NCBI GenBank assembly: GCA_017938145.1
Contig: JAGBCB010000020.1
Span: forward strand, 1 to 41,822
Direction: 5' to 3'
Origin: Lachnospiraceae bacterium
GTDB taxonomy: Bacteria > Bacillota > Clostridia > Lachnospirales > Lachnospiraceae
DNA: 41,822 nt
In this document: in pieces, positions 1 to 41,822 of the stretch
How positions within the stretch are numbered: position 1 is the first letter of the stretch
Layout: each line of letters starts with the position of its first letter
Translations under genes and position numbers: made by a program
The notes under the pieces: generated by a model
Databases searched by the model: none
Seen by the model: the letters and a program-made list of their open reading frames with translations, nothing else
What the model was told of the DNA's origin: nothing

Positions 1-50
1 AGTATAATCTTTAAATGTTGGCATGTCTTATTATATCACATAATAAGGCA

Positions 51-87
51 AAAGTGGAGAATGGCTGGTAACCTTCTCCACTTTTTT
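51..87. terminator. Rho-independent terminator
   Basis: An 11-bp inverted repeat (AAAGTGGAGAA with TTCTCCACTTT) closes a short loop and runs into a T tract. It probably ends a gene lying left of the window. A smaller hairpin (CTTATTAT/ATAATAAG) sits just before it at about 28-47. Confidence 0.75.
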
Positions 88-93
88 CTTGAA

Positions 94-140
94 AAGAGGG
101 CATCCCTCAAGTCAATTCATGACTTTTGGGACACCCTCTT
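94..140. repeat. Long interrupted hairpin
   Basis: AAGAGGG at 94-100 pairs with CCCTCTT at 134-140. TCCC/GGGA and AAGTC/GACTT extend the stem across small bulges. It follows the first terminator directly, so it could be a second terminator or a dispersed palindromic element. It has no obvious coding role. Confidence 0.5.
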
Positions 141-170
141 GGTAACAAAATAACACAAACTAATAAGAGG

Positions 171-199
171 TTGAGAACTTGATTATTCGCAGATAAGAT
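171..199 (+). promoter_or_regulatory. Probable sigma-A promoter of the ABC-F leader
   Basis: TTGAGA (171-176), a 17-bp spacer and TAAGAT (194-199). It would start a leader of roughly 155 nt before the small leader ORF at 364. The stretch from 200 to 360 holds no gene. It contains a weak hairpin (AAGAG 312-316 with CTCTT 324-328) followed by a T run, which could be an attenuator. Confidence 0.55.
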
Positions 200-363
200 T
201 CCACGAAATGCATAGAGACGAAAAAGCAATAACCCACCTGTAAAGGATTGGGTGTTTCTTTGTGTACTCTGATTGTTTGCATTTTTGCTGGGATTTTTTT
301 ATTTGCGTGGGAAGAGTCTCAAGCTCTTTTTTTCGTGCTTTTTTACAATAAGGAGGTATCAAC

Positions 364-414
364 ATGATTATTTTCACAAGACCGGAAATGAACACAAAGA
401 CAATTATTTTTTAA
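364..414 (+). CDS. 16-residue leader peptide of the ABC-F gene
   Basis: A short ORF encodes MIIFTRPEMNTKTIIF. It has a near-perfect ribosome site (AAGGAGGT, 349-356) eight bases before its ATG, better than most full genes here. It ends 50 nt before the ABC-F start, directly at the foot of a perfect 11-bp hairpin. Leader peptides of this size commonly control antibiotic-resistance ABC-F and erm genes by drug-dependent ribosome stalling. That role is inferred from position, ribosome site and downstream secondary structure, not from recognised sequence homology. Confidence 0.6.
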   Translation: MIIFTRPEMNTKTIIF

Positions 415-448
415 ACAATCCGGTAACAAATTTGTGCTACCGGATTGT
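415..448 (+). promoter_or_regulatory. Attenuator hairpin between leader peptide and ABC-F gene
   Basis: ACAATCCGGTA (415-425) pairs perfectly with TACCGGATTGT (438-448). The 5' arm can instead pair with ACCGGA at 381-386, inside the leader ORF (TCCGGT at 419-424), so two exclusive folds exist. No U tract follows. A stalled ribosome on the leader would mask 381-386 and favour the 415-448 hairpin. Confidence 0.55.
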
Positions 449-464
449 TGGAACAGGAGACAAT

Positions 465-2039
465 ATGGCACAAATTGAAATAAAAGATATGACATTTTAT
501 TACGATGATTTTTATCATCCGGTATTTGAACATTTAAACGTAAATTTAGACACAGATTGGAAAATGGCACTGGTGGGGAGAAACGGACGGGGAAAAAGCA
601 CACTGTTGAAGCTGCTTTTAGGAAGTCTGACGCCTTCCTCCGGGGAAATAAGGCGAAGCGGTACGGTGTCTTATTTCCCGTACCTTTACGATGCGTCCTT
701 TACTAAGGCAATGGATGTGGTGAAGGAATGTATCGGAGGACTTCGGACACTGGAACTGAAATTGCTTAAATTCGAAGAACAATTCAGTAAAGAATATGCT
801 AACGAAGCCATCAGCGCCGCCTATTATGAAGTTTTGAACCGCTACCTCGAACTGGACGGTTACGCCATGGAAAGTCGCATTTGTAAAGAATTATCCCAGA
901 TGGGACTTTCTGAGGCTCTTTTAGAGCAGGACTTTGATACGCTGTCCGGCGGGGAGCAGACCTGCATGTTGATTATTGCATTGTTCCTCCGAAAAGATAC
1001 CTTTGTGCTCTTGGATGAGCCTACCAACCATCTGGATGTGGGAAAGAAGGAGCATCTGAAGGAATATCTGAAAAAGAAAAAGGGGTATATCATTGCTTCC
1101 CACGATACGGAGTTTTTGGATGCAGTGTGTGACCACATTCTTGCCATTAACAAGGCGGACATTTCCATAGAGCAAGGCAGTTATTCCACCTGGCATAACA
1201 ATATGGAGCTAAAGGAACAGTTTGAACTCAGAACAAAAGAAAAGCTGGAGCATGAAATCAGCCAGCTGGAGCGGCAGTCCAAACAGACAAGAGCCTGGTC
1301 CAATATCGGAAACAAGCAGAAATACCCTTTTGCGGGTCATTTTAGGACCAACGGGACCAGAGCCTATATGCGGCAGGCAAAGGCGGCAGAGCAGCACATT
1401 CAGGATAATTTGGCGGAGAAAAAACAATTACTTCGCAACATGGAGGAAGAACGGAAGTTACATATTACCCAGGAGAAGCCGCAGCGGGACTGCCTCCTTA
1501 TGGCAGACCATGTGACCTTTTCCTACGAAGGAGCGTCCACTCACGTATTGGAGGATGTAACCCTGCACATATATCCGGGAGATAAAATCTGGTTGCGAGG
1601 AAAAAACGGTGCCGGAAAAACGACGCTGTTAAAGCTTCTGGCAGGAAGACTTTCAGCACAGGGGATCCGTCGAAGAGGCGGAATATCCATTGCCTATATC
1701 ACGCAGGAGCCAACAGAACGAAGCGGTGCCGTAAAAGAGGGCATTCAGGCAGATTACTGCAGATTCAAAGAACTTTGCATGCTCTTTGATGTGCCGCCGG
1801 ACTTTGAACGTCGTCCGTTGGAAACCTTAAGCAGTGGGGAACTGAAGAAGGTAGACATTGCAAAAACTCTGGCAGAGCATCATCAGATTCTGTTTTTGGA
1901 CGAGCCTCTAAACTATATGGATGTGCAGTTCAAAGCTCAGCTGGAGGAGGCCCTGTCCGAGGAAGAACTTACGCTGGTGTTTGTGGAGCACAATACGGAG
2001 TTTGGAGAGCGGGTAGCAAACCGGGTGATAGAACTGTAA
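465..2039 (+). CDS. ABC-F ATPase, Lsa/Vga-like ribosome protection type
   Basis: A 524-residue protein with two ABC ATPase domains and no membrane segments, as expected for ABC-F translation factors that act at the ribosome rather than in transport. Domain 1 has Walker A GRNGRGKST (38-46), signature LSGGEQT (160-166) and Walker B with LLDEPTNHLD. A charged linker of about 100 residues (246-345) follows, where ribosome-protecting members dislodge drugs. Domain 2 has GKNGAGKT (379-386), signature LSSGELKK and LFLDEPLNYMD. The opening MAQIEIKDMTFYYDD and short linker resemble Lsa-type proteins (lincosamide, streptogramin A, pleuromutilin). The start at 465 was chosen for AGGAGA at 455-460; the frame is open upstream, but that stretch is the leader region. 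Drug spectrum cannot be read from sequence. Confidence 0.85.
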   Translation: MAQIEIKDMTFYYDDFYHPVFEHLNVNLDTDWKMALVGRNGRGKSTLLKLLLGSLTPSSGEIRRSGTVSYFPYLYDASFTKAMDVVKECIGGLRTLELKLLKFEEQFSKEYANEAISAAYYEVLNRYLELDGYAMESRICKELSQMGLSEALLEQDFDTLSGGEQTCMLIIALFLRKDTFVLLDEPTNHLDVGKKEHLKEYLKKKKGYIIASHDTEFLDAVCDHILAINKADISIEQGSYSTWHNNMELKEQFELRTKEKLEHEISQLERQSKQTRAWSNIGNKQKYPFAGHFRTNGTRAYMRQAKAAEQHIQDNLAEKKQLLRNMEEERKLHITQEKPQRDCLLMADHVTFSYEGASTHVLEDVTLHIYPGDKIWLRGKNGAGKTTLLKLLAGRLSAQGIRRRGGISIAYITQEPTERSGAVKEGIQADYCRFKELCMLFDVPPDFERRPLETLSSGELKKVDIAKTLAEHHQILFLDEPLNYMDVQFKAQLEEALSEEELTLVFVEHNTEFGERVANRVIEL

Positions 2040-2072
2040 AATGTAAAGAAGATAGATTTAGGAGGAACACCA

Positions 2073-2990
2073 ATGCAAAACATCACAACAAAACAATTTC
2101 AACAATTAACAGACATTAACTTAGTCTGGAACTTTATGGTAGAGGTTTATGATAACCGGTTTGCAAACGGGGTTGCAGCGCCGTTTTTCGAATATGCACT
2201 GATGTCCTCCTGGATGGACAAGAACTATTTATATTTAGACCGTCTTTGGTTCGATGGTGATAGGGTGGTAGCCTTTGTGTTTTACGAAAATCCTGTCAAC
2301 AGCATATTCTTTAATCTGCGTCCGGGATACGAAGCACTGGCAGCAGAGCTGGTAACTTATACAGAAGAATGCATGCCAAATTTCGGTGAGCAGGAACTGA
2401 TTCTCTTTGCAGGGCAGGAAGCTTTGAGAAACGAAGTTGAAAAACGGGGCTATAAGGTGGCATGGGAAAATGTAGATTATATCTTTGATTTTACAAAAGG
2501 TGATTTGACCTATCCACTGCCGGAAGGGTTTCACTTTGTGGACCCGATAAAGTCTGACCCGGTCAAGGCTTCTGCTTGCATGTGGAAAGGCTTTGACCAT
2601 GAAGACAAGGGACCATTTGAACATTGGAATGACAAAATTGAGGGCGAGGATTGGACACCGCAGAGAGCCTATAATGGTGTGGTTGGTCCGACCATGGCGC
2701 CTCCGCCGCATTCCACATTTTGGCATAACGTAATTATTGCAGATGAAAAGGACGAATATGTGTGCTTCTCCGGTATGTGGTGGGTGCCGGAAAACAAACT
2801 GGCCTACATGGAACCGTTGTGTACTATACCGGAGTACCGTGGCAGAGGTTTGGCAGCAGCGGCGCTTTCCGAACATTGCAGAAGGTTGAAATCGCTGGGT
2901 GCCGAGATGATGACCGGAGGCGGCGATGAATTCTACAAGAAGATTGGGTATGAAGATGGGATTCACTGGCTGCATTATAAGAAAAATTAA
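2073..2990 (+). CDS. GNAT-family N-acetyltransferase
   Basis: A 305-residue protein with AGGAGG at 2061-2066. The C-terminal third carries a GNAT core: MEPLCTIPEYRGRGLAAAAL is beta4 and the acetyl-CoA pyrophosphate loop (R/Q-x-x-G-x-G/A), followed by an FYKKIGYEDG segment typical of the fold's last strand. The N-terminal half may be a degenerate second GNAT repeat; FDGDRVVAFVFYENP looks like such a strand pair. The substrate is unknown. It starts 33 bp after the ABC-F stop and may be cotranscribed with it, but it belongs to no recognised drug-acetylating subgroup. Confidence 0.75.
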   Translation: MQNITTKQFQQLTDINLVWNFMVEVYDNRFANGVAAPFFEYALMSSWMDKNYLYLDRLWFDGDRVVAFVFYENPVNSIFFNLRPGYEALAAELVTYTEECMPNFGEQELILFAGQEALRNEVEKRGYKVAWENVDYIFDFTKGDLTYPLPEGFHFVDPIKSDPVKASACMWKGFDHEDKGPFEHWNDKIEGEDWTPQRAYNGVVGPTMAPPPHSTFWHNVIIADEKDEYVCFSGMWWVPENKLAYMEPLCTIPEYRGRGLAAAALSEHCRRLKSLGAEMMTGGGDEFYKKIGYEDGIHWLHYKKN

Positions 2991-2996
2991 AATTTG

Positions 2997-3024
2997 TGTG
3001 ATATTTTCCTTCTTCCATGCGTTC
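2997..3024 (+). promoter_or_regulatory. Possible ECF-type promoter of the sigma factor gene
   Basis: TGTGAT (2997-3002), a 17-bp spacer and CGTTC (3020-3024) mirror the geometry of the TGAAAC-N17-CGTC element before the serpin gene. The -35 match is only partial. ECF sigma genes are often autoregulated, which motivated the search. Confidence 0.3.
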
Positions 3025-3062
3025 ATTAAGTGAAGGGCCTTTCAAAAGAACGGAGGATTTGT

Positions 3063-3539
3063 TTGGACACAAGAGAATATGAGCAATTACTAACATTATA
3101 TTTGGACAGCGTGTACCGGGTGGCATTAAGCGGTTGTAGCAACAAAGCAGATGCAGAGGACGTAGCGCAGAACACCTTTATCAAGCTGTGGGAGAGGCAG
3201 GAGCCTTTTGAGGACTTGGAGCATGCCAGAAAATGGTTAATCCGGGTGGCGGTAAATGAATGTCACAGCCTGTGGCGCACACCGTGGAGAAAGCGAACCT
3301 CCTATTTGGAAGAACTGGCGTCTGAACCAAGCTTTTCCATGAAGGAGCGGAGCGATTTGTATTATGCCGTAAAAGAGCTGCCGGTAAAGTACCGGCAGGT
3401 GGTGCATCTGTACTATTTGGAAGAATATAGTGTAAAAGAAATTGCAGAGATTATGAAACTCTCGGAAACAGCAGTCCAGACAAGACTTCAGCGTGCAAGG
3501 CAGAAACTAAAAGAAACATTGAAGGGAGCATGGAAATGA
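3063..3539 (+). CDS. ECF RNA polymerase sigma factor
   Basis: A 158-residue sigma-70 family protein with only regions 2 and 4, as in ECF factors. Region 2 contains ADAEDVAQNTFIKLW, the DxxQ-FxxxW core that contacts the -10 element. Region 4 contains LPVKYRQVVHLYYLEEYSVK followed by an HTH (IAEIMKLSETAVQTRLQRAR). The TTG at 3063 is preferred over the GTG at 3030, because GGAGG (3052-3056) is placed correctly for it and the protein then begins MDTREYEQLL, like relatives. It overlaps the next gene by four bases (ATGA), the usual sigma/anti-sigma coupling. Confidence 0.88.
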   Translation: MDTREYEQLLTLYLDSVYRVALSGCSNKADAEDVAQNTFIKLWERQEPFEDLEHARKWLIRVAVNECHSLWRTPWRKRTSYLEELASEPSFSMKERSDLYYAVKELPVKYRQVVHLYYLEEYSVKEIAEIMKLSETAVQTRLQRARQKLKETLKGAWK

Positions 3540-4048
3540 ACGAGGAAAAACAGAACCGGGAATATTATCAGGAAACCTTTCGTGAGGTACATGCCCCGCA
3601 AGGTATGGCAGAAAGGCTGATGAATATGGAAGAAGGAAAGAATAAGAAAAAAGCAGGTTCCGTGGCAAAGTGGATTGCCATTGCTGCGGTGGCAGCAGTG
3701 ATTTTATTTGCAGGAAGTAACGGTGTTGCTTATGCAACCACCGGCAGCACCTGGGTGGAAAAGCTTTTTACAAAGGACGTTAAATTAGTAGTAGAGGATG
3801 ACAGAATTTGCATTGTAGATGGCGATACGGTTATTGATGTAACAGAGGAACTGAATAACTATGGTCGTGCAACAGGCAAATATCAAGGCGATGGTGTTGT
3901 CATGGAATATGAGGTGGCATATAATAAATTGAAACAGCCTCATTTGGATGTGCGGTATTACTACGAGGATGAAGATTATGAAGGAACCAGAATGAGTCAA
4001 ATTGTGTTTGGCGTAGCAGGAACTCCAACCCCAACTCCGGAACCATAA
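3536..4048 (+). CDS. Probable membrane anti-sigma factor
   Basis: A 170-residue single-pass protein. About 45 soluble residues are followed by one transmembrane helix (WIAIAAVAAVILFAGSNGVAYA). The exported acidic domain of about 100 residues ends in a TPTPTPEP tail. The start at 3536 overlaps the sigma stop as ATGA and has GAAGGGAG upstream; an in-frame ATG at 3530 is too close to that site. Position and topology indicate that its N-terminus sequesters the ECF factor, but it has no zinc-binding HxxxCxxC motif. The extracytoplasmic domain presumably senses an envelope signal (inference). Confidence 0.7.
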   Translation: MNEEKQNREYYQETFREVHAPQGMAERLMNMEEGKNKKKAGSVAKWIAIAAVAAVILFAGSNGVAYATTGSTWVEKLFTKDVKLVVEDDRICIVDGDTVIDVTEELNNYGRATGKYQGDGVVMEYEVAYNKLKQPHLDVRYYYEDEDYEGTRMSQIVFGVAGTPTPTPEP

Positions 4049-4065
4049 ATTAGTGTAAAGCAATG

Positions 4066-4107
4066 AAAACACCTCCATGTCAGTTTATCTGATATGGAGG
4101 TGTTTTT
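4066..4107. terminator. Bidirectional terminator between convergent genes
   Basis: AAAACACCTCCAT pairs with ATGGAGGTGTTTT around a loop of about 15 nt. A-rich and T-rich flanks let it serve both the anti-sigma gene and the minus-strand GH4 gene. Confidence 0.85.
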
Positions 4108-4125
4108 GCGCCTTTTTGTAATTAA

Positions 4126-5517
4126 CTAAAACCAACCTTCCGGTAACCACTTGCGCTGGTTTTCCAACATATCGTTAAACAGTGCTTCTCCGTCTGCAGG
4201 AGCAATGGCGCCCATCTGAGGGTCATTCATAAATGTGGAAAGCCCCAGCTTGCGGTCGCAGGTCAGTGCGGTACGAAGCATGTTTTCCTGATTTTGTACG
4301 TGACGGGAAATTAACGGCAGGATATTTTCAGGAATCTTTCCGGCATGTACCGGCTCGATACGGTCGTAGCCAAACAGGGCATTGGTTTCTACTACGACAC
4401 CAAGAGGCAGGTTCTCAATTTGTCCGCGGTTTGGAACATTCACGTTGCTGACTAAATCTCCAAGGCCGAGCAGTGCCTTAATGAGTAAGTGTCCTTCTTC
4501 GCCGGAGCCCTTTAATGTGATTGGTTCTGCACCGGAGATAAGGTCATCGGAGCGCTGTAAACGTTCTTTTAAGTCATTTTCTCGCCAGTCTACAGTAGTT
4601 AAGCCAAACTGCCATTCTTTCACGGTTTCCGGAGTTTTGGTATACCACGGTGGCATAAATTCTGCCAGGTGACGGTCACCGGCTGCGGCAATGGCGCCGT
4701 AACGGTTGAATAAATCAAATTTTACGCGGTGTGCACATAAAAAGGAATTGTTCATCCAGTTTTCGTCTTTGCCCTTGGAGTAGCCACCGGCATATTTTTT
4801 AGCAAATTCCGCATAGAGTGGGAATAAGTCCATGCCCTTCCAGGTGGCACGGGTCAGCCAGGTAAAATGATTGATACCCACAACGGTGGTGTAGATGTCC
4901 TGGCGCTTTACATTTTCGTCGATGCCCAGTTCCTTCAACATGGTGCAAAGCAGATGCTGTGTGCCGAATACTTCGTGGCAGCAGCCAAAGGCTTTGATAT
5001 CAGGGAATACTTCGTATAAGGTGCGGATGCACATGGTCATTGGGTTGGTATAGTTGATAACCCAGGCATTTGGAGCATAGTCGCGGATGGCTTCACCGAT
5101 TTCCACAAACATCGGAATGGTACGCATGGCGCGCATAAAGCCGCCCGGTCCTACGGTGTCACCTACCGGCTGCCAGATGCCCAAACGCTCCGGAACGTGT
5201 ACGTCGGAACGCATTTCCTTAAAGGTGGCAGGCAGAATGGAAATAATAACAAAATCTGCGCCTGTTAAAGCTTCTTTCAGGCTGTCGGATACTTCAAAGT
5301 CCCAGTGGGATTTGGCATCCGGGTGAGCAGAGATTTTTTCTCCGATAATTTTATTACGCTGTGCCGCCTCGCGGTCGATGTCATAGAGACGGATGGTACC
5401 GGAAATCTGTTCGTCGCAGGCAATATCGGTCATAAAGCCCCAGGCCCAGCCGCGGGAGCCTCCGCCGATGTAAGCTACGGTTAAACCGGAAACCCGGTCA
5501 CTGTGATGTTGAATCAT
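4126..5517 (-). CDS. GH4 family glycosidase (CHEV subgroup, probable alpha-glucosidase)
   Basis: A 463-residue NAD- and divalent-metal-dependent GH4 hydrolase. The N-terminal Rossmann loop is IGGGSRGWA (17-25), followed by LYDID, which ends beta2 and binds NAD ribose. NYTNPM (155-160) precedes the metal motif C180-H181-E182-V183. In the GH4 classification, CHEV groups with alpha-glucosidases, CHSV with alpha-galactosidases and CHG with alpha-glucuronidases, so alpha-glucosidase is favoured; substrate is not proven. Enzymes of this type oxidise C3 transiently and eliminate across C1-C2. The start has AGGAGG on the minus strand. It lies 27 nt downstream of the ASKHA gene and no sugar transporter is adjacent. 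Confidence 0.85.
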   Translation of the reverse strand: MIQHHSDRVSGLTVAYIGGGSRGWAWGFMTDIACDEQISGTIRLYDIDREAAQRNKIIGEKISAHPDAKSHWDFEVSDSLKEALTGADFVIISILPATFKEMRSDVHVPERLGIWQPVGDTVGPGGFMRAMRTIPMFVEIGEAIRDYAPNAWVINYTNPMTMCIRTLYEVFPDIKAFGCCHEVFGTQHLLCTMLKELGIDENVKRQDIYTTVVGINHFTWLTRATWKGMDLFPLYAEFAKKYAGGYSKGKDENWMNNSFLCAHRVKFDLFNRYGAIAAAGDRHLAEFMPPWYTKTPETVKEWQFGLTTVDWRENDLKERLQRSDDLISGAEPITLKGSGEEGHLLIKALLGLGDLVSNVNVPNRGQIENLPLGVVVETNALFGYDRIEPVHAGKIPENILPLISRHVQNQENMLRTALTCDRKLGLSTFMNDPQMGAIAPADGEALFNDMLENQRKWLPEGWF

Positions 5518-5544
5518 GTTTCATTCCTCCTGGTTTATAAAGTT

Positions 5545-6999
5545 TTAAAAGGATAGTTCCCCAATATAATTTTTGCTAAAAGCCGGATTGTCGGGGAGAG
5601 AAAGGTAGGTTGCCTTCCATGCAATCGTCTGTGCAGTTTCTTTTAAAGATTTATCGGTCAGCATGGAAGCAGCGCCCTTTAATGCGGCATTTCCGAGAAT
5701 TCGTACTTTGTTACGGAGAGATGCCGGAAACAGACCGATTCGTATAGCGGAATCCAAATTTAAATGTTTTCCGAAGCCGCCCGCTAAGTAAAATACAGAA
5801 ATTTCTTCTTCGGAGGTTTTTGTCACCTCTAAAAGAGTACGGATACCGGCGGCGATGGCAGCTTTTGCCAGTTGGACATTACGGATATCCTGCCGGTTGA
5901 TAAAGACTCCTTTGCAAAGAAGAAGTTCTTCCTGTTCCATGGCACCGGTTTCATCTACCGTACCATTTTCTAACAGGCAGGCAATGGTGTCGATCACCCC
6001 GGAGCCACATAAGCCGATGGGAGTTGTGTTGCCAATGGTGGTTACGGAAAAGGAACCGTTTTGTAAAGCTACCTTTTCGATGGCGCCTGCCACACTCTGA
6101 CAGCCGCAGGAAATGCCTGCGCCTTCAAATACGGGACCGGCGGCGGTGGAGGTGACATATAAGGTTCCGTTCTTCCAAAGGGCAATTTCTCCGTTGGTAC
6201 CTATGTCGCAAAGCAGCGTGGTTCCGGTGCTGTTATACATGCCGCTTGCCAGCAGGGCGCAGGTAATATCGGCACCTACAAAGGCATGCATGCAGTTTGG
6301 CAGGTAAGCGGGTTTCCCAAGAAATGTAATTTCTTCTCCAAAGAAATGGTCTGCCATATATGGTGCTGTGGCAAAGCTTTGCGGGTTTCTGCCGCAGAGC
6401 AGATAGAGCATGGTGGTGTTGCCGGTGAGGCACCAGGTATCAATCCGGTTTAAATAGCCGGTGTCTTCTGCCAGTGCACGGATGCCGGAAATCAGCATAT
6501 CCTGCATACCGGTAAGTTTGCCGTTTACGGCGGCATCAATTCTGCCCATAACATCTGCGGATATTACCGATTGCGGATTTATTGCGGTTTTTGAGGCAAG
6601 ACATTTGCCTGTGGCAAGGTCATAAATTGACAATGCAATGGTGGTGGTGCCGATGTCCACGGCGGCACCGAATTTATTATCGGGGTTTTCGGTTGGTTTT
6701 ATATTTTCTTCAAAGCCTTCTGCAATAAGAGAAGAATTTGTTTGTTCTTTTAGGGTTATAATGGCATCACCGTACAATCTGGTACGACAGGATAATCTGC
6801 AGCCTGCAGAACGTTCGGTTTCATCCGGCAGAGAAACGCTTCCGATAACGTTGACTGCACATTTTCCGCATGTTCCTGCACCGCCGCAAGGGTGTGCCAT
6901 GGAGATGCCGGCACGCTCCAGTACCTGCTGTACGGTCGGGGTGCCTTCAAACGAAATATTTTGTTTTCCTGTAGTAGTAAAAACGGTTAATGTACTCAT
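5545..6999 (-). CDS. 2Fe-2S ferredoxin-ASKHA protein (RamA/RACE-type corrinoid activator family)
   Basis: A 484-residue fusion. Residues 1-80 are a plant-type 2Fe-2S ferredoxin with cysteines C38, C44, C47 and C71 (core CGGAGTCGKC). The remainder is an ASKHA ATPase (DUF4445 type): phosphate-1 loop GAAVDIGTTTIAL, then LLCDIGTNGEIALW and FYLAGGFGKHLN. Family members reduce the cobalt of corrinoid methyltransferases from Co(II) to Co(I) using ATP. No corrinoid protein or methyltransferase is encoded in this window, so the partner must be elsewhere or different. It is the first gene of a minus-strand operon with the GH4 enzyme. Confidence 0.82.
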   Translation of the reverse strand: MSTLTVFTTTGKQNISFEGTPTVQQVLERAGISMAHPCGGAGTCGKCAVNVIGSVSLPDETERSAGCRLSCRTRLYGDAIITLKEQTNSSLIAEGFEENIKPTENPDNKFGAAVDIGTTTIALSIYDLATGKCLASKTAINPQSVISADVMGRIDAAVNGKLTGMQDMLISGIRALAEDTGYLNRIDTWCLTGNTTMLYLLCGRNPQSFATAPYMADHFFGEEITFLGKPAYLPNCMHAFVGADITCALLASGMYNSTGTTLLCDIGTNGEIALWKNGTLYVTSTAAGPVFEGAGISCGCQSVAGAIEKVALQNGSFSVTTIGNTTPIGLCGSGVIDTIACLLENGTVDETGAMEQEELLLCKGVFINRQDIRNVQLAKAAIAAGIRTLLEVTKTSEEEISVFYLAGGFGKHLNLDSAIRIGLFPASLRNKVRILGNAALKGAASMLTDKSLKETAQTIAWKATYLSLPDNPAFSKNYIGELSF

Positions 7000-7057
7000 G
7001 AATTCTCCGTATCAAACAGTGATTTTTTAGTTGCGAACAAGGTTTTCTTATGTCATA

Positions 7058-7086
7058 ATAATAACATCAGTAAAGGCAGCTTGCAA
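7058..7086 (-). promoter_or_regulatory. Promoter of the ASKHA-GH4 operon
   Basis: Read on the minus strand: TTGCAA (7086-7081), a 17-bp spacer and TATTAT (7063-7058). It lies about 60 bp before the minus-strand start. The imperfect palindrome ATGTCAT/ATAACAT at about 7050-7067 overlaps the -10 and could be an operator. Confidence 0.5.
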
Positions 7087-7138
7087 GGTTGCGTTTGAAC
7101 TTTTTTGAATGAGATTGGCAGAGAAAAGAGGTACGGTT

Positions 7139-7726
7139 ATGGAAAAGAGAAATATTCCTGCTGCCGGCGAGTTTTACCGGCATTTTAAGGGCAATTTATA
7201 TCAGATTATCGGTGTGGCAAAGCATTCCGAAACCATGGAACAGATGGTGGTGTATCAGGCATTATATGGTGATTACTGCTTATACACCAGACCTCTGGAT
7301 ATGTTTTTAAGCCCGATAGATAAAGTGAAATATCCGGAAGCAGTGCAGGAGTACCGGTTTGAGAAATGCGTGCCGGGTACCTCCGAAGAGAAGGCTGTGT
7401 CTGCATTCAAAGAACCGGAAAGAGCACCGGAAACCGCTCCTGTAGTTGAACCGCAGAAGCCGGAATCCGCAGAAGCAGAAGAGGAAACCTGCGATGAAGA
7501 ATCCGTCCGTCCGGAAATCCTCCGCTTTTTAGACGCAGAAGATGCGCAGGCAAAGTTAAAGGTACTGCGGGAGCTCCGTATGGATTTAGATGAAAGCCTG
7601 ATGACAACCATTGAGCTATCCTTGGATTTATTACCTGATGATAAAGATTCCATGGAGCGCAGATACGATTTTGTAGAGCGTACCCTGGAACAGCGCATCC
7701 GTTTTGAAGGAAGCAGATTACGATAA
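7139..7726 (+). CDS. DUF1653 domain protein
   Basis: A 195-residue soluble protein. Residues 5-65 match the DUF1653 pattern (GEFYRHFKGNLYQIIGVAKH, then MVVYQALYGDYCLYTRP and MFLSPID), a small beta domain of unknown function. A Pro/Glu/Ala-rich linker follows (about 85-120), then a helical C-terminal domain (ILRFLDAEDAQAKLKVLREL). The ATG at 7139 was chosen over 7109 because the DUF1653 fold begins right after it; AGAGGT lies upstream. It diverges from the ASKHA operon. Confidence 0.75.
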   Translation: MEKRNIPAAGEFYRHFKGNLYQIIGVAKHSETMEQMVVYQALYGDYCLYTRPLDMFLSPIDKVKYPEAVQEYRFEKCVPGTSEEKAVSAFKEPERAPETAPVVEPQKPESAEAEEETCDEESVRPEILRFLDAEDAQAKLKVLRELRMDLDESLMTTIELSLDLLPDDKDSMERRYDFVERTLEQRIRFEGSRLR

Positions 7727-7747
7727 GAATTTATCGTAAAACGATAA
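7718..7747. repeat. Triple ACGATAA element
   Basis: TTACGATAA (7718-7726) is a perfect inverted repeat of TTATCGTAA (7731-7739) and is followed at once by AACGATAA (7740-7747). The cluster lies directly before a consensus -35, so it is a candidate regulator binding site as well as a possible hairpin at the end of the DUF1653 gene. Confidence 0.55.
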
Positions 7748-7754
7748 AAATGTA

Positions 7755-7783
7755 TTGACAAACAAAATATACGGTGTTATGAT
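7755..7783 (+). promoter_or_regulatory. Strong sigma-A promoter of the DUF2975 operon
   Basis: A perfect TTGACA (7755-7760), a 17-bp spacer and TATGAT (7778-7783), placing transcription start near 7790. Confidence 0.8.
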
Positions 7784-7816
7784 ACCTCCAGAAACAAAAA
7801 TTTGTTATGGAGGTAT
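7782..7816. promoter_or_regulatory. Inverted repeat across start site and ribosome site
   Basis: ATACCTCCA (7782-7790) and TGGAGGTAT (7808-7816) are perfect 9-bp arms, and AACAAA/TTTGTT extends the symmetry inward. The left arm overlaps the -10 and +1, so a DNA operator is more likely than a full RNA hairpin. If transcription begins upstream, it would instead sequester the ribosome site. Confidence 0.5.
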
Positions 7817-7821
7817 TTTTT

Positions 7822-8301
7822 ATGAGCCAGAAAAGTATTGCGATGATGTTAAAAGTATTTTGTGTAGTAGTTGCGGTAGTGGGAGCGTTTTTCTTTTTCG
7901 TTTATGCACCGCTCTTTGTGGAGGAATTGGCAATTATGTATCCGGAGGCGGCATATTTAAAATGGCCGGGGCTGGTAGGCATTTGTGTAATTGCTGTGTT
8001 GTGCTATTTGGTTCTTGGAATATTCTGGAGCATTTGTGTAAGAATCGGCGAGGATAACAGCTTCTGCAATGAAAATGCGGACGGCATGAAGCGCATGGGT
8101 CTTCTTTCCTTCGGGGTAGGTGTATTACTGACAGGAGGCATGATTTTCTTAGGTTTTCAGGGGTTTCTGGGAATTGCTTATTTTATCGTATACTTCCTGC
8201 TGATGTGTGTGGTTTGCGGAGTCGGCGTTTTGTGCCTGGCACTTTCTGCGCTCATCCGCAGAGCTGCCCAGTTAAAGGAAGAAAACGATTTGACCATCTA
8301 A
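7822..8301 (+). CDS. DUF2975 family membrane protein
   Basis: A 159-residue protein with four predicted transmembrane helices (about 8-30, 48-70, 90-112 and 118-142). The paired downstream YozG-like HTH gene is the diagnostic arrangement for DUF2975 (compare YoaS/YozG pairs). The segment RIGEDNSFCNENADGMKRMG between helices 2 and 3 is the conserved loop of the family. The ribosome site is GGAGG at 7809-7813. Function is unknown; association with a small XRE regulator suggests signal-controlled expression. Confidence 0.75.
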   Translation: MSQKSIAMMLKVFCVVVAVVGAFFFFVYAPLFVEELAIMYPEAAYLKWPGLVGICVIAVLCYLVLGIFWSICVRIGEDNSFCNENADGMKRMGLLSFGVGVLLTGGMIFLGFQGFLGIAYFIVYFLLMCVVCGVGVLCLALSALIRRAAQLKEENDLTI

Positions 8302-8316
8302 GAGGAGGAAGAGCGT

Positions 8317-8535
8317 ATGATTATCATTAACATAGATGTAATGCTTGCCAAGCGGAAGATGAGTGTAACGGAGCTTTCTAACCGGGTGGGAATTACCATG
8401 GCAAATATGTCTATTTTGAAAAACGGCAAGGCAAAGGCCATTAAGTTGGAAACCTTAAGCAAAATCTGTGAGGTGCTGCAGTGTCAGCCGGGAGATGTGT
8501 TGGAATATGTTCCGGGGGAAACGGAAGAAGGATAA
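8317..8535 (+). CDS. YozG-like Cro/C1-type HTH regulator
   Basis: A 72-residue, single-domain DNA-binding protein. It opens MIIINIDVMLAKRKMSVTEL, followed by the HTH core SNRVGITMANMSILKNGKAK and a helix ending CEVLQCQPGDVLEY. This is the compact HTH form found beside DUF2975 genes. AGGAGGAAGAG lies just upstream and the gap from DUF2975 is 15 bp. The ACGATAA cluster and the inverted repeat at the operon promoter are its likely targets (inference). Confidence 0.85.
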   Translation: MIIINIDVMLAKRKMSVTELSNRVGITMANMSILKNGKAKAIKLETLSKICEVLQCQPGDVLEYVPGETEEG

Positions 8536-8551
8536 AAGGAGGGAGTAACAA

Positions 8552-9970
8552 ATGGAAGAACAGACATCTGAAATAACATCGGAAAGCAGAAAAATCCGGG
8601 AAAACTTTCAAATATTCGGCGTAGCAACCTTCTTGTTTGCCTGTTTCTATGCTTTTTGCATGTATAAAAACGATGCGGGAATCACATATCTTTTCATGGT
8701 GGCAGCAGGTTTATATTATGTAAAATATTGCGGAAAGCAGTTTGGATTTGCGGCAAAAAAGGGCACTTTGTTTTATACGGTTTGTATCCTGTTGCTGGGA
8801 ATCTCCACGTTCTGCACCGATGATGCCAGAATCATTTTCTTTAATAAAACCGGCGTGTTTTTACTGATGATTTCCATGGTGCTGTTTAACGTGTTTGAAA
8901 CAAAGCAATGGGGTCTCGGTAAATATGTGCTTACCATTGTACAAAGTATTCTTTGGTCCTGGGGTGAGTGGGTCCGTCCCTTTGGAGATGCAAAATATTA
9001 CTGTAAAAATAAACTGGGCAGCAAAGGAAAGACAATCCTCTATGCAGCTATTAGTGTAGCGGTATCTGTACCGGTGGTGGCTGTTGTACTTAACCTGCTT
9101 ATGAGCGCGGATGTTCTTTTTGACGACATGGCGGAACGGGTATTGGAAAGCCTGAATTTAAAGAATATCATCGGTGTTTTGGCGCTAACCGCATTGGTGT
9201 TCTTTGTTGTGTATGGTTTTCTTTCCTATGTGGTAAAGGGAGATATTAACGAGGGAGTAGCCGAAGGGAAAAAGGCAGAATCCATTTTGGCTATTCCGAT
9301 GTCAGGTATTCTTACTGCACTTTACCTTGTGTTCAGCGTGGTGCAGATTGGCGGTTTGTTCCTTGGAAAGATGACACTTCCTAAGGGCTATACCTACGCC
9401 ATGTATGCCCGAGAAGGATTCTTCCAGCTGCTGGCGGTCAGCATATTAAATCTGTTTTTAGTGTTGGCGGGAATACATTTTTTCAAAAAGAATAAAGTGT
9501 TAACCGCATTGCTGACCTTAATGTCTCTTTGTACTTTTATCATGATTGCATCCAGTGCCATGCGTATGGTTCTGTATATAAAAACCTATCACTTAACCTT
9601 TTTACGGATTCTGGTTTTGTGGGGTCTCCTGGTGCTTGCGGTATTGTTTGCAGGGGTAATTACCACCTTGTATAAAAAAGAGTTTTCCCTTTTCCGGTAC
9701 AGTATGGTTGTGGTAACGGTTTGTTATTTGGGACTTTCCTTTGCACATCCGGACTATTGGATTGCAAAATACAACGTATCCCATCAAAACAAAGTAATTG
9801 CTATGGATGCAGGATATCTTAGGGATTTAAGTGCCGATGCGGCACCGGTTCTTGTTCCATATTTCGGAATGGAAAAGGCGGAATATCAATGGGATACCGA
9901 GGATGCGGCTTCCCTGCGGAAGTTTAATGTATCCAGATTTGTTGCTAAAATGTTGGTAGAGAAACAATAG
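8552..9970 (+). CDS. DUF4153/DUF4173-type polytopic membrane protein
   Basis: A 472-residue protein with roughly ten to twelve hydrophobic helices spread from residue 25 to 410. The segment YAMYAREGFFQLLAVSILNL, in the second half, is the most conserved part of this family. The C-terminal 60 residues are soluble. It lies 16 bp after the HTH gene with AGGAGGG upstream, completing a three-gene operon. Biochemical function is not established. Confidence 0.7.
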   Translation: MEEQTSEITSESRKIRENFQIFGVATFLFACFYAFCMYKNDAGITYLFMVAAGLYYVKYCGKQFGFAAKKGTLFYTVCILLLGISTFCTDDARIIFFNKTGVFLLMISMVLFNVFETKQWGLGKYVLTIVQSILWSWGEWVRPFGDAKYYCKNKLGSKGKTILYAAISVAVSVPVVAVVLNLLMSADVLFDDMAERVLESLNLKNIIGVLALTALVFFVVYGFLSYVVKGDINEGVAEGKKAESILAIPMSGILTALYLVFSVVQIGGLFLGKMTLPKGYTYAMYAREGFFQLLAVSILNLFLVLAGIHFFKKNKVLTALLTLMSLCTFIMIASSAMRMVLYIKTYHLTFLRILVLWGLLVLAVLFAGVITTLYKKEFSLFRYSMVVVTVCYLGLSFAHPDYWIAKYNVSHQNKVIAMDAGYLRDLSADAAPVLVPYFGMEKAEYQWDTEDAASLRKFNVSRFVAKMLVEKQ

Positions 9971-9981
9971 CGGTATTAGAA

Positions 9982-10017
9982 AAGCGTGTATCAGGAACTG
10001 ATTTCTGATACACGCTT
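9982..10017. terminator. Bidirectional terminator
   Basis: AAGCGTGTATCAG and CTGATACACGCTT form a perfect 13-bp stem with a 10-nt loop, followed by TCTTTTACTTTTT. It separates the plus-strand DUF4153 gene from the convergent CDF-like gene. Confidence 0.9.
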
Positions 10018-10020
10018 CTT

Positions 10021-10647
10021 TTACTTTTTGATTCGTTCTAAAATGGTTTGTATACCACACCAAATTAAGTACAGTGCCACAATGACGGAGCCGATTAAAT
10101 CCAGATAAAACGAAACCGGGGATTCCGGGAAAAGTGCTACGGAAAGTAATGCAATGGTAACACAGGAGTCCACCAGGCTTTTTGCCCGGTAAAGTCTTGC
10201 CTGAACCGCCAGAATAGCATTTGGTTCCTGCTTGTTAAGCTTTGTGTATTTGCGCCAGAAAATAGTGTTGGCAATTACACCGAGCAACGCGATGGCAAGT
10301 CCCGGAATTACGTTACCTTTGTCTTCGTTTTCAGATACAAAGGCTAACAGGAGCATGAGAGAACCGCCCAGGCACATCATGGCACCGACGAACAGATTGG
10401 AAAAACGCTCCAGCTTATCTTTGCGGACGGTATCACAAACCCCGTCTTTGGTTGTGATTTTGTAAACTACATATGCCATGATGATGGCAAGCAGCTCGGA
10501 ACTGCGGCGGACAAAGTCCGCAATCTGGGTGGAACTGCGGCCTACAAACAGGCCAAGTCCGATAATCAGCGGTCCCGGGGCGCTCATAATCACGGACCAG
10601 AGCAAAGTTTTGGTGCCGGACTTCTTTTGTGTATGTTCGTTGCTCAT
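10021..10647 (-). CDS. CDF-like cation transporter membrane domain, atypical
   Basis: A 208-residue protein with five or six transmembrane helices, laid out like the membrane half of cation diffusion facilitators (compare QARLYRAKSLVDSCVTIAL with the usual TM5). The cytoplasmic C-terminal domain is absent. The normal metal ligands are altered: TM5 has K-S-L-V-D instead of HxxxD or DxxxD, and TM2 reads DFVRRSSELLAI. Metal transport is therefore doubtful. GGAGG lies 8 bases before the ATG at 10647; a TTG at 10662 is possible but less likely. That ribosome site lies inside the end of the upstream kinase-like gene, so translation is coupled. Confidence 0.65.
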   Translation of the reverse strand: MSNEHTQKKSGTKTLLWSVIMSAPGPLIIGLGLFVGRSSTQIADFVRRSSELLAIIMAYVVYKITTKDGVCDTVRKDKLERFSNLFVGAMMCLGGSLMLLLAFVSENEDKGNVIPGLAIALLGVIANTIFWRKYTKLNKQEPNAILAVQARLYRAKSLVDSCVTIALLSVALFPESPVSFYLDLIGSVIVALYLIWCGIQTILERIKK

Positions 10648-10648
10648 T

Positions 10649-11359
10649 TTATAATCCTCCAAACAGGTAAACCAGCGGTAGTAAAACTGCCATGGCAGAT
10701 AGTGGGCAGATGATAGTGTCGTTGCCGTTTTTGGAGTAAAGCTCGGTTACTGCGGCAACCAGGGCAACAACAAGGGCGATAATCAGGCATGGAACTACGC
10801 CAAGACCGCCCCGGCACAGCAAAATGGTAGTTACGGTAAGAAAAGAAACCGTGAACATGGAACCGGTACCCTCGTAGCTCTTTTTGCCGTCCAATTTTGG
10901 AGCTTTAATCTTATGCTTGCCGAATTGCTTGCCAATCAGTGCGGCAAAGGCGTCTCCGATGCCCCAGGCATAAAGGCTTGCCAGTGCCAGATATTTATCA
11001 CCGAAAATGCCCCAACAGATGGCAACCACAATGGCAAACATGGTAAACACCAACATAAGACTGGCCTTTAATTCACCGTGCTTCCGTTCGGTAGTAAGTT
11101 CGGAATATCCTTTAAAGCGTTCGAAAAAAGCAAGTACCGGATAGACCAGTACTTCAAAAATGATGGCGGCAAGTGCTGCACTTTGCCAGGTTGGGTAGGC
11201 GAAAATAAATACCAAAAAGGACCCGAGCAGAATAAAATGCAGGATTTTACGAAACAGTTCCTTTGGAATAGGAAACAGATAGTGACACACCAGGGCAGTA
11301 CTGGCTGCTATGGCAAAATATAAAAGTAAATATAGGGTGCCTAGTAAAACAGGATTCAC
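10649..11359 (-). CDS. Dolichol/phytol kinase-like integral membrane protein
   Basis: A 236-residue protein with about seven transmembrane helices. Conserved segments are RKILHF near residue 38, YAWGIGDAFAALIGKQFGKH near 130, then GKKSYEGTGSMF and TELYSKNGNDT. These match the SEC59/VTE5/Dgk1 family of CTP-dependent lipid kinases, related to CDP-diglyceride synthases. It probably phosphorylates a polyprenol or diacylglycerol at the membrane (inference). It starts with GTG behind AGGAGG, and its TAA is one base from the next ATG. Confidence 0.72.
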   Translation of the reverse strand: MNPVLLGTLYLLLYFAIAASTALVCHYLFPIPKELFRKILHFILLGSFLVFIFAYPTWQSAALAAIIFEVLVYPVLAFFERFKGYSELTTERKHGELKASLMLVFTMFAIVVAICWGIFGDKYLALASLYAWGIGDAFAALIGKQFGKHKIKAPKLDGKKSYEGTGSMFTVSFLTVTTILLCRGGLGVVPCLIIALVVALVAAVTELYSKNGNDTIICPLSAMAVLLPLVYLFGGL

Positions 11360-11397
11360 GGGGATTCCTCCTTTGTTGCAATTATCATAAGTTTAGC

Positions 11398-11426
11398 TTG
11401 TCAATTATATTTTATCATTTTATAAT
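11398..11426 (+). promoter_or_regulatory. Sigma-A promoter of the PAP2 gene
   Basis: TTGTCA (11398-11403), a 17-bp spacer and a perfect TATAAT (11421-11426), 38 bp before the ATG. Confidence 0.75.
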
Positions 11427-11464
11427 GAACTTAACAATAAATTTTCAATAAAATGAGGTGGCAT

Positions 11465-12001
11465 ATGGACTGGGAGTTTTCATTTTTATATTTTTTACAG
11501 GAATTACATAATCCGGTTTTAGATAAAATTATGGTGTTTATTACGTCGTTAGGGAACAGCGGACTGCTTTGGATTGGTTTGGCTGTTATCATGCTGTTTT
11601 TTAAGAAATACAGAAAGTGTGCCATCAGTATCGGAATTGCCCTTGTTTTCAAAGAACTGCTTGGCAACGTGATTCTAAAAGAGTTAATTATGAGAGAGCG
11701 GCCTTGCTGGATTGACCCTACGGTGGAACTTCTGGTAAAATCCCCATCCAGTTTCTCCTTCCCGTCCGGACACACTTTTGATGCTTTTGCGGCATCGTTT
11801 TCGATTTTCTTAAACCATAAAAAAGAGGGCGTCGCTGCTATCGTAGTGGCTGCGCTTATCGCCTTTTCCAGAATGTATGTGTTTGTCCATTTTCCAACGG
11901 ACATTTTAGGAGGAATGGTACTTGGCGCTGGCGTAGCGGTGCTGACATATTTTATTGTACACCGGTGGGCACCGAAGTTGTTAAAAAAGGAAAATAATTA
12001 A
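11465..12001 (+). CDS. PAP2 family lipid phosphatase
   Basis: A 178-residue membrane phosphatase with all three PAP2 motifs: K72-x6-RP (KELIMRERP), PSGH at 100-103, and SRxxxxxHxxxD with R136, H142 and D146. Relatives dephosphorylate undecaprenyl diphosphate or phosphatidic acid outside the membrane. Here it sits divergently beside a lipid-kinase-like gene, which suggests opposing activities on one lipid carrier (inference). Start 11465 is preferred to 11453 because GAGGTG fits it. Confidence 0.85.
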   Translation: MDWEFSFLYFLQELHNPVLDKIMVFITSLGNSGLLWIGLAVIMLFFKKYRKCAISIGIALVFKELLGNVILKELIMRERPCWIDPTVELLVKSPSSFSFPSGHTFDAFAASFSIFLNHKKEGVAAIVVAALIAFSRMYVFVHFPTDILGGMVLGAGVAVLTYFIVHRWAPKLLKKENN

Positions 12002-12004
12002 CGG

Positions 12005-12042
12005 AAAGCAGTAGTTGACGAAAGATTCAGCTACTGCTTTTT
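12005..12042 (+). terminator. Rho-independent terminator after PAP2
   Basis: AAAGCAGTAG (12005-12014) pairs with CTACTGCTTT (12031-12040) and runs into a T tract. Confidence 0.85.
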
Positions 12043-12058
12043 TGTGTTCAGAAAGAAG

Positions 12059-12087
12059 TTGACAAGAGGAAAATAAGATGTTATAAC
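12059..12087 (+). promoter_or_regulatory. Promoter of the LacI-type regulator gene
   Basis: TTGACA (12059-12064), a 17-bp spacer and TATAAC (12082-12087). The predicted start near 12094 lies just before the operator. Confidence 0.75.
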
Positions 12088-12101
12088 ACTGGTAAGAAGA
12101 A

Positions 12102-12121
12102 TTTCGTGGGCGCACACGAAA
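12102..12121. promoter_or_regulatory. LacI-family operator, site 1
   Basis: TTTCGTGGGCGCACACGAAA differs from a perfect 20-bp palindrome at one symmetric pair and has the central CG typical of LacI-family sites. Downstream of +1, it would block elongation or initiation, giving autorepression. A near-copy lies at 13172-13191. Confidence 0.75.
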
Positions 12122-12132
12122 AGAACAAGAAG

Positions 12133-13131
12133 GTGATTTTTATATCAGCAACAATTAAAGATATTGCCATACGGTGCGGAGTGTCCGAAGGTACCGTAGA
12201 CCGTGCTTTAAACGGCAGGGACGGCATAAAAAAAGAAACAAAAGAGAGGATTTTGCAGGCGGCGAAGGAGATGGGTTACCGGCCAAATCATCTGGCCAGC
12301 TGTCTGGCGCGAGGAAGCTCTAAAACCATCGGTGTTGTTTGTGCGGGACTTGACAATCCGTTTTTCAGTGCGTTTGTAGAATCCATAGAACGTATGGCTT
12401 ATGAAAACGGATATTACTTGAATTTGATTCTGACCCACGGCAGCAGGGAAAAAGAACTGGAAGGTATTGATTACCTGGCGGGACGTCAGGTGGACGGACT
12501 GATTATCATTCCATTGGGACTGGGAGAAGAATACGAACGGCAATTATTAAATCTCCAAATACCGATTGTTACGGTGTATAACCGGATTTCCGATAAGTTT
12601 ACCCATGTGGAGGTAGACGGCCGGCAGATTATGAAAAACGCAGTCCGGATGATGGTGGAAAAGGGATATAAAAGAATTGCCTACTTGGATTCCGGTTACG
12701 AGCGTTCCGTTAACCTAAATAACAACCGATATTCCCTGAACCAGCGACGCTTGGGATATATTGACGGAGTGGAGCAGGAGGTTTTGGGAGAACCAGTTAT
12801 TATGACTAACTATGACTGGGAACCATTGGAGAGGTTTTTAAAAGCGGAAGATGGAAAACCGGCTGTTTTATGCCCTTTTGATGCGGTGGCAATCCGTGTG
12901 CTGGATATGATGAAGCAGCACGGAATTTCGGTTCCGGAACAGGTTGGCATCATGGGTTTTGATAACATCCGTGTTCTAAATTCCATTTCCCCGAGACTGG
13001 CTTCCGTTGACTGTGAAATTACGGGACTCGGTCGGAAGGCATTTCAGGCATTATTGCAGATAATCAACGGTGATTCTGAGGTGCGGGAATACATCACCGA
13101 GTATACAATTATTGAGGGTGAAAGCCTATAA
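12133..13131 (+). CDS. LacI-family transcriptional regulator
   Basis: Full-length LacI architecture: a DNA-binding head with ATIKDIAIRCGVSEGTVDRAL and hinge helix NHLASCLARGSSKTIGVV, then a periplasmic-binding-protein-like core (VVCAGLDNPFFSAFVESIE; GIMGFDNIRVLNSISPRLAS) ending at the usual length. The effector is probably a sugar or related small molecule (family knowledge). The start is uncertain. GTG at 12133 gives MIFISATIKD. A strong ribosome site (AAGGTGAT, 12130-12137) is instead spaced for an ATA codon at 12142, which would give the family-typical short N-terminus. A GTG at 12106 lies inside the operator. Twin operators show it likely controls itself and the exporter downstream. Confidence 0.88.
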   Translation: MIFISATIKDIAIRCGVSEGTVDRALNGRDGIKKETKERILQAAKEMGYRPNHLASCLARGSSKTIGVVCAGLDNPFFSAFVESIERMAYENGYYLNLILTHGSREKELEGIDYLAGRQVDGLIIIPLGLGEEYERQLLNLQIPIVTVYNRISDKFTHVEVDGRQIMKNAVRMMVEKGYKRIAYLDSGYERSVNLNNNRYSLNQRRLGYIDGVEQEVLGEPVIMTNYDWEPLERFLKAEDGKPAVLCPFDAVAIRVLDMMKQHGISVPEQVGIMGFDNIRVLNSISPRLASVDCEITGLGRKAFQALLQIINGDSEVREYITEYTIIEGESL

Positions 13132-13171
13132 ATAATGTGTGTTTTAGAGGCACGCATTATTTTATAAATAT

Positions 13172-13191
13172 TTTCGTGTACGCACACGGAA
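13172..13191. promoter_or_regulatory. LacI-family operator, site 2
   Basis: TTTCGTGTACGCACACGGAA matches site 1 at 17 of 20 positions and is palindromic apart from two pairs. A possible -10 (TATAAA, 13163-13168) lies just upstream. It stands 23 bp before the ABC exporter operon. Confidence 0.72.
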
Positions 13192-13214
13192 CAAAAGACA
13201 ACAAAGGAGGACTT

Positions 13215-15047
13215 ATGGAAACTTTAAAATTTGGATTTAAATACTGGAAGAGAAATGTGCCGGGGGCAATCTTTACCCAGATTATCAGTTTTCTGGCAAT
13301 TATTGCGGATTTAATGATTCCGATGCTTTCCGGTATTTTATTAAATTATATTATTAAGGGTGAAAAAATTGAAGACGGAGCCGGTGGCGTTTTCGCTTTC
13401 CTGCTGGACGGAAGCTTTGGCGGAGTACAGACCTATGAGCTTTTCATCCACGTAGCTGCGGTGTATGGCATCTTTATTTTGGTGCGCATTATATTAATTT
13501 ACACCAAAAATACGGTAAATCAGAAACTGGGACTGAATCTGGAAACAGACCTCCGTATGGTTACTTTCCATAAGCTGATGGAACTGGACAGTATGACGAT
13601 TTCCCAGTATAACTCCGGAGAACTTCTGCAGATTATTAACAGTGACACCATTATGTTTAAAGAAATGTTCTGCCGCATGATTCCAAACATCATCGACAGT
13701 ATTTTTGTGTTGGGATTAACCACCTATTTGTTATCCACCATTAATCTTTGGTTTATTTTGATTCCACTGATTTTAATGCCGTTCTTGGCAGCAACTCTGA
13801 TGAATTTTAGGAAAAAGGCAAAAGCAAATTTCCGGAAAATCCGTGAGTGCGACAGCCGTATGAACCTTACGGTGCAGGAAAATATCGAGGCGGTACGTCT
13901 GGTGCGTTCCTTTACCAATGAACCTTTGGAGAAAAAGAAATTTGACGAAACCAACCAGAAGGTAAAGGATTCCCACATCAATCAGGTATGGCTCCATTCG
14001 AAATTTGAGGTGGTATTCCACTCCATCCGGCAGATTGCCTATATCGGCACCATTGCCATCGGTGCGGTGCTTGTAATTAAAGGCTATATGCTGGTAGGCT
14101 ATATTGCTACCTGTTCCGCCTATGTTATGAAAATCATGGATCATATTACCCAGATTAACAACATGCTGTTCCAAATGCAGCAGCAGATTGTTGCAGGACA
14201 AAAAATGAAGAATTTTATGGAGTTCGGTTCCAGAATTCCGGATGAGGGTAAAGAAGAAATAGCAACAGGTAAGCCGGATATCTCCATCCGGGATATTTCC
14301 TTAAGTATTGATGAACAGAAGGTACTGGATCATATTTCCATTGAGCTTCCTTACGGAAAGAAGCTTGGTATTGTGGGTGGCACCGGAAGCGGAAAGAGTG
14401 TACTGCTAAAGAGTCTGGTAAGAATACACGATGTCAGCGGCGGCTCCATCCTAGTGAATGGAAAAAATGTAAAAGAGTACAGTTTGAAGAGCTTGCGGGA
14501 ATTGTATTCCTATGTGTTCCAGGATGTTTTTCTGTTCTCCAATACAGTGGATTCCAATATTGCTTACGGTAATCCGGAAATTGAGGATGACTATGTGATT
14601 AAGGCAGCCATGGATGCCCAGGCCCATAACTTTATTACAGAACTCAGCGAGGGGTATAAAACTGTGGTTGGTGAGCGCGGACTCGGTATTTCCGGCGGAC
14701 AGAAGCAGCGTGTTTCCATTGCAAGAGCGCTTCTTAAAAATGCTCCGGTACTGATTTTTGACGATTCTACCAGCGCCTTGGATGTAAATACCGAGAAAAA
14801 GCTTTTGGAAACAGTAAACAAAGAATACGGTGATAAAACCGTAATTATCACAGCCCATCGTATGTCCTCCGTTGTGGATTGTGATGAAATCATCTATATG
14901 AAGGACGGCAGAATCACGGAGCGGGGTTCCTTTGCGGAACTGATGGCATTAAACGGTGATTTTGCGCAAGTTTATAATATCCAGCAGGCACAGCGGAAGC
15001 AGGTAGTTGATTTTGATGCGCTGGCAACAGAAGGCGGGGTGAACTAA
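13215..15047 (+). CDS. Heterodimeric ABC exporter subunit with degenerate ATPase site
   Basis: A 610-residue half transporter: a six-helix exporter membrane domain (about 1-330), then an ATPase domain with Walker A GGTGSGKS, signature GISGGQKQR and Walker B VLIFDDSTSALD. The residue after the Walker B aspartate is Asp instead of catalytic Glu, the hallmark of the inactive site in heterodimers such as BmrCD, LmrCD and TM287/288. Start 13215 has AAAGGAGG. Its TAA directly abuts the partner's ATG. Substrate is unknown; family members export drugs, lipids or peptides. Confidence 0.88.
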   Translation: METLKFGFKYWKRNVPGAIFTQIISFLAIIADLMIPMLSGILLNYIIKGEKIEDGAGGVFAFLLDGSFGGVQTYELFIHVAAVYGIFILVRIILIYTKNTVNQKLGLNLETDLRMVTFHKLMELDSMTISQYNSGELLQIINSDTIMFKEMFCRMIPNIIDSIFVLGLTTYLLSTINLWFILIPLILMPFLAATLMNFRKKAKANFRKIRECDSRMNLTVQENIEAVRLVRSFTNEPLEKKKFDETNQKVKDSHINQVWLHSKFEVVFHSIRQIAYIGTIAIGAVLVIKGYMLVGYIATCSAYVMKIMDHITQINNMLFQMQQQIVAGQKMKNFMEFGSRIPDEGKEEIATGKPDISIRDISLSIDEQKVLDHISIELPYGKKLGIVGGTGSGKSVLLKSLVRIHDVSGGSILVNGKNVKEYSLKSLRELYSYVFQDVFLFSNTVDSNIAYGNPEIEDDYVIKAAMDAQAHNFITELSEGYKTVVGERGLGISGGQKQRVSIARALLKNAPVLIFDDSTSALDVNTEKKLLETVNKEYGDKTVIITAHRMSSVVDCDEIIYMKDGRITERGSFAELMALNGDFAQVYNIQQAQRKQVVDFDALATEGGVN

Positions 15048-16814
15048 ATGGCAAAGCGTAATACGTATTTCCAGGATGAAGTAATAGAACGTAAAATTGA
15101 TATCAAGCAGCTGGGCAGAACCTTGCGTTATGTACTGCCGTATAAAAAGGTGTTTTTCCTTGTGGGCATTCTGATGTTTGTTTCCTCCCTGGTGGCACTG
15201 ATTCCGGCCCTGATTTTGAAGCATATTACGGACGTTGTAATTCCGAACAAGGATTATGCCGCTTTGGCTTATATGGTACTCAGCATGGCATTGCTTGCCG
15301 TGGTGGAAATCAGCATTACCTTTGTTCATTCCAGACTGATGGGTAAAACAGGACATTCCCTGATTGCAGAAATCAGACAGGATATCTTCTATAAGCTTCA
15401 GGAATTACCGTTTGATTATTTTGATAACCGTCCGAACGGTAAAATTGTGGTGCGCGTCACTGAATATGTTAATGGTCTTGCAAATTTCTTTACAAACTTT
15501 GTAATGATGTTTGTTATTTACATTATCAAAATTCTGGTAGTTACCGTGCTTATGTTAAGCTTAAGTCCAAAGCTTACCCTGATTGTATTTTGTACCGTGG
15601 TTCCGATGATGATTTGTGTGTTTAGTTTACGTTATACCATCCGTAAATTGTTCGGAGCCCACAGAGCTAAGGTTTCCAACCGTACCGCTTTTTTGGTGGA
15701 ATCCATTATGGGTGAAAAAATCGTAAAAAACTATAACCGTGCCCAAATCAATGAAGAAATTTACCGGGAGGTACATGATGCCAGTGTAAAGCAGTGGACA
15801 AAGATTTATCTTAGAAATGAGTTAAATACACCGATTGTAGAGTTTTTCTGGAATGCGGGAACTCTGTGCCTGTATGCGGTTGCACTTGGAATGTTATTAA
15901 ACGGTGATTCCATTATTAACGTAGGTCTGATGACAACATTTACGGCGTATATGTCCCAGTTCAGCGGACCTCTTGCCATGATTGCAGCCATGATTCAGAA
16001 TCTGGCACAGGTAAGTTCCAACTTGGAGCAGGTATTTGATACCATCGACTATCCGGTATCCATTCATGATACAGAGGGAAGTACCGTATTGGAACATGTG
16101 GAAGGAAATATTGATTTTAACAATATAACCTTTGCTTATGAAGAAGGCGTAAATATTTTAGAAGACTTTGATTTGCATGTAAAGAAAGGGGAAACCATTG
16201 CCCTGGTTGGTCCTACCGGTGCAGGTAAAACCACGGTTATCAATATGCTTACCCGTTTTTACGATGTGCAGAAGGGCTCTGTTACCATTGACGGTAAGGA
16301 TGTGAGAGAAGTCACTTTGGAATCTTTACGAAGAGAAGTAGGAGTTCTTATGCAGGACCCATTCATCTTTAAGGGGACCGTTATGGAAAATATCCGTTAC
16401 GGCCGTCCGGATGCCACGGATGAAGAGTGCATTGCGGCAGCAAAGGCAATTTACGCAGACAGATGTATTGATAAATTAAAGGATGGCTATCAGCATGTGC
16501 TGGATGAACGAGGTGAAGGTTTATCTGCCGGTGAAAAACAGTTAATCAGTTTTGCCAGAATCATTCTGAAAAATCCATCCGTAATTATCTTGGATGAGGC
16601 AACCAGTTCCATTGATACGGAAACAGAGAATCTGATTAAACAGGCGCTGGATGTTATCATCAAAGACAAAACGGCTTTCATTGTTGCACACCGTTTGTCC
16701 ACTATACGGAATGCAGACCGAATCCTGTATATTTCCAACAAGGGGATTGCCGAGCAGGGAACCCATGAGGAACTGATGGCGAAAAAGGGATTATATTATG
16801 CTTTAAACATATAA
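15048..16814 (+). CDS. Heterodimeric ABC exporter subunit with catalytic ATPase site
   Basis: A 588-residue half transporter with membrane domain (about 20-320), Walker A GPTGAGKT, and Walker B VIILDEATSSID with the catalytic Glu intact. Its signature reads GLSAGEKQ rather than LSGGQ. Together with the Asp-bearing partner this predicts one competent and one degenerate nucleotide site. The ATG follows the partner's stop with no gap, so stoichiometric coupled translation is likely. The operon appears to end after it, with no clear terminator. Confidence 0.88.
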   Translation: MAKRNTYFQDEVIERKIDIKQLGRTLRYVLPYKKVFFLVGILMFVSSLVALIPALILKHITDVVIPNKDYAALAYMVLSMALLAVVEISITFVHSRLMGKTGHSLIAEIRQDIFYKLQELPFDYFDNRPNGKIVVRVTEYVNGLANFFTNFVMMFVIYIIKILVVTVLMLSLSPKLTLIVFCTVVPMMICVFSLRYTIRKLFGAHRAKVSNRTAFLVESIMGEKIVKNYNRAQINEEIYREVHDASVKQWTKIYLRNELNTPIVEFFWNAGTLCLYAVALGMLLNGDSIINVGLMTTFTAYMSQFSGPLAMIAAMIQNLAQVSSNLEQVFDTIDYPVSIHDTEGSTVLEHVEGNIDFNNITFAYEEGVNILEDFDLHVKKGETIALVGPTGAGKTTVINMLTRFYDVQKGSVTIDGKDVREVTLESLRREVGVLMQDPFIFKGTVMENIRYGRPDATDEECIAAAKAIYADRCIDKLKDGYQHVLDERGEGLSAGEKQLISFARIILKNPSVIILDEATSSIDTETENLIKQALDVIIKDKTAFIVAHRLSTIRNADRILYISNKGIAEQGTHEELMAKKGLYYALNI

Positions 16815-16918
16815 TTTGCTGATTTTATACAAATTTACTTCTGTTTTGGCTAGGCAAAAACTGTTTTTTGTGTTATACTTAAAATAATACTTAAGCAAAA
16901 GCTTACAGGGGGGATACT

Positions 16919-18907
16919 ATGGCATTATATATGTTAAAAGAAAAGAAGGAGAAAGCTCCAAAGGTAAAAAAATATAAAGCTCCAAAGGAGAAGAAGGTAA
17001 AAGAATTGAAGCTTCCTAAAGAGAAAAAACCCAAAGAGCCAAAAATTAAAAAAGAAAAACTCCCTAAGGCAGAAAAGCCGGTAAAAGAGATGAAAGAAGG
17101 CAAATTTAAATTGTCTAAGCTTAAACTGCCAAAATTAAAAACAGACAAAATCAAATTGCCTGCATTCCTGGCAGTAAAGAAAAAGCCGATTAAGGAGAAC
17201 AAAAAGAGAGTTCTGACTCTCTCTATCCGTCTTCTGTTGCTGTGCCTTCTTCCGATGGCTTTGGCATGTCTGATGATCACCATGTTCAGTGCAAACCGCT
17301 TACGTGCCAGTATCGAAGATGAAATCGAAAAGTCTTTAAAAATTGTAACAGCCAGCGTAAACGAAACCTATACTACCCTTTACGAGGGCGACTATGTGGT
17401 AGATTTGACCGGTCGTGTTACTAAGGGCGGTGTACAGATTACCGCAGATAACCGTCTTATCGACAGTATTAAAGAAAAAACAGGTTTAGAGGTTTCTTTC
17501 CTGTTCGGTAATTCCAGAACCATTACTACCGTCCGCAATCCAAACGGTGCAAGAGCAAACGGTATTGGTATTCCAAAAGAAAATTATGCACGCATAGAAA
17601 GTAAAGAGGAATTTTTCGTAACCGGATATTCTGTAGCCGGTAACCTGTTTTATGCTTATTACCAGCCGTTAGTAAACTCTGACGGAACCGTGGTTGGTGC
17701 TATCGAAGCGGCGGTAGACTCCTCCAGCGTGAAACAAACAATCAATGGCCAGATCTGGGGAATTGTATTATTCTCCTTTGTGTTTGTGGTAATTGCTGCA
17801 GTGGCGGTTGTCCTTCTTTCCAAGGGACTTGTAAAGGGCTTAACAGCGATTCGCGCTTACTTACATAAAATTGCAAACGGAGACCTGGGTGCCCAACCGG
17901 AAAATTCCATGCAAAACAGAGACGATGAACTTGGCGATATTTACCGTATGGCTATCCGTCTCCAGACGACCCTTCGTCAGATTGTAAATGAAATCAAAGC
18001 TTCCGCAGCCCGTTTAAATGAGTCTGCGGACCAGTTAACCGATATGGCTCAGAATACCAACAACGTGGTTGATGACGTTATCCGTGCGGTTGCAGAAATC
18101 TCTGAAGGTGCGAAGCAGCAGGCAGAAGACACCTCCGAAACCAATGATAGTATTATGCGCATGAGCCAGCAGATTGAAAGCATTGTAGAAGATGTTGAAA
18201 AACTGAATGTGAATGCAACCAAGATGGCTCAGGAAGAAACCGAATCCGAGCGTATCATTAATGAATTAAATGCTTCCAACAACGAAACCAAGGAAGCAGT
18301 AATGCAGGTGGCAGAGCAGATTACGCTTATGAGTGATTCCATCCGTCATATTACCGGCGCATTAGATATGATCCGTAACGTAGCTGACGAAACTACATTG
18401 CTTGCTTTAAATGCAAGTATTGAGGCGGCCAGAGTTGGTGAAGCGGGCCGTGGCTTTGCGGTAGTAGCCCAGCAGATTAACAAGCTGGCAGAGCAGTCCA
18501 ATTCCTCCATCGGAAAAATCGAGGCAGTTATTGACAGCGTAGTATCTACATCCGAGCGCATGGTAGATATTATGGCTGACGTAAAGGGTAAGATGGAACA
18601 GCAGCAGGAAAAACTGGATGAAACCATGCAAAAGTCTGTTGCAGTTGCCGGTGAAGTAGAAAATTCCAAGCAGAAAATCGAAGTTATCCGCGGAAGCGTT
18701 GACAATTTAAATGAATTCGGAAATACCATCGGTGGAGCGGTAAGTAATCTTGCTGCAGTGTCCTATGAAAATGCGGCATCTGCCGACAATACTAAGGATT
18801 CCGCTGATGCCATGAGCACAACTATGAATGAACTTCGCGACGCATCCGAAAAGCTGGTTGAACTTTCTAAGGAATTAGAGCAGTCCTTAGGTCTGTTTAA
18901 ACTGTAA
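16919..18907 (+). CDS. Methyl-accepting chemotaxis protein with lysine-rich N-terminal extension
   Basis: A 662-residue transducer. An unusual cytoplasmic head of about 96 residues has roughly 39 lysines in KxPK/KLPK repeats. It is followed by TM1 (about 99-123), an extracellular single-Cache-like sensor (about 124-275), TM2 (about 280-302), HAMP (about 303-355) and the coiled-coil signalling domain. The hairpin tip reads [20 protein letters not shown] followed by [13 protein letters not shown], which binds CheW and CheA. The C-terminus has no CheR pentapeptide. It starts behind a G-rich site at 16908-16913. A weak promoter (TAGGCA, 17 bp, TATACT at 16874) precedes it. Its presence implies a motile host. 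Confidence 0.9.
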
Positions 18908-18949
18908 TTGTTATAAAATAGTAAAAAGATCAGGGAGTGAGTAGTAATA

Positions 18950-20128
18950 ATGGTTGAATTACTGGCAAAACTTTTCCTGAAGGAGAAGGCAGAGGAGGAT
19001 TCACCGGAAATCCGGCAAAAATACGGTGTTCTGTGCGGGCTTGCGGGAATTATCTTTAATGTGTCGCTGGCATTAGGTAAATTTATTGCAGGTTTACTTT
19101 CCGGTTCGGTTGCTATTATGGCGGATGCTGCCAATAATTTGTCCGATGCAGGCTCGTCGTTGATTGTTTTGTTTGGATTTAAACTTGCCGGACAAAAGCC
19201 GGATCCGGATCACCCGTTCGGACACGGCAGAGTCGAGTATATTTCCGGTTTACTGGTGTCGGTTTTGATAATTTACATGGCAATAGAATTGTTGAAATCG
19301 TCTGTCGATGCTATTATTCATCCGGGAGAAATTGTATTTGAACCCGTCATACTGGTTATCCTGCTGGTATCTATTCTTGTAAAGTTTTACATGTTTTGTT
19401 ACAACAGAAAATTTGGAAGAAAGATTCACAGTGAGGCAATGCTTGCAACCTCTTTGGACTCCTTAAGTGATATGGGTGCCACTGCGGTGGTGCTCATTTC
19501 CATGTTGGTATCCCATTATACCAGTCTGCAGATCGATGGAATCTGCGGTGTTTTAGTGGCATTGTTAATATTCTATGCCGGATTTAATTCCGCAAAGGAA
19601 ACCATCAATCCGCTGCTCGGCCAGTCGCCGGAGCCTGAGTTTGTAGAGCGTATAGAAGAAATCGTTTCCGCTGAAGAAGAAATTATCGGAATTCACGATT
19701 TAATTGTACATAATTACGGTCCCGGCAGAGTAATGATTTCCCTTCATGCAGAAGTCCCTGCGGATGGCGATATTCTTGCACTACATGATATGATAGACAA
19801 TGTGGAACACCGTTTAAAAGATAAATTACATTGTGCAGCTGTTATTCATATGGACCCGGTTTGCACCAAGGATGAGCAGACTCTGGAATTAAAGAGGGTT
19901 GTAACCGAAATTATAAAAGAGGTAGATCCGGTACTCTCCATTCATGACTTCCGTGTGGTAACAGGTCCGACTCATACCAATCTTATTTTTGACATGGTAG
20001 TTCCGTTTGATTTTCCGATATCCGATGTAGATTTGGCAGATCAAATCCAAAAGAAAATATGGAAGTACAATCCGGTTTATTTTGCTGTGATTGAAATTGA
20101 TAAAGCTTATACGAAAGTAAAAAAGTAG
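18950..20128 (+). CDS. Cation diffusion facilitator, probable Mn2+ efflux type
   Basis: A 392-residue CDF with six transmembrane helices and a C-terminal metallochaperone-like domain that appears duplicated (HDLIVHNYGPGRVMISLHAE and, about 80 residues later, HDFRVVTGPTHTNLIFDMV). Transport-site residues are N62xxxD66 in TM2 (AANNLSD) and D170xxxD174 in TM5 (LDSLSD). TM5 DxxxD instead of HxxxD is the pattern reported for manganese CDFs. HPFGHGR after TM2 is the standard family motif. It probably forms a transcription unit with pduL, 18 bp downstream. Confidence 0.85.
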   Translation: MVELLAKLFLKEKAEEDSPEIRQKYGVLCGLAGIIFNVSLALGKFIAGLLSGSVAIMADAANNLSDAGSSLIVLFGFKLAGQKPDPDHPFGHGRVEYISGLLVSVLIIYMAIELLKSSVDAIIHPGEIVFEPVILVILLVSILVKFYMFCYNRKFGRKIHSEAMLATSLDSLSDMGATAVVLISMLVSHYTSLQIDGICGVLVALLIFYAGFNSAKETINPLLGQSPEPEFVERIEEIVSAEEEIIGIHDLIVHNYGPGRVMISLHAEVPADGDILALHDMIDNVEHRLKDKLHCAAVIHMDPVCTKDEQTLELKRVVTEIIKEVDPVLSIHDFRVVTGPTHTNLIFDMVVPFDFPISDVDLADQIQKKIWKYNPVYFAVIEIDKAYTKVKK

Positions 20129-20146
20129 AAATGAGGAGACAAAGCT

Positions 20147-20791
20147 ATGCCGCCAAGAATACCGATTGAAACATCGGCAAGACACATTCACATTACAAAA
20201 GAAGATTTTGAAGCCCTGTTCGGTGAAGGAAAGGAGCTTACCTTTGTTAAGGAATTAAGCCAGCCGGGACAGTATGTGGCTGCAGAAAAGCTGGCGGTGG
20301 TAGGTCCCCGTGGTGAATTCGAAAAGGTTTCCATTTTAGGTCCTTTCCGTAAAGAAACCCAGGTTGAGGTTTCCGTAACCGACACAAGAAAGCTGGGAAT
20401 TCCAAGCGTTATCCGCCAGTCCGGCGATATCGAAGGAACCCCGGGATGTATTTTACGGGCAGGAGAGAAAGAAATCACACTGGATAAAGGTGTTATCGTG
20501 GCAAAACGCCATATTCACATGCGTCCGGTGGATGCCTTACAGTATAATGTCCGGGATAACGAAAATGTCTTTGTTATTACCAAGAGTTACGAAAGAAACC
20601 TGATTTATGCCGATGTGGTAGTGCGTGTCAGTCCGTCTTTCAGGCTGGCAATGCACGTAGACACTGACGAGGCCAATGCCTTTGCCGGTGATGCCGACCC
20701 ATACGGTGTAATTGTTAAAATTTTCGATACCGAAACCTATTCCGTAGATAAGTGGATGGATGAGGTTTTGCGCGGAATTAACCGAATATAA
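20147..20791 (+). CDS. pduL: Phosphate propanoyltransferase PduL
   Basis: A 214-residue PduL/PTAC-type phosphotransacylase interconverting acyl-CoA and acyl phosphate. The two zinc-binding histidine pairs are visible: SARHIH (H13, H15) and AKRHIHM (H122, H124), with MHVDTDEAN near the end. It starts directly at the catalytic domain, with no N-terminal encapsulation peptide, and no microcompartment shell or acetate kinase gene is nearby. It therefore likely acts as a cytosolic phosphotransacetylase feeding acetate or propionate kinase elsewhere. GAGGAG lies upstream. Confidence 0.88.
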   Translation: MPPRIPIETSARHIHITKEDFEALFGEGKELTFVKELSQPGQYVAAEKLAVVGPRGEFEKVSILGPFRKETQVEVSVTDTRKLGIPSVIRQSGDIEGTPGCILRAGEKEITLDKGVIVAKRHIHMRPVDALQYNVRDNENVFVITKSYERNLIYADVVVRVSPSFRLAMHVDTDEANAFAGDADPYGVIVKIFDTETYSVDKWMDEVLRGINRI

Positions 20792-20800
20792 ACAGTTAGG

Positions 20801-20832
20801 AGCATTGCAGATTTGCAGTGCTTCTTTTTTTT
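20801..20832 (+). terminator. Rho-independent terminator after pduL
   Basis: AGCATTGCA (20801-20809) pairs with TGCAGTGCT (20814-20822), including one G-U, followed by a run of about ten T. Confidence 0.88.
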
Positions 20833-20881
20833 TGTATAGAAAATCCTTCCTTTGGAAAAATTAAATGCAGGAGGAGATACA

Positions 20882-21529
20882 ATGAAACGGTTTGCAGGAG
20901 TAGCTTTTGTTATTCTTTTTGTAATTTTTCTTATTAGGACACCGAAATACTGGCCCAGTTTCAGTAAGGATGAAAGCCGCTATAAGACGGATACTTTTTA
21001 TTATGTGATAAAGGAGGAATACAGGGAAAGCAGGGAAGGAAAACGTCTTTATCAACCAGGCTTTACCGATATTCAGGACGGCGACATTCTGGTAACGGAT
21101 TCTACCTATTGCCTGTGCTTCAGGCATGGGCATGCGGCACTGGTGGTGGATGCAAAACGTGGAATTACCCTGGAAGCCTTTGGTATCGGTACCAGTTCAG
21201 AGTACTCTGATTTAAGTGAGTGGCGCCGGTATCCCCACGTGATGGTACTTCGACTGAATGCGCCGGAACAGGTGCGGAAGGCGGTGGTGGCCTTCGCAAA
21301 AAGAAATCTGGTGGGAATCCCCTACATGTTAAGTCCCGGAGTGGTGGATGACAAAGACATGGACGGTGAGTATTGGGGAACCCAGTGTGCCCATTTGGTT
21401 TGGGCGGCATTTGATGCCTGCGGATATGATATTGACGGAGACGGAGGTTGGCTGGTAACTCCCGCAGATTTTACTTCTTCCGGGCTTTTGCGGATTGTCC
21501 CGCAGAATAAAGTAAGTGAGGCGCGGTAA
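20882..21529 (+). CDS. YiiX/NlpC-P60-like cysteine hydrolase, membrane anchored
   Basis: A 215-residue protein with an N-terminal transmembrane anchor (about 4-20) and an exterior permuted NlpC/P60 (YiiX/YebB-like) domain. DIQDGDILVTDS opens the fold; RHGHAALVVD (H82, H84) supplies the candidate catalytic His. GTQCAHLVWAAFDACGYDID (C169) supplies the Cys nucleophile. Two acidic DxDxDG-like loops (DKDMDG and DIDGDGGW) flank the Cys and could bind calcium. Relatives cleave amide or ester bonds in wall peptides or lipids; the substrate here is unknown. GGAGGAG precedes the ATG. Confidence 0.75.
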   Translation: MKRFAGVAFVILFVIFLIRTPKYWPSFSKDESRYKTDTFYYVIKEEYRESREGKRLYQPGFTDIQDGDILVTDSTYCLCFRHGHAALVVDAKRGITLEAFGIGTSSEYSDLSEWRRYPHVMVLRLNAPEQVRKAVVAFAKRNLVGIPYMLSPGVVDDKDMDGEYWGTQCAHLVWAAFDACGYDIDGDGGWLVTPADFTSSGLLRIVPQNKVSEAR

Positions 21530-21565
21530 TACTTAAGATAATAAAATTGGAAAGAGAGAAAATGT

Positions 21566-22000
21566 ATGCTTGGTATGTTATTATCTATTTTATCCGGTGC
21601 ACTGATGAGTATTCAGGGGGTATTCAACACCGGAGTTACGAAACAAAGCAGTATTTGGGTTGCTTCAGGTTTTGTTCAGTTTTCAGCTCTGCTGGTTTGT
21701 GTGGCAGCATGGTTTTTTACAGGACGCCAGGGAACGGTTGTATCCTTGTTTGGTATCGACAACAAATATATGCTGTTAGGTGGTGCCATGGGTGCCTTCA
21801 TCACATATACGGTTATTAAAGGTGTAGAAATGCTTGGCCCTGCAAAAGCAAATATGTTTATCATTGTGACGCAGCTGTTGGTGGCATATCTGATTGAGTT
21901 GTTCGGGCTCTTTGGAACACAAAAAGCATCCTTCGATATGAGCAAACTGATTGGCATGGCATTGCTGATTGCCGGGGTAATTGTATTTAAGTGGAAATAA
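21566..22000 (+). CDS. YdcZ/DUF606-family small DMT-type transporter
   Basis: A 144-residue protein with four or five hydrophobic helices and the family opening MLGMLLSILSGALMSIQGVF(N). GPAKANMFIIVTQLLVAYLI is the conserved later segment. This length is half of a usual 10-helix DMT carrier, so dimerisation is expected, as in SMR proteins. No substrate can be assigned. AGAGAG lies 8 bases upstream. Confidence 0.75.
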   Translation: MLGMLLSILSGALMSIQGVFNTGVTKQSSIWVASGFVQFSALLVCVAAWFFTGRQGTVVSLFGIDNKYMLLGGAMGAFITYTVIKGVEMLGPAKANMFIIVTQLLVAYLIELFGLFGTQKASFDMSKLIGMALLIAGVIVFKWK

Positions 22001-22010
22001 AAAGTAATCC

Positions 22011-22039
22011 TTGCACTTCCGTGTGATTTTGGGTAAAAT
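22011..22039 (+). promoter_or_regulatory. Promoter of the comEA-comEC operon
   Basis: TTGCAC (22011-22016), a 17-bp spacer and TAAAAT (22034-22039), 50 bp before the comEA start. Confidence 0.65.
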
Positions 22040-22089
22040 GAAGTTGAGCGGCCGAAAATGTATGACTCCTGAAAAGAAAGGAATCATAA

Positions 22090-22740
22090 GTGAATCGGAA
22101 AAGAAAAAAACAAGCAGTAACCGTGGCAGTTTTGCTTTTTTTTCTTGCTGCAGGGCTATGGTATTATTTGCAAGGCAGCAAAATTGTAAAACAGCAAAGA
22201 ACTGACACAGAAATGACAGGTGTACTTGATATTCTTGCTACAGAGGTTTCGGTGACAGAACCTCCGATGCAGGAAGAACCGGCACCCAGGGAATTGGTGG
22301 TATATGTGTGCGGTGCCGTAGAAAACCCCGGTATCTATACATTGCCGGCAGACAGCAGACTTTATGAGGCAATCCGGATGGCGGGAGGTTTTTCAAAAGA
22401 GGCTGACCCTGCCTATCATAATTTAGCCAGAAGCATCGAAGACGGCGAACGTATTTACATTTTATCATCTTCCGAAACAAATGCCTTAACTGCGGAGCAA
22501 CAGGTGGCGGGAGAAGAAGGTCCTGCTGCGTCATCGCAGGCAAACGGTCTGATTAACTTAAATACCGCAACAGCAGAGCAGTTGATGACGCTTCCGGGTA
22601 TCGGGGAGGCGCGGGCCGCGGATATTTTAGCGTACCGGGCCAAAATCGGGCAGTTTACCGACGTTGAGGAGCTGATGAATGTCAGCGGCATCGGAGAAGC
22701 CAGATTCGAAAAAATCAAAGATAAAATAACCGTGAAATGA
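22090..22740 (+). CDS. comEA: Competence DNA receptor ComEA
   Basis: A 216-residue protein with a basic N-terminus and one membrane anchor (about 9-27). An SLBB domain follows ([20 protein letters not shown]), then a linker and a C-terminal double helix-hairpin-helix ([36 protein letters not shown]) that binds incoming double-stranded DNA outside the membrane. It starts with GTG, with AAAGAAAGGA upstream. It is the first gene of a tight operon ending in comEC, leaving out comEB. Confidence 0.9.
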
Positions 22741-22766
22741 CAATCGGGGAAGGAGCGTATAACAGC

Positions 22767-23447
22767 ATGGCAAAAAAAGTACTTGTAGTAGATGATGAAA
22801 AACTGATTGTAAAAGGAATCCGTTTCAGCCTGGAGCAGGAAGGAATGCAGGTAGACTGCGCCTATGACGGCCAGGAAGCATTGGATATGATTAAGGAAAA
22901 CACATATGATGTTATCCTGTTAGACGTTATGCTTCCTAAGTTTAACGGATATGAGGTTTGTCAGCAGGTCAGGGAGTTTTCTGACGTGCCGATTATTATG
23001 GTAACTGCCAAGGACGATGATATGGATAAGATTCTTGGTTTGGAATACGGTGCGGATGACTACATCACAAAGCCATTCAATATTCTGGAAGTTAAAGCCC
23101 GCATTAAGGCAATTATGCGCCGCAGCAGCAAGAAGGAAGAAGAAAATAAGGAAGCTACCTATGGTGACCTTACCATCGACTGCAGCAGCCGCCGTGTGTA
23201 TATTGAAGGTAATGAGGTAAATCTCACCGCGAAAGAATTTGATGTACTGGAACTGTTGGTGTTCCATCCGAATAAGGTATACGACCGAGATGCTCTGCTT
23301 GATCTGGTATGGGGCAAGGACTATCCGGGTGATGCCAGAACCGTGGACGTGCATATCCGCCGCCTTCGTGAAAAAATAGAAAAGAACCCAAGTGAACCAA
23401 AGTACGTACATACCAAGTGGGGAGTAGGATATTATTTTGAGTACTAA
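22767..23447 (+). CDS. OmpR/PhoB-family response regulator
   Basis: A 226-residue regulator. The receiver domain has D9-D10, phosphoacceptor D53 (LLDVMLP), T80 and K102. The winged-helix DNA-binding domain (about 135-226) includes LTAKEFDVLELLVFHPNKVY and DVHIRRLREKIE. The overall sequence is close to the WalR/PhoP group. AAGGAG lies before the ATG; an earlier in-frame ATG at 22737 overlapping comEA is less likely. It overlaps its kinase by 11 bp. Confidence 0.9.
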   Translation: MAKKVLVVDDEKLIVKGIRFSLEQEGMQVDCAYDGQEALDMIKENTYDVILLDVMLPKFNGYEVCQQVREFSDVPIIMVTAKDDDMDKILGLEYGADDYITKPFNILEVKARIKAIMRRSSKKEEENKEATYGDLTIDCSSRRVYIEGNEVNLTAKEFDVLELLVFHPNKVYDRDALLDLVWGKDYPGDARTVDVHIRRLREKIEKNPSEPKYVHTKWGVGYYFEY

Positions 23448-24876
23448 GAGACGGGCGCGCAAAGTAAACAGTCTCCATGTACAAGTGATTTTCGCTATGG
23501 TGTTGGCATGTATTTTGCCTTTGGCTGTTGTTGCGGTGTTGTTTGTAAACAGTTACCGGGAACAAACCAAGCAGGAAATGCGTGGAAAGGTGCAGGTGCT
23601 TTGTGCCGATTTTGCCAATCGAATACAGAATACAGGCTACCTGACCAATCCGGCACAGGCTGAGCTTTCTGCGGCCATGGATACGGCTGCGCAGTTTTAC
23701 GACGGTCGGATTCTTGTGGTAAATTCCGAACTTCAGATTATTAAAGATACCTTTAAACGTGAAGAAGGAAAAACCATGATTTCCGAGGAAGTGGTAAAAG
23801 CTTTAAGAGAAAAATCCTTATCTCAGGAATTCTTTTATGAGGATATTACGGAAATCATTTATCAGGTACGGGACCCTTTAGGAAAAACAGTTCTCGGAAG
23901 CGTGGTGTTTATTTATGATAATCCGGAATATGTCGGTTTATCGGATGATATCAGCAGAACTTCCCTTTTGGTAACCTCCCTTTTGGTTGGGGGAGTTTTA
24001 TGCGCTATTTTAATTGCTTCCGCAAAAATGGTTTTCCCACTGAAAAAACTTGCTTTTTCCCTGCAACAGCTGGCGGACGGTGACTTGCAGGAAAAGGTGG
24101 ATGTAAAGGGAAATTATGAGGTAGAAACTATCGTAGATTCCGTTAACAATATGCTGGAAGATATGAGAACTACCGAACAGCGCCGTCAGGAGTTTGTATC
24201 AAATGTATCCCATGAATTAAAAACGCCGTTAACTTCAATGAAGGTATTAGCGGAGTCTTTGGTAGGACAAAGCGGAATTCCGGAAGAATTGTATCAGGAA
24301 TTTTTACAGGATATCAATACAGAAATCGACAGGGAAAACGAAATTATTACCGACCTGTTAAATGTGGTGCGCCTGGACCGTAAGGAAGGCGAAATGAACA
24401 TTGCCCAGGTAAGTATTAATGAACTTCTTGAAATAATTATGCGAAGACTTCGTCCGATTGCCAAGGAGCGTAATGTGGAAATGGTATTTGAAAGCTTCCG
24501 TAGTGTTCTTGCGGAGGTGGACGAAGTAAAAATGTCACTGGTATTTACCAATCTGATTGAAAATGCAATCAAATATAACAAAGACGGTGGTCAGGTAAAG
24601 GTATCGCTAAATGCGGACCACCGATATTTTTATGTTCGGGTGGAAGATACCGGAATCGGTATTCCGGAAGATGCTAAAAAATATATTTTTGACCGTTTTT
24701 ACAGGGTAGACAAGGCTAGATCCAGAGAAACAGGAGGAACCGGTCTTGGACTTGCTATTACAAAAAGTGCAGTTATGATGCACAAAGGAAATATTAAGGT
24801 TTCAGGAAAAGAAGGAGAAGGTTCGGTATTTGTTGTGCGGATTCCGCTAAGTTTCATACCGGAATATACAGATTGA
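23437..24876 (+). CDS. Sensor histidine kinase, WalK-like
   Basis: A 479-residue kinase with TM1 (about 17-38), an extracellular sensor of about 135 residues, and TM2 (about 176-196). HAMP (about 197-250) is followed by a HisKA dimerisation domain with H259 in SNVSHELKTPL, then an ATPase domain with N-box NLIENAIKYNKDGG, DTGIGIPEDA and GGTGLGLAITKSA. The TTG start inside the regulator gene is supported by GGAGTAGGA. It lacks the PAS domain usual in WalK, so envelope or competence-state sensing is only inferred. Confidence 0.88.
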   Translation: MSTKRRARKVNSLHVQVIFAMVLACILPLAVVAVLFVNSYREQTKQEMRGKVQVLCADFANRIQNTGYLTNPAQAELSAAMDTAAQFYDGRILVVNSELQIIKDTFKREEGKTMISEEVVKALREKSLSQEFFYEDITEIIYQVRDPLGKTVLGSVVFIYDNPEYVGLSDDISRTSLLVTSLLVGGVLCAILIASAKMVFPLKKLAFSLQQLADGDLQEKVDVKGNYEVETIVDSVNNMLEDMRTTEQRRQEFVSNVSHELKTPLTSMKVLAESLVGQSGIPEELYQEFLQDINTEIDRENEIITDLLNVVRLDRKEGEMNIAQVSINELLEIIMRRLRPIAKERNVEMVFESFRSVLAEVDEVKMSLVFTNLIENAIKYNKDGGQVKVSLNADHRYFYVRVEDTGIGIPEDAKKYIFDRFYRVDKARSRETGGTGLGLAITKSAVMMHKGNIKVSGKEGEGSVFVVRIPLSFIPEYTD

Positions 24877-25859
24877 TGAAGCAAAGCCGGCAAAAAAGTA
24901 AAAAAACTGGCATGTGGGGCAGAGGTTTACTGCTCCCTGTTTTGATGCTTATTTTATTGGTTTCCGGTTGCGCTAAAGAGGAAGAACCTCAGATTCAGAT
25001 ATCTACCGTGGAACTGCCGGAAGGCTCCACAAAGCTGTATTTTATGAATGAAGAGCGTACCAAGGTAGTCAGTGAGAATTTTGAACTATCTTTCGGTTCT
25101 GTGGATGAACAGGTTTCTGAATTATTGACTGCGCTGGAAGATACTCTTTGGACTGAGGATGAGAAGGATTTAATTACGGATCGTAATCCGATTTATGAAT
25201 ATAAAATTGACGAGAACGGTCTGTTATCTCTGCGATATTCCGCCGATTACAGTACTCTTCCGAGTATTACTGAGGTGCTGAGAAGGGCAGCACTGGTAAA
25301 AACACTTTGCCAGTTGGATAAAATTACTGCAGTGGAATTTTTTATTGGTACCCAGCCGTTGTTAACCTCCGCCGGAAAGCCGGTAGGAATGTTGACTGCG
25401 GAAGATTTTATCGACAGCACCGGTGAAAATACGGAGTTTTATCAGGAGGCAAAAGTATCTGTATATTTTGCCAATGAGGCGGGAGATGCTTTGCTGCCAT
25501 CCTACTTAAAAGTTACGTATGACGGCACGGTGTCCACGGAACGTCTGATTTTGCAGGCTTTGCTGGAGGGACCGGTTACAGAAAATATGCAGCCGGTAAT
25601 TCCCAAGGGAACGGTGTTGAATAAGGTTTCCATCAGGGATGGAATCTGCTACGTGGATTTCAATGAAAAGTTTATGGAAAAGCGGGACGGAATTACACCG
25701 GAGGTAACCATTTATGCGGTGGTAAATTCCTTGACCGAGCTCTCCAATGTATATAAAGTTCAATTTTTGATTAATGGTGCTACCAAAAAAAATTACGGAA
25801 ATCTGGACTTCTCCAATACCTTTGAACGAAACTTAGAAATCGTTGAAGGAGAACAATAA
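24876..25859 (+). CDS. GerMN-domain lipoprotein
   Basis: A 327-residue lipoprotein with signal peptide and lipobox LVSGC, giving lipidated C32. It appears to carry two GerMN (spore germination protein GerM-type) domains: roughly 45-170 (TKLYFMNEERTKVV to AVEFFIGTQPLL) and 185-310 (AKVSVYFANEAGDALL to VQFLINGATKK), each with the LLEGP-type helix in between. The ATG overlaps the kinase stop by one base. GerMN lipoproteins often accompany sensor kinases as extracellular partners, which fits this position (inference). Confidence 0.8.
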   Translation: MKQSRQKSKKTGMWGRGLLLPVLMLILLVSGCAKEEEPQIQISTVELPEGSTKLYFMNEERTKVVSENFELSFGSVDEQVSELLTALEDTLWTEDEKDLITDRNPIYEYKIDENGLLSLRYSADYSTLPSITEVLRRAALVKTLCQLDKITAVEFFIGTQPLLTSAGKPVGMLTAEDFIDSTGENTEFYQEAKVSVYFANEAGDALLPSYLKVTYDGTVSTERLILQALLEGPVTENMQPVIPKGTVLNKVSIRDGICYVDFNEKFMEKRDGITPEVTIYAVVNSLTELSNVYKVQFLINGATKKNYGNLDFSNTFERNLEIVEGEQ

Positions 25860-25861
25860 AT

Positions 25862-28369
25862 TTGAAAAGACCTATATGTATATTAGCGGTTTCCTGGCTT
25901 GCGGGGCTATGCCTTGCAGGCCGGAAAACCGGTATTGGCACGAATGCTATTCTTGTTATTTATTTTCTTTTGATTATCTTGGGACTGTTTGTCCTGAAAA
26001 AAAATCCCCGAATTTTAAATTCATATGTGAATCCGGAGTGGTATCTGCAGTTGACGTTGTTGCTGCTTATGATTCCATGTTTGTTTCTTGGCGGTTATTT
26101 TCGCGGAAATCAGGCTGCGAGGCAGCAGCTGTCGGAGGAACGCCCTTGGAAGCTTCTGGAGCAGGAGGGTGAGACTTATGTTACGGTGGAAGGTGTAGTA
26201 AAAGCCAAAGCAGTAGAAGAAAATGTGCTGTTAGAGCTTACGGAATGTGAAATTATCGGATATTACGGTCAGGAAAACCAGCCCGCAGGAGACTGCCGTG
26301 TACGCATTGAAGGGGAAGGGAAGGAATGGATGCCGGAATCCTATGTAGGATATAAAATCCGCGTATTCGGAACCTTTTCAACCTTTCAACCGGCGGGAAA
26401 TCCGGGGCAGTTTGATTCCTATGACTATTATACAGGGCGGGGCTTATTTGCCGACATTTCGGCTTTAAAAATAACTGTCTTGGAGGGAACAAAGGCACGG
26501 GGAGGACATGCACTGTTTGTATTGAAGCAGCGATTAAGAGAAAGTATCAGTTCAATGTATCCGGCAGAAAAGGCGGGAGTATTGGTAGCTATGCTGCTTG
26601 GGGATAAAGACCTGTTGCCGGAGGAAATAGAAACGTTATACCGTCAGAACGGAATTTCCCATATTCTGGCTATTTCCGGTTTACATATTTCCATGCTTTG
26701 TATGGGATTGTTTGGATTATTACGAAAGCTGACGGTACCGTTACGGGTTTCGGTGGCATTATCCATTGCTTTCTTGATGTTTTATGTGTTTTTTACCGGA
26801 GCGAGTACTTCTTCCGTACGGGCGGCTGTCATGTGTCTGGTGGTATTTGGGGCAAAACTGCTTCGACGAAGCTATGATTTACTTTCTTCCCTTTCTTTTG
26901 CGGCAATTGTTGTTACTGCAATATGGCCATCGGAGCTTACTTCTGCAGGTTTTTTACTTTCTTTCGGTGCGGTACTGGGTGTCGCAATTGCAAAAGAAAT
27001 GGAATATCGGATTCTGGAACTGCGTGAGGAGAAGCGTCCCTGGTGGTGTACATTTTTATTTGGAGGAATGATACAGTGTGTTACCATGCCGGTATCTCTT
27101 TGGTTTTTCTATGAGCTATCGCCTTATGGAATCTTCTTAAATCTTGTGGTGATTCCCTTAGTTTCTCTGATTATCGGCGGAGGGCTGGTATCGGCAGTGC
27201 TGGGGCTTTGGTGGCCGGTGCCTGCAAAGCTTCCGGTGGGCGGTACGTACCTTTTACTGGAATTTTATGAATGGTTGTGTGAGGTGGCGCAGAAGCTTCC
27301 TTTTTCCTTTGTACTGCTGGGACGTCCGCAGGTGTGGCAATTGGTGGTTTATTACGGCTTGCTGGCAGGGGTGCTTTGGTGGTTCTTGCGAAGAGATACT
27401 GGAGCGGTGGCTGCAGTTCCGCCGGTACAGGGACCGTTTAAAAAGGAAATTGTGTTGGCAGCCGGTTTACTTTGCATGGTAAGTGTTATGCTTCTTCCGT
27501 CGAATAATTCTACAGAACTTCTGTTTATGGATGTTTCCCAGGGAGACGGCGCACTAATTACTACACCAAACGGAACAGTGATTTTATCGGATTGCGGCAG
27601 CAGTGATATTCTTCAGTTGGCAGAGTACCGGCTATCTCCAGTGTTGAAAAATAAAGGAATTCTTCTTGCGGATATGGCGGTGGTTTCTCATCTGGATGCG
27701 GACCATATCAGCGGTATCCGGGAACTTTTACGTGCAATGCCGGTATACGAAGGAGAGATTGCTTTTGCCGCCGGATATGCGGGTGCTGTAGGTGTGAAAG
27801 AGCTGGTTTTGCCGAAGGTTTCAGAAAAGTCAGAGGCATATTTGGAATTGGAGGCTTTGGCATGTTCAAAGAATGTGAATGTCCGTTATATACAAGCCGG
27901 TGAGATGCTATACCGAGAAAAAGAATTTCTCATGGAATGTTTGTATCCGTATCACGCAAAGGAATCGGACAATGACACATCTCTTGTATTTCTTTTGCAG
28001 ACACCAAAGCTTCTTGCCTGGTTGACCGGGGATGCAGGTATTGCACCGGAGGCAGAGATCATTTCCCGTTTGGGAGCGGTGAATATGTCTGCTTTGCGTA
28101 ATGGAAAGCTTGTATTACTTAAGGTGGGTCATCATGGTTCAAAGACGTCCTCAAGCAAGGAATTTATTGAGTATGTACAGCCGGACGTAGCGGTCATTTC
28201 CTGCGGTTATCATAATTCCTACGGGCATCCCCATGCCGAAGTTGTGGAGCGGCTTGCTGCGTCCGGAGCTGAAGTGTTTCGCACGGACTTGCAAGGTGCA
28301 ATTTTGGTGGAAGTGAAAGAACGCAGAGGTGTTGTGGCGCGCGGATGGCGGAAACAGGCCGGGAAGTAG
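25862..28369 (+). CDS. comEC: Competence DNA channel ComEC/Rec2
   Basis: An 835-residue full-length ComEC: an N-terminal membrane and OB-like region (to about 215), then the Competence domain helices (about 215-500, including YRQNGISHILAISGLHISML). The C-terminal metallo-beta-lactamase domain runs from LLFMDVSQGDGALITTPNG to the end, with metal motif HLDADH and later GHHGSKTSSS and YHNSYGHPH. It passes single-stranded DNA through the membrane; the hydrolase-like domain may degrade the other strand. It starts with TTG two bases after the lipoprotein stop, with AAGGAGA upstream. Usually holA follows directly; here it is 1.3 kb away. Confidence 0.92.
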   Translation: MKRPICILAVSWLAGLCLAGRKTGIGTNAILVIYFLLIILGLFVLKKNPRILNSYVNPEWYLQLTLLLLMIPCLFLGGYFRGNQAARQQLSEERPWKLLEQEGETYVTVEGVVKAKAVEENVLLELTECEIIGYYGQENQPAGDCRVRIEGEGKEWMPESYVGYKIRVFGTFSTFQPAGNPGQFDSYDYYTGRGLFADISALKITVLEGTKARGGHALFVLKQRLRESISSMYPAEKAGVLVAMLLGDKDLLPEEIETLYRQNGISHILAISGLHISMLCMGLFGLLRKLTVPLRVSVALSIAFLMFYVFFTGASTSSVRAAVMCLVVFGAKLLRRSYDLLSSLSFAAIVVTAIWPSELTSAGFLLSFGAVLGVAIAKEMEYRILELREEKRPWWCTFLFGGMIQCVTMPVSLWFFYELSPYGIFLNLVVIPLVSLIIGGGLVSAVLGLWWPVPAKLPVGGTYLLLEFYEWLCEVAQKLPFSFVLLGRPQVWQLVVYYGLLAGVLWWFLRRDTGAVAAVPPVQGPFKKEIVLAAGLLCMVSVMLLPSNNSTELLFMDVSQGDGALITTPNGTVILSDCGSSDILQLAEYRLSPVLKNKGILLADMAVVSHLDADHISGIRELLRAMPVYEGEIAFAAGYAGAVGVKELVLPKVSEKSEAYLELEALACSKNVNVRYIQAGEMLYREKEFLMECLYPYHAKESDNDTSLVFLLQTPKLLAWLTGDAGIAPEAEIISRLGAVNMSALRNGKLVLLKVGHHGSKTSSSKEFIEYVQPDVAVISCGYHNSYGHPHAEVVERLAASGAEVFRTDLQGAILVEVKERRGVVARGWRKQAGK

Positions 28370-28384
28370 GCACTTTTTTGTAAT

Positions 28385-28738
28385 GTTGCCGACTAAGTAG
28401 TGGTAATGGATGATTGGTCGGGTGGTGGAAAAGCTGGTTGCCCGACTAGCTAAAGAAAAGAAGAAATTGGTTGGGTGGTGGAAAAGTTGGTTGCCCGACT
28501 GGACAGAAAAAAGAGGGAATTAGTTGGGCAGTGGAAGACATGGTTGTCCGACTAAAGCAGAAGAAGAGTAGCGTTAGTTGGGCAGTAGAAGAATCGATTG
28601 CCCGACTGAGAAGAGAAAACGAAAGAATTAGTTGGATAGTGGAAGAGTCTGATGTCCGACTAGACAGAAAAGATTAAGAAATAGTTGGGCGACAGAAGAA
28701 TCCATTACCCGACCAAAATGAAAAAAAGTAAAATTCAG
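28385..28738. repeat. Tandem minisatellite of six 53-54 bp hairpin units
   Basis: Units start at 28418, 28471, 28524, 28578, 28632 and 28685, with half a unit (TTGCCGACTA) at 28384-28394. Each has a left arm near TTGGGC, a G/A-rich centre, a right arm near TTGCCCGACT, then a variable purine-rich spacer of about 23 bp. The arms pair (AGTTGGGCA with TGCCCGACT, one G-U). It fills most of the 395-bp gap between comEC and the next gene. One frame of units 2-5 reads an 18-residue repeat, for example VSWAVEESIARLRRENER. Confidence 0.88.
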
Positions 28739-28764
28739 TAGGAAAAAAAGCATGAGGTGAAAGA

Positions 28765-29580
28765 ATGAGAACATTAGAACAAAAATTGGGAGAAGAATAT
28801 GGATGGCTACAAAATGTAATAAGTGAGGTAAAAAACAGAGTGTCAAATGCGCCGCATGGACAACTTCGTATTGCTAGAAAACGTAAAGGTGTAGAATATT
28901 ATTATAAAGAAGAGGATTTTGCTCAAAGAGGTAAAAGTAGTAATGGAAGATATATAAGAAAAGATGAGTATAGCCTTGCTGTACAACTTGCGCAACGGGA
29001 TTATGATAAGAATATATTCAAAAAAGCCGTGGAACGATCTGTGTGTATAGACGAATTTCTGAAAAAGTATCAGAAGACGAGTTTGAAGGAAGTTTTCTCA
29101 AAAACAAATGAATATAGAAAAAAATTGATTACTCCGGTTATTCTCTCTGATGAAGAATACATTAAACAATGGCAAGAGAAAAATTATAAAGGGAAGAGTT
29201 TTGAAGATGAGGAAAACGAAATTATAACAGAACGAGGCGAGAGAGTACGTTCCAAATCGGAGAAAATTATTGCAGATAAATTATATGCATTGGGAATTCC
29301 GTACCGATATGAGTATCCGCTTACTCTTGCCGGAGGCGTCAGGATATATCCGGATTTTACGATTCTCAAAATGCCGGAAAGAGAAGTGGTATACTTGGAA
29401 CATTTTGGTATGATGGATGATGCAGACTACGTAGATAACGCATTATACAAATTGAATACCTACGAAAAGAATCAGATATATCTGGGAGTGAATTTATTTA
29501 TTACTCACGAAACGAGCAAAAATCCGTTAAATACCAGGGCATTGGATGGAATGCTGCGGAATTTATTTTGTGAGGAATAG
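28765..29580 (+). CDS. Putative PD-(D/E)XK-fold nuclease-like protein
   Basis: A 271-residue soluble protein, AT-richer than comEC and holA on either side. The C-terminal half has the order of conserved blocks seen in PD-(D/E)XK nucleases: RSKSEKIIADKLYALGIPYR (acidic helix residue), YPDFTIL (metal-binding Asp after a hydrophobic strand), then VVYLEHFGMMDDADY, similar to the E-x-H/K strand. The N-terminal 150 residues are charged and helical, with PHGQLRIARKRKGVEYYY near the start, suggesting nucleic-acid contact. AGGTGA precedes the ATG. No family name is assigned. It sits as an insertion next to the minisatellite. Confidence 0.6.
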   Translation: MRTLEQKLGEEYGWLQNVISEVKNRVSNAPHGQLRIARKRKGVEYYYKEEDFAQRGKSSNGRYIRKDEYSLAVQLAQRDYDKNIFKKAVERSVCIDEFLKKYQKTSLKEVFSKTNEYRKKLITPVILSDEEYIKQWQEKNYKGKSFEDEENEIITERGERVRSKSEKIIADKLYALGIPYRYEYPLTLAGGVRIYPDFTILKMPEREVVYLEHFGMMDDADYVDNALYKLNTYEKNQIYLGVNLFITHETSKNPLNTRALDGMLRNLFCEE

Positions 29581-29582
29581 CG

Positions 29583-29611
29583 TGTACATTTTTGTGAAAA
29601 TGTGGTATTCT
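29583..29611 (+). promoter_or_regulatory. Possible promoter of holA
   Basis: TGTACA (29583-29588), a 17-bp spacer and TATTCT (29606-29611), about 35 bp before the start. The match is moderate. It would restore holA expression after its separation from comEC. Confidence 0.4.
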
Positions 29612-29646
29612 TAAAGTTAGTGAAACAATATCACAAGGAGCCATCC

Positions 29647-30609
29647 ATGAAAACCATTAAAGAAGACATTAAAAATAGAGAGTTTAAGCGGGTTTACCTT
29701 CTGTACGGCACGGAGGAGTACTTAAAGCGTCTGTATAAAAACAAGCTGAAGGAAGCAGTGCTTCAGGATTCCGATGCCATGAATATGGCGGAATATGCGG
29801 GCAAGGGAATTGACGAGAAAGAAGTCCGTGAGTTTGCGGATACCCTGCCCTTTTTTGCGGATTACCATTTGTTGATTTTGGAGAACACCGGCTGGTTTAA
29901 GACTTCTACGGATTTTGCGGACTATGTGCCGGAGCTTCCGGATACGGCGGTTCTGGTGTTTGTGGAAACCGAGGTCGATAAGCGGAGCCGTATGTTTAAG
30001 GCGGTAAAGGAGCACGGATATACCTGCGAAATGAACGGCATGACCGAGCAGGAACTGAAGATGTGGGTGGCATCCCTTCTTAAGAGAGAAGAACGTAAAA
30101 TTACCGAAGCTACGGTAGAATTCTTACTGGAGCAGGTGGGCACCGATATGGCGAAACTGCAGAACGAGTTGGAAAAACTGGTGTGTTATACCATGGGCAG
30201 AGACACCATTACTGTGGAGGATATTAAGCAGGTGTGCTCCGAGCAGCTGACCGGCAAGATTTTTGCCATGACGGAAGCCATGGCCCAGGGCCGCAAAAAG
30301 CAGGCGTTGGAGCTTTACTATGACCTGATTGCCCTGCAGGAAAAGCCGATGGGCATTCTGTATATGATTCAGAGACAGTTTCATTTTCTGCTGATTGTAA
30401 AAGAAATGAAGAAGAACCGGGCAGACAAAGGAAGCATTGCCTCCGCCATTGGGGTGCCGCCTTTTGCGGTGCAAAAATATATGTCCCAGGCGGACCGTTT
30501 CCGGACTGAGGATTTAAAGAAACTCCTGGATTACAGTCTGACCCTTGAAAAAGAGGTAAAAAGCGGTAATCTCAAGGAACAGCTGGCGGTGGAACTTTTA
30601 CTTGGATAA
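29647..30609 (+). CDS. holA: DNA polymerase III subunit delta
   Basis: A 320-residue clamp-loader delta subunit, the wrench that opens the sliding clamp. YLLYGTEEYLKRLYKNKLKE at the N-terminus corresponds to the clamp-binding region of domain 1. The middle contains LLEQVGTDMAKLQNELEKLV, and the C-terminal collar domain has ALELYYDLIALQEKPMGILY. Start 29647 has AAGGAG; an in-frame GTG at 29602 lies within the promoter. Next to comEC in many Firmicutes; here separated by the inserted nuclease-like gene. Confidence 0.9.
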   Translation: MKTIKEDIKNREFKRVYLLYGTEEYLKRLYKNKLKEAVLQDSDAMNMAEYAGKGIDEKEVREFADTLPFFADYHLLILENTGWFKTSTDFADYVPELPDTAVLVFVETEVDKRSRMFKAVKEHGYTCEMNGMTEQELKMWVASLLKREERKITEATVEFLLEQVGTDMAKLQNELEKLVCYTMGRDTITVEDIKQVCSEQLTGKIFAMTEAMAQGRKKQALELYYDLIALQEKPMGILYMIQRQFHFLLIVKEMKKNRADKGSIASAIGVPPFAVQKYMSQADRFRTEDLKKLLDYSLTLEKEVKSGNLKEQLAVELLLG

Positions 30610-30610
30610 A

Positions 30611-30639
30611 TGAAACTTTTTCCTGTGGTTCTGCGTCTA
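30611..30639 (+). promoter_or_regulatory. ECF-sigma-type promoter before the serpin gene
   Basis: TGAAAC (30611-30616), a 17-bp spacer and CGTCTA (30634-30639). This is the -35/-10 form used by Bacillus SigM/SigW-like ECF factors. The ECF sigma gene at 3063 is a candidate user. The following ATG is 46 bp away. Confidence 0.5.
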
Positions 30640-30685
30640 ATAGATACAGGCGAAATAAATCGCAGAAGGAAAGGATGATTTAAAA

Positions 30686-32026
30686 ATGAAGAAAAGATTT
30701 TTAAGTATGATATTATGTGGCTGCATGCTTGCAGCAATGGCAGGCTGTGCCGGAGAAACAACGCAGGATGGTGGTCAGGTAACAAACATTCCGGTGGAAG
30801 ATTTGGCTGACGGAGATTTGCCTGCAGAAGCACCGGAAACTTTGTCTTCTGAAACGGTAGACCTTATGGACGGCATCGAACTGATGTCTACGGAATGGAG
30901 CGACAATTTTCCGGAGCATCCGATTACTCAGTTTGGCGTGCCAATGTTCCAGAATGCCTTGAAAGCGGCAGGGAATGGTGAAAATGTGTTGGTTTCCCCA
31001 ATGTCAGCCTGGACGGCACTTTGTATGGTAGAGGCAGGTGCAAAGGGAGAAACAAAGCGGCAGATGCAGGAGGTCCTGGCCATTACCGAGGGTGATTACC
31101 TTACCTACGCAAAGAAGTTTACTTTCCTGCTTCCAAACAAAGACAATTATAAGGTACACATGGCCAACGGCATCTGGTACAAGAATGTGCCAAGTCTTCA
31201 TGTAAATGATTACTTTTTGCAGTACAACAAAACCTTTTTTGATGCAGCAGCCTATAAGGCGCCGTTTGACGATAGTACCCTGCAAAACATCAACAACTGG
31301 GTTTCTGAAAACACCGACGGCATGATTCCGGGCATCCTGGAAGAAATCGATCCAACGGACGTAATTTATCTGGTAAATGCCTTAAGCTTTGATGCAAGAT
31401 GGGGCAAGATTTACAGCGAAACCGACATCTGGAATGATATTTTCACCACGGAGGCCGGTGAAGAAAAGCTGGTTTCCATGATGCATTCCGACGAAAATCT
31501 GTATCTGGAGGATGAGAATACCACCGGCTTTATCAAATATTATTACGACAAAGAGTACGCTTTTGTGGCGTTGCTCCCGGAAGAAGGATTGACCATGGCA
31601 GAATATGTGGAGAGCCTGACCGCAGAAAAGCTTCGGGCACTTTTCAACGGCAAAATACCGACAGAAGTAAAAGCAACCATGCCGAAGTTCTCGGTGGACT
31701 ATGGTTTTAACATGAATAACATTTTACAGCAGATGGGTATGACGGATGCATTTTCCGACAGTGCGGCCGATTTCACCGCTATGGCAACTTCCGACTCAGG
31801 AAACATTTATGTGGGCAGCGTGGACCAGAAGTGCTTTCTTGCAGTGGATGAGTACGGCACCAAGGCCGGCGCAGCAACCGCAGTGGCAATGCAGAATAAG
31901 GCCCTGTCATCGCAGCCGGTAAAGGTAGTCAACTTAAACCGTCCGTTTGTGTATCTGATTGTGGAATGTGATAATTTCGAGCCGATGTTTATGGGCACGG
32001 TAATGAATGTGGAGGAAACAAAATGA
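30686..32026 (+). CDS. Serpin-family protease inhibitor, lipoprotein
   Basis: A 446-residue protein with a signal peptide and lipobox (MAGC, C21), an acidic linker (to about 70), then a full serpin fold. Landmarks are NVLVSPMSAWTALCMVEAGAKGET, NALSFDARWG (NALYFKAxW motif), and near the C-terminus LNRPFVYLIVE (NRPFLFLI motif). The reactive-centre hinge EYGTKAGAATAVAMQ has small residues at P12-P8, as in inhibitory serpins. Counting from the hinge puts P1 near Lys in MQNKALSS, but this is approximate. As a surface lipoprotein it would trap exogenous serine or cysteine proteases, perhaps host gut enzymes. Confidence 0.9.
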   Translation: MKKRFLSMILCGCMLAAMAGCAGETTQDGGQVTNIPVEDLADGDLPAEAPETLSSETVDLMDGIELMSTEWSDNFPEHPITQFGVPMFQNALKAAGNGENVLVSPMSAWTALCMVEAGAKGETKRQMQEVLAITEGDYLTYAKKFTFLLPNKDNYKVHMANGIWYKNVPSLHVNDYFLQYNKTFFDAAAYKAPFDDSTLQNINNWVSENTDGMIPGILEEIDPTDVIYLVNALSFDARWGKIYSETDIWNDIFTTEAGEEKLVSMMHSDENLYLEDENTTGFIKYYYDKEYAFVALLPEEGLTMAEYVESLTAEKLRALFNGKIPTEVKATMPKFSVDYGFNMNNILQQMGMTDAFSDSAADFTAMATSDSGNIYVGSVDQKCFLAVDEYGTKAGAATAVAMQNKALSSQPVKVVNLNRPFVYLIVECDNFEPMFMGTVMNVEETK

Positions 32027-32196
32027 CCCAGTGTGAAGAATGCCAGTACTACGCTTACGACGAAGACTACGAGGCATATATGTGCGAAATGAATATGGAC
32101 GAGGACGAGTACGCAAGGCTTGTGTCCGGGCACCGACAGTCCTGCCCATATTATAAGAGAGGAGATGAATACTTCATTGTCAGAAAACAGATGTAA
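32023..32196 (+). CDS. DUF6472-type small four-cysteine protein
   Basis: A 57-residue protein overlapping the serpin stop as ATGA, with GGAGG upstream inside that gene. It has C4-x2-C7, C21 and C41, a spacing suited to one metal ion, in a highly acidic context (DEDYEAYMCEMNMDEDEYAR), and ends SCPYYKRGDEYFIVRKQ. This matches the small DUF6472 family common in Clostridia. Role unknown. Confidence 0.75.
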   Translation: MTQCEECQYYAYDEDYEAYMCEMNMDEDEYARLVSGHRQSCPYYKRGDEYFIVRKQM

Positions 32197-32923
32197 GTTT
32201 GGAATCACTTCTTTTGTATTGCATATCCTGGCCATGGCATTTATGCTCAGCGACCATTTGTGGGCAACAATCATCCCATGGAATGCAGAATGGATGACCT
32301 GTCTCGGACGGCTTGCCTTCCCTATTTTTGCCTTTATGACGGTGGAAGGTTTCTTCCATACCAAAAACCTAAAACGCTATGCAGGAAGACTTTTGTTGTT
32401 TGCCCTTATATCCGAAATTCCGTTTAACCTGATGATGTGCGGCAGGGTGTTTTTTCCGCTCCATCAGAATGTGCTGTGGTGCTTTCTTTTGTGCATTGGC
32501 TTAATGAGTCTTAACGAAAAGGCAAAAGCTACCGGCAAGTGGTGGATTCGGGGCCTTACGGCCGCTGGCACAATTTTGTTTGGAACCGTGGTGGGCATGT
32601 TCTCTTTCATGGATTACATGCATTACGGTGTGTGGATGGTACTGACCTTTTATTTCCTCCGCGGCACAAAGTGGTGGAATTATGCGGGCCAGCTGCTGTT
32701 GATGATTCTGATAAACAAAGAAGTGGGCGGCATGGTCTATCAGTGGGAACTGTTTGGACACATGTTTGAGGTACGACAGCAGTACTTCGCCGTTCTTGCC
32801 CTGGTGCCAATCTGGCTGTATAACGGCAAGCAGGGGTATCACAGCAAGTGGTTCCAGTATTTTTGCTATGCCTTCTATCCGGCACATATTTTGATTTTGT
32901 GGCTGTTGATGATGATATTTTAG
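32165..32923 (+). CDS. TraX family membrane protein
   Basis: A 252-residue polytopic protein with about seven helices. It begins after a short polar tail with ITSFVLHILAMAFMLSDHLW, followed by CLGRLAFPIFAFMTVEGFFH(T), the signature block of TraX proteins. FYAFYPAHILILWLL-like residues (CYAFYPAHILI) end the protein as in relatives. F-plasmid TraX acetylates pilin, but most chromosomal Firmicute members are uncharacterised acyltransferase-like proteins. It overlaps the DUF6472 gene by 32 bp. The GAGAGGAG site is unusually close to the ATG. Confidence 0.8.
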   Translation: MNTSLSENRCKFGITSFVLHILAMAFMLSDHLWATIIPWNAEWMTCLGRLAFPIFAFMTVEGFFHTKNLKRYAGRLLLFALISEIPFNLMMCGRVFFPLHQNVLWCFLLCIGLMSLNEKAKATGKWWIRGLTAAGTILFGTVVGMFSFMDYMHYGVWMVLTFYFLRGTKWWNYAGQLLLMILINKEVGGMVYQWELFGHMFEVRQQYFAVLALVPIWLYNGKQGYHSKWFQYFCYAFYPAHILILWLLMMIF

Positions 32924-32926
32924 TGC

Positions 32927-32955
32927 TTGAATGTTATAGAAAATTGTGTTAAAAT
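32927..32955 (+). promoter_or_regulatory. Promoter of the tRNA-Ser gene
   Basis: TTGAAT (32927-32932), a 17-bp spacer and TAAAAT (32950-32955), about 30 bp before the tRNA 5' end. Confidence 0.65.
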
Positions 32956-32985
32956 GTTTAAGTTGTTTCATACAATTTAACATTT

Positions 32986-33071
32986 GGAGACGTATCGAAG
33001 AGGCCGTAACGAGACTGACTCGAAATCAGTTTGTCCGAAAGGGCACGAGGGTTCGAATCCCTCCGTCTCCG
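32986..33071 (+). tRNA. tRNA-Ser (anticodon CGA)
   Basis: Acceptor arms GGAGACG (32986-32992) and CGTCTCC (33064-33070) pair perfectly, with discriminator G at 33071. The anticodon stem is ACTGA/TCAGT around loop CTCGAAA, anticodon CGA at 33021-33023. It has the long variable arm of class II tRNAs (GTCC...GGGC) and the T-loop GTTCGAATC. No CCA is encoded. Short hairpins (CCCCGCAAGGGG) follow directly. Confidence 0.96.
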
Positions 33072-33211
33072 TTCCCCGCAAGGGGCTTATTAATAAGCAT
33101 TACAAAGTATATCAGATTTCAATCCAAAGTTTATCCAAGGTTTTTTGAAGGTTTGAGGTGGATGGAGATTGCTTGATTAACTCCAAAAATTGCATAATGA
33201 GAACAAGAGTG

Positions 33212-33240
33212 GAAGTACTGCCTTAGGGTGGTACTTCTTT
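33212..33240 (+). terminator. Terminator downstream of tRNA-Ser
   Basis: GAAGTACTGCC (33212-33222) pairs with GGTGGTACTTC (33227-33237), with G-U pairs and a four-base loop, then TTTACTT. The remainder of 33072-33332 shows no gene. Confidence 0.7.
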
Positions 33241-33271
33241 ACTTATACAAAATAGAATTTCAATTCAATGA

Positions 33272-33300
33272 TTGAGCACTTAGTCCAAAAGTGATATAAT
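33272..33300 (+). promoter_or_regulatory. Promoter of the HNH-methyltransferase operon
   Basis: TTGAGC (33272-33277), a 17-bp spacer and a perfect TATAAT (33295-33300), 32 bp before the ATG. Confidence 0.78.
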
Positions 33301-33332
33301 AAATTATATTAACACCAAAGAGAGGTATTATT

Positions 33333-34460
33333 ATGCAACTCCCTTACTCTGAAACGCTGGACATCCAGTACTTGGGCAAGTTTTTTGAAAATACAAGTGA
33401 ATGTTACAAACTTTTCTGGTTCAAGGCAATTATGACAAAGTTGGACGAGGGAAAGACGGAACTCACTTTTGAAGAACTTGTAGATGAAATGATTGCTGAT
33501 GCCTGGTATATGGTGTCAGAATATCATTTGAATCTAGGACCACGAGATAATCTGGAGCGCTTGGTGCACTATATGCATGAGATTACGGGAATGAAATCGG
33601 CAGAGGATAAGCAGACTATCCTCAAATACCTTAGAGAATGCAACGATAGAGAGATTATACGCTATAAAAAGATATTGATTGATAACGTTCCATACCGATT
33701 ACAGGCTCCACTTATGACAGAATTACGTAGTTCAGAATTGGATGGAAATGTAATATTACGAATTGAGAGGATAAATCGGCAGACACATTTGCTGTATTAT
33801 TTTGGAGTATATGATGGACTTGGCACTATGATACGATTGCAGGAAGATTGGGTGCGGTATTTGCAGAAAAATCGAGCTGTGATTCTAGGTTGGTTACAGT
33901 ACCATATGATTCGATATTTACAGAGAAGAAATCCGAGTGTGCCGGGCATTGCTGATAAATTGTATCCGCCGCAAGAACGTAACTTAAAACGAGTAATACA
34001 GTATTGGAAATTAATTGCGGAATTGCAGCCTGTAAAAGAGATTTATGGAAATAATATAATTACGCCACAGCAAATGTCAATTGACCATTTTGTGCCGTGG
34101 TCTTATGTGGCTCATGATGAATTCTGGAATCTGCATCCAACTACAAAAAGCATAAACAGTAGCAAGAGTAATCATTTGGCAGATTGGGAGACATACTTTA
34201 CAGGATTGGCAAATTTGCAATACGAATCGTATCAAATGATGTGGCAGTATGAAGCGGTGCGAAAAGAATTTGATACGTGTGCGCGTGAGCATCTGAACAA
34301 TGAAGAAATTGAGTATCGTCTATATCGTCAGGAAGGACTAGAACGGGAACCGTTTGCAAATATGTTAGCAGACATTATTCGTCCTGTGTATAATGCGGCA
34401 CAGAACAGTGGATTTGGAAGGTGGATATATCAAAGTGAACAGCACAATCAATTATTATAA
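33333..34460 (+). CDS. HNH endonuclease domain protein
   Basis: A 375-residue protein. A helical N-terminal region of about 240 residues has no recognised domain. The HNH block follows: MSIDHFVPWSYVAHDEFWNL (D251, H252; W256 in the VPWS turn), then HPTTKSINSSKSNHLADW with N275, K278 and N280. This D-H...N...N/K arrangement is a metal-dependent beta-beta-alpha nuclease core. GAGAGG precedes the ATG. It overlaps the methyltransferase gene by 26 bp, indicating a joint function. AT-rich composition and position next to tRNA-Ser suggest horizontal origin. Confidence 0.82.
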   Translation: MQLPYSETLDIQYLGKFFENTSECYKLFWFKAIMTKLDEGKTELTFEELVDEMIADAWYMVSEYHLNLGPRDNLERLVHYMHEITGMKSAEDKQTILKYLRECNDREIIRYKKILIDNVPYRLQAPLMTELRSSELDGNVILRIERINRQTHLLYYFGVYDGLGTMIRLQEDWVRYLQKNRAVILGWLQYHMIRYLQRRNPSVPGIADKLYPPQERNLKRVIQYWKLIAELQPVKEIYGNNIITPQQMSIDHFVPWSYVAHDEFWNLHPTTKSINSSKSNHLADWETYFTGLANLQYESYQMMWQYEAVRKEFDTCAREHLNNEEIEYRLYRQEGLEREPFANMLADIIRPVYNAAQNSGFGRWIYQSEQHNQLL

Positions 34461-35016
34461 TAATAACGCTAAAGAATTCTGCAAAGGCACGTTGCAGGCA
34501 GATATGAGCCGGTGTCGTAACATGTTTTTGAAGTACATGGTGCCTAATGGACATATTTTAGATGCAGGTTGTGGCAGTGGCCGTGACAGCAAGGAATTTA
34601 AAGAACTGGGCTATGAAGTGACTGCTTTTGATGCATCTGAGGAAATTTGTCGTTTTGCTGCAGAGTATCTGGGACAGGAGGTGCAGTGCCGCAGATTTGA
34701 GGATGTGATAGAAGAAAACTGCTATGATGGTATTTGGGCTAGTGCTTCGCTTCTTCATGTGGCAAAAAAAGACTTGCCGGAGGTTTTGGCACGACTGAAA
34801 CGTGCCTTGAAAGAAGATGGAATTTTGTACGCATCCTTTAAGTATGGAGAAAACGAGAAGATGCGTGGCGAGCGTAGTTTCAGCGATTTTACTGAGGAGC
34901 AGGCAAAACAATTGTTTTTCGAGAACGGTTTCGAAGTATTGGAATTTGCTCTGACCGGAGATGTAAGAGAAGGCAGAGCAGATGAGATGTGGTGTAATGT
35001 AGTAGGGAGGAAATAA
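34435..35016 (+). CDS. Class I SAM-dependent methyltransferase
   Basis: A 193-residue Rossmann methyltransferase. Motif I is LDAGCGSGRD (42-51), followed by the acidic end of beta2 (AFDAS) and WASASLLHV at the motif IV position. The fold resembles TehB/UbiE-like small-molecule enzymes. It lacks the DPPY/NPPY tetrad of adenine-N6 DNA methyltransferases and a cytosine-C5 PC motif, so it is not a standard modification enzyme. GTG at 34435, with GAAGGTGG upstream, is preferred to the earlier ATG at 34393. It is coupled to the HNH gene. Confidence 0.8.
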   Translation: MNSTINYYNNNAKEFCKGTLQADMSRCRNMFLKYMVPNGHILDAGCGSGRDSKEFKELGYEVTAFDASEEICRFAAEYLGQEVQCRRFEDVIEENCYDGIWASASLLHVAKKDLPEVLARLKRALKEDGILYASFKYGENEKMRGERSFSDFTEEQAKQLFFENGFEVLEFALTGDVREGRADEMWCNVVGRK

Positions 35017-35026
35017 GGTGATTTGT

Positions 35027-35833
35027 ATGGAAAAGGGAAAAGTGAAGGATTTCTTTTGCGCTACAAAAGATGAAATTGTTGATATGACACTGGAAAGTGA
35101 TATGTTGCCGACAGTTATAGCGGATATTGCGGAAACTGTAGTCTCAGAAGGTACTGCAACTATACTGGGAGGAGTTGTAGGTGCAATTGCACCAGGAGTC
35201 AACGGTGCTATGTTGGGATATAGACAGAGGCAATTTGAAAGAAATGTTATGCAGGCAATTACTATTATGGCTCGAAGAATAGAGACAATAGATGCTTTAG
35301 TAGAAAACTTAAGTGATGAAATTTTGGAAAAATTCAGAGGAATATACGTAGAGTGGATGTTGGATAATTTGGATATGGAAAAACAAAAAGAAAAAGTTCC
35401 ATATCATGTTAATGGATTTATTAATTTAATGAGCGATGATGTCAATGATAATTTAATGCGTATGTTTTTTGAAACAATGAATGAGTTAACAGAGTTGGAC
35501 ATAGAAGTTTTGAAAATGTATGATTGGAAAAGTGATGATAATATTTATACATTAGCAGAGAAATATAATTTGGAGTATGAACAAATCGATGTAATAAAAG
35601 AAAAGCTGGCTAGACTAGGATTGTTGAAATGTAAAAATGATGAGCAACGAGATGAAAACCTAGATGGCATAGTTGATTATTTAACTAAATTAGAGAAAGA
35701 CAGTAAGAGTAGAAATCCTAGAGGCGTTAAATTGCCAAGAATTAAGAAGCCTAGTCGTTCACACTTATATTCTATTACTAGATTAGGAACTCACTATTTA
35801 AATTTAATTTCAGAAGAAAAAGTGCAGGAATAA
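35027..35833 (+). CDS. Unrecognised protein: Gly-rich hydrophobic segment plus C-terminal winged helix
   Basis: A 268-residue protein, family not recognised. Residues about 25-65 contain a glycine-rich hydrophobic stretch (GTATILGGVVGAIAPGVNGA) that could insert in membrane. A long helical region (about 70-160) follows. The C-terminal part looks like a winged helix: LTELDIEVLKMYDW, then TLAEKYNLEYEQIDVIKEKL (HTH), and SITRLGTHYLNLI as the wing end. ATG 35027 has AAGGTGAT spaced correctly; a GTG at 35018 is an alternative. It is cotranscribed with the methyltransferase (10-bp gap). Confidence 0.6.
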   Translation: MEKGKVKDFFCATKDEIVDMTLESDMLPTVIADIAETVVSEGTATILGGVVGAIAPGVNGAMLGYRQRQFERNVMQAITIMARRIETIDALVENLSDEILEKFRGIYVEWMLDNLDMEKQKEKVPYHVNGFINLMSDDVNDNLMRMFFETMNELTELDIEVLKMYDWKSDDNIYTLAEKYNLEYEQIDVIKEKLARLGLLKCKNDEQRDENLDGIVDYLTKLEKDSKSRNPRGVKLPRIKKPSRSHLYSITRLGTHYLNLISEEKVQE

Positions 35834-35917
35834 TAAGCAATAATATCAAGTTAGGAGAATGTAGTATTGTAAGTACGGATAAGGAAAGAACCTAACTAAC
35901 AGGAAGGAAGTGAAAAA

Positions 35918-37567
35918 ATGAACCCAACAAACAACTACAATAACTCCCAAGAATCCCAGCAAACCGAATGGAAGTGGTCTTGGCAGGATGAGTATTTAAA
36001 ATGGTTATGCGGCTATGCTAATACAGAAGGCGGCACCTTATACATTGGCGTAAATGATGATGGTTACGTGGTAGGTATCGAAGATTCCAAAAGAATGTTA
36101 GAAAGTATCCCGAATAAGATTAGCGACAAGCTCGGAATCATAGCCAGTATCAATATTCACAGAGCGAATGGTGCGGAAAACGTGCGTTATGATACTTCTG
36201 TGCCGGAAGATATTGCAAGCAAGCTGATTAATCAGTATGCCTGCGGAAGTATCAATACTGGAATGCTGGACAGTACGGATAGACGCTATAAATCTCTTGC
36301 GATTATTGAATGGGAGAATAAGATTTGGGAACTGGCAGATGGCACAAGAGAATATATTTCTATTGAAATTATTAAGTATCCGTTTGCTGTTTCGTGCGAG
36401 GGAAAATATTATAAACGTTCCGGTTCCACATTACATGAACTGAATGGATTCGAATTGCAGAACTTTTTATTAGAACGTGCCGGAAAGACATGGGATGCGG
36501 TTCCGATTCCAGAAGTGAAAGTAGAAGATTTGAGCAAGGATGCACTGGATGCATTCCGAAAGAAAGCTGTAAAAAGTAACAGAATGACAGACAGCGAAGT
36601 AAGTGTTTCTGATGAATTGCTGCTTAGAAATCTGAAACTGTTTGACGGTGAGTATTTAACCAGAGCTGCCATTTTGCTGTTCCATCCAACACCGGAATAT
36701 TTTGTCACCGGTTCCTATATTAAAATTGGATACTTTTCGCTGGTGGGAGCATTTGGTGAGGATGCAGAACCGATAGAAGATTTGCAGTATCAGGACGTTG
36801 TGGACGGACCATTGCTTATGCAGGTGGACAAGGCAATCGACCTGATATTTACCAAGTATTTCAAAGCGTTGGTGGATTATGAGGGCATCCAGCGTACAGA
36901 AACCAATATGCTTACCAGAGGAATTGTTCGTGAACTTTTGCTCAATGCAATCAATCATAAGGATTATGCCACGGGTATTCTTATTCAGGTGTCAGTATAT
37001 GAAGACAAAATAGAGATATTCAATATGGGAACTTGGCCGCAGCGTGTGCCTAAGGATGAAAGGGTATACGATAAACACGAGTCTGTTCCAAATAATCCTA
37101 AAATTGCGGATGTTGCGTTCCGTTCCGGTGATGTGGAATCCTGGGGTAGAGGCTTTTTGAAGATTAAGGCAGAGTGCAAGAGTATAAATGCGCCACTTCC
37201 GGTTATCGATGCAGAAAATGGCGGTGTTTCCATTCGCGCAACAGGATGTGAAAAGTACATGTCAGTGCTGAGATACGGACAGTACGGACATGTGGGTGCT
37301 GATGGAGTTCGAAGAGATGCAGAAGACAATAATTCAATCATTTTTGATGAGCGAATCATGAGCGAAAAAATGAGCGAATTAAAGAAAGAACCAATTATTA
37401 AAATTGTTAATTATTTAAAAGAGAATGCTGAGATTACTACTGCAAAAGGTTCGGAAATCACGGGAAAATCAGAATCACATGTAAAAAGGTATTTTAAGGC
37501 TTTATGCGATTTAGGAATAATAAAGCGAACACGTAGTACTAAGGGAAATGTGTATGTTAAGGTTTGA
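35918..37567 (+). CDS. AlbA_2/Schlafen-like and HATPase domain regulator
   Basis: A 549-residue protein of the family often labelled ATP-dependent DNA helicase-related. An AlbA_2 (Schlafen-like) domain spans about 15-185: WCGYANTEGGTLYIGVND-like residues at 30-48, and YYKRSGSTLHEL at 164-175. A GHKL/HATPase_c_4 domain has N-box E339...N343 (RELLLNAINHKDY) and G-box ESWGRGF (407-413). A C-terminal winged helix (about 488-549) follows a MSEKMSE stretch. It likely acts as an ATP-responsive nucleic-acid-binding regulator; none of these is a helicase motif. AGGAAGGAAG precedes the ATG, and AGTTAGG/CCTAACT (35849/35891) forms an inverted repeat in the leader. Confidence 0.78.
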   Translation: MNPTNNYNNSQESQQTEWKWSWQDEYLKWLCGYANTEGGTLYIGVNDDGYVVGIEDSKRMLESIPNKISDKLGIIASINIHRANGAENVRYDTSVPEDIASKLINQYACGSINTGMLDSTDRRYKSLAIIEWENKIWELADGTREYISIEIIKYPFAVSCEGKYYKRSGSTLHELNGFELQNFLLERAGKTWDAVPIPEVKVEDLSKDALDAFRKKAVKSNRMTDSEVSVSDELLLRNLKLFDGEYLTRAAILLFHPTPEYFVTGSYIKIGYFSLVGAFGEDAEPIEDLQYQDVVDGPLLMQVDKAIDLIFTKYFKALVDYEGIQRTETNMLTRGIVRELLLNAINHKDYATGILIQVSVYEDKIEIFNMGTWPQRVPKDERVYDKHESVPNNPKIADVAFRSGDVESWGRGFLKIKAECKSINAPLPVIDAENGGVSIRATGCEKYMSVLRYGQYGHVGADGVRRDAEDNNSIIFDERIMSEKMSELKKEPIIKIVNYLKENAEITTAKGSEITGKSESHVKRYFKALCDLGIIKRTRSTKGNVYVKV

Positions 37568-37597
37568 ATAATTCGCTCATTTTTGTGAGCGAATTAT
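37568..37597. terminator. Perfect 12-bp hairpin after the AlbA_2 gene
   Basis: ATAATTCGCTCA and TGAGCGAATTAT pair perfectly around TTTTTG, starting right after the stop. The right arm repeats the TGAGCGAAT boxes that occur inside the gene at 37348-37380, so it may be an operator as well as a terminator. There is no strong T tract after it. Confidence 0.55.
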
Positions 37598-37635
37598 GAG
37601 CGGATACGTAATAAGGTCAGAAGAGGACAAACTAT

Positions 37636-39369
37636 ATGAAATGGTATAATTTGTTTCGGCAACATATTTTGGACAGAGGAATAGAATATTACGAAGACGG
37701 ATATGTTACCGAATTTGCATATTCAGATAATAGGATAACTTCCTTGGTGGACGGAAGTGATACCTATGATGTGGAAATCGAGTTAGATGGCGAAGATGTG
37801 ATTGATATGCATTGTTCCTGTCCTCATGCAGCGGACGGACATAATTGCAAGCATATGGCAGCAGCTTTATTCAAGTTTGAAGAAATATTAGCTCATCAGG
37901 ATGCAGAAATGGATTATGATGCGGCTGAGGGGGACGAAGAACAAGAAGACATTACTCCGCTGGAAGCCTTATTGGAACTCACGAACAAAAGAAAGGCGGA
38001 AGCTGTTGAATTGGTGTCTCAAATTCCAGAGGATAAGGTCAGAGAACTGCTGGTTGGTTTTGTTCTTGCAGATGAGGGACTAAAAAATAAATTATCCCTG
38101 CAATATGCGTTTAAAATGAACAGTAAACTTATGCTTGACCTGCGGATGGAACTGGATCAGATTGAGCGGAATTATTGTAGCCGCGGTTTTGTGGACTGGT
38201 ATCATGCCTCTGATTTCACATCCGATTTGTCTGCTTTTTTGGATTCCAGAGTGCAGCTTTTGATTGAAAAGGATTGTCTGAAACAGGCCTTTGAATTAAC
38301 TAATCGTGTGTTTTTCTGTATTGGAAATGTGGATATGGATGATTCTGACGGAACCTCTTCAGGAGTACTAGATTGCTGCTATGAGTTTTGGAAACAAATT
38401 ATTGAAAAAGCGGATGAAAGCTTTAAGCAGGAACTGAAGGTATGGTTTGAAGCTCATCGGACAGGCTATGTTCTGGATTTTATGGATGAATACATAGAGG
38501 AAATTTTATTTGAGGAGTTCGCAACCGAGGAAGATATCATAGAAGAAATTCAAAAACTGGATGCAATTATCGATAAGTGTAAAGGTACGGATTGTGGCAG
38601 ACTCTATTCTGTGCATTACGGATCTGAAAATCCGGTATTAAAAAGAATAGAATACATGAAGAAAAAGGGATGTTCTGAAGATGAAATCCGGGCATACAAA
38701 AAGAAAAATCGTCGCTTCTATGTGATTCGTGAATCTGAAATTGCAGATGCAATGGCTGCGGGCGATTATGAAACGGCTATTAATATTTTACTGGAAAGTA
38801 AGACATTGGATTTAGGTAATCAGGAGCAGATTAAAAAGTATAGTGAGAAATTGATTGATATTTACAAAGAGACAGGCGATATAGAAGCATTCTGCAAGGA
38901 ATCCATATATTTTCTGGAAACATTCTGGCAGTTTGATTTGAAATATGTAACTGCATTGAAGTCCTGTATTCCAGAGAAAGAGCAATGGGAGCGTATTGTA
39001 GATGGAATAATTGCGAAAAATAAGCATGTCGAATTTGTTTGCCGATTGTTAAATAAAGAGAAACGCTATGAGCAGTTGATGACTAAAATTGAAAATAACT
39101 TTGATGGAGTCAGATTATTGGATGAGCATGAAAAGGTACTTCGTAAGCAAATGCCGGACAGAGTGATAAAGGTTTATTCAGACTATTTGGTGAAGGCAGC
39201 AGATGTGGCAAATGATCGCAATAAATATAAGAGTCTCATGATATATCTGAAAAAGATTTCTGCATGTGCGGGTGGAAAAGAAATTGCGAAAGAAATTGCA
39301 GATACCTGGCGGCAGGTATATAAGCGTAGAAGTGCCATGATGGATGAAATGCGTAAAATGGGCTTCTAG
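37636..39369 (+). CDS. SWIM zinc-finger protein
   Basis: A 577-residue protein with an N-terminal SWIM motif, C60-x-C62...C71-x-H73 (MHCSCPHAADGHNCKHMAAA), a zinc-binding module for nucleic acid or protein contact. The remaining 480 residues are helical with a TPR-like character (AIADAMAAGDYETAINILLE-type segments), and no helicase domain is fused, although SWIM domains often accompany Snf2 helicases. AGAGGA is upstream. No partner helicase is visible nearby. Function unassigned. Confidence 0.75.
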   Translation: MKWYNLFRQHILDRGIEYYEDGYVTEFAYSDNRITSLVDGSDTYDVEIELDGEDVIDMHCSCPHAADGHNCKHMAAALFKFEEILAHQDAEMDYDAAEGDEEQEDITPLEALLELTNKRKAEAVELVSQIPEDKVRELLVGFVLADEGLKNKLSLQYAFKMNSKLMLDLRMELDQIERNYCSRGFVDWYHASDFTSDLSAFLDSRVQLLIEKDCLKQAFELTNRVFFCIGNVDMDDSDGTSSGVLDCCYEFWKQIIEKADESFKQELKVWFEAHRTGYVLDFMDEYIEEILFEEFATEEDIIEEIQKLDAIIDKCKGTDCGRLYSVHYGSENPVLKRIEYMKKKGCSEDEIRAYKKKNRRFYVIRESEIADAMAAGDYETAINILLESKTLDLGNQEQIKKYSEKLIDIYKETGDIEAFCKESIYFLETFWQFDLKYVTALKSCIPEKEQWERIVDGIIAKNKHVEFVCRLLNKEKRYEQLMTKIENNFDGVRLLDEHEKVLRKQMPDRVIKVYSDYLVKAADVANDRNKYKSLMIYLKKISACAGGKEIAKEIADTWRQVYKRRSAMMDEMRKMGF

Positions 39370-39485
39370 AATGATTGGAGATACTTATGAAAAATGATTG
39401 ACGGTGTTATTAAAAATGAATAAAAATAATATATGGTATTATCTATACCAAAACAGGAAGAATAATACTATGATATATAAACAAC

Positions 39486-39517
39486 TTGATTTATTATGAT
39501 ATTTATGATATCATAAA
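39486..39517 (+). promoter_or_regulatory. Promoter and overlapping operator of the XRE-ImmA-PIN operon
   Basis: TTGATT (39486-39491), a 17-bp spacer and TATCAT (39509-39514). The -10 lies within a perfect 16-bp palindrome, TTTATGATATCATAAA (39502-39517), preceded by a further half-site TTATGAT at 39494-39500. This fits autorepression by the first gene's product. Confidence 0.7.
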
Positions 39518-39552
39518 GGCGCGGCTGTTTACTTTTGAAAGGGGATATTATC

Positions 39553-39900
39553 ATGAAACGCTTATCGCAGGAGAAAATGATAGAAATTGTAAAGCAATTG
39601 AGAAAATCAAAAGGATTAACACAAGAACAACTGAGCGACGAAACAGGTATCAACCGGCAGATGATAGGAAGATTAGAAAAAAAGGAATATATGCCATCAA
39701 TTTCTCAGTTGGAAAAATTGGCTGAAGTTTTGGGCTTTAGTATTCCTGATTTATATGTAGAAAATGAACCGATGATTTATACTGCTTATCGTAGTTCCAG
39801 TATGTCAGAAGAAGAACGCAAAGGTGTGAAGCACATGTTTGAAATGATGATGGTTTCCAAGCAGCAACTTCTTTTGAGAAAGGCGATGTTGAATGAGTAA
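39553..39900 (+). CDS. XRE-family HTH regulator, antitoxin-like
   Basis: A 115-residue protein. The HTH spans about 8-62: IVKQLRKSKGLTQEQLSDET, then GINRQMIGRLEKKEYMPSIS (recognition helix), closing LEKLAEVLGFSIPDL. The C-terminal 45 residues form a helical tail that probably contacts the protease partner. ATG 39553 has GAAAGGGGA upstream. It overlaps the ImmA gene by 8 bp. Its operator is predicted at its own promoter. Confidence 0.88.
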   Translation: MKRLSQEKMIEIVKQLRKSKGLTQEQLSDETGINRQMIGRLEKKEYMPSISQLEKLAEVLGFSIPDLYVENEPMIYTAYRSSSMSEEERKGVKHMFEMMMVSKQQLLLRKAMLNE

Positions 39901-40765
39901 GTGCGGTGGCATTGTATTAGATGAAAAGCAAATATATGAAGTGAAAAAATTAGTTTCTGAAACCAGACGATTTTTTGGTGTTCAGACAAATGTTCCGATA
40001 GGGAATGATATTCGACTTCTTTTGGAAAAAAAGGATATTTTGTTATGTGAGTATCCGTTTCCGGATACCAATGGAACTCATACGTATGGGAATATCACTT
40101 GGTTCAAAAATGGTGAAGAGACGATTACGTTTATCGGTTTGAATACATCCAGTTATTATGATGAACAAATTTTTGCTATAGCGCATGAGATATATCATTA
40201 TACGACAAAGTCCGGAAAAGCATATACTCCGGATACGGATGATGAAGATAAGCTTATAGAGAAATGTGCAGACAGATTTGCTGCGGAATTGTTGCTGCCG
40301 GAAGAGGCATTAAGGGATGCTGTAATAGAGACATTTGGTGTTTCTAATATGTTTGATATTTCTGATAACAGAGTACTTCGTTTCATTGCACGAATGCAAT
40401 GTGATTGGTGGCTGCCATTCCAAGCGATTATCAACAGATTATTTGAAGAGGGATTTATAACTGAAAGTCAATATGATAAGTTGTATGAAACAGACTGTCG
40501 CACTGAAGACGGAATGTACAGAAGACTTTTAAAGAGTATCGACTCGGAAATATCAGAGCTTTTAAATAAACGGACAAAAACTATAGGGGTATCGAATAGC
40601 GTTGTAGAAACAATTATTAACAATTACGAAGATGGTTTCATTGATGATGATGAATTTGTTCGTACATTGGCTATGTTTAACAAAAGACCAGAGGATTTTG
40701 GTTTTGATATGGAGGCAGAGTTGGATGACGATTTAATGGATTTCTTCGAAAGTGAGGATGACTAA
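39893..40765 (+). CDS. ImmA/IrrE-family metallopeptidase
   Basis: A 290-residue zinc peptidase (COG2856 type). The active site is HEIYH (H98, E99, H102), with the family's downstream ligand region EKCADRFAAELLLPEEAL (123-140). FIGLNTSSYYDEQIFAIAHE gives the preceding strand and helix. ImmA-type enzymes cleave partner XRE repressors, releasing their operons. A C-terminal extension (about 215-290) is very acidic. It overlaps the regulator by 8 bp and the next gene by 1 bp. Confidence 0.88.
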   Translation: MSKCGGIVLDEKQIYEVKKLVSETRRFFGVQTNVPIGNDIRLLLEKKDILLCEYPFPDTNGTHTYGNITWFKNGEETITFIGLNTSSYYDEQIFAIAHEIYHYTTKSGKAYTPDTDDEDKLIEKCADRFAAELLLPEEALRDAVIETFGVSNMFDISDNRVLRFIARMQCDWWLPFQAIINRLFEEGFITESQYDKLYETDCRTEDGMYRRLLKSIDSEISELLNKRTKTIGVSNSVVETIINNYEDGFIDDDEFVRTLAMFNKRPEDFGFDMEAELDDDLMDFFESEDD

Positions 40766-41466
40766 TGAGGGTAGATACAAAAGCGGTCAATCCGGCTTTT
40801 CAGAGTATCATACAAAATCCAGGTCAGAAGGTATTTTTGGATGCCAACTTCTTTATTCCGCCAGACAGGAGTGAAGTTACAAAGGTAAGGGCTTATTCAT
40901 TTGCAGACTTTAAGGAATGTTGGCTTATTCCGCTGTTAAGTGAATTTGCCGGATTGGTGATACATGAATCGGTGTATGACGAACTAGTTGCTGATAGTGT
41001 AAAGAACTATGCAGATGAACAGAAAAATAGCAATCCGTCTAAACTGAAGGTTCATTACGATTCTGAGCTGAATAGCGCAGAAGATGCATTGCGCAATACG
41101 TATATGAATAGGATTGCTGTTCATTCACAATATAATCCCGCAATAGATAATGCAAAAGATAGAGGCGAAGTAAGATCTTTATCGTTCATGGCAGTGAAAC
41201 AGTTCCTGTTTTTTGCAGCTAACGATTCATTGCCGGTAAGGCTGATTAAAGATGCAGCCAAGTTGAAAACGGGATTAGATAATATGCAGATTGTCCAGAT
41301 GTACGAACTGATATATTATTTGTACAAAACGGACAGATACGATAAAAAAGCGTTAAGAACATTATACAAATACCAGTATTATTTGACACCAGGGGATAAG
41401 CGAGTGAACCCGGATTGGGGAAGTTTCGTAGAGCAGATGGATGCTCTTTATAATGGAATGATGTAA
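40765..41466 (+). CDS. PIN-like domain protein, putative ribonuclease
   Basis: A 233-residue protein with PIN-like acidic landmarks: D26 after a strand (KVFLDANFF), E68 in LVIHESVYDEL, D132/E135 in AKDRGEVRSLSFM and D154 in FFAANDS. This is the D...E...D...D order of metal-dependent RNases. The C-terminal region is helical and Tyr-rich. The start overlaps the protease stop (TAATG), so the three proteins are made together. As the third gene of an XRE-ImmA operon it is the likely effector (inference). Confidence 0.68.
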   Translation: MRVDTKAVNPAFQSIIQNPGQKVFLDANFFIPPDRSEVTKVRAYSFADFKECWLIPLLSEFAGLVIHESVYDELVADSVKNYADEQKNSNPSKLKVHYDSELNSAEDALRNTYMNRIAVHSQYNPAIDNAKDRGEVRSLSFMAVKQFLFFAANDSLPVRLIKDAAKLKTGLDNMQIVQMYELIYYLYKTDRYDKKALRTLYKYQYYLTPGDKRVNPDWGSFVEQMDALYNGMM

Positions 41467-41474
41467 TTATGTGT

Positions 41475-41502
41475 AAGGACTGTGCAGAGATGCATGGTCC
41501 TT
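41475..41502 (+). terminator. Hairpin terminator after the PIN gene
   Basis: AAGGACTGTGCA pairs with TGCATGGTCCTT (two G-U) around loop GAGA. The T tract is weak. A second small hairpin (CTTCAC/GTGAAG) follows near 41511-41531. Confidence 0.65.
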
Positions 41503-41624
41503 GTTTAGCTTCTTCACTTCACAATGTGAAGATTTTCGTAAAACGTTACAGAAAAAAATGTCTATTGGTGGTATTATAGATGCTATGCATATATAAAGGA
41601 TATGTGAGAGGAAAGGAAAGAAAT

Positions 41625-41663
41625 ATGGTAGCAAATTATTATGTTAAGTGTGATGTATGGTAA
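41625..41663 (+). CDS. 12-residue putative leader peptide
   Basis: A short ORF encoding MVANYYVKCDVW with ribosome site AGGAAAGGA just upstream. It ends at the base of the first of several hairpins and lies 118 bp before the next gene. Gap 41467-41781 holds no larger gene. The arrangement resembles translation-coupled attenuators of resistance or element genes; the peptide itself is not recognised. Confidence 0.5.
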   Translation: MVANYYVKCDVW

Positions 41664-41765
41664 GCGCCTAATATAAGGGCAGCTGGCGCATGCCACTTTT
41701 ATCTGCCATAATAATAGTAAAGCATTTTTCTCTATTCCCGTTTCGAGAATGGAGCGTTTTACTAT
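41664..41765 (+). promoter_or_regulatory. Attenuator-like alternative hairpins
   Basis: GCGCC (41664-41668) can pair with GGCGC (41685-41689). GGCAG (41678-41682) can instead pair with CTGCC (41703-41707). A long two-part hairpin (outer ATAGTAAAGC/GCGTTTTACTAT, inner CTCTATTCCC/GAGAATGGAG) spans 41714-41765, and its inner stem is followed by CGTTTT. Confidence 0.55.
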
Positions 41766-41781
41766 ATCATGGAGGTGTTTT

Positions 41782-41822
41782 ATGTCGAGACGTATGTTTA
41801 ATGATGATGAGCTTTTTCAGAT
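41782..41822 (+). CDS. Partial gene truncated by the window end
   Basis: Only 13 codons are present, MSRRMFNDDELFQ, behind a strong GGAGGTG site (41771-41777). The opening MSRRMF resembles phage-type replication initiator or DnaD-like proteins, but 13 residues are too few to assign it. Confidence 0.6.
   Translation, partial: MSRRMFNDDELFQ

Follow-up and report, generated by a model that had tools for sequence, protein, structure and literature searches.

A divergent representative of the predicted XRE repressor, M78 protease and PIN-fold protein operons in a Lachnospiraceae genome

Three overlapping genes and their products

The window (the whole stretch of DNA that was analysed, 41,822 nucleotides) makes up contig C2 in a 3.24-Mb draft genome that is 78% complete. 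It carries a self-contained mobile operon of three genes, followed by two hairpins:

39553..39900, + strand: XRE-family HTH repressor, 115 aa (Pfam HTH_3, E 6.6e-17)
39893..40765, + strand: M78 (ImmA/IrrE/CapP-like) protease, 290 aa, with HEIYH at residues 98-102 (Pfam PF06114 Peptidase_M78, E 1.1e-11)
40765..41466, + strand: PIN-fold third protein, 233 aa (PADLOC PDC-M69C, 4.4e-8; structure model; conserved acidic residues)
41474..41503, + strand: hairpin after the last gene (-18.4 kcal/mol, z -3.9)
41511..41532, + strand: terminator-like hairpin with a T-rich tail (terminator scan)

As the initial annotation had proposed, the three + strand genes overlap, by 8 bp between the XRE and protease genes and by 1 bp (TAATG) between the protease and third genes, and the Pfam matches identify the first two as a repressor-type gene and an M78 protease gene. 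In the ORF list these two are separate genes with no fusion, and no further + strand ORF of at least 50 aa was found between 41467 and 41750. Among the PADLOC models, the XRE protein matched capH best (2.3e-13) and PDC-M69A more weakly (7.3e-6), while the protease matched PDC-M69B at 2.5e-27. The hairpin previously noted after the last gene is indeed strong, but it is absent from the list of the terminator scan, which requires a T-rich tail.

In the protease, H98, E99, H102 and E123 are invariant across 12/12 aligned sequences, and a PDB search with the profile of these sequences recovered IrrE (3dte, E 0.0011) and CapP (7t5t, E 0.0044). The structure model of the protease has a pLDDT of 82, and an acidic C-terminal tail is present in most aligned rows. 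No protease relative was found at E 0.001 in the three of three other genomes of the genus that were searched (two of them 86% complete).

The third protein has no Pfam family above cut-off. Its PIN-like fold, suggested earlier from the letters of the sequence, was backed by modelling, with a pLDDT of 91.7 and PIN ribonucleases as the top structural alignments. D26 and E73 are present in 28/28 aligned homologues and E135 in 27 of them, the remaining one having D, and the position of D154 is D or E in 27/28. The modelled fold and the conserved acidic residues place the protein in the PIN superfamily, and they suggest that it acts as an RNase. PDB sequence searches with the protein or its profile returned nothing significant (2lcq, VapC6/Nob1, E 0.75), and no PIN Pfam model matched the 28 homologues better than E 0.034. 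If the protein is toxic, it would represent an effector family too divergent for Pfam's PIN models. Membership of the VapBC family, two-gene units of VapC with a neighbouring VapB antitoxin, was rejected, given the XRE and M78 partners, the lack of a further ORF downstream in the interval given above and these poor PIN Pfam scores. In one locus (L064, 816-1553) the PIN protein is 98.7% identical to that of L065, yet K replaces the conserved acid E135.

Promoter, operators and the predicted switch

Three elements were identified upstream of the XRE gene:

39434..39450, no strand assigned: predicted operator O1, TGGTATTATCTATACCA, TGGTAT-N5-ATACCA (conserved inverted repeat)
39486..39514, + strand: promoter TTGATT-17-TATCAT
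39497..39513, no strand assigned: predicted operator O2, TGATATTTATGATATCA, TGATAT-N5-ATATCA, 17 bp (conserved inverted repeat)

O2 spans the promoter spacer and most of the -10. Alignment of the upstream DNA revealed two conserved inverted repeats with the consensus TGRTAY-N5-RTAYCA, and O1 matches this consensus exactly at the corresponding position in L006, L007, L009 and L063. We counted sites in the 200 bp upstream of the XRE start in 20 close loci (176 bp in L019, 125 bp in L024) and in 300 dinucleotide shuffles. One or both of O1 and O2 fitted the consensus exactly in 7/20 loci (shuffles: mean 0.01, maximum 1) and with no more than one mismatch in 14/20 (mean 0.35, maximum 3); with the five loci nearest the consensus left out, the counts were 2/15 and 9/15. 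When two mismatches were allowed, all 20 close loci matched, a level that says little because the shuffles reach 9. Among 22 distant loci, whose start sites are rougher, there were no operator matches at one mismatch or fewer, and the exact matches in distant L038 and L060, which fall within the XRE frame or at its beginning, were left uncounted. Across the genome of the window the pattern occurs in 13 places, two of them at the operon, with 20 strand matches vs 6 for the reversed control.

A scan of the 20 close loci that fixed the -10, and ran without a shuffle control, found TTG, a spacer of 17 or 18 and TATC(A/T)T in 16 of them (missing from L006, L068, L015 and L004) and TTGAC in 12. The initial annotation had placed the -10 in a perfect 16-bp palindrome. 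This palindrome exists at 39502-39517 and contains the TATCAT -10, but most relatives are without it, and we rejected it as the operator, since the relatives keep the overlapping 17-bp repeat with its 5-nt spacing; L015 is an exception, its 16-bp form being nearly perfect with one mismatch. The autorepressor logic of that annotation is strengthened by the conserved operator inside the conserved promoter, and autorepression at O2 is a prediction that the sequence supports well.

A second operator copy often lies 51-64 bp upstream of the first. Fifteen loci have a second site that can be named under a widened pattern, which was settled on after inspection; nine of them show a spacing of 62-64 bp and six one of 51-52 bp. 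That these values are near six or five helical turns is suggestive only. Separately, the leaders of L014, L017, L065, L066 and L067 carry a GGGCATACTAT element some 30 bp ahead of the XRE start, with variants in L016 and L019 and none in the subgroup of the window; in the L065 leader it occurs with the palindrome ATACTATAGTAT. This leader element is perhaps a third operator.

We hypothesize that the locus is a mobile operon of the PDC-M69 type, serving stress response or defence, in which a signal leads through repressor cleavage and induction to the action of a PIN RNase, and on balance we consider this reading probable. An XRE dimer would bind O2 across the spacer and -10, plus O1 upstream, and so repress the operon that encodes it. 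The M78 protease would be activated by a signal, most likely single-stranded DNA as with CapP and PprI, and would in turn cleave the XRE protein. Induction of the operon would follow, and the PIN protein, through its translational coupling, would accumulate and cut RNA, resulting in growth arrest or phage limitation, from which the host may benefit. The operon most likely keeps a toxic RNA-cutting enzyme off until the protease destroys the repressor. The cleavage step is proposed by analogy with two pairs for which the cited passages report a protease-repressor mechanism established by experiment, PprI-DdrO, where single-stranded DNA activates cleavage (PMC10904395), and CapP-CapH (PMC13373217).

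The main rival question is whether the XRE protein or the protease also holds the PIN protein. In a protein-level toxin-antitoxin system the XRE and/or M78 protein would block the PIN protein, a signal would cause the protease to destroy or release the block, and transcriptional control would be secondary; the models are RmrA blocking toxins in RosmerTA and VapS blocking VapC in VapKSC. In the parts cited, the RosmerTA protease-domain proteins are described as antitoxins (PMC10440598) and VapS as holding the PIN toxin (PMC13373217). That all three genes overlap speaks for coupled production, and the retained acidic tail of the protease also suits this explanation. The conserved operator, on the other hand, shows that transcription control is under selection, and we regard direct blocking as possible but doubtful.

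Linkage, mobility and decay of the PIN gene

Relatives of the third protein were found in 9/398 phylum genomes and 9/299 family genomes; since the window's own genome and G142 are in both sets, these are 16 genomes, and 17 loci once the additional copy in the own genome is counted. The nearest named relatives are MAGs, four of the five loci coming from Lachnospiraceae. The protease gene lies directly upstream of the third gene in 17/17 loci, window included (single-query blastp), and XRE was found in 13/17 by blastp and in 17/17 by a profile built partly from some of these loci. This search for conserved three-gene neighbourhoods bears out the trio of the initial annotation, the third gene being conserved with the first two. 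The PDC-M69C profile matched 28/398 phylum genomes, own included, and 0/14 control genomes. Both partners are present in 27 of the 29 fetched loci, five of which are also among the 17 and which do not include G319:C53, G210:C61 and G201:C29, places without a locus; the two misses are L034, at a contig end, and L058, which has a 632-aa frame of another kind. L005 was dropped from the counts, its three proteins having the same accessions as those of L004. Evolutionary distances of the three proteins correlate across 25 chosen loci (rho 0.52-0.64; permutation maxima 0.30-0.34), which fits joint descent. An accidental association of the third gene with the other two was rejected on these linkage counts and on the shared cassette borders described below.

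The genome of the window also has a second, canonical PDC-M69 operon (L086, G000:C1:3625-5333; E 3.7e-41, 1.2e-90 and 1.5e-68). The same stretch also holds what we take to be genes resembling those for a transposase and DNA polymerase I.

By blastn, the window shares DNA from 39434 to 41460 with L006 and from 39433 to 41479 with L007. Shared DNA begins at 39427 in L009 and at 39408 in L063, and in L008 it runs as far as 41468; each of these three matches has its other end at or near a contig end. The left border is thus seen in four loci and the right border in three, with unrelated flanks; the L010 match is confined to the operon interior, and L009 also gave an isolated 43-base match elsewhere. 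Because the borders are sharp and the surroundings unrelated, the unit seems to control itself rather than a neighbour.

The family occurs in eight viral contigs (seven close loci and one distant), a type of contig that can carry host flanks, and on two plasmids. Large serine recombinases lie alongside the operon in L065 and L067, and the copy on a Paenibacillus plasmid, L004, has a tyrosine recombinase gene downstream; Pfam scanning of flanks left L064 and L066 aside. L069 has the operon flanked by a phage DNA helicase on one side and an HNH endonuclease on the other, and in L063 it follows phage helicase and HNH genes, after which the contig ends; the same helicase and HNH families, in different order, in near L063 and distant L069 hint at a shared cargo region. 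With the window's third protein or protease as a single query, scans of viral contigs gave no relative, and a tblastn search of phage records with the third protein was likewise empty. In the sister genome G692 the syntenic contig stops before the operon region.

Copies in viral contigs and beside recombinases would also suit an ImmR/ImmA-type regulatory pair serving a mobile element, in which the PIN-fold protein would assist RNA processing as an accessory factor rather than act as a toxin, and the cited part of one study describes ImmA as cleaving ImmR, the repressor of a Bacillus mobile element (PMC2701414). Such a pair is improbable here, given the sharp borders of a unit that seems to be self-controlling and a decay that falls on the third gene and fits a cost.

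This decay was seen in 18 close loci with all three genes (the window, L004, L006, L007, L012-L017, L019, L023, L024, L062 and L065-L068), L008, L009, L010, L063 and L064 being left out of the count for contig ends. Six of the 18 (L007, L014, L016, L017, L019 and L024) have a PIN gene that is interrupted or has lost a part, and none has an interrupted XRE or protease gene. By coding length alone, all six interruptions would fall in the PIN gene with P 0.0024, or 0.014 if the degenerate L010 (XRE gene not found, protease without its 5' part, third gene short) is counted as hit in all three genes, values from a test set up after the first sight of broken copies and weakened by assembly errors and shared ancestry. 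Finding the loci via the PIN sequence works against detecting broken copies. The pattern fits a costly effector under a retained repressor.

The same six loci might suggest that the PIN-fold protein of the window is inactive and the locus a decaying remnant. We consider this highly improbable, as the window has three open frames, the acidic residues, and a promoter and operators matching the consensus. A bolder reading, unlikely in our estimate, treats the operon as a proteolytic counterpart of VapKSC: the repressor or the protease would hold the PIN toxin, the protease would both derepress the operon and free the toxin, the two operators, about five or six helical turns apart, would give a sharp switch, and a repressor-protease pair surviving PIN decay would be an immunity remnant.

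Upstream of the operon, window positions 33333-39369 encode an HNH endonuclease, a small methyltransferase (PADLOC mad2 match, 5.5e-18), an unknown protein, a Schlafen/AlbA_2-ATPase protein and a SWIM zinc-finger protein that matches part of PDC-S62 (4.6e-13). From these genes, the cluster is a possible defence island adjoining the operon. A DNA search of the three of three other genomes of the genus did not find the SWIM gene. Further upstream, 30686-32923 holds a bacterial serpin gene (PF00079, 6.1e-84) and then one for a TraX protein.

Comparison with known systems

The arrangement has already been predicted and listed as candidate phage defence. The initial annotation's view of the coupled PIN effector as less described must consequently be dropped: Makarova et al. 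2009, the NetFlax network paper of 2023 and PADLOC's PDC-M69A/B/C already have the trio or the association. According to the cited parts of Makarova et al. 2009, fused COG2856-Xre genes often adjoin PIN or RelE toxins, a three-component system with a protease cleaving the Xre repressor was suggested, and experimental validation was called for (PMC2701414); the three-component idea has thus been a prediction since 2009. The window has the Xre HTH, COG2856/M78 protease and PIN protein of that system in one operon, with the same proposed logic, and the catalytic residues are present in its protease. In contrast, the HTH and protease are fused in over half of the 2009 cases as described there, and are separate genes in the window.

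The NetFlax paper associates ImmA protease domains with PIN-like domains (PMC10440598, in the part cited). The initial annotation had described XRE-COG2856 pairs as RosmerTA-like modules; RosmerTA is not simply such a pair, since in the cited part of the same paper it couples a toxin to a protease-domain antitoxin. The two systems share an M78 protease protein, often with an HTH, and a separate toxin, and RmrA models match both parts here (best E for the protease, 8.5e-12). Unlike in RosmerTA, the HTH and protease are unfused in the window; moreover, the toxin tested there is a membrane toxin, with ImmA-PIN associations mentioned (PMC10440598, same part).

VapKSC resembles the operon in its three genes, two-part control and PIN toxin; the passages cited model the VapK kinase as releasing the toxin and show phage protection (EMBO J 2026, PMC13373217). 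Control there is by a kinase and a STAS protein, whereas the window has a protease and an XRE repressor. On the strength of those passages, VapKSC demonstrates that two-part control of a PIN toxin is compatible with protection against a phage.

CapH-CapP, which controls CBASS and other immune operons, likewise has an XRE and M78 protease pair heading an effector operon. The window has this pair at the head of its operon, matches the capH and capP models and, by profile, the CapP structure 7t5t, and carries a predicted conserved operator within the promoter; its effector differs in being a single PIN-fold protein.

In a literature search whose scope left aside preprints and most subscription papers, we found no experiments on the XRE-M78-PIN trio and no paper using the term PDC-M69; a Bacillus cereus survey describes, in the part cited, PDC systems as unpublished candidates from Payne et al. 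2021 (PMC11811056). The family provides a small, portable unit whose borders are sharp and whose promoter and operator are defined, with a second, distinct copy in the same genome, and therefore cleavage, induction and toxicity are directly testable.

The closest match is PDC-M69 (PADLOC-DB 2.0.0 phage defence candidate, PDLC04775-04777), an entry in a list of candidates, which comprises the same three proteins. Its A, B and C models are matched in order in the window, A and C weakly (by E-value, PADLOC's own calling thresholds aside), and 28/28 aligned third proteins match PDC-M69C. The window copy differs in its divergence from the models (A 7.3e-6, B 2.5e-27, C 4.4e-8), in a PIN protein of 233 aa vs a 188-position model, and in belonging to a subfamily with its own operator; it is a divergent representative of this arrangement.
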